A DNA stretch of 64,000 bases. It comes from Calonectria ilicicola (Eukaryota; Ascomycota; Sordariomycetes; Hypocreales; Nectriaceae). Of this stretch, positions 1 to 64,000 are shown one piece after another (positions within the stretch are counted from its first letter, which is position 1; each line of letters opens with the position of its first letter). The stretch covers positions 2,356,001 through 2,420,000 of the forward strand of contig CP085834.1 of the NCBI GenBank assembly GCA_020809705.1. The letters run 5' to 3'. The translations under genes were made by a program, and so were the position numbers. A model generated the notes under the pieces. It ran no database searches and was not told the DNA's origin. It saw only the letters and a program-made list of their open reading frames with translations.

Positions 1-1
1 A

Positions 2-67
2 GAAGAGTATGGCCGTGCCAGCGTGGACAGATACATCAAGTTCCGCCAAGTCCACGGATATTACTGA
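2..67 (+). CDS. 3' end of an unidentified protein-coding gene (partial)
   Basis: An open frame enters from the left edge and stops at TGA 65-67. Its last 21 residues are polar and end RQVHGYY, with mixed GC-rich codons that look like real coding sequence rather than random AT-rich DNA. Everything upstream is outside the window, so no domain or function can be assigned. It could also be a chance open frame. Confidence 0.35.
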   Translation, partial: EEYGRASVDRYIKFRQVHGYY

Positions 68-234
68 GTTACCTACAAGAACCAAGTTGTTGATTTCCAC
101 AGAACCATGTAAATTCTAGTTATCATAGCCAACTGCAATCCTATGCCTAAGGATATGGAAGGCTTCTTGACGAAACAAAGCTGGTGGCTTAGGGTTGGAT
201 GGACTAGTTTGGTTATAGTTCTAGGGGGAACCTT

Positions 235-480
235 TGTTATCTTAAGATCTTATGCTATACTCTACTACTTTTAGCAAAGATCTAATATATTTAAGAGTGA
301 TTAATTATTATATATTTAGTATAATATTATTATATGAGATTAGATGCTATAATTTATTATTATTTACTTGGTTGTTATTTATATTGTAATTAGATTGTAG
401 GTTATGTTTATGGCTGCTATGGCTACTGTAATGCTCAAAATAACTGGAGCTAGGATTTATAATATAGCTATTCTTTTTAT
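235..480. other. AT-rich stretch without a gene
   Basis: A TA-rich patch lies between GC-normal flanks, with runs such as TTATTATATAT and many TpA steps. It resembles the large AT-rich block at the right of the window and may be a short RIP-decayed remnant. No recognisable domain was found in any frame. Confidence 0.4.
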
Positions 481-504
481 ATCTAGGGTATTAGGCTCAA
501 GCCT

Positions 505-1310
505 GTTAAATATCTTGCCTGTCGCGCTCAAACAGTGCACACGCAGCTTGACAGGTTCGGTTTACCTGGTAATCAACGTAGACATCAACACAGTCAATTT
601 CATAAATACCTGTCCCACCCTCATGTCTGCCCCGGACTCCTCCGTCTCAACTAATTGAAAGCAAACATCAAAGATGGTATCGCTTCCCTAACCATGCTCC
701 AAGTGCCCCAGTGCTATGCAATTCGGGGTGTCTTTGAAAATATTCACACAATCATCAAGAGACCTGCTATCCACTGTCCTAAGATCATTACTATCATTTA
801 TTATATCTACTACATCACAGTACTAACCTATTAATAGACCAAACAGCATACTATACCCAGAGCAAGTCAGCATGACCCATAACATTATTTTTGAAGTTAC
901 ATTTGACTCGATTATGTCCGACGCAATCGTAAATTTAATTTATCCCCAAGGAAGGAATTTTAGATTTCGTGATGGCCAATGTAGCGACACAATGTATTGT
1001 CTATAGAGGCAAGTATCCTCCCCTTTGGGAGGTAGCACTGACTTGGTCACCCAGGTAGCACTATGATTATTGTTAAATAACTAGCCGATAGGCTGTACCC
1101 TTTACGCTTGAGGTGAAACTTTTCAATGATCATGACAAAGCTCTCTTGCTAACCTTCTTGTGACCCGAGTATAGGAATGGTTTCCCTCACGAGAAAGGCA
1201 TAATCCACAATATCACCCAGACAACCTCTCACAGAAGATGTTGTTACTCCGGTAGTCGTCGCCAAAATGGTAGTTGTTGTGGTCAAGGTCGCTGACGAGT
1301 TTGTGAGAAA
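505..1310 (-). pseudogene. Possible remnant of a Thr-rich, Cys-containing secreted protein
   Basis: On the minus strand two separate pieces look protein-like. About 1310-1190 reads as a Thr-rich linker followed by a segment with one Cys. About 640-505 reads as a Cys-containing segment including CQAACALF and then stops. Between them I find no continuous frame and no convincing exon chain. This fits a decayed gene with a Ser/Thr linker and a C-terminal Cys domain, but it could be coincidence. The rest of 68-1826 shows nothing else. Confidence 0.18.
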
Positions 1311-1826
1311 AATCGAATATTAAAAATTAAATATCGAATAAGCCCCCTGTAGCAATAATTATTGTGGTGGTGGGGTAGGTTTAGTATCTTACTTTTGGTA
1401 CCCTAAGCGCTATTGCTCTACCGCTTCTTTCCTTCTTCCGTTTGGAATGACAAAAATGGAGGCCAATATTTGGTAGACAAGTTCTTGACGGGATCCCGTA
1501 TTTTCTAAGAGCTATGGCCGTATGTGCTAGACCGAGCGTGGTAACGCACTTATCACATGAGGCAGAGAGCACCCGTTTTGGGGCGGTCAGATTTATAATA
1601 TCCCTTGCACTTTATAATACCATCGATGATCAAACAATAGTGTTGCGGAACTTGTAAATATCTAGCTAATTCATTTCCTCCAATTAACACAATCATCAGC
1701 ATTTCACGCGTCTAGAGTAATTGCAAGCCAAGCCCCACACCAAGATGGGGAATTGTCCCCGCCAAGGGCTAGGGCACCGTTCAGACTAATAATGTCAATT
1801 TAGCTCGCTGCAAAACAATGCAACAA

Positions 1827-1953
1827 AGCAATTTGGCGCAGTGGAAGCGCGGTAAGTTTACACGTCACTGAGCACTCATCAATGACTCAATTCTAACTTG
1901 CCTTAGCCGGGCTCATAACCCGGAGGTCGCACGATCGAAACGTGCAATTGCTA
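1827..1953 (+). tRNA. Initiator tRNA-Met (CAT) interrupted after position 26
   Basis: Two exons, 1827-1851 and 1907-1953, join into a 72-nt tRNA. The acceptor arms AGCAATT (1827-1833) and AATTGCT (1946-1952) pair perfectly. The D arm is GCGC/GCGC. The anticodon arm CCGGG-CTCATAA-CCCGG (1907-1923) carries CAT at 1914-1916. The T arm GCACG/CGTGC has loop ATCGAAA. The A1:T72 pair and A54 in the T loop are hallmarks of eukaryotic initiator tRNA. The A box (TGGCGCAGTGG) lies intact in exon 1 and the B-box region in exon 2. The interruption falls between the D arm and the anticodon stem, not one base 3' of the anticodon where eukaryotic tRNA introns normally sit. A T-run terminator follows, so transcription is plausible. 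Confidence 0.9.
1852..1906 (+). other. 55-nt mRNA-type intron inside the tRNA gene
   Basis: The segment starts GTAAGT, has TTCTAAC ending 11 nt before the acceptor, and ends CCTTAG. Its length and all three signals match the spliceosomal introns of neighbouring protein genes. Its removal restores a perfect initiator tRNA. It sits between tRNA positions 26 and 27, where the tRNA splicing endonuclease of eukaryotes is not known to cut. Removal by the spliceosome is inference. Confidence 0.75.
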
Positions 1954-1979
1954 GCACTACACTTCAACGAGTGACAATC

Positions 1980-1994
1980 TTTTTTTTTTTTTTT
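1980..1994 (+). terminator. Pol III oligo-T terminator of the tRNA
   Basis: A run of 15 T residues begins 26 nt after the discriminator base of the tRNA, the usual form and position of an RNA polymerase III stop. Confidence 0.85.
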
Positions 1995-2836
1995 CATTTG
2001 CTATCTTGTTCCCTTGTCTCTGCTTTCTATTGTTTGGAGACCTTTTTGCTGGGATTTATTTTTATTTTGCGAAACGAAATAAGATATCTACCTATTTCCG
2101 AACCGAGCAACCCGTTCTCACTTGATTGATCCATAATTTGACCAACTCTGGCCTTTCAAGGCTCGCCTTTGCTAACTTGTCATTATTTCCCTCGCAGCTG
2201 CTTACGTGTGCTTGCCATCAGAATGCACTCCCTTTTGACGTTATATGCGGTTGGGTTGAATTACATTTATTTGAAAAAAATTGATCCATTGGGGGCTTAA
2301 CGATGTAGTAAATGAATATTGTTAGAGACAGATTTACACTACTAATATGGTAATTCAAATTCGCGTGCTCTCTCAACGTCCGGCATAAACCTTGCGGTAT
2401 GGGGTGGCGTTTCCGGCTAAATTTGTAACCAAACTTTGGCGGCGGTTTTGTCCGGGCTAATATCGAAACAAACGCAATAGGATGGGGGATGCATGGTTAG
2501 TGGAGAGGTCATCCGTCATATAGACTCCAAAATGCGGGTTCTGGCGCACACTATATTAACCTTGATAAATAGAGAAAAGCTCCCAGTCTCGGTCATGAAA
2601 TGGAAAGAAATGGGGTATATATTTTCACTGCTTGATCCAGGCGACTACACAGCTCTTTTCTTTGTTTCTTTCCTTTTTTCAACAATGCATCTGATTTTGA
2701 TTTTAATCCTGATGTTTCTCCGATATTGGAGTGGTAACTACCCGTATGGTACGACACAGAAGCTGGTTGTACTTTGAAGCACGCTTATCTCCATGGGATC
2801 TGATGACTGCTGAACAGTAAATCCTCTTGGCTTGAT

Positions 2837-2874
2837 GGGCTTCCTGAACGCCTCTGGGCTTCCTGAACGCCTCT
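2837..2874 (+). repeat. Two tandem copies of a 19-bp unit
   Basis: The unit GGGCTTCCTGAACGCCTCT occurs twice in direct succession (2837-2855, 2856-2874), followed by a partial third copy (GGGCTCCTGA). No gene is visible in 1995-3290 around it. Confidence 0.8.
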
Positions 2875-3290
2875 GGGCTCCTGACCACTAAATGACTCAG
2901 CATCCACGCCACAATCACATTGGTATGGAATGCTGCTTACGTCTGTTCAGCTGTCTCATGTTGAGCTCAGATGCACAAGTCAGATCGTATTTGTCGCAGC
3001 AATTTACCAAAAGCTGACAAGACTCGGCGGGTTTTTCCCTTGCCAATTTATCACCATCACCTCATCGACCGTTGACCAAGCTTCAATTGGCTGGGAATTA
3101 CCAAGGCTCGGGATTAATTCAAAAGGCTGAATTAATTTCCTTCACGGGGTCTCGTATTTGACGATCAATGGAGACGCTAAATGTCTATTGCAGATCAGAC
3201 CTTCTTTCAGCACATGACAGACTATGATGCGAAACTAATCATAGACTAACGACACGATACAATTGGGATGTACCGCTGACATGGGTTGAG

Positions 3291-3300
3291 TATATAAATA
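3291..3300 (+). promoter_or_regulatory. TATA box of the secreted protein gene at 3400
   Basis: TATATAAATA lies 100 nt upstream of the start codon. It is followed by a C/A/T-rich leader with repeated TTCAGTTCAA-like words, typical of a strongly expressed fungal core promoter. Confidence 0.6.
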
Positions 3301-3399
3301 GTCCTTTCACATTGGTTTCAATCTTCCACCAGTTCAGTTCAATACAATTCAGCTCAAGAAATCACACGTCCAATAAAAATCTTTCAAATCACAGTAATT

Positions 3400-3783
3400 A
3401 TGCGCTTCATTGCTCTTATCGCAGCGCTTGCATCCACTGCATCAGCGGCATCTTCGACTAAAAGAATGGAAAACTTTGCAGAGGCCTTTGTTTACGCATT
3501 CAATACCCAAGAGACTGGCTACAAATCATTCGAAGTCCCACTGGGAAAACTCACGCACTTTGAAGACGTCCAAATTACCAGGTTGGAGATGCGTGGCATC
3601 TCTTTCAATGTCCCCGGTACAACACCACCAAACCCTGATGGCATTACTTGCCAGATGTACAAGGATCAGTACGGCGTTCAGCCTGGGAGCGCTGCATTTA
3701 CAAAGGCAAAGCCTGCTCTTCTTAGCACTAACCCAGTCGAGCTTGGTTGGATTCTATGCTACGTTGATGTTGAGCCCGCTTGA
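3400..3783 (+). CDS. Small secreted protein, 127 aa, effector-like
   Basis: Single-exon frame starting MRFIALIAALASTASA, a clear signal peptide with a likely cut after residue 16. The mature part of about 110 residues has only two cysteines (GITCQMY and ILCYVDV), enough for one disulfide, and no transmembrane segment. I do not recognise the family. Size, signal peptide and a strong TATA box fit a secreted effector or surface protein. A longer open frame in another register (3410-3835) covers the same DNA but lacks a signal peptide and has irregular composition, so I chose the 3400 frame. The nearest genes are the upstream tRNA and the Cys-rich secreted protein at 5233. Confidence 0.7.
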   Translation: MRFIALIAALASTASAASSTKRMENFAEAFVYAFNTQETGYKSFEVPLGKLTHFEDVQITRLEMRGISFNVPGTTPPNPDGITCQMYKDQYGVQPGSAAFTKAKPALLSTNPVELGWILCYVDVEPA

Positions 3784-5106
3784 AGGAATGAACAAGAGGC
3801 AGAAGCAAGCAATTCAGGGTATGGGTTATTGGTAGAGAATTTATCGTTCATGGAAGTGAATCGAATGCACTGCTTGAAGTTGATTTACAAGTGAAGACTT
3901 GTCGGGGTAGTTGCATGGTCGTAATTTTTTGTTATTTAATTGATAGCTGTAGTTTTTTGGGCATTGGCCGTCTTGAATTTGGCAATGGCTGTCATCTGCC
4001 GTCATTACCAATCCACTCAATATCAATGCCACTTTCTTCAGCTTCGGCACGTGCTTCATCATTGCAGCTTAACCCTTATCTGGATTACTTAGTGTCCCTT
4101 GCTCAAAAACCTGAATACAAGAATTGTATGGAAATAGTTTCCGCTTCATATGATAGTTGTGACTTTCCTTGATAATTTTCTGTTTGCGCAGCTGAAGAAT
4201 GACCGTGAATGAAATTTGGTCATCAATTTATGCACCTCCATAAGTCCTTGTTGGTCGTTGGCTTTTGCTTAGTGGCATCTAAATGTCTCAGCCACTTGCA
4301 CAATGTTATGCCAGCATTGGGATCCATCACCAACCTCTTTTCAACAGAAATGAGGGGAAAGTTTGAAAAGGCATTACCCGACATACTAGAACCTATCCAC
4401 TCGGAAAAATTGGCGTTCTTTAGAGCGGCATTTCTTTGTTGTCCCACCCTTTTCTCAATTGGGTTGTTGGGTTGCAACTACTGACCCTTTGGGCGGTCAT
4501 AGGCGGTGTATGTCACACGGTGTCTGCTGGCAGCCACGATTCTCTTTTCTGGTGAAGGCTAAGGACATCAACCTGGACACGTTGAGACATTGTAGCTAGT
4601 TCACGGGCTCGCATGTTTTAGTGCCTATGCTAGTAAACACGGCTCGGCATGACTGCGGAACACTCAAGGGAAGAGACTCCCGCGGGAGAGAGGAATCCTA
4701 TTGGAAAAGAAAAAAAGAAAAAGCGATAAAGCAAAGGCGTGTCTTATCTTTGAGTTTGTGATATAATATATTAAAGCATCCCATATTTGCTACCTAGAAA
4801 GTTTTCGAGGTCCACAAGGTAGTTAGTATGAGGGACAAACGTTGTCAGAATTGGCCTGGATCATGGGCCTAGTGGAGGGCCTTGGCTGAGACATTCTGCT
4901 GATCAAAATACCGCGTCTCCTCCCTAACGAATTCGGACCAATGGGAATCTGAGAATCAAAAAGCGATGGCTATTTTGCATCTACCTAGGCCGATGTTGCA
5001 TGAATCCAGAGAACGGCAAGTGGGGAGAATAAATGACGTGGTTGAACTTTTTCGACTCACCCTGGATTGCCTAGTTGTTTTTCGCTATGGCTTGCTATTG
5101 AGGTCG
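3784..5106. other. Intergenic region
   Basis: Several short open frames exist (for example 4209-4484 plus and 4223-4477 minus), but none has a signal peptide, domain or consistent coding composition. I see the 3' flank of the gene at 3400 and the distal promoter of the gene at 5233, and nothing else. Confidence 0.5.
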
Positions 5107-5114
5107 TATATAAG
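5107..5114 (+). promoter_or_regulatory. TATA box that fixes the start of the Cys-rich gene
   Basis: TATATAAG lies 119 nt before ATG 5233, with a second GTATAAAAG at 5121-5129. Both lie inside an upstream in-frame extension of the open frame (from 4966). That extension is therefore most likely promoter and 5' leader rather than protein. Confidence 0.6.
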
Positions 5115-5232
5115 GAGCACGTATAAAAGACCTTCCACCCAACAAATTAGGAGATGCCTTCCATTGACTCTCAACAACGCGCACTACTCATTTTATATCC
5201 TCAGCTTTTGCCCTTCATTCCTGTTAGCCATA

Positions 5233-6000
5233 ATGCACCCGGCTACATTTGTCACGGCCCTAATTGGATTGGCTGTAGCTCAGAAAGCTCGCCCGCCATA
5301 CTTCCCGGCAGATTGCCCAACCCCCTCTGGCCAGACCGAAGTCAGGGCCGTCAGGCTGATTAATGCAGCTGGCGTAAAAGGCAACGAGTGTATTACTGTG
5401 GGCTCTGCTTGCAGAGTCCAATCTGACTGTCCGGTCTCTGGCCAGGACAGATGCCCGAATAACAACAAGCATATTTCAGATAGCGCCAAGTGTCTGGCCA
5501 ATATCAAAGAATTTGATCCTTCCACAATTACGAATGAAAAACTGAGGAAATTGATCATGAAACTCCCGCAAGGGAAAGACAGGGAACGTTGTCTCCAGGA
5601 ATTTTCAAAAAATGAGTGGGACTTCCCTGTGGGACAGGCTCAGTGTATTGACGGATACTGTCGCGGTCGAGGCGATGTCGGCGAAAAATGCGATTGTTTA
5701 GTGGGTTGTGCTCTGAAGTCATCGCGATTCCGTGACCTGAGCTGTATCAAAGGGGTCTGCGTTGAGGCAGAGTGTGCTCCATGCGATGAGCTGCCCAATG
5801 GTCGCGCGTGTTGTGCTCCTGGAGTGTTGGGGCATGATGGCAAATGTTTCTGTGCCACGGGAGTCGGCGAAGGCTGCGGAGTCAATCCAAAGCAATGCCG
5901 ATCCAACCTGGAAAATGGAGTAGATCGAACCTGTTGCGGAAAGGATACGAAGAACGTAGGAAGATGTTGCTACAATTGTAACGGTGACTGTAAAGGATAG
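5233..6000 (+). CDS. Secreted cysteine-rich protein, 255 aa, 28 Cys
   Basis: I start at ATG 5233 because it opens a signal peptide (MHPATFVTALIGLAVAQ) and lies just downstream of two TATA-like boxes. The frame continues upstream to 4966, but that part is unlike a protein N-terminus. The mature chain has 28 cysteines, spread through the sequence and densest at the C-terminus, with pairs such as KCDC, ECAPC, ACC, KCFC, TCC and CCYNC. An even number suggests up to 14 disulfides. A charged region with few Cys (around residues 90-135) separates an N-terminal and a C-terminal Cys-rich part. I do not recognise a named family. It is presumably extracellular. No introns are needed. Confidence 0.75.
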   Translation: MHPATFVTALIGLAVAQKARPPYFPADCPTPSGQTEVRAVRLINAAGVKGNECITVGSACRVQSDCPVSGQDRCPNNNKHISDSAKCLANIKEFDPSTITNEKLRKLIMKLPQGKDRERCLQEFSKNEWDFPVGQAQCIDGYCRGRGDVGEKCDCLVGCALKSSRFRDLSCIKGVCVEAECAPCDELPNGRACCAPGVLGHDGKCFCATGVGEGCGVNPKQCRSNLENGVDRTCCGKDTKNVGRCCYNCNGDCKG

Positions 6001-6204
6001 ACCGATTTCCCTATTAGTGGCTAGCCCATAGCCACGTAACAGGATGTAGCAGGGGTGGATACCATGTTTTGCGAAAATGGATCAGAACGATGTGAGTTTT
6101 GTATAGTTGTATGACCAGTTTTAATTCAATGACATCGAATTTATGTAACCAGAAAAGTCCATCCAAAACACTAAATAAGGCAGCTCCAAGGCTCGCCCTC
6201 TCTT

Positions 6205-7723
6205 TTAGTCTTGGCCATACGGAATCATACCGATGGCCTTTTTGGTTGCCTCGTTGATGACTGGCCGACCGTAGGGAAAAAGAATGTTCCAATCTGCCAT
6301 CTGGTACTCCTTTAACACAAAGTCGGTTGGATCGTGCGACTGTACTTATGTGAGCAACCAGTATTTGAATCTGTGGGCTCAAACTCACCGTCATGTAACC
6401 TCGGTTGAATGCTTCCACCTTGCGCTCCCTTTGTTCCTCACTAAGGAACTCAATAGGTTTGTAGCACGTATCTGTCGAGTTATTAGGATTTATGCAAGAA
6501 AAGTGAGGGCAGTTGCGTACAAACAGCCATACGCTTGCGGTCGCCAAGAGGTGCGGCTCCATAGTGGGCTGCCCGGGAGTCCCAGATGATAAAATCGCCA
6601 GGATCCATACTGGGCTTCACCCACTCGCAACCACGATCCTTGAACCATTGCAACGTCTCGTTAGTCCAGTTGAAAAGATCTCGCTTGATCCATCCACCCT
6701 CAGGCTATTGTTGTTAGTGCTCTTTCGCCAGACGCTGGCGAGAAGTAGGCGACTCACGGCCTGATGCTCTTTAAAATATTGTTCAAATAGAGGAGCAGTG
6801 CCAGTCATGACGGCAAGGCCACCATCATTGGGACCATTGGGGAGCTACCAAGAGTGTTAGAAATTAAGCCAAATAACAAAAGCGCGATGGGTCATTTGAT
6901 ATTCCATACTAAGTTCAGCAGACCTTGAATGCAATGAGGCCAGGGTCTGTATGCACTCTGATCCGACTGGGTCCACAAGGTTAGTGCTGATTGTACGAAA
7001 TGTTAATCGTCCGAAACTCACATGCGGCCAGGGCTCCTTGCCATGATCGGCTTCCTCGGGAGTGGGGAAAGCCAGTGTGCCTCCGTCTGCTCGGGTCAGT
7101 AACGCGGCCCATAATTGGGACCGCAGCGTGTCGTACCGTATGAAACTGTCAGTTTGTCTGTGCCCCAAATCTTTGCAAAAATGTCTCGAACACCAGGCTC
7201 AGATTTACAATCCCAGACAAATTGAGCATGGGCAAAGGAGAAGCTAAGTAAGGTTGGTTTAATTCTTCACCAAAACGTTTTGCAAAACTCACTGGTCAAA
7301 CAGTCCGCCATAGCGGTGTCGTGGAATGTTCTGCGACTTCCATGTCGACCTATCGTCGCGCTTGTATCCCATTTTAAACCCTTCCAACCAATCCTCAGCT
7401 TTTTCAGAATACTGGAGAGCCCTGTCCTTGGGAACGGCACCCTTGATCAGGGCCCACTAACGGAGGTCAATGCACGTCAAGAATGCTATCAAAATAGTAC
7501 TCACACCATCACGGTGAATATCATGGAGCCACTTGGGGCTTTCGGGTGTGAGAGGAGCCAGTTTAGGACTTGGTTTCTCGATACCTAAAGGGCCACGGGG
7601 GTCTTCCCATTGATCTTGTTCAGCCCAAGTCACCACACTTCGCATGGGTGTGGTGGCCGCGCGCAAAGGCTGCACCTTGCGGAATGCTGGTGTTGTGTAT
7701 CGGGCTACCCTCGTGAAATTCAT
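6205..7723 (-). CDS. PhyH-family Fe(II)/2-oxoglutarate dioxygenase, 366 aa
   Basis: Nine exons on the minus strand: 7723-7505, 7456-7293, 7243-7137, 7086-7022, 6966-6910, 6844-6758, 6704-6521, 6471-6389 and 6339-6205. All introns are 48-65 nt, start with GT, end in AG and keep the frame, giving 366 codons plus stop. The product matches the fungal phytanoyl-CoA-dioxygenase-like family: HRDG near residue 70, MGYKRDDRSTW, KIWGTDKLTVSY, then the iron-binding HxD as PWPHSDQS (H185, D187), HCIQGLLNL, LPNGPNDGGL, and the distal histidine in DSRAAHYGA (H280) followed by an Arg-rich GDRKR. All metal ligands are present. The N-terminal 40 residues are Arg/Thr-rich and could be a weak mitochondrial presequence. 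The substrate is unknown; the family hydroxylates lipids, alkaloids or other metabolites. Its 3' end converges with the Cys-rich gene. Confidence 0.88.
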
Positions 7724-9476
7724 GTCATCAATAATAGTAGTTTATCTAATCTACCAAATCCAAACGATGCCTGTTGATTGTAAGAATATATACCAGAATA
7801 AGTAGGATGGATGTTGCGGTGGTATTTACCCTTGTCGGAAATTAACACCGCCTCCCGACAACAGCCAAAAAAAACACGGCATATTGCAAATTCCTGTACC
7901 TTACGTATTTAGATTTCAACGTACGCCATATCTATTTTGCGCTCAAAAATGAATTTCTCTCGTAATTAGAAAGCTGTCTTGATAATCTACCCTTCATAGA
8001 AAAGTGCTGGAAAGTGTCTGCCCATTCGAGTGGGTGATGCCTAACGTGTCTCCCATTTAGCCGTGGATCACTTTGTTCTGGCAATGAAAGCTTAAAAATA
8101 TAAAGAAACTTCGATACACACCGATCGATTCTTCATCTCAGCCACATATAAATATCGATTCGTGGCAGCTACACCAATAGTTCTAATAATTTCCGGGGCA
8201 GCCAATCTTTGGTGAGCATGCGGATTGATTTGGGTCAGTGCTTCGCGAGTAGGGAAGTCTAGAACTCATGGGAACAAATAATCAAGTCCACCCTGGTGGG
8301 GTTGCTTAGGGAGAGATTTATCATGCAGTTGGTTACTTGGGTTCATTGGATATTTTGGCATGTATAAAATTGCGGTGTGATCACATGCACTTAAAAGACA
8401 ACATCGTTCATCTCTTTCACAAAACCCACAATCGCCAGTGTGTTGTTAAAATATATCCTACTTGTAGGAGATAGTTCTCCCGCATCTGGTGTCATTGCAA
8501 CAGCGCCCGTTGGTTGGCGACTCGACCTCTTCAAGCGCATCAACCTCAATCGATGTGACCAGTCCTGCTTCCGGTTTTGAAGTTGCATCCATCACCGCAT
8601 TGATTACTTCTACTCTGCCACCAACATCGAGTCTTTCACATCACACCACGTCTCACGGCTCTAAGCGATGCGGGCTGTGATGGGAATGGTTTACCTTCAG
8701 ACAGTGCATTCGCATGTTTCATTTATCTGGAATACAGTGTGCATTCTGAAAAATAAATCATTCGATCATCTCACACGTTCCGCTGGAGCTAGAAATTTTC
8801 GCTCCAAAATTCGGGCCGTGAATCCCACTAAATGGCGGAAATTGCAACTTGTCTTGTCAGACATTACGTGTCGTCGGAATTAATACCGGCCATACGAAGT
8901 AAGCTTGCTTCTTTCAGGCACAGGTACGGAAGCGACGCCGCTAACGGGGTTTGACTAGCTCAGAATGGATGATCGAAGAAGCAATAGCCTCAGCTTGGCA
9001 ATTGGCTCCACACAGTCCCAACACATCAAAACCTAGCCAGAACCCTTTTTGTGCAATAAGATATCCAAAATGGGAATGCTAAGCCCCCTACTATTTGGTA
9101 TTCGTGTCTCGAAATAAAAGCGAAAATACACGCCGCGACACCATCCACCATCACCAATTTCGGTTTCAATCATTTTCACTTGGGTTGCTAAAAATAGGCC
9201 GAGTAAATTGATGGGGAACAAACATATCGGTTTTAGGTATGGCATTCATTCAGGGGAGACAATTGGTTCGCATCCTGTCTTAGAATTCAATAGCGTGGTT
9301 AAGCTGAGATTTGGTATCCACTCCCGATCATCGACCCGCCACAGGAACCTTTGATCATGTACAGCTCTCCAATTCTTGTCTTCCGGTCATTCTTTTCCTG
9401 GTAAATCATCCCACAGTCACCATCTTCAGGTCCTCCCTCCTTCTCTCGAATCATAGGCAACCATCTGTCCGTCATC
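7724..9476. other. Divergent intergenic region with a possible Ser/Thr-rich relic
   Basis: It lies between the divergently transcribed PhyH gene and the Ser/Thr-rich secreted gene. Within it, 8489-8680 (plus) translates as a Ser/Thr-rich segment with a Val-Thr-Ser-Pro pattern like that of the neighbour at 9477. It has no signal peptide or partner exon, so it may be a decayed duplicate. Nothing else coding is visible. Confidence 0.35.
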
Positions 9477-10106
9477 ATGCACGCAAAGATATTGGTCCTG
9501 CTTGCTAGTGGAAGTCTCTGCGCTGCTAGAGTAAGTTGTCAGCTATTGTTTGTTGATTAATGAAGAAACTGACTGTAGAAACAGCAATGCGTACCGTGCA
9601 ATCGTCTTTCGAGTTTCAATCCATCCACCTTATCCAGCGAACCTGCTACGACAACCCAATCGAGTTCAAGTGAGGTGACCCTGTCATCAAGTGCAGTTTC
9701 AACTGCACTTGATGAACAGACAACCACCCCGACAATATTGCCAACGACAACTGAAGATTCAACTCTATCCCCTGAGCCCGTCACTGCATCATTAACATTA
9801 ATAACGACGAGCGAAACTTCCACCGAGTCTCTTGAGGAAACTGCCAGTGAGCTTTTGCCTACGGAGGTGACCAGCGAGCTTTTGCCTATCGAGTCACTCA
9901 TTACTTCAACAATCTTGACCACAACTGCAGAAGCTCCGGTGACTCAGCAGCTCACGACTTCAACGATTTACTCGACAACGGTCCGGACTGTCACTTCTTG
10001 TGCTCCCGATGTCACCAATTGCCCAAACCGGCCCCATGTCACTACGGAAACCATCGCAATCGCAACCACCACCTTTGCGGTTACCGAGCCCGCTCCAACA
10101 GAATGA
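9477..10106 (+). CDS. Secreted Ser/Thr-rich surface protein, 193 aa
   Basis: Exon 1 (9477-9530) encodes a signal peptide, MHAKILVLLASGSLCAA. A 48-nt intron (9531-9578, GTAAGT to TGTAG) follows, and exon 2 runs 9579-10106. The mature protein begins with a short CVPC motif, then about 120 residues dominated by Ser, Thr, Glu and Leu, including a near-duplicate SELLPTEVT / SELLPIESL. It ends with the TVTSC-APDVTNCP signature seen in many fungal cell-wall Ser/Thr-rich proteins. It stops at PAPTE without the hydrophobic tail needed for a GPI anchor, so it is more likely secreted, or is a shortened paralogue of a GPI protein. Heavy O-mannosylation is expected from composition. Confidence 0.75.
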
Positions 10107-10642
10107 TTTATGATGGAAAGCGAAGCAAAATGACAGTTTGAGAAAAGAACCTTGCCCCTGGTAAAGGATCTCTGGTCTCGATTTGTTCGAGCTTTGCCTG
10201 TCGGTGGGCGATTCTTAAACTCAGTCAGGTCCTGAGAATAGCTGCATAAAAGGATGACGAAAAGAACCCACATCCTCACGAAGATTCTTTTAAAGACGAA
10301 ATCATTCATCGCCTATACATCGAGTACTGGTCTGTAATTTATTTGGATGTTGATGATCGCGTACGCATGTGTGAGTGGGTTAGAACCATTCATCTAGGGG
10401 GACTGCATTTACAGAGGCTTTTACCACTCCATATAATTTACTTGGCTCTGATCATATTTTCTTTCTTCTTATCCATTTCAGACATATTATCAATAGTACT
10501 AGTTTCTATGAGAAACGAACTGCATCGCCTGTGGCAGTCCAAATTGTGGAGGATAAACTAAACACACGACCTCTTCAGCAACGGGAGTATGGTTTGTGGA
10601 CTGCCACCTCATCTTTATTCCTTTCAACCAAGCTCCTGCCAT
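10107..10642. other. Convergent 3' intergenic region
   Basis: It lies between the stop codons of the plus-strand secreted gene and the minus-strand HAD gene. No coding signal is visible; it presumably holds both polyadenylation regions. Confidence 0.5.
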
Positions 10643-11426
10643 TTATTCGTATAAATCGGTAATCTGGACATCCAAACCGAGCTCTGAATCTCCATTCTGA
10701 GATATTTTGACAGATCTCAAATCGGGAACAATCCAGTCTGCTCCGGCGTTTTTCAATTCACTCAAGGAATGCGATGTTGCCAGCGCCAACACGAGGCACC
10801 CAGCCTCTTTCCCAGACCTAATGCCAGCAGGTGCATCCTCCAAAACTAGAACGGAGCTGAACAACTTCTCGTCTAGTCCCAAAGACTCTAGACCCTTTCG
10901 GTAAGGTTCGGGGTCTGGTTTTCCCTTGTCCACAACTTCGGCCGTGACGGAAAACTTGGGATCAGGCAAGTTGAATATTTTAAACCAACCATCCACAACG
11001 ACTTTGGTCGCCGAGGTAACTACTCCCCACCTTGCGTTGCAAGACTCTAGAGAGGCGAGCGTTTCTGGAGCCCCAGGGATAATGTGGGCGTCCTCGCGCC
11101 ACATTTTGGGAATTTGCTCCTCAATTTTATTCACATACTCCCATGTGGCCAATGCAGGGTCAATGGTCCGAAAAGTGTCGATTGCCCGCCTACCGTGAGA
11201 TGTGGCTAGGATGGCTTCCGGCTCCATCCCATAGTCATGCGCAACGCTGGTCAGGATTGTTCATTAGCCTACGTCTTTAAAGATAGCCTTTAATTACTTG
11301 CCTGTGCCAAAATTTTACTACCGCCTTTGTTGAATCAATCAAGGTTCCGTCCATGTCACTGAGTATCCCAGAAACCTTTATGGTTAATTGCGCGGGGTTC
11401 GCTCGCTCATTGCCGACAGAACCCAT
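10643..11426 (-). CDS. HAD-superfamily sugar/glycerol-phosphate phosphatase, 242 aa
   Basis: Exon 1 is 11426-11302 and exon 2 is 11246-10643. The 55-nt intron has a GC donor (GCAAGT) and ends CCAG; only this junction joins FWH to SVAHDYGMEPE in frame. HAD motif I is SDMDGTLIDS (nucleophile D24, acid/base D26), motif II is VVTSAT, motif III the Lys in DKGKPDPEPY, and motif IV is VLEDAPAGI. A cap domain with ILATSHGRR between motifs I and II matches the GPP/DOG group that dephosphorylates glycerol-3-phosphate or 2-deoxyglucose-6-phosphate. The exact substrate is not readable from sequence. It is soluble, without a signal peptide. It lies next to a dehydrogenase pair and a sugar porter on the same strand, consistent with a sugar-phosphate role. 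Confidence 0.88.
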
Positions 11427-11734
11427 TTCAGCGATGCTCGCGCGTCTGCAAGAGCAAAGAAGGGTAGTATTGCAACGGAAGAGTAAGTGCTATTGGGTTT
11501 GAAGCTAGCCAAGCCTTGGAAAATCACAAAAACACTAGAAACGTTGCAAAAGCCAGGTTGTGTCCCGTTACGTGACGGTACCCCAAATCCCAATCTGGAA
11601 GTCCCCGCAAAGTGGCGGCGGGGATTACCAAAACAGGTCTCCCGCACTCGCTCACATGACTAAGATGGATCCTCATAAGACGCAAGATGGCCCAATGAAG
11701 GGAGTAAGATCTCCGTATTTATGCATTGCACTAT

Positions 11735-12704
11735 TTACCAATTGCCCCTATGTTTCCAAGAACTTACACCACCATCAACTAGTAGCTCCTGGCCAGTCGT
11801 CCAGCTGCTCGTGGCAAGGTAAAGAAGTGCTGGTCCGAGCTCGTGCGGGTTGCCAATACGTCCAAACATGGATTCCTGGTTGAATTGCTTCCTCAAGTCG
11901 GGGAACACCTTTTCCACTTGCAAGAACATGTCCGTTTGCATGGACCCGGGTGAGAGAGAGTTGACTCTGATCCCATACGGAGCCAACTCCATAGCCATGG
12001 GTTTGACAAGGCCACGAACAGCCATTTTGGACGCCGTGTAACACGTAATCTTTTGAGCATATGTGCTAATGTGCGTTGCAACTGATCCAATGAATATGAT
12101 AGAGCCAATTGGAGCTGTTTCATCTGGCTTCGGTTTGCCTAGCCTTTCCCACTTCCTCGCCATTGCATTTGCACATGCCTGGGCAACAAGGAAAGACCCA
12201 ACAAACTATGCGAAAGAGTCAGCCCTGCTTTGACAGATATCCGAGTAAATCTTACATTAACATTAAACGTGGAGCTCAAGTTTTTGTCGCTCGTAGTAAG
12301 AAATGACTCCTCAGCCACTACACCTGCCGCATTGACGCTTTTTCGGGATTTTATTAGTTGTTGCATCTTCAAATGGACGTGGAGCTCACTTGACATCAAC
12401 ACTTCCAAACTCTCCCTCAATGGTCTCGACAACCTGGTTGACCTGTTCTCGGCTTGTGACATCTGTCTTGTAGTATTTGACTTGGACACCATGCTTGGCT
12501 GCTAGAGAATCCAATGATCCCTCTTGAGGTGTACTAATGTCCAGGATTGCGATGTTCGCCCCGGCTTCGGATAGAATGTCAGCGAATGCGAACCCTAACC
12601 CTCGTGCACCACCAGTGATAACGGCAGTTTTCCCTTTCAACGAAAACTATATTTGATTAGTGAGAGATTGGGCAGAGATATGTAGCTAGGCTTACTTGGT
12701 CCAT
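11735..12704 (-). CDS. Short-chain dehydrogenase/reductase, polyol-type, 272 aa
   Basis: Exons 12704-12696 (only MDQ), 12646-12390, 12337-12256 and 12205-11735; introns are 49-52 nt. The Rossmann motif is TGGARGLG (T14-G21), then LDIS as the end of strand beta-2, TDVTS, and NAAG. The active-site YTASK has Tyr172 and Lys176, and PGSMQTDM and VDGG close the fold. The overall pattern resembles fungal sorbose reductase/arabinitol dehydrogenase-like SDRs. The usual catalytic Ser 13 residues before Tyr appears to be Ala159, with Ser157 and Thr160 adjacent, so activity needs checking. The C-terminus after VDGG contains a possible donor (GTAAGT), so the last residues could differ. It lies between HAD and Gfo/Idh/MocA genes on the same strand. 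Confidence 0.85.
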
Positions 12705-13412
12705 GATTTTCGGTTTGTGAGATAAGAATAATATTTGATCTTCTTTACGGGTTGATTTAATGTGCTGATAGCAGCAATATCGCCCAACTATGGAAGGAAG
12801 TTTATATAGAATATTGACTGAAATACAATATCACATTTGATGTGTTCCGTATCATCTCCAACCCAAACCCGGCTTCCCCACTTTCATGGGAGACCCCAAA
12901 TAGGAAACATAGCTCCGGGCGCGGTTATTGAAAATTGACAATACTGGGAGGTTAGTGGGTTTCTTTCGAGAAATGCGGATGGATTTGATATGGTAAACAT
13001 CTCTAGGGTACGGTGTTAATTTCCCAATTTGGTAAATGTCACCGTGCAAGCGGGCGGCCAAAAACGATTTCTTAAAGTCGTGGTTCAACTAGAGAGACAA
13101 TACTCAATATGGTTAATGAATCCGCTTCATTTTCCACGTGTAAGAACCGACGTCCAAGATTATGTTGGGCTCCTCGGGACTACAGGCAATGTTCAACATG
13201 CTACCAACGTTAATCCAGGAACGCCATTTGAGAAAGCCTAAAACACACTGATCAGCGTGACTTGACACATGAAAGACTTTCACAAAGAAGGATCCCCTGG
13301 GGCTCTTTGGTAGTCTTTTCGTTTAGGGGTATTTGCTTGCAGAACGCTTCATAGTAACAGGATTTATTACTTCATAAATTGCCATTTTTAACCCAGATCT
13401 ACCTCAAAATAT
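12705..13412. other. Intergenic region upstream of the SDR gene
   Basis: Promoter side of the SDR gene and 3' side of the Gfo/Idh/MocA gene. Short open frames on both strands have no recognisable content. Confidence 0.5.
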
Positions 13413-14714
13413 CTACTTTTTGCCCGTATTGAGTGGGCTGTTGGCGTCAAAAGCATCTGTAGTAATGAGATCCGGGTAGTTCACACCGCCTTGTTTCAGC
13501 ACAGTCTCCATAGTTTCCATAATAACGATGCTCTCAGACCAAGGAAGCGTCGAGCTTTCTTGTTTTCCATTCCTTATACATCTTGCACATTCATCTGCCT
13601 CCCAAAACATTCCATGACCCCAGTTGTTACGCTTGGGGTCCTTGGGGATCGGAAAACGAACTGTCTCGGAATACCCATCCGCCTTTATCAACTTGTATTC
13701 TAGTGGGCGGTATGAAGGGCCCATAAGCTGTATCTCGCCCTTGGAGCCTTGAATGCGGATGACAGGACCGAAAATCCCATCGAGATCAGTGCTTAGGCGA
13801 AACGTGGTTGTAGCGATACCCATAGACCGATGTTTTGGAAATTGGCAGATGACCGCAGTCATCTCATCAGTACCAGTGGAGTACTTGTTAATCGCACCCA
13901 CGACTGTAGGAGTCTCTTTTTCAGCTCCTGGTTGAAGATGATAGAGCGTTTGGAAAACCCAGGTCAAAGAGTATATACCTAGATCCAATAGACAGCCTCC
14001 AGCAAGGTCAGGATTGACTAGACGATGAGAATCCTCAATGTCTAACTTTCCATCGCCAAGGTCTCTAGCTAAAGAGAGGTCGGCTGTCAAACAGTCAATA
14101 AGAGCATTCTATAAAATGACACCAGCATGAAAAACAGAATGATGCTATGTAACATCATTAAAACGCACCATAAGTTCGGTAGACGGTACCAATAGCACCT
14201 GACTGTATCAGATCTCGCACCTTGACACTGATAGGAAAGAACCGCGTCCAAACGGCCTCCATAAAAAAAACACCTTTTTCTCGAGCGGCTGATATAAGTT
14301 CCTTGGTTTGTGATGCAGTGACCGTGAGTGCCTTTTCGCACAGGACGTGTTTTCCAGCTTGGATTGCTAGCATTGCATTTTGGAAGTGGTGACTGTGAGG
14401 AGTCGCAATATGAACGATGTCAACGTTCGGGTCCGCAACAAGCTCCGCGTACGATCCATATAGCGCCGCAGAACTAGGTCCATCAATCTTTTTGATGAAT
14501 GCACCAGCACGTTCTGCAGAAGTTGACGAGGCAACAGCAACTATTTCGTGGAGCACATCGTCGGAATTTCTGACGGCTGGATCCGCAAGAATATCTTTGG
14601 AGAAGTCTGTAGAACAATTAGAGCCCGAAGGAGAGATTTGAAACATATCAGTAGCTTACGCTCAGCAATCCAGCCTGTTGCCAAAATACCCCATCTAACC
14701 TTATATGGGGGCAT
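13413..14714 (-). CDS. Gfo/Idh/MocA-family NAD(P)-dependent oxidoreductase, 387 aa
   Basis: Exons 14714-14660, 14606-14169 and 14083-13413; introns are 53 and 85 nt. The longer one must use the distal CAG acceptor because the nearer TATAG would give a stop. The N-terminus VRWGILATGWIA is the dinucleotide-binding strand and loop. HIATPHSHHF and HVLCEKALTV (K110 in the EKP-like motif) are family signatures. The C-terminal alpha/beta domain contains GGCLLDLGIY and WSESIVIMETM. The best match by pattern is the fungal dihydrodiol dehydrogenase / D-xylose 1-dehydrogenase group, which oxidises sugars or cyclic diols with NADP. Proline of EKP is Ala here. It is soluble and cytosolic. Its neighbours, an SDR and a sugar porter, support a carbohydrate role. 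Confidence 0.88.
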
Positions 14715-15619
14715 CGTAACGTGGAGGTGTACGAATATTTAGCGTGGATTCAAGTGCTTTTACTAGAGGGCCGGGCCACTATTTCTCTCATCAACTGTTT
14801 TCAGAGTAAGATTCATGTTTTTAGTTTTATTATTTTGTGCTTGCACTTATATATTTGCTGAAGTTATGATTTGGACTTGGGGCGAGGTGGAGATACCAAG
14901 ACCAAGCGGACTAATTGGTGAAAGAGGTGGCGGGCGTAATTTCCAGATTTGGAAAGTCCGCGATTAATTTCCATCTCAGGCTCCTTTCATTTCTTGACTT
15001 GGATATGTCAGCCTGTTTCATGACAAATGGTCATTATTTCTGAATACTGCGATTCTAGAAGCAACTGAGCGGCGTTTGATCATTCAATATTCATTAAATT
15101 CTGCTGGGTTGTAACTAGTACGGGTCAAGAATGTTGGAATGGTCCCACCTTCTACTGAAGGCTCGTGAGTAACCTAGATTTATTTCTTCCAATCCCAAGA
15201 GCCCATTTTCAAGAATTTCTTGACTTGGATTAATCCGTGAAAATGGAAAGGATCATCTCGTATCGGAGGTTCTGGACTCATATATGCAATAGAACTGTTA
15301 TTTGAAAACGGGTGGCATATTCAGGAAATTCGTCTCACGTCATGTCCTTTTCTACATTGCCTCTCCTCCACAAGCAAATTGCATGCTATTTGGAAGACTT
15401 GGCATTCTATCACTTGAGTCAACAGTGATACAGCAAGGAAGGGGTACCGTTCTTGATCGCACGATCGAATTTTGTTCGTCTTCATAATTAAACATGAATT
15501 AATGGTGTCGAATGTATATATTCCATTCAATGACTAGTTCCAACTTGCATTGCCAAATGATTGACAGCCCCTGAAACCCCTAATTAGGCAAGCATTAGGA
15601 TATTGCTATGGAGTGCTTG
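14715..15619. other. Intergenic region
   Basis: Promoter of the Gfo/Idh/MocA gene and downstream flank of the sugar porter gene. No coding or structural element was recognised. Confidence 0.5.
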
Positions 15620-17535
15620 CTAGGCGCTGTGAGGCTGCTTTTGTTCGTCGTGAGATAGAGTAGGCATTTCATCATTCTTATCTCCACATGCCCAAGTAAC
15701 TGACGAGTTCCAAGAAGTCGACTTCCGAGCCACAGAAACTGTTTCGTAAAGCTCATCTACTTGCTCCAAGCTGAGACCCTTGGTCTCGTAGATGAAAAAA
15801 TATACAAAGCCAATAGCTATAAAACAGAAGCCAGCCCAAACAAAGAAAATCTTGGATTGCAAATTAGCATACCAACTTCCATAATTGACAAGGTAAGGAG
15901 TAGAATAGGCAATGGCCCAATTGAACAGCCAATTCGTAGCAGCACACATGCTGATGCTCTTTGCTCTTGTTTTCAAAGGGTAAATCTCTCCATTGACTAC
16001 CCAAGGAAGAGGCCCCCATGTCGATGCGAAAAAAAATATGAACAAACACACAAAGGCCACGGTAGCTCGTTGTCCGGCAAGGCTCTTTACATAAATGGCC
16101 CCGTTATCATCTTGGCCACTTGAGAACGTTCCGCACATGGCAACGGTGAACTGACTGACAAACATGCCCACCGCTCCCCAAAGTAGCATAGTACGTCGAC
16201 CCCATCGATCAGATCCATAGATAGCAGGGAATGTAGATACTACATTGATACCTGAGGTGATCATAGGTATGATGAATCCATTTGATATCCCAGAGGACTG
16301 GAAGAACTTAGTTCCGTAGTCTATTACACAGTTAGAACTACTCCCAAACAACAGAAAAATATAGCCTCACAACTATAAACCATTAATTGATGAATTCTAA
16401 TGGAGATCAGGTATGCTTACAAGAAAAAGTTTATTCCGCTCAATTGTTGAAGGGCTTGTACAGCCATTCCTATCGTGCTATTAGCGGCGTTCAATGAGAT
16501 TGAATAACGAATAGCCATACCTGTAAACTGGCGCTTCAAAATATTTGAGTGGAAGCAGTCAAGGAATGAAGCTGGACCGAGAGTCATTTCATATGCATGG
16601 TTTGCAGCGATTTCGCTCAATTCATCTTTGATTGTGGGGTGGTCGATCGGCAAACGTCTAATCCATGCTAAAGATTTAGCTGCATCTTCAGGACGGTCTT
16701 GTTTGATGAGAAAACGGGGTGTTTCGGGGAGAATTAACATTCCCAAAAACAGAGTCGAGGACCAGACAAACTGCATGGCGATTGGGATGCGGTAGGAGCT
16801 GGTATCATTTCGCATTCCGGTTGCATTATTCAACACAGCCGCAAGAAGAAGTCCGATAGTGATTGCCAGTTGGTATGCTCCCACAATGGCACCGCGAATC
16901 CATTTTGGAGAGGTCTCAGACTGATAAAGTGGAGCGAAGATATGCTGATTAGTCGCAAGGATCTCTCTGCAGTGCAGTGTTTTACAAAGTAAATGAAAGC
17001 TCACTAATGGCAGATACAAGCCCAACGCCAAAGCCCGCAAAGAAACGGCCGGCCACAAACATGGGGATTGCAGTAGCTGCTGTCTGTAATGCAACCCCGA
17101 AATTGAAGATCCAACTTGCTATGATAAAACCAGGCTTGCGACCTAGGGTGTCGGAGAAGAAGCTCATGCTGAGGGCACCGAAGAAGGTCCCTGCAGATAG
17201 AATAGAAACAATCATTGATTCTTGTGATGTAGAAATATTCGGGTTGCCCTCTGGGTCAATGTAGCCGGTACTAAACAAGCGCTGCCAAGCGGGCATGGCC
17301 AGTATCCCACTAATTGTTCCAGTATCGTATCTTGAAATCGTTTTAGTACGTTATTCAATACGTCAACAGTTCTAAGGCCTATTTAGTGGATAGACTCGGC
17401 TAATCTGTATTGGACATGAACATACCCAAATAGAGCACCGCCAAAGGCAACGAAGAAGCCCATCAAGATAGCGGGCCACGACTTTCCTGGCGCATCACCA
17501 GCCCTATGTAATGAATTTTGACCTGGTTGAGTCAT
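15620..17535 (-). CDS. MFS sugar porter (hexose transporter-like), 532 aa
   Basis: Exons 17535-17426, 17330-17018 (end uncertain), 16944-16521 (start uncertain), 16469-16421, 16372-16371 (2 nt) and 16320-15620. Sugar-porter signatures appear in order: FGYDTGTISG, the cytosolic DTLGRKPG loop, PLYQSETSPKWIRG, PETPRFL, QALQQLSGINF, YYGTKFFQ, DRWGRRTMLLWG, PWVVNGEIYPLKTRAKS and ETKGLSLEQVDELY. Twelve hydrophobic segments and 532 residues fit a plasma-membrane monosaccharide/H+ symporter. The 51-nt intron 16470-16520 is a multiple of three with no stop. The exon 2/3 join drawn (donor GTATCT, acceptor CAG) keeps the frame but gives one residue fewer than the usual spacing before PLYQSE. The alternative donor GTGAGC at 17004 fits less well. 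It heads the 10.6-17.5 kb group of carbohydrate-type genes. Confidence 0.85.
16371..16372 (-). other. Two-nucleotide micro-exon of the sugar porter gene
   Basis: The two bases (TT on the coding strand) lie between a 48-nt intron (16373-16420, GTAAGC to TATAG) and a 50-nt intron (16321-16370, GTGAGG, CTAAC branch, AATAG). Including them joins exon 4 to the last exon in frame and yields FFFYYGT, matching the family motif after QQLSGIN. Removing the whole 100-nt stretch as one unit shifts the frame. Confidence 0.7.
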
Positions 17536-18958
17536 AGTTGGTCGTTATTTAGCACAAGAGGGAAGTAAATATTGTCAAAAAGGCTTGAAGATCAATTTTA
17601 AGATAATTCAATGACAGCGTTCTTAGATGTTAAGCGTTGAAAGTCGAGTCGAGAAAGTAGGTAGGTTTGAGGAATGTTATGCGAAGCGTCCTCTTTTATG
17701 GCCAATGGCGGTCTGTCCATGATTGGATATCACCCTACCAATCATCCCTCAAGAAGTTAGATCAAAGATGACCTGGCCAGTGGCTGCTTGATATTGATGC
17801 CGCACCTGGAATCTGGGGTAATGAGTTGGTCTGGGGAAACAGTATGGGGCCCCGTGCCTCATAGTAGGATTTTAGTTCAGGACTAGTAACGGGGGCTTAC
17901 CATATTTAGCAAGGGCGAAGGCGGCGTGACTTCCCATTTGGGATTTCCGCTCAGCGTACAGAATGGGATTTACTTTTATCAATTGGTGTAGCAAACGTTG
18001 GTCGCCATCGTGCCCACAGAGCTTTGAAAATCCGGCTACGCGGCGGTAATAATAACTAGGAAGTCGAGTCTACAGGCGCAGTCGACGGCGCAAACACGAA
18101 AAACAATGTAGATTTGCTTTTTTTTAAGCTCATATGGGATTAAAAAACACCTAGGACATAAAAAGTATGAAATTAAAACACGCCTCTTTCTTTACATTGT
18201 CAAAAGAGATGACAGGTCACATGAGGAGCGAGATTTGAACAACGGGGAAGATAGATGGGACCGTACCAAAAACAATTTAGTCCACATAGCACTCCCTTAC
18301 TCAAACCTAATATAATCATCAAATATCATAAAATAACCGGATCTCTCTTGCTTTCTCTGCATCAAGGAAATGCATATGGAGCTCGCAATTTATTGAAGCC
18401 AAGCTGTTCGGTGGCTATTTTCCCTAAGGACAGGTTATTGACTAGACTTTTGTGGAAAACTTTTAGACTCAATTTCGACTTCAAATTCTGGCACTGTAAC
18501 ATTTGCCGAGGTTGGTTTAGGCTCGATTCTATCGTATATCAATGTTGAGTACAGACGCAGTGATGGGGCCGCTATAATGTGGCTAGTGTGAATTGCTAGA
18601 TGGAGTAATTTCCTCCATAGGAAATTACGATGATGCCCAAGCTCTTCTCGCAAATGCATCGAATTATACAATACCAGCATCAATTTGGTTTCTCAATGCC
18701 GAAATCCCGGTGAGCAAATTAATGACTTGAAATGTAGTCGGACACCTGAGACGCAAGACCCGGGGTAGAAATCAGGTGGAAATTGGATTGAATCAGAAAC
18801 ATACTCCTTCTTTTAGCTCTTCCGGAAAGGTTCAATAGCAGACCAAGAGAGGAAGTAAAAAGTATAATATCAGAGCATTGTTTTGTGTAAAATTGTCGGT
18901 AAATGTAGATATCGGCTAGACCTCCCCACTATAAATGATCTTCCCGACAGATCTAGAT
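17536..18958. other. Intergenic region
   Basis: It contains the promoter of the sugar porter and the 3' flank of the next gene, with a short T-run at about 18116-18125. Open frames at 18255-18548 (plus) and 18435-18683 (minus) have no recognisable content. Confidence 0.5.
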
Positions 18959-19752
18959 TTACCAATGGTGTCCACGGCCACGACCGCGACCGCGACCTCC
19001 AAAGCCTCCGCGACCGCCCCGACCACCGCGGTGACCGTGGCCTTCATCGTGGTGGCCATGTCCATGATGATGGTGATGGTGATCGTCATCAGAGTCAGAA
19101 TCACTGCTACTTGTGGAGTCACCTGTGTACTTGCGAGGTTGGCCATCTCGATGATGACTCCTGTTCTTTTCCTTCTTGTACCTATGAACCTTAGGTCAGA
19201 TACTTATGTTGAGCATAGCATGGCAATACTTACTTTTTAAATTGGTGCTCAATAATGTTGGCGCCGATAGCACCTACGGCGGCACCCGCAAGACTGCCTA
19301 GAACTCCTCCTCCGGCCTTGTGAGCTGCCCAACCGGCTGCTCCACCACCGAGAACTGTTGCTCCCAGACCTCGTTCTCCTTCTTGCGCTTGTCCATTGTC
19401 ACCTGGATAAGTAGAAGGTGCTCCATATTGGCCACCTTGTTGCTGTTGTTGGGAGAACGGGTTGTTAGCGTTATATTGACGTTGTTGAGCATATGAGTCG
19501 TTGTAGTTGGATTGTTGTGTGTACGATTCGTTTTGCTGTGGATACGACTGATCTTGCCCCGGGTATGGCTGGTTTTGCTGAGGATATGGCGGGTTTTGTT
19601 GAGAGAACGACGGATTTTGCTGACCGTATTGGTTTTGCTGATCATGCTAAAAGAGGGTCGATCAGGTTTGCCATGTGCTACGAAGATGTTAATCATCCAG
19701 CTGTTCAACTTACCTGCTGGCTGTTGTCGTTATAATAATCCTGTGCGGACAT
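18959..19752 (-). CDS. Q/N-rich, glycine-zipper, His-rich, RGG-tailed protein, 224 aa
   Basis: Exons 19752-19714, 19646-19234 and 19181-18959 (introns of 67 and 52 nt). Residues 1-95 are Gln/Asn/Tyr/Pro-rich with repeated YPQQN-like units, a prion-like composition. About 103-145 form a Gly/Ala zipper (GLGATVLGGGAAG, GSLAGAAVGAIGAN) like the Gly-zipper 2TM families. A Lys/Arg stretch, a Ser/Asp run (SSSDSDSDDD), seven consecutive His with a further His/Gly segment, and an RGG/GRGR tail ending HHW complete it. The modular layout is common in fungal glycine-zipper proteins of unknown role. Membrane association through the zipper, metal binding by the His run and RNA binding by RGG are all inferences. 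There is no signal peptide. Confidence 0.82.
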
Positions 19753-20606
19753 GGTCGGCGATGTTGGTTCTGGACTATATGGATCAAGCAGGAGAATAAC
19801 GTATGTTGTCAAATACAATCAAGAGGCAACAAACAGGGAATTGCTCAGGTTTTAATACAAAAAATGCCGTCACCACAATGTCATTATATTCAATACGCCG
19901 CTCCACCCTAGTCGGATATAGCGGCAGCTTGATCCAAAAATCCAACTGCGTGAGACGGCACGGTGGTCCCCGCCTCCCCTGGGTGTAGCCAAAGAGTTTG
20001 AATCCATGTTGCAATTCTGATACGCATTTAATTTAAAAAAAAAAATCGACAATAAGCAATGACTCTCGGGTATTACTGCTATTGTTTTCTTAGCTGATTC
20101 AAGGCCTGTATATAAGCCCCAATTGAAGCATTTCTTCCGATGCATCGCATTGTCGGCGTCGGCAATTAGAATGCCGACGTAAGAAACTTCGAATCATTTG
20201 CCAAATTGGAAATGTCAGCCCTGCGTCTGACACACGCCACCCATCACAGTTAGCCTCAAGATGCCAAAGTTCCCTTAAAAAGTGGAGCAGCTGAATTGCA
20301 TCGCCTCAGTCGGGATTCAGAGCTCCACAAACTCATCGGCGACGGCATCTTAAACCTCCGTCTCAAACATGATGACGACTATGATGATGATGATGATAAT
20401 GCTGTGCTGTAACAATCAAATATCAATTGGAGCACATGAATTCAATTATTTAATGCTTCAATTTCCTCATGACTATGATCTTTTTTTCTTCTGCACTTCA
20501 GCAGCTCCACTCTTCTCCAATCCAGATATCTCTGAATCAACAGCAACTAGCCAGTCCTTTTGATCTCTTTTGAAAGCTTATTCAACTTTTACATACCAAC
20601 CACAAA
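19753..20606. other. Divergent promoter region
   Basis: It separates the minus-strand glycine-zipper gene from the plus-strand lipocalin-like gene. It contains an ATG/GAT trinucleotide run at about 20380-20397 and a T/C-rich stretch near 20480-20530 ahead of the start at 20607. Confidence 0.5.
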
Positions 20607-21288
20607 ATGGCCGCTCCAGCAGACAAGACTATTAACAACATGACCGGAAAATGGGTTTTGGTAAGTTCGGGTTTCTTGCCGCAGGACAATGAAATGACCA
20701 TCGAGGTCCACTTTGGGGGTCCTTGGCTGTCACCATTTGTTGTTTTTTACCCACAGCTATTAATGAGTGAAACAGAACAAAAAATTCTCTGACAGCTCTG
20801 ACCCCGTTCTTGCCGTCCAGGGCATGGGTTTCCTTGCTCGCAAGGGTCTCAATATGGCGAACATTGTTGTTGAAATTAATCAATATGTTGCGCCCGCAAA
20901 GGAACCAAACACGTCAGGTGATGCGGTCACCTACATTGACATTACCCAGAGTCCATCTGGCCTCAAAAGCAACCACGAAAGTCGCTGTGTGGACAACATT
21001 TTCCGTGAGCGTTCTGACGGCCCGTTTGGTAGCGTCAGGGCCAAGAACCTATGGGTCGGCATCAACGAAATTAGCGATGGCTTTCTCAAAAAGGATTGGC
21101 TAGTCGAAGGCGATGATGGAAAGCTCATCTTGGGTCAAGTAGAGAGCGTGAACGATGGGTGGGTTCTCAATCATATTTGTGGCTTCAAAATGGTCGATGG
21201 AGAAAGACGCTACTGTCGAAACCTTGTCGTCACCAAAGGCGAGAAGCGGGTCGAGGCTCAGCTTGCATACGACTTTGTCTCCAACTAA
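20607..21288 (+). CDS. Lipocalin-like domain protein, 188 aa
   Basis: Exon 1 is 20607-20660 and exon 2 is 20776-21288. The 115-nt intron (GTAAGT to AACAG) is placed so that MTGKWVL joins NKKFSDSSDPVLAVQGMGF, the conserved start of this fungal family. Using the next downstream CAG would lose the conserved residues. Other shared landmarks are VEINQY, ITQSPSG, CVDNIFRERSD, DGWVLNHICGF and DGERRYCRN. The predicted fold is an eight-stranded beta barrel as in lipocalins/FABPs, so it may bind a small hydrophobic ligand. No signal peptide is visible, so it is likely cytosolic. The function in fungi is not established. Confidence 0.82.
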
Positions 21289-21954
21289 TCCGTCATGAAT
21301 TATCAAACATGCGCAGATCCCTGAGGTTACAAGATTGGATCTCCGTTCACTCTAGTATATATATAGTCGTTTTATGGGATCTATCAATCTACCAATAAGC
21401 TTTCATTTATTAGTTTTATCATTCATTCATCCATGGTCACACTAAATATCCTTAAATATGGTTTAGAATTATTCAAATCATGAAATTACTTTCATTGAAG
21501 AATTAAACACATGCTGGATTTCTCCAACCTATTTTGATTTCAGATCCTTGTTGTAAGAATTAACTGTAAGACTTTTGATCACGTAATCGGCATTTAGCTG
21601 AATTAAAAAGACCCTCGAAGACTATAACTACGAGGCTTCTGAATATAATTACTAGATTATTGTTTCCCCAGCATCCATAAATGTCCCTTAGTAAAATGTA
21701 CGAACCCGCCTGCCTAAAGTCCTCGCGGACTACAAGCAACCATGCTGCGCTTTGTACACATACTCAACCCAGGATCTCATGCGTAGAAAAGATTGACCGC
21801 TTGAATAAACTCTACATCCATCTTGTCATATGGAATATTAAGTGGATTCTTTTTGGTCACCAAATCATGACCAACTAAATTTCTGTGCCACTTTTGGAGC
21901 TCTGGGGCTACTTGGAAAAATCCCGGTTGAGCCCGCTATTCCTTGTTTTCTCAA
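21289..21954. other. Convergent 3' intergenic region
   Basis: It lies between the stop of the lipocalin-like gene and the stop of the minus-strand Thr-rich gene. It is moderately AT-rich. No feature was recognised. Confidence 0.5.
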
Positions 21955-23503
21955 CTAGCCCAAAAGAAATTTGCTATAGGTTTGATTAGTAGGTGATGGG
22001 TTTTGTAAATGATAGAGTTACATACTTGTATGCTGCACCCTGCTCGGCGTTTGTATTGCACTGCAGTGAACTGCTGTCATATGCAGCGGTCGAGCTAAAT
22101 TCACATTAGAAAAATCCAAACATATGATATTCGACGTAGTCTTTAGAAGACGGAGGCGGTACTTACGTGGCACAGTACCATTCTCCTGGGAAGAAGAGGA
22201 AACCAGCCCCTTGATAGACAATGAATGACTGACAGCCTTCCAGTTCTAAAAGAGCAGCGGAGTCAGTAATAATAAAACCAAAGAGTCGAGAAAATCTCAC
22301 GGTTACATATACACGCGCATTGCTGCTCAGCATCTTCAAGAACATTGGCGTAATCCAAGGGGGTATCGTTTGTCAAAATCATGCATCCGTTGCCAGTCCA
22401 TGCTTGAATGTATGGCTCACTCATGTCTGTCGTAGTCGGTATGACTTGAACAGTAGTTGAGGTACTAGTAATGTCGGTATGGGTAACGGTTACCACTATT
22501 GGGCTTGGAGTGACAGTAGTCTGAAAGTACTGTTAATTTGATATTGCGATAACCATGGACGATAGTGTTCTTACAGTTGCGGAAATCATGACAGTCGTCG
22601 GGTAATGAGTAGTCGAGGAAATAATAATCAGATTGGTCTTTGTAGTAGAAGTGACCTTGGTCGTGGTCTTGACTTGTTCTTTTATTGTCGTAATGGTTTT
22701 TGTAACTACCTCTAAGGGCTTAGAGGCAAGATAGCACCGACAAGCATTGTAAATCTGCTCTTTGCTGTAGCATTGGAGGTCTAGAAGCAAGGTTAGTGCA
22801 TGATAATATCTCCGTGCTAAGCGAAATATTGGAGGCTATTAGACCTTTAGGAATATTGACACGTGACTTAAGGAGGTTGGAAGTTGGAAGAGCGTTACGC
22901 TTGAGTGCGGGGCTGGTAAGGCACAGAGTCCTACAAGGAAATTTCAAGAGTTAGCAAAGTATTCTGCTGAATGGATTTTTTTCTGAATAACGAACGAGGT
23001 GCTGGTTGTAACATCCGTCACGGTGGTGTCTGTCGAAACAGTGCCAGCAGTGGTGGTGGTTGTGGCTGCTGGTAGTGTCACCTTGATCGAGTTCGTCACG
23101 GTGGTTTTGTCGGCCACGGCATCGACATTGGTTGATTTTTTAGAGACCTAAGGAAACCATATTAGAACCACTGAATTCAGAAATGCATTATGAAGAGTTT
23201 GTTTACATTGATGGTTGAGGTTTTTGTAACGGTGCTCGTCAGATGTTCTGTTGATGTGAAGGTGACTAAGTGAAACCAACAGATCAGCTATCAAATCCAA
23301 TGTTCTTGAACCAGGAGGTTCGTACCAGTGTGTGTTGGTGTCTTTATGTTCAAGAATCCCGAACAAAACTGAGATCCTTCGATTTTGGACAAGACTTTGA
23401 GGATCTTGTCGGCATCCTTCCCGGCGCAGGGAGCTTGATACACGGGGCCTGCGCTTGTCAGAGTGACAATGGCGCCAAGAACGGAAATATATTGCCAAAG
23501 CAT
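21955..23503 (-). CDS. Secreted Thr-rich multi-domain surface protein, 355 aa
   Basis: Nine exons: 23503-23326, 23265-23207, 23147-22996, 22930-22845, 22780-22575, 22520-22301, 22245-22167, 22094-22026 and 21973-21955. Introns are 52-72 nt and all phases agree. The intron 22931-22995 uses a weak GTTCGT donor, the only one that keeps the frame. The protein starts with signal peptide MLWQYISVLGAIVTLTSAG, a short Cys domain (APCAGKD to FCSGF), a Thr/Val-rich stalk, a CYSKEQIYNACRCYL module, a second Thr-rich stalk (TTTKVTSTTKT) and a C-terminal Cys domain (GCMILTND, AEQQCACIC, GCQSF, WYCAT, LQCNTNAEQ) resembling PAN/apple-like extracellular modules. The likely role is at the cell surface; no enzyme motif is seen. 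The exon-per-module layout suggests growth by domain shuffling. Confidence 0.78.
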
Positions 23504-24688
23504 TTTGAGTTTGGTCCCGTGTCACAATGGATGATTGAAAGGCATGTGCATCAAGACCAATAAGTGCATTTTATAACATTGGTCTCTCCTTTCCAATAAT
23601 ACGAGATGCCGGTCTGCCGATGTGGCTGCCACTAGCCCCGCGCCCTCAGCCGTTGGAGGTAACGCTCCAAAATGGTGGCGCAAGACTCATTATCCATGGC
23701 ACCGATAACAGCCGGAGTGGGGAAGGATCTTTAGTGAATTGCTCCTTTTTTCTTTTGGTGCCCCTAAAATTGTGGCAATGGTTGAGGGGGGGAAACGACC
23801 CTTTTCTTCAACATTCAGGCAGTGCCGATATAACGGCTCGGGTCGCTCTTGCTTGCTTGTATCAGTGCTCAGTGACGGCACTACCTCCTCATGACGCCAG
23901 CCGGAATGGTCTTGATAAACTACAGGGCCTATGGGAATCCAGAACTCAGGAAATTAGAAGCTACTACGTTAGTGCCTAATAGTCCAGTGACTAAGCCCTA
24001 TAGCGCTCAAGCTATTTGACTTTTCTTAGCTGCCATCTTCCTTTTCCTCCCTTCTGTTGTTTGAACCCTTCAGCCTCACCGACATCTTCTGTATTTTGGC
24101 CAGCCTAGCCACTCTTATCACTTGAGACGTTCTTACTCCACCTACTATTTACTTATAGCATTGCCCTAAAGAGTCTAGAGCATGTCGGGAGCAACTACTT
24201 GTCAATAATTGGGACCTAAATTCAACTCTAAGAAGGAGCCAAACTCCTTTGCTCCGTTATCCCTAAAATTCAGCAACCGTTAATAAGTAAGGCCTAAGGT
24301 TACGTGTGCCAGAAGCTCTTTGCCCTCGTGCCTGATTTACGCCGGGCTCGACGCCACCTTGCAACTCATGGTATGCATTGACTACTAGCTTAAGCAGAAA
24401 ACAGCACGATCAGAGAGAGTAAATTTTGTGGATCTATCACATGGACCTTACAATATTAACCCATAATTTAAATCCACTCATTCCATAAGCTTCACTGGGC
24501 CCTCGGCACGTATTTAGGAGCGAAGACATTCACCAATCTTGCGGATCAAGCAACAGCTAAATAGCCCCCTTTAGTTGGATTTAGCTTAGCTAATGGAAGA
24601 TTGGGTGTTGCAAAGCTTTTTTCACATTCCTGCTATTTTAATTGGCTTTTGGTAGCAGGTACATGTGCTTGCCGGTTCCTTATCCTCC
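23504..24688. other. Intergenic region between Thr-rich and tyrosinase genes
   Basis: Promoter of the Thr-rich gene plus the 3' flank of tyrosinase. The part 23990-24500 is rich in CTAA/TTAG words and might be mildly RIP-decayed old repeat DNA, but I recognise no element. Open frames such as 23620-23979 have no support. Confidence 0.4.
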
Positions 24689-25919
24689 TTACTCGTATTT
24701 GATACACATAGCTTCACTATTTACATCCATCGCATCCGACGCTGTGATGTTCGGGACAATTCCAGCCAACCACATTGTATGGTTCAAAGTCGTGACATTG
24801 CCATTATCGCCAAAATATGGTACAAAGGCACCAATACCCAAGAAAGATGGCTGTGCTTCTCCAAACAAAGTCTGGGGTGCGACAAGTGGGCCCCCAATAG
24901 CAGTCAATCGAGAAGCATTTCCAGACTGCCATTGGGTCCAGAGCCTGTCAAGATTAGTGTGGTGCAGGAAAAAGATTGGGTCAAAGGCGGAAAATGACAC
25001 GTGTTCCATCTAAGGATCGCGAGGGATCACAATTAGCGCATATTGCTGGGGCATCAGGAGGCAGTTGACTTACGGTTCCTCCAACACCAAAGTGCCCACC
25101 GGTGTGAGGGGTATTTCCCAAGCAAGCCCACATCTCCCAATAATCTTCAATGCCCATGCAGCTGTCCACAATATCTTGAGATACGGAATCGAACTGCGTC
25201 TGATTGAATGCTCGAGTCAAACAGCTGTCGGATGTACGGGCGAGTTCCGTTGTCAAATTCAACTTGAGATTAGCGAATGGACCATCAATCACGCAGTTGT
25301 TTTCATCCGTGTTTCCTGTACCAAAGCTGGAGGTAATGCTTGTGCCCCAAACGCTTGCGTTCTGAAGAGGGCCTGCAGCTTGGTCCTCTTGTTCATCCCA
25401 ATATCTAATTGTGGTGAGCCTATAGGAGGTATGTTATCCCACGGAAAACTCACGGGTAAGGTCCAGTGTAGCCACATTCATCACGAAGAAGTGTTTCATA
25501 AACTTTGGTATACCAACGATGCCACGGAAAGAAAGCGCCCTGTTATGAATTGCACGTTTCATTAGCCTTGTTAAATCTCGACGATTCAACGTGAAGAAAC
25601 ATACAACCACATGAATGAATTGAACTTGAGCAACGTGGGCAACAAGCAACTCGTCCCAGCGACTTTTAGATCCGTATGTTCTAGTTTTTGCAGGCGCTTG
25701 ATCAGGATCCATCAGACACAGAGTCGAGTTAATGTACTCTGTACGCTGAACATTGCTCAAAGAAGACCTATCCCAGGTTACATACTATTTTCAATTTTTT
25801 AATTTAACCACACAATCTTACCAAGACTTTCGAATGCTAGGGTTTTCACACGCACCCCAGGCAGTTTTTGCAACCGCAGCGGTTGTTGCCAAGGTTTTGA
25901 AAATGATGCTGGTTTTCAT
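24689..25919 (-). CDS. Secreted tyrosinase (type 3 copper phenoloxidase), 332 aa
   Basis: Exons 25919-25822, 25767-25605, 25539-25454, 25404-25074 and 25009-24689; introns are 49-65 nt and frame-consistent. The N-terminal MKTSIIFKTLATTAAVAKTAWGA is a signal peptide. CuA ligands are H77 (LLVAHVAQ), H85 (QFIHVV) and H94 in FFPWHRWY. CuB ligands are H216 and H220 in HTGGHFGVGG and H243 in DPIFFLHHTNLDRLW. All six copper histidines are present. It oxidises phenols to quinones, for example in melanin formation or phenolic detoxification. At 332 aa it consists of the catalytic domain only, without the C-terminal lid domain of classical fungal tyrosinases, matching the short secreted group. Several N-glycosylation motifs (NxT/S) occur. 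A secreted Thr-rich gene lies immediately downstream on the same strand. Confidence 0.92.
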
Positions 25920-28900
25920 TGCTGCTGGGTTGATTTTTCATACAAGGTATAAACAAAAGACACAATCTTTTTTCTGATGAGATGCAGTGACGAATTTGAA
26001 GACAATACCAGCAGCCCACGTATTTTATATTAGAACCTAAACAATGTAGTGCCCCCCGAAAACGGCTTGTCATTGTCTACGATGTTCTCAGTTGGGTTTG
26101 ATTCCAGCAAATTACCACTTTCATCGCAGCACGTGCCAATCGGGCCGAGTAACAAACGAACAACACCTCTTACACATTACTCCATTACTCGCCAGGAAAA
26201 ATATTTGTTTGGTTGACGGGTTTGTAGCTTACGACTCCATCAAAGCTAGTTAGGAAGCGGATCTCAAGCTCAACTCCCATCATTACGATCTAGCCTTCTA
26301 TTGATTGAAAATGCTACTCCAGTCGTGTATGGTGCAAACCCACTATCTAATCAACGGAATAATTTCATGGGATTTACAAAAGGCCTGCGGGATTTTACTC
26401 AATTTGTCGCCCTAAATGTAATGGGCTATGGTTTCAAACCCGATGTAATGGCCCAAGGCGGTCGGTCATCCATGAGCCTTCCCATAGTAATTAAGAGGCT
26501 CAAAACTACTAACAAATCAATGCGGGATTTATACGAATGTGGGTCAGATATTCCAAACGAGAACCCATGGCCCAATTTTATAGTAAAACACATTGTAGCC
26601 TCGTATCCTTCAAATTCGGCCGAGTCTTCCCTCGGATAGATCCGCGGGTAGCCGGACTTGTCACCACTTTTGGAAAAGCGGCGAACCAGGCCTCAGCTCC
26701 CCCCACGCGGTTCTCTCAACAACAAGGTTCTACGCGCGGATAGAAGTATAGACCACAGACTGACAATCCCGAATACTACGGCACTACAGGTCGCGGGCAG
26801 ACAATTCCGACAGAAGTGGATCACAGGTAGGCGATAACAGGAATCGTCACATCGCAGGCCTTCTAGCCAAACCATAACACGACCCCTGACCCTTCAGACT
26901 CATTGACCTTGACATAATATGACTCAGACACCCTGTACAATATTAACCTTGGGGCCTTTTGTTCCTACAATGGAGAAAGGTCACTGGAAAGAAACTTGTG
27001 GCTCACCAAAGCATTTGATAAAAATGACCTTAATGGAGAACAGCATACACAAGCACACTGATTGACATCCATAATTTACTTGATCACATTATCAGAAATG
27101 CTTCCAGTTTCTCGTGTGTTTCACAGTTTTTTCAACTTTTCGTTTCCATGTGAGAGCCTAGTTAAATTAGGTAAGACCTCCCATCATGCAACAAGGAATC
27201 CACATCGGATATTTGCCGAGGTTCCTCATCCATTAATGAGTGGAGCAGACCAAAGTCTAGATGGTCAACCGGCAAGGGTAAGTGACTAGATCAATACCCT
27301 TCCATCTTATCTGATCATCTGATAATGACGGTCCCACGCTGTTGTGGAGATTGCGATCCCTGCGAGCCCATTGTCCGATTGTGCCGCATCCACGATCCGA
27401 GAATAATGCAAGCCAGTGGATGTGGAGTCTTTCAAATCTGGAATTAAGTCGCCGGGTCCATAAAAGAAATACACGTAATAATGGGGGCTTTTCTAGGTTT
27501 GGTTTAAACCCAAGAATGCCACAAGGCATGGTGACACAAAACATGCCGAATTACCGAGTGCCCCTCACATCTACACGCCAATGTCTACTAAGCGAGTGAT
27601 ATGGATACCCTCCATGATGCACTTTTGATACTTTGAATCAGCGCTGCAATCATTGCTTCCTAATATCAACCATCACACAACCCAAAAAAAAAAAAAAAAA
27701 TCCTAATTTTCCCTACTCATCACACAGCGACAAGTCCGGGTCCAACTCTTTTTCATTTCAAAGTTCATTAAAAGCATCTACAAAGTATCATATTATCGTT
27801 TGTAGAATTTCATTCTACAAATCACTCAGAATCATGCCACCCACATATCCGTTTCATGGAATTCACATCGGTCCACGTCATCTTATGTAGCATACAAACC
27901 AGCTGTAGGAGGCGACAACACCTTCCCTTTTTTAAGCACATACATCAGATGAATGAAAACACCCTCATGATCCATCTTAGGGATATCCGGCTGTAGAAAG
28001 ATTCTGGTGGCCATGCTCATCTTGCCACAATCCCATATCCATTGCATTTTCCCGAAGCTAATGTCTGACTTTCCAACAATTTGAAGCTATGCGGAGTATG
28101 ACACTTGGACAGATGGGGGAATTTTCCACCGGGGTAAGCATACTCAAATCACTACTCAAATGCGTGCCCGGCTCAATTAAATAGGTTAGAGCCTCAATTG
28201 TGTGACGTCAGCTGGTCACAGGCACCGCCAACTCAGCGTTCTTAGAAAGCAGCCAAAATACAATGGTATAAGCTTTTACCGTATTTGGAAGGTTCCAACT
28301 GTAAAATCCTATCAGACATCACCACTGGGGGCACAATAATCGGCAGACACGGCATGTTCAACAGTTCAGTTCGCCGGCTTGAGCGTCAGAAAGTCATCAT
28401 TCAATGAGTGTAATATTTTCCGTAGGATTGTCGGTGAGATTATTTCTGGATTTTTAGCAACGATTCCTGCATTTTTGACAATTCTAATTATAATATCCAG
28501 ATCAATCAATTGTGCTGCATCTTTCGCAGTTACGCGGAGACAAAAAGTTGCCGATGCAGGTAATTTCCCTTCTGGTAGTTGTGCTTTAGTACGCGCATTG
28601 CGCAGGCGAAGGACTGCACATTTACCGGTTATTATTAGCCGTCGGCACGCTTTGGTTGGTTGGATAAAGAGATGATGTGGCCGCTCACTTAATATTAGCC
28701 ACGCTTGCAGGGAAGGGCTGAAATGCACGATGTAACGTCATCCAGCTAAAATCCAGGAAGCGTATCATTAAGCATCCATTGTAAGCTATTTTTAGATTCC
28801 ATCAATCCCGCGCGGACATTTTGTCCGGCAATCCCATGTCAATAATAACAAAAAAGAAGGAGAAATAAAGGGACTAGCAATGTAGCAGATGCGCAGGTAT

Positions 28901-29403
28901 GTCTCAGTCGCTAGCCACGCAAGAGAGAATTAAGCGTGCTTTTTTTTTTTAGTTCTAAGATCTAACAAACCAATAAATCCAGTCCTCTCTGGTCCCAATT
29001 TCGCGTGGCCACCCTAAAGAAGTTGTGGGTGGGCGCAATGCCAGTGGTCAGACGCAGATAGCCTTACAGCCCTGCCCCAATAGGTGAATTGGTAAGCTGC
29101 TGCAATGGTTTGCGGCAAATAATTTTCGGCATAGTTAGCGTTGGATTCCAATGTATGTGTTGCTTACCGACGGCTTGGTCCCGTGGCCGTGTTCACTACT
29201 GCACATACTTGCATACAACTGAGAATAGAGGCGATTTTCTAAAAATATGTTTTGATATTGGGGGCCTTGAAGGCTTCTATTTGGATATCAACACTATAGA
29301 CTCGATGAGGTGTTTGTATATAATGGGACGAGATATCTGCTTGATGGTCCTTTTCATCAACCAACACAGTCCTCAACATCACTGCAAAGCTCGGGTCCAG
29401 CCT
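25920..29403. other. Gene-poor 3.5-kb gap
   Basis: No confident gene is visible. It holds an A-run (about 27683-27700) and a perfect 10-bp inverted repeat, TTTGTAGAAT / ATTCTACAAA, with a 3-nt loop (27799-27821). It also holds scattered short open frames, of which 26301-26639 (plus) and 28366-28728 (minus) are the longest. Base composition is near normal, so it is not part of the AT-rich block. Confidence 0.45.
28366..28728 (-). CDS. Doubtful hypothetical protein, 120 aa
   Basis: A minus-strand frame whose C-terminal 75 residues look coherent: alternating charged and aliphatic residues, with stretches such as AAQLIDLDIIIRI and NPEIISPTILRKI. The N-terminal part is irregular and there is no signal peptide, domain or promoter signal. 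It could be the last exon of a decayed gene, or chance. Confidence 0.2.
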   Translation of the reverse strand: MHFSPSLQAWLILSERPHHLFIQPTKACRRLIITGKCAVLRLRNARTKAQLPEGKLPASATFCLRVTAKDAAQLIDLDIIIRIVKNAGIVAKNPEIISPTILRKILHSLNDDFLTLKPAN

Positions 29404-29478
29404 AGCTTCCAATTTCCTTTTCTCTTTTCCTTTGTGATTTCTTTTGTGATTTCCTTTGTGGTTTCCTTTCTTACTTGA
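29404..29478 (+). promoter_or_regulatory. Pyrimidine-rich core promoter with repeated TTTGTGATTTC
   Basis: A CT-rich tract includes three near-identical 11-bp units (TTTGTGATTTC, the last with GG for GA) about 70-110 nt upstream of ATG 29542. It is followed by a TTTCTACATTTTCGC leader. TATATAATGG lies further upstream near 29318. Such CT-rich tracts mark transcription starts of highly expressed fungal genes. Confidence 0.5.
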
Positions 29479-29541
29479 ATTTCTACATTTTCGCATTCTA
29501 TTACTTTTTTTCTATCACGATATCAATCGCCTCTTATCAAA

Positions 29542-30998
29542 ATGGTTTCCAAGCTCTTTACTCCTTCGGCCATCTCTGCCGCTAGCATCATGGCCTTGAT
29601 TGGTCATGTTGTCGCTCTCCCGGTCGACATCCCGATGCCCATTGTGAGCCGCGCTACTGACCCCGGCTCCATTGTCCTGGATCCTGTTACGAACATGGGT
29701 GGTATTGGCTCTGTTCCCAATGCCAGACTGCTTGACTATGACACATTCTACTGGTCCAACGGAGGTAAATGAAATGCAAAACAAATAGAATAGCAAATGA
29801 CTAACCACTCATAGACATTGTCGGTAAACTCAGCTGCACTGGTGGCAAGGACCACAAAATGCTTAACGTGGCTCGACTGGGCAGCGATGTTACCAGCACG
29901 GATTGCTCCAACCCCGGAGAAATCACAATGACATTCAAGGACAAGGCCGCTTTGCAATCCGCCAAGGCTGATTGGCAGTGGTTGGACGGCAACAAGAACA
30001 TCGTCATTGTAGTAGCCGATGGTGGCAACTGCGGTGGCTCCCAAGGCCGAGGTGAATATGCAGTCACCGAGGCCGAATACGACGACACTGCTCTCACGGC
30101 CACACTGTCTGGACGATCAACTGATTGGATGGACTTTGTCACCGACTACCGCCTCAATGTCAAGTCTGGGGGCGTTCAGGTCAGCAACGGCACCTTCACC
30201 AAGCGCATCGGCAAGAGCGGCAGCATTGACCTCGCCAATGACTTCTCCAAGAACCTCTTCTCCAAGGACATTGGCGATGTCAATCTCAGCGTGGACTGTG
30301 CCCACTGTGCAACCACTGGGTCAATCGACTTCGACTTTGACTTCAGCCTTACTCAGGGCGTCACGGGATCCATCACTGCTAGAAATGGGCTCGGAGCCAG
30401 TCTTGGCCTTGGGCTCACAGCTTCTGCACAGCTCACTGATCCCGTCGATATCGGCTCCGTCCAGCTTCTCACGCTCCCTCTCGCTGGAATTTCGATCGGC
30501 CCATTCCTCAACATCGGTCCCCAGATCACAGCCGGCGTCACTTCCAGCCTCCAGCCAGTTACCGCTGCCATCACGGCCGACTTTGGCGTTGCCATGGTCA
30601 TCCCCGACGGCACCACTCTCCGCTTCGGCAGTGACTCTGACCCCATCAACCCTCAGTTCAACAAGATTGGCCCAACCCTCAGTGCCTCAGTCAGTGTCGG
30701 TGCCAGCTTGTCTCCTGTGGTCACCTTCGATTTTGCCGCTACCATCTTTGGCAAGGGCGTGGTTGCCGGTATCGGCCTAGAAGCCCCCAAGCTTGATGCG
30801 ACTCTAACTGTCCAAGCTTCCACTGATAGCGGAGTATGCGGTGATGTCAACGCGAATGCTGGTGTTCAGCTTGATGTGAACGTCGGCGTGGATGTCAACC
30901 TCTTTGCTGGATTCGGGTCCGCCACTGATCAGCCCAACTCCAACAGCATCTTCTCCACTAGCACTCCCGTCTTCAGCGACTGTGTGCCCATTGCTTAA
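29542..30998 (+). CDS. Secreted protein of a fungal uncharacterised family, 468 aa
   Basis: Exon 1 is 29542-29764 and exon 2 is 29815-30998, with a 50-nt intron (GTAAAT, CTAAC, CATAG). The signal peptide lies within MVSKLFTPSAISAASIMALIGHVVA, with a likely propeptide to about residue 37. Residues 75-170 form a Cys-containing globular part (LSCTGG, DCSNPGEITM, GNCGGSQGRGEY). From about 170 the chain is a beta-rich, Val/Ser/Thr/Gly-rich region with alternating hydrophobic residues (SIDFDFDF, GLGASLGLGLTASAQL, GPFLNIGPQITAGV, LDVNVGVDVNLFAGFG). It ends DCVPIA. I recognise the pattern from unnamed secreted fungal proteins but cannot assign an enzyme activity. The codon bias is strong (C-ending codons), and with the CT-rich promoter this suggests high expression. 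Confidence 0.82.
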
Positions 30999-31817
30999 AA
31001 GGTCAACGGTGCGGTTTGGGCTATTTATTAGGCATTTCTGACGGTGTTTGGGATTTTGGGAATTCATATGATTAGAAGGCTGGATATCAATTCATTCTCG
31101 TCATTCGTTTTACTTTTTGAGATTTTGGGTCTTTGGGATTTTTGGAGGGTATGGTTGTGGGCGTTGGGGGATTTTTCTAAACCTAGCCATTCTTTTCGCC
31201 AGTTACATCTGCAATTGAAATAGTTTTGCAACCATTGACTACTGCTCATTGCCTATGGGGGGAAAATGCTAACCTTGTTGCTAAGCTTGAATTAATTCAG
31301 CTCATCTTTATGCATAGCCTGGCACAATATCGGTTCTAGGCCCAGGCCTAGGAGGGGGTGGCGTGCTATAGCTTCTTGGCAGCTGAAAACCACAGCCCGC
31401 CTCTTCGCTAGTGGCGGGCCGAGGCGTGGAAACTGGACAGCAATTGGATAAGTTCCGATTCTGATGCAGCCTTGTTTGTAAAAGCAATTCCTCCTTTTCG
31501 CCACATGTTGTTCAAAACCCCAAAACCCGCCGTGGTGTCTTTTTCATCCAGGCGCCAAACCTGCCGTCACCCCTTGAATCCATCCCATCACAGTCTAAGG
31601 AAAGAGGCCAAGAACGAGGCATCATACCAGATTCAGCCAAGGGCACGTCGTTGCACGTCCTTTTGAATCAATATCGACAGAGCCTCAGCGACCAGGTTAT
31701 TTCGACAGGGCTGAGCGGGTCCTCCTCATCCATCTTCTTTCTTGGCTTTTCCGGTCCTTGCCTGCCGACCCATAACCACTCACCCTTGATTGTCGCGCAC
31801 AAGCGACCCGTTCCATC
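30999..31817. other. Intergenic region
   Basis: 3' flank of the secreted protein gene and promoter of the membrane protein gene. Open frames at 31472 and 31651 run into the next gene in other registers and are shadows. Confidence 0.5.
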
Positions 31818-34067
31818 ATGTCATTTTTTTATGGGGATGCCAAGGACGATAAAGGGAAATATGGGCGTTTGGACCCTCCAGAGTCTACATACGCTCCGTC
31901 AGTCATCTCTGACACTGGAAAGCCACATCCATATGTATCCTCTTCCGAATACAACGAGCTCCCTACCCCAACGAATGCTGCTAATGTGTCACCCCTCCGA
32001 TGGATCTGGAACAAAGTTACATTCCGCAAATTTCGCGATAGCCTTACCCATGAGGAGAAAAAAAGCGTCTCTAGTGCGGGTCTTGGATCAGCACTCTGGA
32101 AATTTTGTTATCTTCACTTGCCCGCGATCGCCGCGACTCTGTGTCTCTTGTCATTATACGTTATGGAAGTCAAGTGGGAACCTCCTCATCCAGCACCAGA
32201 GGAGCTCGTTGCCCTTTTGTTTGCTGCCAAAGTACATGAGATCCTGATATTAATATCTTTGGGCGATATTCTATTGCACAGAATTCGCTATGGCCTTCTG
32301 AGAGACAACGGCATGCCGCTTGGGTTCATTTCGTCGGCATTTCAATTGTCCTCTCCAGCTCAATATCTTCTCAGTTGGGAATTCTGGGGCACAGTTCGAA
32401 ACCCAACCATGGACCGCTATTTTCATGCCGGCACTGCGGCAGTAATATTAATTCTGGCCCTGGTTGGCTTGAGTGCCAGCCCGCTTTCCGGAACCGCAAT
32501 GATCCCTAGGCCGTATTGGTACAACTTATCTGAGCTAATGGAACCCCCCTCTTACTCTTTCGAGTACATTATAGGCGATCCTTATTTTATGGAGCTTGAT
32601 TCTCAGCATGCAGCCCGAGCATATGTGGGAGACTGCAGTTTCGGCGGTGAAAGCTGTCAAGACCAACGGATGGGTTCAATATGGTATGCCATGGGAGATG
32701 CTCTTCAGAGTATTCAAGCCGGAATGATTCAGAACAATCTGTCACTTACAAGCCGTGGGTCTCCATCCAAATCTCGGCCCATATCATTATCTGCAACCTC
32801 GTCAAACTACTCACAATATGACGTTTCATTGGCAACCGGTCCTCCCAGTTTCGTCTCCGAACCTCTTGGTATTTATTCCACCATTCTGGGTTCTCGTTTA
32901 AGTTACCTGATTGATACACGCGAGACGGATTTTATTCTGAAAACCCACCCCATCGGCTCTGTTTTGCCAGACGGGAAATGGAAACAACCGATAGTGGCAG
33001 TCGACTGTCAGCAGGGACAAGGTCCAAATGATCCAACATTCAACTTTAACAGCTCCATTTATAACGGCCTCAACTTGAAGCTGGACTTTGAGGCAATCAA
33101 AGCCAGGCTAGATCTAAAGGAAAATGTTAAATCGCCATTCGGCAGGCCAATGTTTTTGGATGTCTCCCAAAATAGCTCATATCCGATCAGCGCCACCATT
33201 TTATATTCAAATACTACAGCCACCCAGGGATCCAAGGTCGAAATCGATTTCACCCTTTGCCTCATCCAGGCGCGTTGGGTTGAAACGGAGATGTGGGCGC
33301 CCGTGACTATACCTACAACTTATTTTGAGTTGCCAGTTCCACAGGATAAACTGCCCAACTATCTCCAGGAAACATCGACAGCAGAAAATGTCATAAAAAT
33401 GAAAAACTCTTGGTTGACAGAGATAGGCTTCTCTCAAACTGAGGTTAAGCTTGCCAAAACTAAATTGGTCAATTCGGCCTATGGTGGCATCTTTGAGTAC
33501 TGCCAATGGAGGCACTCGATTAATGGTGTAATAATCATGGATCAGTGCATACCCATTGGCCTCGCATTATATTTTGCAGACGCTCTCACATCCATGACTG
33601 GGTTCGAAGTACTGCTGGCAGATCCTGGAGCCACTATCACCTTGGAAGAGGCAAGATCAAAACTTAACGATAGCCATACTATTATAGGATCTAGGAGATA
33701 CATGAAGACACATGCGTATCGTCTTGACAGTGGCAATACTGTCAAACTAGCATTTGGGGTGCTAATCCTATATGTATACATTGCAGTGCTACACAATTTG
33801 ATTCTTATATTCTCCCCACACAGGTGGTTTAGTTCCGCTTGGGGAAGCATGGGCGAACTCATGACGTTAGCTCTGCGGTCCAAGGTTCCTGAAGGCTTGG
33901 AGAACGTCGGTGGAGGGGTAACAAGTTCTACCACATGGAAAAGGAATATCAGGGTGCGCGATGTGGATGGACAAGGACGATTGGAAATGGTCGTGAGCTC
34001 ATCACCCAACATTGACGATCCAAACAGATCACAGGGTTGTGTAACACCGAAGCAAAAGTACAGCTAA
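31818..34067 (+). CDS. Multi-pass membrane protein of unknown function, 749 aa
   Basis: Single exon. The N-terminal 90 residues are polar and Ser/Pro-rich, likely cytosolic. Hydrophobic segments lie at about 96-116 (LPAIAATLCLLSLYVM), 131-153 (VALLFAAKVHEILILISLGD), 204-224 (AGTAAVILILALVGLSA) and near the C-terminus (LAFGVLILYVYIAVLHNLILIFS). A loop of more than 400 residues between the third and last segment contains Cys pairs and NxS/T sites, so it is probably extracellular or lumenal. The tail after the last segment (SMGELMTLALRSK, then RDVDGQGRLEMVV) is typical of a large filamentous-fungal family of plasma-membrane proteins without known function. ATG 31818 is the first in frame. Confidence 0.8.
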   Translation: MSFFYGDAKDDKGKYGRLDPPESTYAPSVISDTGKPHPYVSSSEYNELPTPTNAANVSPLRWIWNKVTFRKFRDSLTHEEKKSVSSAGLGSALWKFCYLHLPAIAATLCLLSLYVMEVKWEPPHPAPEELVALLFAAKVHEILILISLGDILLHRIRYGLLRDNGMPLGFISSAFQLSSPAQYLLSWEFWGTVRNPTMDRYFHAGTAAVILILALVGLSASPLSGTAMIPRPYWYNLSELMEPPSYSFEYIIGDPYFMELDSQHAARAYVGDCSFGGESCQDQRMGSIWYAMGDALQSIQAGMIQNNLSLTSRGSPSKSRPISLSATSSNYSQYDVSLATGPPSFVSEPLGIYSTILGSRLSYLIDTRETDFILKTHPIGSVLPDGKWKQPIVAVDCQQGQGPNDPTFNFNSSIYNGLNLKLDFEAIKARLDLKENVKSPFGRPMFLDVSQNSSYPISATILYSNTTATQGSKVEIDFTLCLIQARWVETEMWAPVTIPTTYFELPVPQDKLPNYLQETSTAENVIKMKNSWLTEIGFSQTEVKLAKTKLVNSAYGGIFEYCQWRHSINGVIIMDQCIPIGLALYFADALTSMTGFEVLLADPGATITLEEARSKLNDSHTIIGSRRYMKTHAYRLDSGNTVKLAFGVLILYVYIAVLHNLILIFSPHRWFSSAWGSMGELMTLALRSKVPEGLENVGGGVTSSTTWKRNIRVRDVDGQGRLEMVVSSSPNIDDPNRSQGCVTPKQKYS

Positions 34068-35028
34068 ATCTTCACTTGTATTTTACCAATGAACAAAACT
34101 CGTTTGCAGCTCTTTGTATATATAAAAGCTGTTTTAATACCATTTCTCCTTTTTCTGTTAGGCAGTTTATACACGCTATTTTCCGGATTTCAGTAGCGAT
34201 GCTATTCTCCACTCTGGTGGGGGTATTTTTTGAGCATCGCCTGCGGTGCGAAGATCTGTAGACCCTTTATTATGCTTGTGCGGGAAGTGTTTTTTTACCT
34301 GATGGGTAAAAAGATGAACACGTTGAATGCAGCCACCAAAATCGTTATTCGCCAGAGTATCATCCACCTCGTAATCGTGTGGATCCTCTCCCCCTCATCC
34401 AATCCGACTGCGCTACGACGAATAGCCTGTTTTAGATAAATAATGTCCTTTTTAAGTTGTGGGGTCCAGAACATCATGAAACCTCACTTTTCCAAGCCTG
34501 ACAAGCCTAGCTCAGGAACCAGGACGACACGGGCTATCAACCTCAAACCTAATTTTATTCCAGCCTTAGCCTCAACAAGGATGCTAAGGAAATTTACGAG
34601 CCATTGAGGGTGCGATCCCAAATCTCCTTATTAAATCTTTATTGATCCATAGAAATGTATACAGTGATGGCATCGAGTAACGCAGACATCAATTTGGGTA
34701 CAAAACAAGCGTCGGGTCGGATCTCCAGCCTACAAGAAAGCTATGGCTTTGACTACCACCCGACCCACAGCGGTCAGACATTTGACTATGACTGCTTAAA
34801 TTGAGTCAATTTGACATGGGCCGAATAATGTCCTTGATGAATCTATGTCGTTTCACCAAAGCAGTCATCAATGCCTCTAGCCACTATGCAACCCAAAAAT
34901 AGAATATCCAGAGCCAGTTGACCTGTGCCAAAGATCTTATGAACTTGATATAAATCATCAATATTCCATTCGATTTTCTCCTTGCTTTTCTTTTCTCAAA
35001 TCGATTTATTATCTGTAACACATCTAAA
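34068..35028. other. Intergenic region with TATA box for the six-Cys peptide
   Basis: No gene is visible. TATAAA at 34949-34954 lies 75 nt before ATG 35029, followed by a T/C-rich leader, and is the likely core promoter of the small secreted protein. Confidence 0.5.
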
Positions 35029-35456
35029 ATGAAATTCTCCGTTGTCGCCCTCCTCATCCCCTCTGCCATGGGTACCACATGGTACACAAACAGTGGCTGG
35101 TCCAAGCCCGAGGGAAACAGTGCTGCTTGTGAAAGGAATAGGAAAGTCCACTACTTTTGCGTAAGTCTCTCGTGCGTGTTGATCCCATTGCCTGACCAAG
35201 TTTTAGGGAACCCTTCCTGGTACAAAGGGCGAGAACCCTTTCCCGAATGCATTCCCCATCGCGCGAGGTGACTGCACCCTTGCCGACACTTTTGGAGCTG
35301 GCTGCACTTGGAACGGCGCCAGTGGAACTGTAAGAAAACTCTTTTACTCGCACATCGAATTTAAGCTAACCAGTCTTAGGTTGTTTGCGTAAGCACCATC
35401 GAAGAAGAATCGATTTCCGAGTGACACAGCTAACTTGAAATTTTCAGTGTACTTGA
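35029..35456 (+). CDS. Small six-cysteine secreted peptide, 90 aa
   Basis: Exons 35029-35160, 35207-35329, 35380-35388 (9 nt) and 35448-35456 (9 nt, including the stop). Introns are 46, 50 and 59 nt, each with GTAAG and AG; the last two have clear GCTAAC branch sites. A signal peptide of about 15 residues (MKFSVVALLIPSAMG) precedes a mature chain of about 75 residues. It has six Cys, the last two adjacent across the final splice junction (TVVC then CT), consistent with three disulfides. I do not recognise the family. Size, Cys content and secretion fit an effector or antimicrobial-like peptide. Without splicing the two 9-nt exons the frame stops early and the last two Cys are lost. Confidence 0.65.
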
Positions 35457-35597
35457 ACCACGAACAATGAAACCCTTGTGTGTTAATAATTACTTTTTCT
35501 TTTGGCACAACATCGCCTAGGAGGCTTTCTCAAATTGATAGAGATAAATACATATCTAAGACAGGAATTAATGTTGAAACACTTCCAATTTCCAATC

Positions 35598-38500
35598 TCA
35601 GTCATTGGCTACTGCTAGTAAGAGTTCAATGACCGCCTCACTGCCGCTTTGCGCGGCATGTGAGAGTGGAGTGTCGCCATAATCATCCTCTAAATCTATG
35701 TCCACTTTTTCGGTCTCGAGCAAGAGTCTCGCAATTGCCGTGTCATTCTTTTGGGCGGCCCACGAGAGAGGGGTGCGGCCGGTGACATCTTTTGAGTCTA
35801 CGTTGATTGCATCAGACTCAAGCAATACCCTTACCACTATCTCGTAGCCTAATATGGTAGCCCATAAAATAGCGGAACGGCCTTGGTTATCTTTCTTGTT
35901 TCGGTCGACATTCCCAATAGAGAGCAGGCTCTTGATCGTTTCCAAGCGTCCTCCTATCGTCGCCCATATAAGTGGAGTGCGGCCATTCATATCTTGCGAG
36001 TTGACGCTAGCCTTGCCAGTCCCAAGCAACATGTTGATGACTGAATTATGACCATTCTCGGCGGCCCATGAGAGGGGTGTCCTCCCGGATTCGTCGTATA
36101 CATCAGGATAAATGTTGCACACGTCAAGCATCAATTTGGCATCTGTCAAATAGCCATTCCGGCAGGCAAAAATGAGATGAGGCGAAGAGCTCCTTGTGCC
36201 GGAAATGATCTCGAGTTCGGTTTCAGAAAGCTTAGAAGGTGAGATCTTTTTTCCCTCCTCATTTTCAGATTCGGATCCGTCCTGCGATTTCTTCGTGCTC
36301 CGAGTAGCAGGCTTTGTTTCCCCGGCCATCTCATTGTCGCTCAATTGATCAAGATCAGCTTTCCATTTTTCCAAGAGGATCTTCACTACACCGTAATGGC
36401 CATTTTCGGCAGCTATCGATAGTCGGGTCTGGCCAGAAGCATCCTTGGCATCGATGTTGAGTGGGACATTTTTCAGAAGCACCCTAACGGCACGTTCACT
36501 TCCCATCTGAATCGCTTTCTGTAGTTGGGTCTGGCCAAAAGTGTCTCCTTCCGAATGTGAGGCACACTTCCCATACTCCAGCAACAGGTCTACCACGTCC
36601 TGATGCCCTTTAGTAGCAGCCAGCGCAAGTGGCCTTTCATTATATGCAACATCATCCATGTTCACATCTGCTTCTCTTGTATCTAGAAGTAGTTTCACTA
36701 CTCCAGTATAGCCACCCTCCGCAGCCCAAGAGATGGCAGGCCAGTCGTGACAATCTCTCTTGAAGTTGACATCAACTTTTCCCAAGTCCAGGAGTACCTT
36801 GACAACACCAGTGTGGCCGTTCTTGGAAGCCAATACGAGTGGTGTCATGCCCCATAAAGAACTGTTGAGCTGGGGACCAACATTGTTTGTTTCAAGAAGC
36901 AGTTTGACGATTCTGGCGTGGCCAAATTCTGCAGCGCTTTGCAGCGGTGTCCTACCTGGTTCCGCATAGTAATGGCCCTTTATTTTGGATGGTAAATTAA
37001 GATCGATTCCATCCTGTTTTAGTAATAATCGGACCATTCTCTCGTGGCCCTTGCTTGCAGCCCTTGCCATTGGAGTCCGTCGAGTACCATCCTCCTGGTT
37101 GACTCGAACTTTGCCGGTTTGGAGTAGTGCCTCTACCACACCATCGTGCCCATTGCTGATAGCCCGTAAGAGAGGCGTTTTAATGTCCACATCCGTCGAG
37201 TTAACATCAACTGCATCCAATTTTAGCAGCATCTTGACCACATCCTCATGTCCATGCTCGGCGGCGAATGAAAGCGGCGTTCGACCGCAGTAATTATCTC
37301 TCGGATCAACATTCACATCCGAGCCTTTGAGCATATATTCAACAGCATCTTGAACTCCAAAGTAGGCCGCCAAGTGCAACCCAGTCAAGTCTCTTGGGCT
37401 ATTAGGGCCATTGTCTGAACCAAACATGGCTTTTTGGCGCCAAAGAACTTGTGCCGACGACTCAATATGCATGGGCTTGTGGAGGAAATTGAGCACCGTT
37501 GGACTTGAATTGCTGGCAAGACGCGCATGGTGGCCCCAATTTGAGGCTGCATATTCGTACAGCGGGTTGCTTCCTAATCGCGTAGGGAATTCCCCACACG
37601 GCCCATCTCCGAACTGGTCAAAAGATAAGTATGTAGCACAAATCGTTGCAATTTCCAAATGAGCATTTGGGAACCACTTTTTCCACGTCTGATCAAAATA
37701 CTCCTGTGCTGTATAATGAACCAGTCCGACGGTATTTTTCTCGGTGTCGATGACAATTAAAGGAGCACAGGATTGAATTATGTGACAAGCTGACGGTATA
37801 TTATCTTCATCCAGTTGACTTTGACCCATTTCCACTGCGAGGGCATGTTGCAGCTCTGTTAACTTGAGTGGGGTCTGGGCATTGACAACCCAGGAAAGTG
37901 TCAGCATCGCGTCTTTGGGGAGATCCCCGCGTTGAGATTGGATCCTCTCCATAGCTTTATCATAAATCTCAAACAGCGCATCTGCCTTGCTATTTGAGGC
38001 TCTAGAGGCATCTTTAATATTCTCAAGGGCTTTCTTAAGTTGCTCGGGAGATCGTTTTCCAACCAATGACTCCAAATAGAGGTTGGCAAGCAGAAAACTA
38101 AAATGAGAAGATTAACATTTTTTTTTAGTTTAGGGTTGGGAAATACTCACACTCCTCCTATTTCCTTTTCTATTACTTTCTTGATTTCTGTTTGCAGCTT
38201 AGGGTCGCTCTGGACGAATTCTGGGAGGAAAAACATGTTTTGCTCCAAGTAGACTCGCACGTCTTCGCTACTGGGTTGTATTTCTATTGAAAAGCAACCC
38301 TCGAACATTCTCGTAATGTCCGGAATATCCCTTGACGTTGCAAAAATATTGAGTCCAGTTTTGCTCTGTAAGCTGAGAAGGTTTTTGATGAATCGAGTTC
38401 GGGAGCCTTCTGAATCTTGGCACTCGTCCAAAGCATCAACAATAATGAAAGTACGGTCATATCCTTTGATAACCGATTTTAGAACGGCAGTAATCTCGTC

Positions 38501-40253
38501 CAGTAACGGCCGTGTGCCTCTATCTTCATACTTCTCATATAGCTCAATTAAGCTCCCTACAGATTCCCATTGACGTGAAGAAAGTTGCTTGAGTAGGTTC
38601 GAAGCCATTTTCTCGGGTGTTTGGCTATCCTGTTCTTTATGGTTACAGTATAGGTAAGCAATCCCAACAGTGGTATCCTTGTGGAATTTATCGCTAATAT
38701 GTTTCACCACGACAGATGTCTGTATCGATTTGCCAGCTCCAGGAATTCCTGGGCAAAATAAGGTTTTGTTGGGACTCTGCAACCACTCATTAAACTGTGG
38801 TTCGCTGAGTAACCACTCAGAGGTTCCAGGTTCTCGCCTAATGATATAGTCGTTCTGGTGGAGAGAATAATCTAAATCAGACAGCCATTGAAGTATTTCT
38901 TTCTTCATTTCCAGTTCATAATCTACAAGCGGTTAGAGATTTGGATGTAATTCGAATATATATGCGGGTTTTACCTTGCATTCCTTGACTAGTTTGTGCA
39001 AGATGCAACTCTGTCGCTTGCAAACTCTCCTGGTTTTCTTGTTTGACTAGTGAACTTGAGCTTGTTTCCATCTTCAATAAATGACGAAACAACTTACACT
39101 CGAGGAGATCATTTTTACTCCCTGGATTCTTCTCTGAATTGCTCTGTTGTAAGTGGGCCATAAATTCTTTTGCAACAGCAGCTGCCAGAGCAGCAGCATG
39201 TTTCTGCCATACATTGTTTTGATGCGAATCAGCATAATCGCATATCCCTTTTATCACAAGACATGGGAGAATGTTCATAACTCCCGCAGCTTTCCTTTCA
39301 ATGCAAAGGATGTTTGGGCTGATTTCCTTGCTGAGCCTGTCCCGAAATGCTGCATCTTTAATGGCCCTGTTTCCAGATGCCATCAAGCCGTAATGAATTC
39401 GCATACCCCGGTGTTTTCTCTTAATTACCTTGGTATTGTCACAGTATAGACAGTCTTTGTCTTCGTCGGTGTCCTCCCCCGAGTGGTTTTCTCTGTTGGC
39501 GAGGTCTTTTGTGCCATCTTCATCTGGTTCGACATTATCAACATGGAGATAGTCTGCCTGGAATAAAATATCTTTCATCGAATCCGACCTTAGATACGCC
39601 TTCATCTCTGGGCATCTTTGTTTCAGCTGGTTGAGGTACTGGGGCACCCGTGGCCCCCTCATTTCGTGCTCCACCTCCATACGCATGGCAGCCGCTAATA
39701 ATGTGTCCGGTGGGTTATTCAAAACCCCAGTTCGCTGAAACTTGCCTCCATCCATTGCCCTACCCATGTCGAATTGGACCACGCCTGGAAACTGGCCTTT
39801 AGGGATACTGATGACCACATCGCCCAATCTGACTTTAGGTGGGATTCCACTTCCAATGCCAACCAGAAGGCCAAACTCAACTGAGGGGAAAGTATGAACC
39901 AGCTGCGCCGCAGCCATGGCCACTGAAGTGGCATCATTATGCCCTTTTGGTGGACAAGCTATGACAACATTGCGTCCATCAACCGACCCAAGAGTGTAAA
40001 CATTCGTATCTGCCCGGGGAGTTTCCAAATTTTCATGGAGTTCATCCAGCATCGCTATAGCTGCTGCCCGTTCGATAGCCCGCGAACATATCCAGCTGAT
40101 TTTATATTGCTCTCGTTTGAGCTTTCTCAGTTGCAGTGGTTGGTGGGGGACGCCAGCTTGGATGTGGGGCAGGGCCGCCGGCTCAGGGGCCATTAATGTT
40201 GCCATTGTGCCCAGAGTCAATCGAGAGGAGCCTTCTTTGGCGACTATTGACAT
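35598..40253 (-). CDS. NLR protein: PNP/UDP-phosphorylase fold, NACHT, ankyrin repeats, 1516 aa
   Basis: Exons 40253-38975, 38922-38151 and 38097-35598; introns are 52 and 53 nt with consistent phases. Residues 50-370 form the nucleoside phosphorylase-like effector domain (VYTLGSVDGRNVVIACP, VGIGSGIP, GDVVIS 144-149, GICDYADSH 336-344). A linker leads to a NACHT NTPase with Walker A GIPGAGKS (K491) and Walker B FIIVDALDE (585-593), winged-helix regions, then about 15-16 ankyrin repeats from 920 to 1516. A polar Ser/Glu/Lys-rich insert (TRSTKKSQDGSESENEEGKK) interrupts the ankyrin array at about two thirds. Fungal NLRs of this layout are linked to non-self recognition and programmed cell death. 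The purine-site motif usually read as E-M-E is ERK here (319-321). The start lies about 150 bp from the AT-rich transposon block. Confidence 0.92.
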
Positions 40254-40411
40254 ATATTGCCCTTTTTTTTATGACTTTGATGCGTGTTTGCTTTTTTTTC
40301 TTGCTGCACACATCTCTTATGAGTGGACATGACTCACTGTTGCCTGATTTGGCGGATGGTGCGGTGCATATTAGCGGTAAGAGCTAGTAAAAAGTCCCTT
40401 TTAGATGCAAC

Positions 40412-40482
40412 CAGCGCTGCGGTCAATTCAAATCTCAAACAGGATTTTCACATTTGAATTGAAGGGATTCGCATTTGAATTG
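40412..40482. repeat. Inverted and direct ATTTGAATTG repeats at the edge of the AT-rich block
   Basis: CAATTCAAAT at 40424-40433 is the inverse of ATTTGAATTG at 40452-40461, which recurs at 40473-40482 (21-bp spacing) and in degenerate form further right. Preceded by CAGCGCTGCGG (40412), this could be the terminal and subterminal region of the hAT element whose relic follows. The opposite terminus is not identified, so this is inference. Confidence 0.4.
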
Positions 40483-40489
40483 AGGGCTT

Positions 40490-41637
40490 TTGATTTAAAT
40501 TGATTGAATTAAATTGAGATAATTTGAATTATATACTATATTATATATTAGTCATTCAGTGTTTTAAACACTTAATAGCTTCTAAGGTCTTATTAGTTAG
40601 GCTGTACTATTATAACCTTATTATTAGCTTAGCTTAATTAAATATATATTTATATTCAACTAATATTAATAGTATTATAAGGATATCTATTGCTATTTAA
40701 TTTATTAAAGGAAAAGCTTACTTTTACTATTATTAAAAGGCAATTGGGTTATCTAGCTTTTTAAAGGCCCTACTAAGCTAAATGTTCAATTTGTATATAG
40801 CCAGGCTATTGCTTTTGGTTAGGTTCTTATAGAAATCATTAGGAAGAAGGTCAAACAAGGAACCATTATATTGATTAAGGAAATCTATAGCCTAGGGCTA
40901 TTAATATTGCTCACTAATAGCCTAACTATTAAAAAAGAAGCTTTAAAATTGGTTAATAATAAGATATGCTTTAAATAGCTTTATATAGGTGACCTAATAG
41001 GCCCTTAGGGAGGGATGAAGGATAGCAGCAGCTTAATAAACTGGGGTATGGTTGAATAGGCTTCTATAATATTTCAATTGGTTTATTAATAGTTGGCAAT
41101 AGAGGTGTAAATATTCCTTTATATTAGCCTATTGCTGCGGCTTTATTATAGATGCTTAATTATAATTATATAAGTATTATAATAAGATATTTTAAAGGAT
41201 CTATCGAGGCTTATTAATTATAATTAAATTAAAGGTATAATAATTATATTATTCTTTAAACTAAGTTATTAATTAGAAGAAGCTCTAAATAACCTAGCTA
41301 ATATTACTAGGGCAATGGGATTAGAACCTTATTATTTTCTTTTAAAAGGGAAAAAGAAGATTATAAACCTCTATTAAGATCTTCTAATCTTCCTCGGTTA
41401 ATCTCTTATTAGTTGGCAGCTTTTGATCTTCCTTTTCCATTAAGTTAACCCTAATCTATAACTAAATTAACTCCTTAAGGCAAAAGGCCTATTTAATTAT
41501 ATAAAAAATCAAATTCTAATATATCTTATTATTATTATATAATTAAATATTATTATTAACCTCTAATAAGCTATTATTAGCATTATTAACTTAGTATTGA
41601 ACCTGGATAGAAAAGACTTCCTAATATTAAGAGGACC
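40490..41637 (-). mobile_element. hAT DNA transposon relic, C-terminal half of transposase
   Basis: On the minus strand, from 41637 downward, a decayed frame resumes with EVFSIQVQ and later LTEEDQKILIEVYNLLFPF, typical of the middle/C-terminal part of fungal hAT transposases. Many in-frame stops are present. It continues the frame that breaks off at 55446 on the far side of the inserted LTR elements. Confidence 0.65.
41633..41637 (+). repeat. Left target-site duplication GGACC
   Basis: GGACC directly precedes the TGTAATGG end of the left LTR and is repeated at 55441-55445 directly after the ATAACA end of the right LTR. A 5-bp duplication is usual for Ty3/gypsy integration. Confidence 0.8.
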
Positions 41638-42098
41638 TGTAATGGTCTGGTCAATTCCTAACTTAATAAATCAATCAGAATGAAGGGTTTATTATTGTAA
41701 CGGTCTGGTCAATTCCTAACTTAATAAACTAATCAAAATGAAGGGTTTATTGTTAATAGGATGGTTAGGTGTGTTATAGTAAAAATAAAGTAATGAAAGT
41801 ATTATATTAGGTAATAGTTAATTATAATTAAGGTAATTAAGTTATATTAAAAGTTAATTAATTTTGTTTTTTATAGTAAGATTTGATTTATTTATATATT
41901 ATTATATTTAAGATTTTATTATTATAATAATTAAATAGAGTTAGTTTAATAATATTTATTATAATCTTTAATAATATTAAATAAAGGTTATTTAATTTTA
42001 TTTTTATTAATTAGTTATGTAGATCTAGGGTAATCTTATTATAATTGGTTAGGGTTCTATTTGTGGTTATTATTCTTTTAGGTATTTGGATTATAATA
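41638..42098 (-). repeat. Left LTR of copy 1, with a duplicated 58-bp end
   Basis: It starts TGTAATGG and ends TTATAATA (decayed TCATAACA). Its first 58 bp (41638-41695) are repeated directly from 41696. Without the extra unit its length is 403 bp, as in the other full LTRs. Confidence 0.75.
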
Positions 42099-45000
42099 TA
42101 ATACTTCTTCTCTTATTAATCTTATTTTAAAGCTAGGTAAATAGGCTAGTTTTCTTACTTATAATTACTATATATTTCTTTCTCTTTTATCTTTTTATAG
42201 TTTAAGTATTAATAGGATATTAGATTATATTATTAAAATTATTTCTTATTTTAAAATAATTAAAGTTTATTAAAAGGATATTATTAAATTAATTAATAAA
42301 TTTGGTTTTAAAATACCTTATTATTTAACTTATTTTTATACTAAACAACTATTCTATATTATAATTAAGGGAAAAAGCTACTATAAATTTTATATAAAGA
42401 ATAAATATTCTAACTATAATTTTAAAAGTATTTCTATTTAAGCTTATAAATATATTTCTTTTTTTATTTTTATATACTTATTTTTTTCTTAATTAAGCAG
42501 GTTTCTTATAAAAAGGATTAGATTAATAGAAAGAAGAAGAAAGCTAAGGTAGATTTAATAAATGCTCTAGCTTAATTATAATACTTATATATTTAAGAGT
42601 ATTATTTATATAAGAAGATAAAGGAAATAATTTCTTAGGATTATAAGGATTTAGATAAATTAAAAGAAAAGAAGTATATTAAAGTATTAGTATTATTAGA
42701 GGTATAATTACTTAAGGATTATAAAATTATTAATTAAAGTAATTTACCTAATTTCCTTTATATTAATTTTAAAAAAATACTTTTAATATTTTTAAATAAT
42801 ATATAAGATATTTAATAGATTTTTAGATTATTTTTTTATAATTTTTCTATTTAATTTTAAATTTTCTATTTTTTTCTTCTTTATAGGATTTTTTGATTTC
42901 TTATTGGTCTTTTAGGTTTTCTATTTATAATTTATAGCTAGGTCTTATATTAACTTAGATATTATTATTAGGTTTTAATAATAAAATGTAGAAGATAAAG
43001 TGAATTTTAATATTATCTAGGAGGTTAAGTTTATAATTATTTTCTAATATTTTTCTTTTAATTAGGTATAATTTAATCTATATAAAGTCGATTTTTTTAT
43101 TTTATCTTTTTATTATAAGATTTTTTATTGCTAGGTAGATTATATCTCTCTCTAAGAAGAATAATCTTTTTAATCTTTTTAAATTATAATATCTTTTTAT
43201 TATATTATAAATAAATTTAAGTTCTATTTTTATTTCTTTATATAATTTTCTTAAATTATTTAACTTAATTATAGCTTTTACTTGAATTATGCTTTCTAAA
43301 GGGGCTTAATAAGTATCTAATATAAAGCTAAAATTGGCTTTTACTAGTATTATTTTAATATTATAATTATAAAATATATTATATACTAACTATATAATAA
43401 GTAATTTTTCTATTTAATTGATTTGCTTATAATTAATATAGTATTGTAAATATTACTTAATTTCCTAGTTTTAATATTTAGTTTGCCTATTTATTTAAAG
43501 GTAGAAGGCTATACTTAGCTTATAATTTAACCCTATTAAGGATATTAGGCTTTACTAAAACTTAAATATAAATAATTATTTTTTATTTAAAATAATTTTA
43601 GTTAGTAATTTATATATAGTAATTATATATTAAAAGAAAAAATAAGTAAATTATTTCTCTTTTATTATTTTATTATAAAAAAAATAATATATTACTTTTA
43701 TAAAGTAATTAATAATAATAAAAATATTATTATAATATACTCCTATAATAAGATCTATTAATAAAAGAAGATTAATAATAAAGTCTATTATAATTAAATC
43801 TTATAATTATTATATAATAGAGAATAATTATAATAATCTATATAGTTTATATCTTGGTTTTTAAAGTATTAATATAAACTACATTCCTTACATACTTATT
43901 CAACTTTCTTTTTTATCTTATTAAAGGAAAATATTTATTTAATTTATTTAAGGGTTTTATTAATACCTTTATAGCTATATAAGGGATATTTATAAATATC
44001 CTTTATTAACTTTATTTAATATTCCTCTAGCACTTATAAATAATTTATTTTTTCTTCTTCTAAAAGTACTAGATTATATTTTTTAATTTTTCTTAGTAAT
44101 AGATTACCTTATTTTACTTATTATATTAGTATTTCTATAGTAGTGGTTCTAATTATATATAGTAATCCTCTTATTCTTATAGTAGTAATTATTTTTTTTA
44201 TTTTTATTATTATTTTACTAATTAAGGCTTATTCTAATCCTTTATTAATATTATAGATTAATAATTTTTCTTATATTTTTAGTTTTTCTATATTATAATT
44301 AGGTTAGTAGTTAATTATATTAGTATAATTATTTTTAGTTCTTTTAATATAAATAATTTAATAATTAAATTTAAATAGGTATTCTATATATTGTAATTAC
44401 CTTTTATTAAGTTTTTAAATAATTATAAAGTAAGTAATATTTTTATAATTAATATATATTATAATTTTATAATTACTTTTTAATAAATATTATTAGAATT
44501 CTTTAAAAATATTAACAATAGTAAGGAATTCTTTATTATAAATAGAGTAATTTAGCTTAGGGCTATATAGCTTATGCGAATAGAATGTTATAAGGTGTAG
44601 ATTTCTTTGTTTGTTTTGTTGTCCGATCTAGGCCCCTAAGGCAAAGTCCAATATATTAGTTTCTAGCTTTATAGGCTTATTGGGGTTAAATATTATAAGG
44701 ATAGATTCTTTTAAAATAGTATTTTTTATAGCTTTAAATAATTATTATACTTTATTTTCCTATTAAAAGATAATTCCTTTTTAGTTAGTTCTATTATATC
44801 TAAGGTGATTTTACTAAATCCTTTAATAAATCTTTAGTAATAATTAATAAATCTAAGGAAGACTTATACTTTCTTTATATTAATAAATTCTTTTTAATCT
44901 TTTATTATAATAACTTTTTTTAGGTTTATATAAATTTTATTAAAGTTAATAATATATTCTAAAAATTCTACTTTTTAAATGTGGAATTTATTTTTTTAGT

Positions 45001-48000
45001 TTAATTAGAAGTTTGGTATTTTAAAGGGCTTTTAAGATCTTATGAATATATTCCTTATATTCTTCTTTATTTTTAAAGAAAATAAAAATATTATCTAGAT
45101 AATAGATAATAAAGATATTTAAGTATTCTTGTAATATATTGGTTATTATTTATTAGAATAATGTTAATATATTTATAAGTCTAAAAAGCATAATTAGGTA
45201 TTTAAATAATCTAAACTTTATTTAAAAAATAATTTTCTATTTATATCTTTTTTTAATATAAATAAGATTATATACTTCTTTAAGATCTAATATAATAAAG
45301 ATATTAACTTTATAAAAGTGATTTTTTATTTTATTAATTAATAATAATAAAGTATAATCTTTAATAGTAATATTATTAAATTATTAGTAGTTTATAATAA
45401 GATATAACTTTTTATTTTTCTTAGATATAAATATAATAAAATAATTAGCTTTAAAGTTTAAAATATAAATATATTCTTTTTTAAATATATCTTAGATATA
45501 TTCCTTTAAGATATTAAGCTTAATTTAATTAAAATTATAAATAAAGTAAAATTAAATATTAAATCTATTTTTAAAGATAATTTTATAATTCTACTAATTA
45601 AACTTAGGTAGTTTAGTATCTAATTCTTTTATAAAAAGCTTTTTATAGATTTAGTATTATAGGGGTATATTATATAATTTATTTATTTCTACTTTAGCCT
45701 TTATTTCTTTAAAGCTTTTATTAATTTATTAAAATTATATTCTAAGGTAAATAATTATTTATTATTTTTATCTTTTTTAATTATTCTTATATTTATATTT
45801 TATTTTTTTAAATAATAAAGATTCTTCTTTATTTATATCTTCTACTTAATTAAAGCTAGGAGTTTAAGATCTTTTATTATTTTTTATAGAAATATTACTA
45901 GTTGTATTATATTTCTTAGGTATTTATATCTAATTAGTATACTAATAGATATTAGGGTTATATTAGTATAATTATAAATACCCTAAAACTAAATTGTACT
46001 ATCTAATATTAATAATATTAAAGATTACTTTTTAATTTTTTCTTTAATAAAGACTTTTAAATAATTAATCTTTTTATTTATAATATTATTATTATAATTA
46101 AAAAGATTCTTTTTATATTAATAATTTTATATAGATTAACTTTTATTATTTATAATAATTAAAGTTAATTAATTATTTAAGGATTAATATAATTTTATTT
46201 AGCTCTACTATTTATTATAATATTATATTACTTCTTTTTAATTCTTACTTTTACTTTTAATTATTATTAAGATTACTCTTTAATTATAAAGTATAAAGCT
46301 TTTTAAGAAGTTCTTTTAGTAATTCTAGGGGTTATTGCCCTAACTACTTCTATTACTCTTTTATAAGGGGCTTTATTTATTTTTTAATTTTGTTTGGTAT
46401 TAGATTATTATTTTATTTATTATATAGATATTATATTTAAGGTCTTGATATTTATTCTAGGGTAATTTATTATAATTAAAGAACTTAAGCTTATTTAATT
46501 TTAATATAATAAACTAATAATAAAGGTTTCTTCCTATTACTTTATATTAGTTAAAGTATCTTTTATAAGTATAGTAGATAATTATATTTTCTACCTTAAT
46601 AAAAAAGTATATTATATATTACTTTTGTTTTATATATTAAAGGTAGTTATGGTTGTAATAGCTTATTTATAAGATATTTTTATATTCTTTATATATTATA
46701 TTTAATTTAAGATTATCCTTCTTATATTAGATAGATTAAGGATTACGGTTTCCTAGTTGCTATTTACTTTATATAAGTAGAAAGACTTTATCTTTATTCT
46801 ATAAAAGTTCCCTAACTTATTAGGCTATTCTTTTAATATTAATTATTTATTTCTTATTTTTATTTTTATTATAAGTATAAATATTCTACTATACTAGTGC
46901 TTTATTGGTATATATATCTAAAATGGATGTAAGGATTTTTATCTTCTTGGCTTATTTTAACTATTTGTGGGGAAGGTAGGATTAATTTTTTTATTAGATT
47001 GATTATACTTTTTAAATAGCTTTATTAATTTTTTATTATAAGGTAAGTTTTACTTTATATAATTTATAGTTTTTTATATATTACTTAATTATAATAATTA
47101 ATTTATATTTCTTAATAATAGTAAGAATAACTTTTCTTATAGTATTCTCTTTTTCTTTTAGTACTAAGGTCTATTAAGTTTTTATAATATTAAATTATTT
47201 TTATTTTTTTAATATAGATTTAAATTAATTTTTTATTTTTGGGAAGTAATATTTAAAGGATTTATATCCTTTCTTTCTACAGTTAAAGTAGGTAATCTTA
47301 CTTTTTTCATACCTTTAAATAATGCTGAGTTCTATTGATCTTAAATGAGTCTTATATATAATGCTTTGTTGCTTATTTTGGGTTTTTCCTTTATTTGGGA
47401 TATATAGGTTTTTATTATTTTAGATATATTCTTTATATTAGTTAAATTATTTTTTATTAATTTTAATAGTATTTTTAATATACTTTAAAAGTTTTTTTAG
47501 CTAATCTTTTTTATAGATTTTATTTTTAATTTTACTTTTTAAGCCTTTATAATAAAGTTTTATTAATATATTATTATTTTAGGTTATTTATACTATAATT
47601 CTTTTAAATTTAGTTAAATATTAGCTATAGGATTTTATTTATTTAAGTTTATATAATTAATTTATAATTTATTATTTTATATTAATTATACTAAAATTAT
47701 CTTTAATAATAGTTTTAAAATATTCCTAATCTCTAAAGATCTCTTAGATCTCTTTATTTTGGTTAGTATTATTCTTATTTTCCAAATAGTCTCTTATAAT
47801 AGGTTTAAACTATACTTCTATATCCCCTTAAAGGAGGGTTTTGGTATATAATACCTAGGCTTCAGGGGTTGTAAGTTATATTAGGAAAAAGTAAAAATAT
47901 CCTTTTATTTAGGTAAGGAAGGGGACTATATTGGCAGCCTTTCCTAGAAAGGGCTCTAGGACCGGGGGTCTTAGAATTTCACTAATATCTTTACCTTTAT

Positions 48001-48195
48001 TTCCTTTAATTGTAATAGTTCTAGCTTTTTCTATTTTAAATTATGCTTATATATTTATAAATTTCTTCTTAATTTATTATAATTTTATAATTAACTTAAT
48101 ATTATTAGAAGGAGTAATAATAATAAGGTTCTTTCCAGATATTATTATTATTTAATTATTAATATAGGTAATTAATTAAATAAAAGCTTTTAATA
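42099..48195 (-). mobile_element. Internal region of LTR element copy 1
   Basis: Decayed gag-pol on the minus strand. The reverse transcriptase lies around 44600-46000. A relatively less mutated patch at 44570-44690 encodes the start of the RNase H region with recognisable TD..DFALGAQ-type residues. It differs from copy 2 mostly by C/T or G/A changes. Confidence 0.7.
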
Positions 48196-48598
48196 TATAA
48201 TGGTCTAATTAATTCCTAATTTAATAAATTAATTAAAATAAAAGGTTTATTGTTAGTAGGATAGTTAGGTATATTATAGTAAAAATAGAGTAATAGAAGT
48301 ATTATATTAAGTAATAGTTAATTATAATTAAGGTAATTAAATTATATTAAAAGCTAATTAATTCCATTTCTTATAATAGGATCTAATCTATCTATATACT
48401 ACTATATCTAAGGTTCCATTATTATAATAATTAAATAGAGTTAGTTCGATAATATTTATTATAATCTTTGGTAATATTGAATAGAGGCTATTTAACTTTA
48501 CTCTTATTGGTTGGTTATGTGGGTCTAGGGTAGTCTTGTCATAATTGGTTAGGGTTCTGCCTGTGGTCACCGCTCTTTTAGGTGTCCGGGTCATAACA
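48196..48598 (-). repeat. Right (5') LTR of copy 1, 403 bp
   Basis: It runs from TATAATGG to TCATAACA. The outer end reads TGTTATGACC on the minus strand, the intact family terminus, and the segment 48530-48598 retains much of its original GC. Confidence 0.75.
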
Positions 48599-48945
48599 AT
48601 TGTTAGCAGGATGGTTAGGTATGTTATAGTAAAATAAAGTAATAGAAGTATTATATTAGGTAATAGTTAATTGTAATTAAGGTAATTAAGTTGTATTAAA
48701 AGTTAATTAGTTCTATTTTTTATAGTAAGATCTAATCTGTCTATATATTATTATATCTAGGGTTCTATTATTATAATAATTAAATAAAGTTAGTTTAATA
48801 ATATTTATTATAATCTTTAATAATATTAAATAAAAGTTATTTAACTTTACTTTTATTAATTAATTATATAGATCTAGGGTAGTTTTATTATAATTGGTTG
48901 GGGTTTTACCTATGGTTATTATTTTTAAGTATTTAGATTATAATA
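48599..48945 (-). repeat. Truncated left LTR of copy 2, 347 bp
   Basis: It follows the previous LTR directly. It lacks the first 58-bp segment present in the other LTRs, beginning at ATTGTTAGCAGG, and ends TTATAATA before the internal region of copy 2. Confidence 0.7.
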
Positions 48946-51900
48946 TAATACTTTCTCTCTTATTAGTCTTATTTTAAGGCTAGGTAAATAAATTAGTTTT
49001 CTTATTTATAATTATTATATATTTTTTCTCTTTTTATCTTCTTATAGTTTAAGTATTAATAGGATATTAGACTATATTACTAAGATTATATCTTATTTTA
49101 AAATAATTAAAGCTTATTAAAAAAATATTATTAAATTAATTAATAAATTTGGTTTTAAAATGCTTTATTATTTAGCTTATTTTTATATTAAATAGCTATT
49201 TTATATTATAGTTAAGAGAAAAAGCTATTATAAATTTTATATAAAAAATAAATATTTTAATTATAATTTTAAAGGTATTTTTATTTAAGCTTATAAATAT
49301 ATTTCTTTTTTTACTTTTATATATTTATTTTTTTTAATTAAGTAGGTTTTTTATAAGAAGGATTAGATTAATAGGGAGAAAAAGAAGATTAAAGTAGATT
49401 TAATAAGTACTTTAGCTTAATTATAATACTTATACATTTAGAAATATTATTTATATAAGAAAGTAAAGGAGATGATTTCTTAAGATTATAAGGATTTAGA
49501 TGAATTAAAAGAAAAGGAGTATATTAAGATGTTGGTATTATTAGAGATATAATTGCTTAAGGATTATAGGGTTATTAATTGGAGTGGTTTGCCTGATTTC
49601 CTTTATATTAATTCTAGAGAAATACTTTTAATATCTTTGAGTAATATATAAAATATTTAATAGATTTTTAAGTTATTTTTTTATAGCCTTTTTATTTAAT
49701 TTTAAATTTTCTATCTTTTTCTTTTCTTTATAGGATTTTTTAATTTCCTATTAATCTTTTAGGTTTTCTATTTATAATTTATAATTAGATCTTATATTAA
49801 CTTAGATGCTATTACCAGGTTCTAGTAATAAAATATAGAAGATAGGGTGAACTTTAATATTATTTAAAAGATTAAGTTTATAATTATTTTCTAATATTTT
49901 TCTTTTAATTAGATATAATTCAATCTATATAAAGTTGATTTTTTTATTTTATTTTTTTATTATAAGATTTTTTATTATTAAGTAAACTATATCTCCCTCT
50001 AAGAAAGATAGTCTTTTTAATCTTTTTAAATTATAATGTCTTTTTATTATATTATAGATAAACTTAAGTTCTATCTTTATTTCTTTATATAATTTTCTTA
50101 AATTATTTAACTTAATTATAACTTTTACTTAAATTATATTTTCTAAAAAAGCTCAATAAGCGTCTAGTATAAAGTTAAAATTAGCTTTTATTAGTATTAT
50201 TTTAATACTATGATTATAGGATATATTATATGCTAATTGTATAATAGGTAACTTTTCTATCTAATTAGTTTACTTATAGTTAATATAGTATTGTAGATAT
50301 TACTTAATTTCCTAGTTTTAGTATTTGATTTGCCTATCTATTTGGAGGTAGAAGGCTATACTTAACTTATAATTTAACCTTATTAAGGATATTAGGCTTT
50401 GTTAAAACTTAGATGTAAATAATTATTTTTTATTTAAAATAATTTTAATTAGTAATCTGTATATAGTGATTATATATTAAAAGAAAAGGTAGGTAAATTA
50501 TTTCTTTTTATTACTTTATTATAAGAAAGATAATATACTACTTTTATAAAGTAATTAATAATAATAAAAATATTATTATAATATATTTTTATAGTAGAGT
50601 CTATTAATAAGGGGAGGTTAATAATAAAGTTTATTATAATTAAGTCTTATAGTTATTATATAATAGAGAATAGTTATAATAATCTATATGGTTTATATCT
50701 TAGTTTTTTAAAGTATTAATATAGATTGTATTTCTTATATACTTATTTAACTTTTTTTTATTTTACTAAAGGAAAATATCTATTTAACTTATTTAAAGGT
50801 TTTATTAATACCTTTATAGTTATATAAAGGATATTTATAAATATTTTTTATTAACTTTATTTAGTATTCCTTTAATACTTATAAGTAGTCTATTTTTTCT
50901 TCTTCTAAAAGTATTAGATTATATTCTTTGATTTTCCTTAATAGTGGATTGCTTTATTCTACTTATTATATTAGTATTTCTATAGTAGTGGTTCTAGTTG
51001 TATATAATAATCCTCTTATTCTTATAGTAGCGATTATTTTTTTTATTTCTATTATTATTTTATTAATTAGGGCTTATTTTAGTTCTTTATTAGTATTATA
51101 GATTAATAGTTTTTTTTGTGTTTTTGGTTTTTCTATATTGTAATTAGGTTAGTAGCTAATTGTATTAGTATAGCTATTTTTAGTTCCTTTAATATAAATG
51201 ATTTAGTAATTGAATTTAGATAAGTATTCTATATATTATAGTTATCTTTTACTAAGTTTTTAAATAATTATAAAGTAAGTAATATTTTTATAATTAATAT
51301 ATATTATAATTTTATAATTACTTTTTAATAAATATTATTAAAATTCTTTAAAAGTATTAATAATAGTAAGGAATTCTTTATTATAGATAGGGTAATTTAG
51401 CTTAAGACTATATAGCTTATATAAATAGAATATTATAAAGTATAGATTTCCTTATTTATCTTATTATCCAATCTAGGCCTCTAAGATAAAATCTAATATA
51501 TTAATTTCTAACTCTATAGACTTATTAAAGTTAAATATTATAAAGATAGGTTCTTTTAAAATAGTATTTTTTATAGCTTTAAATAATTATTATACTTTAT
51601 TTTCTTATTAAAAGATAATTTCTTTTTTAATTAGTTCTATTATACCTAAGATAATTTTATTAAATCCTTTAATAAATCTTTAGTAATAGTTAGTAAATCT
51701 AAGGAAAGCTTGTACTTTCTTTACATTAGTAGGTTCCTTCTAATCTTTTACTACAGTAACTTTCTTTAGGTCTATGTGAATTTTATTAGGGTTAATAATA
51801 TATCCTAGAAATTCTACTTCTTAAGTATAGAACTTACTTTTTCTAATTTAATTAAAAGTTTGGTATCTTGGAGGGCTTTTAAGATCTTATAAATATATTC

Positions 51901-54900
51901 TTTATATTCTTTTTTATTTTTAAAGAAAATAAGGATATTATTTAGGTAGTAGATAATAAAGATATTTAAGTATTTTTATAATATATTGGTTATTATTTAT
52001 TAAAATAATATTAGTATATTTATAAGTTTAAAAGATATAATTAGGTATTTAAATAATTTAAATTTTATTTAAAAAGTAATTTTTTATTTATATCCTTTTT
52101 TAATATAAATAAAATTATATACTCCTTTAAGATCTAATGTAATAAAGATATTAGCTTTATAAAGATAATTTTTTATTTTATTAATTAATAATAATAAAGT
52201 ATAATCTTTAATAATAATATTATTAAATTATTAATAGTTTATAATAAGATATAACTTCCTATTTTTCTTAAGTATAAATATAATAAAGTAATTAACTTTA
52301 GAATTTAAAATATAAATATATCCCTTTTTAAGTATATCTTAGATATATTCTTTTAAGATATTAAGCTTAATTTAATTAAGATTATAAATAAAGTAAAATT
52401 AAATATTAGATTTATTTTTAAGGATAATTTTATAATCCTACTAGCTAAACTTAAATAATCCAATATCTAATTCTTTTATAAAGAGCTTTTTATAGATTTA
52501 GTACTATAAAGATATATTATATAATCTATTTATTTTTACTTTAATTTTTATTTTTTAAGGTTTTTATTAATTTATTAGAATTATATTCTAAAGTAGATGA
52601 TTATTTATTATCTTTACCTTTTTTAATTATTCTTATATTTATATTTTATTTCTTTAAGTAATAAAGATTCTTCTTTGCTTATATCTTTTACTTAGTTAGG
52701 GCTAGAAGTTTAAGATCTTTTATTATTTTTTATAAAAATATTACTAGTTATATTATACTTTTTAAATATTTACATCTAGTTAATATATTAATAGATATTA
52801 AAGTTATATTAGTATAATTATAAATACCTTAAAATTAGATTATATTATCTAATATTAATAATATTAAAGATTATTTCTTAATTTTTTTTTAATAAAGATT
52901 TTTAAGTAATTAATCTTTTTATTTATAATATTATTATTATAATTAAAAGAAATTCCTTTTATATTAATAATTTTATATAAATTAACTTTTATTATTTATA
53001 ATAGCTAAAGTTGGTTAATTACTTAAAAATTAATATAATTTTATTCAACTCTACTATCCACTATAATATTATACTATTTCCCTCTAATCCTTACTTCTAC
53101 TTCTAGTTATTATTAAAGTTACTCTTTAATTATAAAGTATAAAGCTTTTTTAAAGAGTTCTTTTAATAATTCTAGAGATTATTATTTTAGCTACTTTTAT
53201 TATTCTTCTATAAAGAACTTTATTTATTTTTTAATTTTATTTAATACTAGGCTATTACTTTATCTATTATATAAATATTATATTTTAAGATTTTAATATT
53301 TATTCTAGGGTAGCTTACTATAATTAAGGAACTTAGGCTTACTTAGTTTTAATATAATGAACTAGTAGTAGGGATTTTTTCCTATTACTTTATATTAATT
53401 AAAGTATTTTTTATAAGTATAATAAATAACTATATCTTCTACCTTAATAAAAAAGTATACTATATATTACTTTTATTCTATATATTAAAAGCAATTATAA
53501 TTATAGTAGCTTACTTATAAAATATTCTTATATTCTTTATATACTATATTTAATCTAGGATTATCCTCCTTATATTAAATAAGTTAAGGATTACAGTTTC
53601 CTAGTTGCCATTTGCTTTATATAAGTAAGAAGACTTTATCTCTATTCTATAAAAGTTCTTTAATTTATTAAGTTATTCTTTTAATATTAATTATCTATTT
53701 TTTATTTCTATTTTTATTATAAGTATAAATATTCTACTATACTAATACTTTATTAATATATATATTTAAAATAAATATAAAGATTTCTATCTTCTTAGCT
53801 TATTCTAATTATTTATAAGAAAGGTAGGATTAATCTTTTTATTAGATTAATTATATTTTTTAAATAATTTTATTAATTTCTTATTATAGAGTAAGTTTTA
53901 CCTTATATAACTTATAATTTTCTATATATTACTTAATTATAATAATTAATTTATATTTCTTAATAATAATAAGAATAATTTTTTCTATAATATTCTTTTT
54001 TCCTTTTAATACTAAGATCTATTAAATTTTTATAATATTAAGTTATTTTTATTCTTCTAGTATAAGTTTAAACTAATTTCCTATTTTCAAGGAGTAATAT
54101 TCAAAGGATTTATATTCTTTCTTTCTATAATTAAAGTAAATAATCTTACTTTTATTATACCCTTAGATAGTGTTAAATTCCATTAGTCCTAAATAAGTCC
54201 TATATATAATACTTTATTACTTATTTTAGGTTTTTCCTTTATTTAGAATATATAAATTTTTATTATTTTAGGTATATTTTTTATATTAATTAAATTATCT
54301 TTTATTAATTTTAATAATACTTTTAATATACTTTAAAAATTTCTTTAATTAATCTTTTTTATAAATTTTATTTTTAATTTTACTCTTTAAACCTTTATAA
54401 TAAAGTTCTATTAATATATTATTATTTTAAGCTATTTATATTATAATTCTTTTAAATTTAATTAAATATTAATTATAAAATTTTATTTATTTAAATTTAT
54501 ATAATTAATTTATAATTTATTATTTTATATTAATTATATTAAAATTATCTTTAATAATAATTTCAAAATATTCCTAATCTCTAAAGATCTCTTAAATCTT
54601 TTTATTTTAATTAATATTATCTTTATTTTTTAAATAATCTTTTATAATAAATTTAAACTATATTCCTATATTCTCTTAAAAAGGATTTTAATATATAATA
54701 CCTAGGCTTTAAAGATTACAAATTATATTAAAAAAAGCAAAAGTATTCCTTTATTCAGGTAAAGAAGGGGACTATATTAGCGGCTTTTCCTAAAAGAGCT
54801 CTAGAACTAAGAATCTTAGAATTTTACTAATATCTTTACCCTTATTTCCTTTAATTATAGTAATTCCAGCTTTTTTTACTTTAAATTATACTTATATATC

Positions 54901-55040
54901 TACAAATTTCTTCTTAACCTATTATAGTTCTATAGTTAACTTAGTATTATTAGGAGGAGTAATAGTAGTAAAGTTCTTTCCAAATATTATTATTACTTAA
55001 TTATTAATATAAATAACTAATTAAATAAAAACTTTTAATA
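48946..55040 (-). mobile_element. Internal region of LTR element copy 2
   Basis: Collinear with copy 1 and with the plus-oriented copies 3 and 4 in reverse complement. It is more heavily AT-converted than copy 1 over most of its length. The reverse-transcriptase core YLNN is at 51937-51948. No open frame is longer than about 60 codons. Confidence 0.7.
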
Positions 55041-55440
55041 TATAATAATTTAATTAATTTTTAATTTAATAAATTAATTAAAATAAAGGATTTATTATTA
55101 ATAGAATAATTAAGTATATTATAATAAAATAAAATAATAAAAATATTATATTAAATAATAGTTAATTATAATTAAGGTAATTAAGTTATATTAAAAGCTA
55201 ATTAATTCTATTTCTTATAGTAGGATCTAATCTATTTATATACTACTATATCTAAAGTTCTATTATTATAATGGTTAAATAAAGTTAATTTAATAATATT
55301 TATTACAATCTTCAATAATATCAAACGAAGGCTATTCAACTTTACTCTTATTAGCTGGTTATGTGGGTCTAGGGTAGTTTTGTTATGATTGGTTGGGGTT
55401 CTGCCCGTGGTCACCGCCTTTGGGTGTTTGGGTCATAACA
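55041..55440 (-). repeat. Right (5') LTR of copy 2, 400 bp
   Basis: It ends GGTCATAACA at 55440, directly before GGACC. The outer 120 bp keep normal GC (GTCACCGCC and GGTTCTGCCC words). Confidence 0.75.
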
Positions 55441-55445
55441 GGACC
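55441..55445 (+). repeat. Right target-site duplication GGACC
   Basis: Direct repeat of 41633-41637. Together they delimit the tandem insertion. Confidence 0.8.
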
Positions 55446-57001
55446 GGCGGATAAATATCACTACATCTAACAGCTTAACTACTAGACTACTTTTTAGCTA
55501 GCTAATTAAATTAACTTATTCCTCAGGAGTTAGCTATATAATAGCTTTATTATTTAGTAAGGTAAGTTAGGCTTATTCTGTGGGCTTAAGGAAGGCTTTG
55601 GCAACAAGATTAATAACATAACCCTAACAACATAATTGAATTATTAAAGGCTCTATAAATAAGGGCTGACTTGGAAAAGTAGGAAGGTAGTTGAAAAAGA
55701 GATAATTAAAGTATATATTATTAACAGGGGCATTATTTAATATAAAGAAACCAAGGCTCTGAAGGTTATAGTTTTTAATAACTTCCAATATTAAAGGGGC
55801 AATATTTTCACCTAAATAAATACTAGAAATACATTTTAAGATAAGGAGCTTAGTTTGTAAGCTGCTAGCATAGTTAATGAAGTAACTAACAACCCCCAAG
55901 AGGGCCTGTTAGTTAGGGGAAGTCTAAATATTAAAAGTAAAATAAATAAGTAATTAAATATATTAAAGCTAGTATTTAATTATTTATTAACAAGCTTTAA
56001 AATTATCTATTACCTAAGCTTTTATAATTAATTAATATATTAGTAAAATATTATTAATAATATAATTTAGTATTTATAAAAGGTATTAAAAAGTATTATA
56101 TTTAATTATTTTAAAGAATATATTTAACTTAATAATCTAATAAATAAAAGTAGCTTTTAGCTTAGTAATAATACTAAAAGCATTAGATTCTTCTTTAATA
56201 GGCGATCTAGTATATAAATGAAGGTTGGTAAGGGTAAAAAAGCTAGTAATAGTATTATCTTTTAATCTTGGCTCTTAATAATAAAGTATTAATTTTATAA
56301 GTAAGCTATTACTACTAAAATTGCTATCTAAGTGAATAAACAGCCCTGTATTTATCCTTATCAATTATAATAATAGTATAGCTAAAAGATACTACTAAAG
56401 GTATTTCTATTAACTTTAATAAGACTAAAGCTGTGCTTAATAATAAAGGATTGTAGCTTATAGTGCTAGTACAGTTAGGAATAGAGAAAATATCTCTTAT
56501 ATATAAATCATATTTAAAAGAAGATTTAAATAATTAGATTTTAAGTATCTTTAAAATTAAAATCTTTAAATTATATAGTTATAAACTATATCTTTAATTA
56601 GGTTCAAAAGGAAAATAAGGTTAGGGTTAGGGTTAGAATTAAGATTAAGGTTAGGGCTAGAGATAAGATTACTAATAGTATTAAGAGTATTAGATTATAG
56701 AAAAAGAATTAAATATAAAGATATTATTATCTTTATACTCATTATATATTCTAACAATTATAAAAATCATTTTACTAACCCCTTATTCCTTAACTAACTA
56801 TTATACTTTATAGTAAGAAAGATATAAATATACCGAGCCTTTTCTTTATAATATAAACTTAACAGCAATCAAAAAGACTAAAAAATAACCAATATAATAA
56901 TTCTAAATATTATAAATAAAAGCATAATAATATAATAGGCAAAAATAGCTGTATTTTGTGGTGTTGTAGAGGGTAATTTTGTATATAATATGCAGGAAAA
57001 G
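55446..57001 (-). mobile_element. hAT DNA transposon relic, N-terminal and central part of transposase
   Basis: The frame 55899-55624 (minus) shows the fungal hAT catalytic region: LQTKLLILKCI, YLGENIAPLILEVI, and LGFFILNNA, where the family usually has DNA (catalytic Asp, here Asn). Next come INLVAKAFL and, close to 55446, a stretch ending VVIFIRR. The D-to-N change is of the C-to-T type. Upstream (56000-57001) is too decayed to read confidently. The TTAGGG-like tract at 56619 lies inside it. Confidence 0.7.
56619..56660 (+). repeat. Short telomere-like tract
   Basis: GGTTAGGGTTAGGGTTAG (56619-56636) is followed by degenerate units to about 56660. TTAGGG is the telomeric repeat of filamentous fungi. 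On the minus strand the tract reads as alternating Ser/Asn-Pro codons within the hAT relic, so it may equally be low-complexity coding DNA. Confidence 0.5.
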
Positions 57002-57398
57002 TGTTATGACCTAAACACCCAAAGGCGGTGACCATAGGCAGAACCCCAACCAATCATAAAACTACCCTAGACCCATATAACCAACCAATAAAAAGCAAAG
57101 TCGAACAGCCCCTATTCAACATTACTAAAGATTGTAACAAATATTATTAAACTGACTCCATTCAACTATTATAATAATAGAACCTTAAATATAGTAATAT
57201 ATAAACAGATCAGACCTTACTATAAAGGAGGGAACTAATCAGCTTTTAATATAACTTGATTACCTTAATTACAATTGACTATTACCTAATATAATACTTC
57301 TATTACTTTATTTACTATAATACACCTAACTATCCTACTAATAATAAACCCTTTATTTTAATTGGTTTATTAAGTTAGGAATTGATTAGATTATTATA
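57002..57398 (+). repeat. 5' LTR of copy 3
   Basis: It begins TGTTATGACC and ends GATTATTATA. It is the reverse complement of the LTRs of copies 1 and 2, and its first 120 bp are less AT-converted than the rest. Confidence 0.75.
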
Positions 57399-60300
57399 TA
57401 TTGAAAGCTTTTATTTAGTTGGTTATTTATATTAATAATTGAGTAATAATAATATTTGGAAAGAATCCTGCTATTATTGCTTCTTTTAGTAATATTAAGT
57501 TGACTATAGAATTATAGTAGGTTAAGAAGAAACTTGTAAATGTATAAGTATAATTTAAAGTAGAAAAAGCTGGAACTATTATAATTAAAGGAAGTAAGAG
57601 TAAAGATATTAGTAAAATTCTAAGATCCCTAATCCTAGAACCCTTTTTAGAAAAAGCTACCAATATAATCCCCTTTTTTACCTAAATAAAGGGATATTTT
57701 TGCTTTTTTTAATATAATTTATAACCCCTGAAGCCTAGGTATTATATATTAAAACCCTTTTTTAAGGAGATATAGAAGTATAGTTTGAATTTATTATAAA
57801 AGATTATTTAGAAAATAAGAATAATGCTAACTAAAATAAAAAGATTTAAGAGATCTTTAGAGATTAAGAATATTTTAAAATTATTATTAAAGATAATTTT
57901 AATATAATTAATATAAAATAATAAGTTATAAATTAATTATATAAACTTAAATAAATAAAATCTTGTAGTTAGTATTTAGCTAAGTTTAAAAGAATTATAA
58001 TATAAATAATTTAGAATAATAATATATTAATGGAACTTTATTATAAAAGTTTAAAAAATAAAATTAAAGATAAAATCTATAAGAAAGATTAATTAAAGAA
58101 ACTTTTAGAATATATTAAAAGTGTTATTAAGATTAATAAAAAATAATTTAATTAATATAAAGAATATACCTAAGATAATAAAAACCTATATATCTTGAAT
58201 AAAGGAAAAACCTAGAATAAGTAATAAAGCATTATATATAGGACTTATTCAGGATTAATAGAACTTAGTATTATTTAAAAGTATAATAAAAGTAAGATTA
58301 TCTATTTTAATTATAGAAAGAAAAGATATAAATCCTTTAAATATTACTTCTCAAAAATAGGAAATTAATTCAAACCTATACTAGAAGGACAGAAATAACT
58401 TAATATTATAAAAACTTAATAGACCTTAATATTAAAAAGAAAAGAGGATATTATAGGAAAAGTTATTCTTACTATTATTAAGAAATATAAACTAACTACT
58501 ATAATTAAGTAATATACAGAAAATTATAAGTTATATAAGGTAAAACTCATTTTATAATAAGAAATTAATAAAGTTATCTAAAAAGTATAGTCAATCTAAT
58601 AAGAAGGCTAGTCCTATCTTTCTTATAAATGGTTAGAATAAGCTAAGAAGATAAAAATCCTTACATCTATCTTAAATATATATATTAATAAAGCATTAAT
58701 ATAGTAGAACACTTATACTTATAATAAAAATAGAAATAGAAAATAGATAACTAATATTAAAAAAATGGCCTAATAAGTTAGGGAACCTTTATAAGATGGA
58801 GATAAAGTCTTCTTATTTATATAAAACAAATAATAACCAGAAAACCATAACCCCCAACCTATCCAATATAAAAAGGATAACCCTAGATTAAATATAATAT
58901 ATAAAGAATATAAGAATATCTTATAGATAAGCTATTATAATTATAACTACCTTTAATATATAGAATAAAAATAATATATAGTATACTTCCTTATTAAAGT
59001 AGAAGACATAATTATCCACTATACTTATAAGAGATACTTTAATTGATATAAAGTAATAGAAAAAACCCCTACTACTAGTTCACCATATTAGAACCAAATA
59101 AGCCTAAGTTCCCCAATTATAATAAGCTACCCTAAAATAAATATTAAGACCTTAAATACAATATCTATATAATAGATAAAGTAATAGCCTAATATTAAAC
59201 AAAATTAAAAAACAAATAGAGCCTTCTATAAAAGAGTAATAGGAGTAGTTAGGGTAATAATCTCTAGAGTTATTAAAAGAATTTTTAAAAAAGCTTTATA
59301 CTTTATAATTAAAAAGTAATTTTAATAATAATTAAAAATAGAAGTAAGAATTAAAGGGAAATAATATAATATTATAGTGAATAGTAGAGCTAAGTAAAAT
59401 TATATAAATTCTTAAATAGTTAATAAACTTTGATTACTATAGATAATAAAAGTTAATCTATATAAAATTATTAATATAAAAGGAATCCCTTTTAATTATA
59501 ATAATAATATTATAAATAAGAAAATTAATTACTTAAAAGTTTTTATTAAAGAAAAAACTAAGAAATAATCTTTAATATTATTAATATTAGATAATATAAC
59601 CTAGTTTTAAAGTACCCATAGTTATATCAATATAACCCTAATATCTACTAGTATACTAGCTAGATGTAAATACCTAAGGAGTATAATATAGTTAGTAATA
59701 TTTTTATAAAATATAATAAAAGATCTTAAACTCCTAGCTTTAACTAAATAGGAGATATAAATAAAGAAGAATCTTCACTACCTAAAAAATAAAATATAAA
59801 TATAAAAATAATTAGAAAAAGCAAAGATAATAAATAATTATCTACCTTAAAATATAATTCTAATAAATTAATAAAAACCTTAAAGAAATAAAGGCTAAAG
59901 TAAAAATAGATAGATTATATAATATACTTTTATAGTACTAAATTTATAAAAAGCTCTTTATAGAAGAACTAGATATTAAACTACCTAAGTTTAGCTAATA
60001 AGATCATAAAATCGTCCTTAAAAATAGATCTAATATTCAATTTTACCCTATTTATAATCTTAATTAAATTAAGCTTAATATCTTAAAGGAATATATCTAA
60101 GATATACTTAAAAAAGATATATCTATATTTTAAACTCTAAAGCTAGTTACTCTATTATATTTATGTCTAAGAAAAACAGAAAGCTATACTTTATTATAGA
60201 TTATTAATAGCTTAATAATATTACTATTAAAAATTATATTTTACTATTATTAATTAATAAAATAAAGGATTATCTTTATAAAGCTAATATCTTTATTATA

Positions 60301-60980
60301 TTAGATTTTAAAGGAGTATATAATCTTATTTATATTAAAGAAGGATATAAATAGAAAATTACTTTTTAAATTAAATTTAGATTATTTAAATATCTAGTTA
60401 TATTTTTTAGACTTATAAATATATTAATATTATTTTAGCAAATAATAATCAATATATTATAAAAATACTTAGATATTTTTATTATCTGCTACTTAAATAA
60501 TATCCTTATTTTCTCTAAAAATAAAGAAGAATATAAAGAATATATTTATAAGGTTTTAAAAGCTCTCTAAGATATTAAACTCTTAGTTAAATTAAAAAAA
60601 GTAAGTTCTATACTTAAGAAGTAGAATTTCTAAGATATATTATTAGTTTTAATAAAATTTGTATAGATTTAAAGAAAGTTATTATAGTAAAAGATTGGAA
60701 GGAACCTATTAATGTAAAGGAAGTATAAGTTTTCCTAGGATTTGTTAACTATTACTGAAGATTTATTAAGAGATTTAATAAAATCGCCTTAGGTATAATA
60801 GAACTAACTAAGAAAGGAATTACCTTTTAATAAAGAAATAAAGTATAATAATTATTTAAAGCCATAAGAAATGCTATTTTAGAAGAACCTATCCTTGTAA
60901 TGTTTGACCTTGATAAGCCTATAGAGCTAGAAACTGATATATTGGACTTTGCCTTAGAGGCCTAGATTGGATAATAAGAT
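57002..60980 (+). mobile_element. LTR retrotransposon copy 3, plus strand, interrupted by copy 4
   Basis: LTR at 57002-57398 (TGTTATGACC to GATTATTATA), then decayed gag (about 57780-58350, with a capsid-like LKQIKS.SQYLAKF patch). A zinc-knuckle-like segment lies near 58300-58350, where Tyr codons stand in for Cys. The reverse transcriptase runs about 59980-60900, with the active-site motif CYLNNILIFS at 60487-60516 (Asn-Asn for Asp-Asp). The sequence breaks off at the start of RNase H (ETD..DFALEA) at 60980. The remainder presumably lies beyond copy 4, outside the window. Confidence 0.75.
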
Positions 60981-61375
60981 TGTTATGACCCATGACACGC
61001 CTGGGCGGTCTACAATAGCAGAACCAACACCTACCTACCCTATAGCCCCACACCAACCAATAAGGAAGTGCTCACCTGCGATCATCTATAATATTGGTGA
61101 TTACCCTATGATTACCTATCCAATTACCAATATCTAGATAGAGCTAATATAGTGAGTGCTTACTAAGATAATAGTATATAGATAGATTAGAATCCGCTCT
61201 TATAGCTAATACTAACTAACTTTTAATATAATTTGATTACCTTAATTACAATTAATTATTACCTAATATAATACTTTTATTATTTTATTTACTATAATAT
61301 ACCTAATTATTCTACTAATAATAAACTTTTTATTCTGATTGGTTTATTAAGTTAGGAATTAATTAGATTATTATA
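60981..61375 (+). repeat. 5' LTR of copy 4 with a divergent U3 segment
   Basis: It shares TGTTATGACC and, from about 61210 to 61375, the 3' part with the copy 3 LTR. The intervening roughly 61000-61205 cannot be aligned to the other LTRs by C/T change alone. It is also richer in GC. Confidence 0.65.
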
Positions 61376-64000
61376 TATTAAAAGCTTTTATTTAATTAAT
61401 TATTTATATTAATAATTAAATAATAATAATATTTAGAAAGAATCTTGCTACTATTACTTCTTTTAGTAATATTAAGTTAATTATAGAACTATAGTAGATT
61501 AAGAAGAAACTTATAAATATATAAGTATAATTTAAAGTAGAAAAAGCTAGAATTATTATAGTTAAAGAAAGTAAAAGTAAAGATATTGGTAAAATTCTAA
61601 GACCCCCGGTCTTAGAACCCTTTTAGGAAAAGCTGCCAATATAATCCTCTTTCTTACCTAAATAAAGGGATACTTTTACTTTTTCCTAATATAATTTACA
61701 ATCTTTAAAGCTTAGGTACTATATACTAAAACCCTTCTTTAAGGGGATATAGGAGTATAGTTTGAATCTATTATAAGAGATTATCTGGAAAATGAGGATA
61801 ATATTGATTAAAATAAAGAAATTTAAGAGATCTTTAAAGATTAAGAATATTTTGAAATTATTATTAAAGATAATTTTGGTATAATTAATATAGAATAATA
61901 AGTTATAAATTAATTATATAAACTTAAATAAATAAAATCTTATAATTAGTATTTAGCTAAGTTTAAAAGAATTATAGTATAAATAGTTTAAAATAATAAT
62001 ATATTAATAAAACTTTATTATAAAAGCTTAAAAAGTAAAATTAAGGATAAAATCTATAAGGAAGATTGGCTAGAAAAACTCTTAAAGTATATTAAAAGTA
62101 TTATTAAAATTAATAAAAGATAATTTAACTAATATAAAAAATGTGCCTAAGATAATAAAACCTTATATATCCTAAATAAAGAAAAAACCTAAAATAAGCA
62201 ATAAAGTACTATATATAGGATTTATTTAGAATTAATAGAACTTAACATTATTTAGGGGTATGATAAAAGTAAGATTATCTATTTTAATTATGGAAAGAAA
62301 GAATATAAATCCTTTAAATGCTATTCTCTAAAAATAGGAAATCAATTCAAATCTATACTAAAAGGATAAAAATAACTTAATACTATAAAAACTTAATAGA
62401 TTTTGGTATTAGAAGGAAAAGAGGATATTATAGGAAAAGTTATTCTTATTATTATTAAGAAACATAAACTAACCACTATAATTAAGTAATATATGGAAAA
62501 CCATAAGTTATATAAAATAAAACTCACCCTACAATAAAAAATCAATAAGGCTATCTAAAAAGTATAGTTAATTTAATAAAAAGGTTAGTCCTACTTTCCT
62601 TATAAATGGTTGGAATAAGCTAAGAAGATAGGAATCTTTATATCTATCCTAAATATATATATTAATAAAGTACTAATATAGTAGAATACTTATATTTATA
62701 ATAAAAATAGAAATAGGAAATAGATAACCAATATTAAAAAAATAATTTAATAAATTAAGGAACCCTTATAGAATAAAGATAAAGTCTTCCTACTTATATA
62801 AAGTAAATAATAACCAGGAAACCATAATCCTCAATCTATTTAATATAAGAAGAATAATCTTAAACTAAATATAATATATAAAGAATATAAGAATATCTTA
62901 TAGATAAGCTATTATAATTATAATTATCTTTAATATATAGAATAAAAGTAGTATGTAATATACTTTCCTATTAAGATAAAAGATATAATTATTTATTATA
63001 TTTATAAAAGATACTTTAATTAATATAAAATAATAGAAAGAAACCCCTACTACTAATTCACTATATTAGAACTAGATAAGCCTGAGTTCCCTGATTATAG
63101 CGAGCTACCCTGGAATGAATGTTAAGACTTTAAATGCAATATCTATATAATAAATAAAGTAACAGCCTAGCACTAAATAAAACTAAAAAATAAGTAAAGC
63201 TCTCTATAAAAGAATAATAAAAACAGCTAAAGCAATAACCTTTAGAATTATTAAAAGAACTCCTTAAAAAGCTTTATACTCTATAACTAAAAAGTAACCC
63301 TAATAATAACTAGAAGTAGAAGTAAGGATTAAAGGGAAGTAGTATAATACTATAGTGGATAATAAAGCTAAATAAAATTATATAAATTCTTAAGTAATTA
63401 ATGAACTTTAGCTATTATAAATAATAAAAGTTAATCTATATAAAATTATTAATATAGAAGGAATACCCTTTAGATATAATAATAATATTATAGATAAGAA
63501 GATTGATTATCTAAAAGTTTTTATTAAAGGAAAGAATTAAGGAATAATCTTTAATATTATTAATATTAGATAATATAACCTAATCTTAGGGTACTTATAG
63601 TTATACTAATATAACCCTAATATCTGCTAGTATACTAGCTAGATATAAATACCCAAGGAGTATAATATAGCCAACAATATTTCTATAAAATATAATAAGA
63701 GATCTTGAACTTCTAGCCCTAACTAAGTAGAAGATATAAGTAAAGGAGAATCTTTACTATTTAAAAGAATAAAATATAAATATAAGAATAATTAGAAAAG
63801 GTAAAAATAATAAATAATTATTTACTTTAAAATATAATTCTAATAAATTGATAAAAGCTTTAAAAAATAAAGGCTAAAATAAAAATAAATAGACTATATA
63901 ATATACCTCTATAATACTAAATCTATAAAAAGCTTTTTATAGAAAAACTAGATACTAGATTACCTGAGTTTAGTTAATAAGATTATAAAATCATCCTTAA
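60981..64000 (+). mobile_element. LTR retrotransposon copy 4, nested in copy 3, running off the window
   Basis: LTR at 60981-61375, then an internal region collinear with copy 3 (61376-64000 matches 57399-60020). The zinc-knuckle region near 62275-62335 keeps one Cys codon (FKCYS) that copy 3 has lost. It starts inside the RNase H coding part of copy 3, so it is the younger insertion. AAGAT (60976-60980) is the candidate left target-site copy. The right end is not in the window. Confidence 0.75.

Follow-up and report, generated by a model that had tools for sequence, protein, structure and literature searches.

Introns in nuclear tRNA genes are taught as the job of a dedicated endonuclease, apart from the spliceosome, and the canonical eukaryotic ones lie at positions 37/38, one base 3' of the anticodon, where they are handled by the TSEN endonuclease and a ligase. 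Spliceosomal-type introns are known from other structured non-coding RNAs of fungi, among them nuclear rRNA, which is made by RNA polymerase I. Canzler et al. describe spliceosomal introns in fungal U3 snoRNA genes, and in Schizosaccharomyces pombe and other fungi the gene for U6, an essential small structured RNA made by RNA polymerase III (Pol III), holds a short GT-AG intron with a CTAAC branch site. The S. pombe intron sits near the catalytic nucleotides of U6 (PMC10484740), so that reverse splicing is easy to imagine there; a tRNA is not a part of the spliceosome. Outside the anticodon loop, tRNA introns have been recorded in archaea, red algae and nucleomorphs, sometimes several per gene, and in archaea and Cyanidioschyzon merolae their removal is ascribed to the splicing endonuclease, with bulge-helix-bulge motifs as its sites; the passages covered of the review that treats them contain no word beginning 'spliceosom' (PMC4090602). 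In the parts covered of a 2025 study of intron classes, no tRNA is given a spliceosomal intron (PMC11782384), and the initiator tRNA genes of the yeast Saccharomycopsis schoenii are without introns (PMC13148404). Among the titles and abstract openings listed in a literature search whose coverage left out most subscription papers and bioRxiv preprints, and which is no proof of absence, we did not find a spliceosomal-type intron in a tRNA gene described before, the known precedents being U6 and U3.

The locus considered here lies in a 64,000-nt window of Calonectria ilicicola DNA, by which we mean the whole stretch that was analysed. Window positions 1827-1953 (+ strand) hold an initiator tRNA-Met gene in two exons, with a 55-nt insert at tRNA positions 26/27. 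The features are listed below; the A and B boxes are assigned by the box consensus.

1764-1776, + strand: upstream element AAGGGCTAGGGCA, fitting [AG]AGGG[CT]TAGGGCA
1820-1826, + strand: possible transcription start region GCAACAA, presumed from its likeness to yeast tRNA start sites; CCAACAA or similar in several sister copies
1827-1851, + strand: exon 1, tRNA positions 1-26 with position 17 absent (acceptor 5' strand, D arm, G26); identical in all nine genomic copies
1834-1844, + strand: A box TGGCGCAGTGG, inside exon 1
1852-1906, + strand: spliceosomal-type intron of 55 nt at tRNA positions 26/27; all nine copies are interrupted here, by inserts 52-55 nt long
1852-1857, + strand: 5' splice site GTAAGT; among the copies GTATGT in seven and GTAAGT in two
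1893-1897, + strand: branch-site motif CTAAC; the A at 1896 is presumed to be the branch point and precedes the end of the intron by 10 nt; all nine copies have CTAACT
1905-1906, + strand: 3' splice site AG; TTAG in the window, and CCAG, CAAG or TTAG across the nine copies
1907-1953, + strand: exon 2, positions 27-73, starting at C27 (anticodon arm with CAT, variable loop, T arm, acceptor 3' strand, discriminator A); identical in eight of the nine copies once spliced
1933-1941, + strand: B box GATCGAAAC, half of the internal Pol III promoter, inside exon 2
1980-1994, + strand: T15 tract, a likely Pol III terminator, starting 27 nt after the last tRNA base

Read from the window sequence, every feature named in the preliminary description is present at its place, and its claim that the outer segments join into a perfect 72-nt initiator tRNA is borne out. 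The spliced 72-mer has all its stem pairs (acceptor 7/7, D 4/4, anticodon 5/5, T 5/5), carries A1:T72, the anticodon CAT and A54 in place of T54, as a eukaryotic initiator cloverleaf does, and is called tRNA-Met(cat) by ARAGORN; the stems are complete in eight of the nine spliced genomic copies. The unspliced window gave no tRNA by ARAGORN at default settings (bacterial code) and nothing in Rfam at the gathering cut-off. When introns of up to 200 nt were allowed, ARAGORN assigned the wrong isotype to seven of the nine unspliced copies and called nothing in the other two. The failure of a standard tRNA finder to see initiator genes of such build, or to name them correctly, is a warning; in the tRNAscan-SE 2.0 paper, initiator genes are lacking or mislabelled in six of 173 eukaryotes, and all six cases are explained as mislabelling (PMC8450103).

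Other parts of the window were also annotated. Positions 1-400, to the left of the tRNA gene, are AT-rich (GC 0.34) and perhaps a decayed repeat. A 379-aa open frame with DUF7029 and DUF7223 domains occupies 29859-30998, and is followed at 31818-34067 by a 749-aa open frame without a Pfam match, most relatives of which carry PF28351; the best named matches of this protein are from Dactylonectria, Fusarium and Clonostachys, at up to 36% identity (the best, Dactylonectria, at 36%). At 35598-40253 on the minus strand, adjacent open frames encode ankyrin repeats and an NPHP3_N NTPase domain, with below-cut-off matches to NACHT and the phosphorylase superfamily, and probably belong to a single NLR-like fungal gene that is interrupted by introns or frame breaks.

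A search of the genome (69.9 Mb in 12 contigs) for the 20-nt core of exon 1 gave nine exact matches, spread over six contigs (one each on C1, C4, C10 and C11, two on C2 and three on C7); a tenth match, with two mismatches, is a tRNA-Arg(ccg) gene with an ordinary 37/38 intron. The core of exon 2 likewise has nine occurrences, eight exact and one shortened by a second intron, and in all nine cases exon 1 leads into its insert and then into exon 2. Splicing would give the same 72-nt tRNA from eight of the nine copies, and the product of the ninth (L015) differs by one change, an A4/C69 mismatch that breaks acceptor-stem pair 4:69. Intronless initiator tRNAs were sought with a universal pattern, which the spliced sequence of this fungus fits with no mismatch; at up to three mismatches it had no match in the genome. 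BLAST of the spliced 72-mer against the genome (E ≤10) returned separate exon pieces only, and L010, the copy with two inserts, was not among the matches listed. A pattern of anticodon plus T arm, with three mismatches, matched only the eight copies in which exon 2 is uninterrupted. The preliminary description had asked whether this was the only initiator gene, and the answer is nine copies on six contigs, all bearing the intron, with none intronless by pattern or BLAST. It had also offered a dead tRNA copy as the alternative, to be recognised by intact intronless genes elsewhere; that alternative fails by its own test, since the absence of any intronless match together with nine intron-bearing copies makes dead copies very unlikely. 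Beyond this genome, a pattern of exon 1 plus GTANGT had no match in collections of viral and of bacterial and archaeal contigs, a result with no bearing on related fungi, and an intronless pattern had nine matches in the viral contigs, by eye resembling bacterial or phage tRNAs, two of which fit the universal pattern within three mismatches.

The introns at 26/27 keep GTA[AT]GT, CTAACT and AG in all nine copies, with the branch A 9-10 nt before the intron end in each. The full splice signal is thus present in 9/9 real introns vs 0 of 200,000 shuffled introns, and this together with the same architecture at nine loci excludes chance. The interiors, by comparison, have drifted. Across the 36 pairs of introns, interior identity stays within the 95th percentile for shuffled pairs (0.57, rounded values) in 27 and exceeds it in nine; six of these nine are all the pairs within a related cluster (L012, L014, L015 and L017), and the other three are slightly over, at 0.58-0.61. 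L012 and L017 are 98% identical across the whole intron, a difference of one base, and the residual likeness among the introns would fit their common descent. For six introns chosen as independent, column identity is 0.96 in the core vs 0.25 in the ungapped interior (chance level), so that the signals are kept while the interior drifts, as in U2-type introns, and the GT-AG ends and the 5' and branch sites are like those of the host's mRNA introns. With the signals in all nine copies, the interiors drifted and every copy found interrupted, the spliceosomal-type reading of the insert advanced in the preliminary description is strongly supported.

For the likeness to mRNA introns we compared candidate introns of actin-family genes, called from splice signals and open reading frame, with no cDNA. 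Three candidates, each flanked by stretches that read as actin-family protein, measure 54 nt (GTATGT...GCTAACTATTGACAG), 48 nt (GTATGC...CTAACATTGTCTAG) and 56 nt (GTAAGT...CTAATT...TTAG). Other candidates are longer (up to 116 nt) and have more varied branch motifs (CTAAC, CTAAT, CTGAC), some entries being possibly chance, and the tRNA introns fall within this range of size and signal. The genome has two conventional-actin-like loci, L112 (C6:2691894) and L113 (C11:3695227), and a stretch of its ARP4 protein is 92% identical to the counterparts in Thelonectria olida and Mariannaea sp.

The flanks of the nine genes are for the most part unrelated, with a mean pairwise identity of 0.57 over the 60 nt upstream and 0.50 over the 60 nt downstream, vs 0.49 for shuffled intron interiors. 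The 98.6% identity between L012 and L017, which are on different contigs, covers the gene with its intron but stops at -9 and +4, and their flanks are unrelated. L010 has some 60-75 bases of upstream DNA in common with each of L014, L016 and L017, and the same holds for L014 with L016 and with L017. Given these extents of shared sequence, homogenisation of whole units does not explain exons that are equal beside introns that differ; we infer from the sequences that purifying selection on each copy would account for both. The restriction of the L012/L017 likeness to the gene itself may reflect conversion, or an RNA-level copy of unspliced precursor.

L010 (C2:4975720) carries a 52-nt intron at 26/27 and, in addition, a 54-nt insert at 46/47, in the variable loop, which reads GTAAGC...CTAAC...CGAG; with both inserts removed, its tRNA is the common sequence. 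Present in just one of the nine copies, the second intron is most simply a later gain. Copying of an intron from another gene was considered as a source; in DNA searches of the genome, of low sensitivity at such length, neither the window intron nor the second intron of L010 (for which one candidate was scored) had a match elsewhere. The origin by reverse splicing that the preliminary description had raised is conjectural.

Spliceosomal introns were also found in other small RNA genes of this genome. Both U6 genes found (from the best 47 of 4404 family-search candidates scored), L080 (C1:6580508) and L081 (C3:884181), have mRNA-type introns, of 55 and 58 nt and at different positions, and both of these introns contain a B box, GGTTCGA. 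All three U3 genes found (L124, L125 and L126, from the best 24 of 1078 candidates scored) have GTATGT..CTAAC..CAG introns, of 130, 159 and 87 nt. Such introns are therefore a habit of the small RNA genes of this genome, in line with published fungi. The single match to SRP RNA (from the best 27 of 391 candidates scored), 292 nt for 293 model positions, gave no sign of an intron. Other tRNA genes were sampled by an RF00005 search, whose best 63 of 2542 candidates gave 59 loci, in which ARAGORN called 68 tRNA genes, or 64 after removal of repeats. Introns were called in ten of these 68 genes; ARAGORN put eight of them at positions 37-39 and the other two, in L108 and L110, at 34. Since ARAGORN confines introns to the anticodon loop and RF00005 needs a near-complete tRNA, this sample could hardly show introns of the new kind. 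Both elongator tRNA-Met genes found, L104 and L105, carry ordinary anticodon-loop introns, and the normal tRNA splicing route thus has substrates of its own.

Set beside the systems described above, the initiator introns share with those of U6 the short GT-AG form, the CTAAC branch site and, as host, an essential small structured RNA that is probably likewise made by Pol III. Here, however, the host is a tRNA, which is not among the known hosts of mRNA-type introns in Pol III small RNA genes (U6, U3), and the B box is in tRNA exon 2, whereas it is in the intron of both U6 genes of this genome. The U3 genes likewise have spliceosomal introns in a structured RNA, but theirs are 87-159 nt long and near the 5' end of the snoRNA, while those of the tRNA measure 52-55 nt and interrupt its core. 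Fungal nuclear rRNA offers the same parallel of a structured non-coding host, again with the difference that it is rRNA and not tRNA. Canonical eukaryotic tRNA introns are also introns of nuclear tRNA genes, at 37/38; those described here are at 26/27, with the second one of L010 at 46/47, lack a strict bulge-helix-bulge and have full spliceosomal signals. With archaeal, red algal and nucleomorph introns they have in common the location outside the anticodon loop and, in L010, more than one intron per gene.

The transcription signals fit Pol III, in that the A and B boxes are in exons, a run of at least five T follows each of the nine genes after 7-29 intervening bases, and no T4 run occurs inside any of the nine precursors; for comparison, a run of at least five T is found within 40 bases of 59 of the 64 other tRNA genes sampled. 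The regions upstream of the initiator genes differ from those of other tRNA genes. The motif [AG]AGGG[CT]TAGGGCA starts at -51 to -63 in five of the nine (the window gene, L010, L013, L014 and L017) vs 0/64 other tRNA genes sampled, with a shorter core of the element near one tRNA-Asp gene, L050. CAAGGG occurs upstream in 4/9 vs 2/64, and TATA in 1/9 vs 28/64. In both U6 genes CCAAGGGGTTATA, which is partly similar to the upstream element of the initiator genes, lies some 30 bases ahead of the approximate start.

These observations bear on several other explanations. One takes the interrupted genes for dead copies, or for a SINE of tRNA origin, and leaves the work to a normal initiator gene. 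Insertions outside the canonical site of eukaryotic tRNA genes are indeed mostly supposed to mark pseudogenes, according to the tRNA-intron review (PMC4090602), and L015 does have its one acceptor-stem mismatch. However, the exons are identical in eight of the nine copies while introns and most flanks diverge, the splice signals are kept in all nine, and neither pattern nor BLAST found the normal gene. A SINE or pseudogene family would have many decayed copies and a functional gene elsewhere; only nine copies were found, eight with intact exons and the ninth one base off, and in most pairs the shared sequence stops near the gene. We give this explanation next to no credence. A related one, that a functional intronless gene was overlooked because the assembly lacks it or because it has diverged too far, with more than three mismatches from the universal pattern, is highly improbable. 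Genome BLAST can overlook copies, as the failure to list L010 demonstrates, but the assembly comprises 70 Mb in twelve contigs, the universal pattern finds nothing at three mismatches, and nine selected intron-bearing copies would be needless beside such a gene.

Two further explanations accept the genes as functional and change the machinery. In one, the tRNA splicing endonuclease would remove the insert at a bulge-helix-bulge, in the manner of archaea, Cyanidioschyzon and nucleomorphs, and archaeal introns at non-canonical positions that include 25/26 and 45/46 are known (PMC4090602); a single-sequence fold of the window precursor does pair the intron ends. Yet when the strict motif, and that motif only, was sought at the 26/27 junctions, the central 4-bp helix was broken in all nine copies and the outer and inner helices were incomplete in all nine. 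Single-sequence folds of the nine precursors, inspected by eye, had no intron-exon pairing common to all, and the invariant parts of the introns are the spliceosomal signals. We regard removal by the endonuclease as very doubtful. It is unlikely, too, that the spliceosome removes the intron from a precursor made by RNA polymerase II (Pol II) under the direction of the upstream AAGGGCTAGGGCA element. Spliceosomal introns normally occur in Pol II transcripts, and the element and TATA counts do set the initiator genes apart from other tRNA genes; against this, the A and B boxes are intact, the downstream T tract is present in all nine and internal T4 absent, the element is missing from four of the nine copies, and the U6 genes have an upstream CCAAGGG that resembles part of it, together with intronic B boxes.

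We consider it very likely that every initiator gene found has a genuine U2-type spliceosomal intron at 26/27, with a Pol III precursor that is spliced by the spliceosome and on which translation initiation depends. Judging from its elements, the gene would be transcribed by Pol III, directed by the A and B boxes and ending at the T tract; the spliceosome would then recognise GTAWGT, CTAAC and AG and join exons 1 and 2, which would restore the cloverleaf. Because no intronless copy was found, gene content suggests that the supply of initiator tRNA, and with it all cytoplasmic translation initiation, would depend on the spliceosome. A counterpoint is that Pol III products are without the cap that aids the splicing of mRNA. 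In fission yeast, the U6 RNA made by Pol III is spliced (PMC10484740). The intron at 26/27 would most simply be old, predating the divergence of most copies, and L010 would later have acquired the second intron in its variable loop.

The cell thus probably needs its mRNA-splicing machine to make initiator tRNA. More broadly, we think it likely that in C. ilicicola the spliceosome is an obligatory tRNA-maturation enzyme, that splicing capacity sets the rate of translation initiation, and that tRNA genes can to this day acquire spliceosomal introns, as L010 with its second one indicates; that second intron is a natural experiment on intron gain. If this is true, two splicing worlds come together in each gene copy found for the tRNA with which every protein begins, and the supply of initiator tRNA, together with all protein synthesis, would be tied directly to the activity of the spliceosome.
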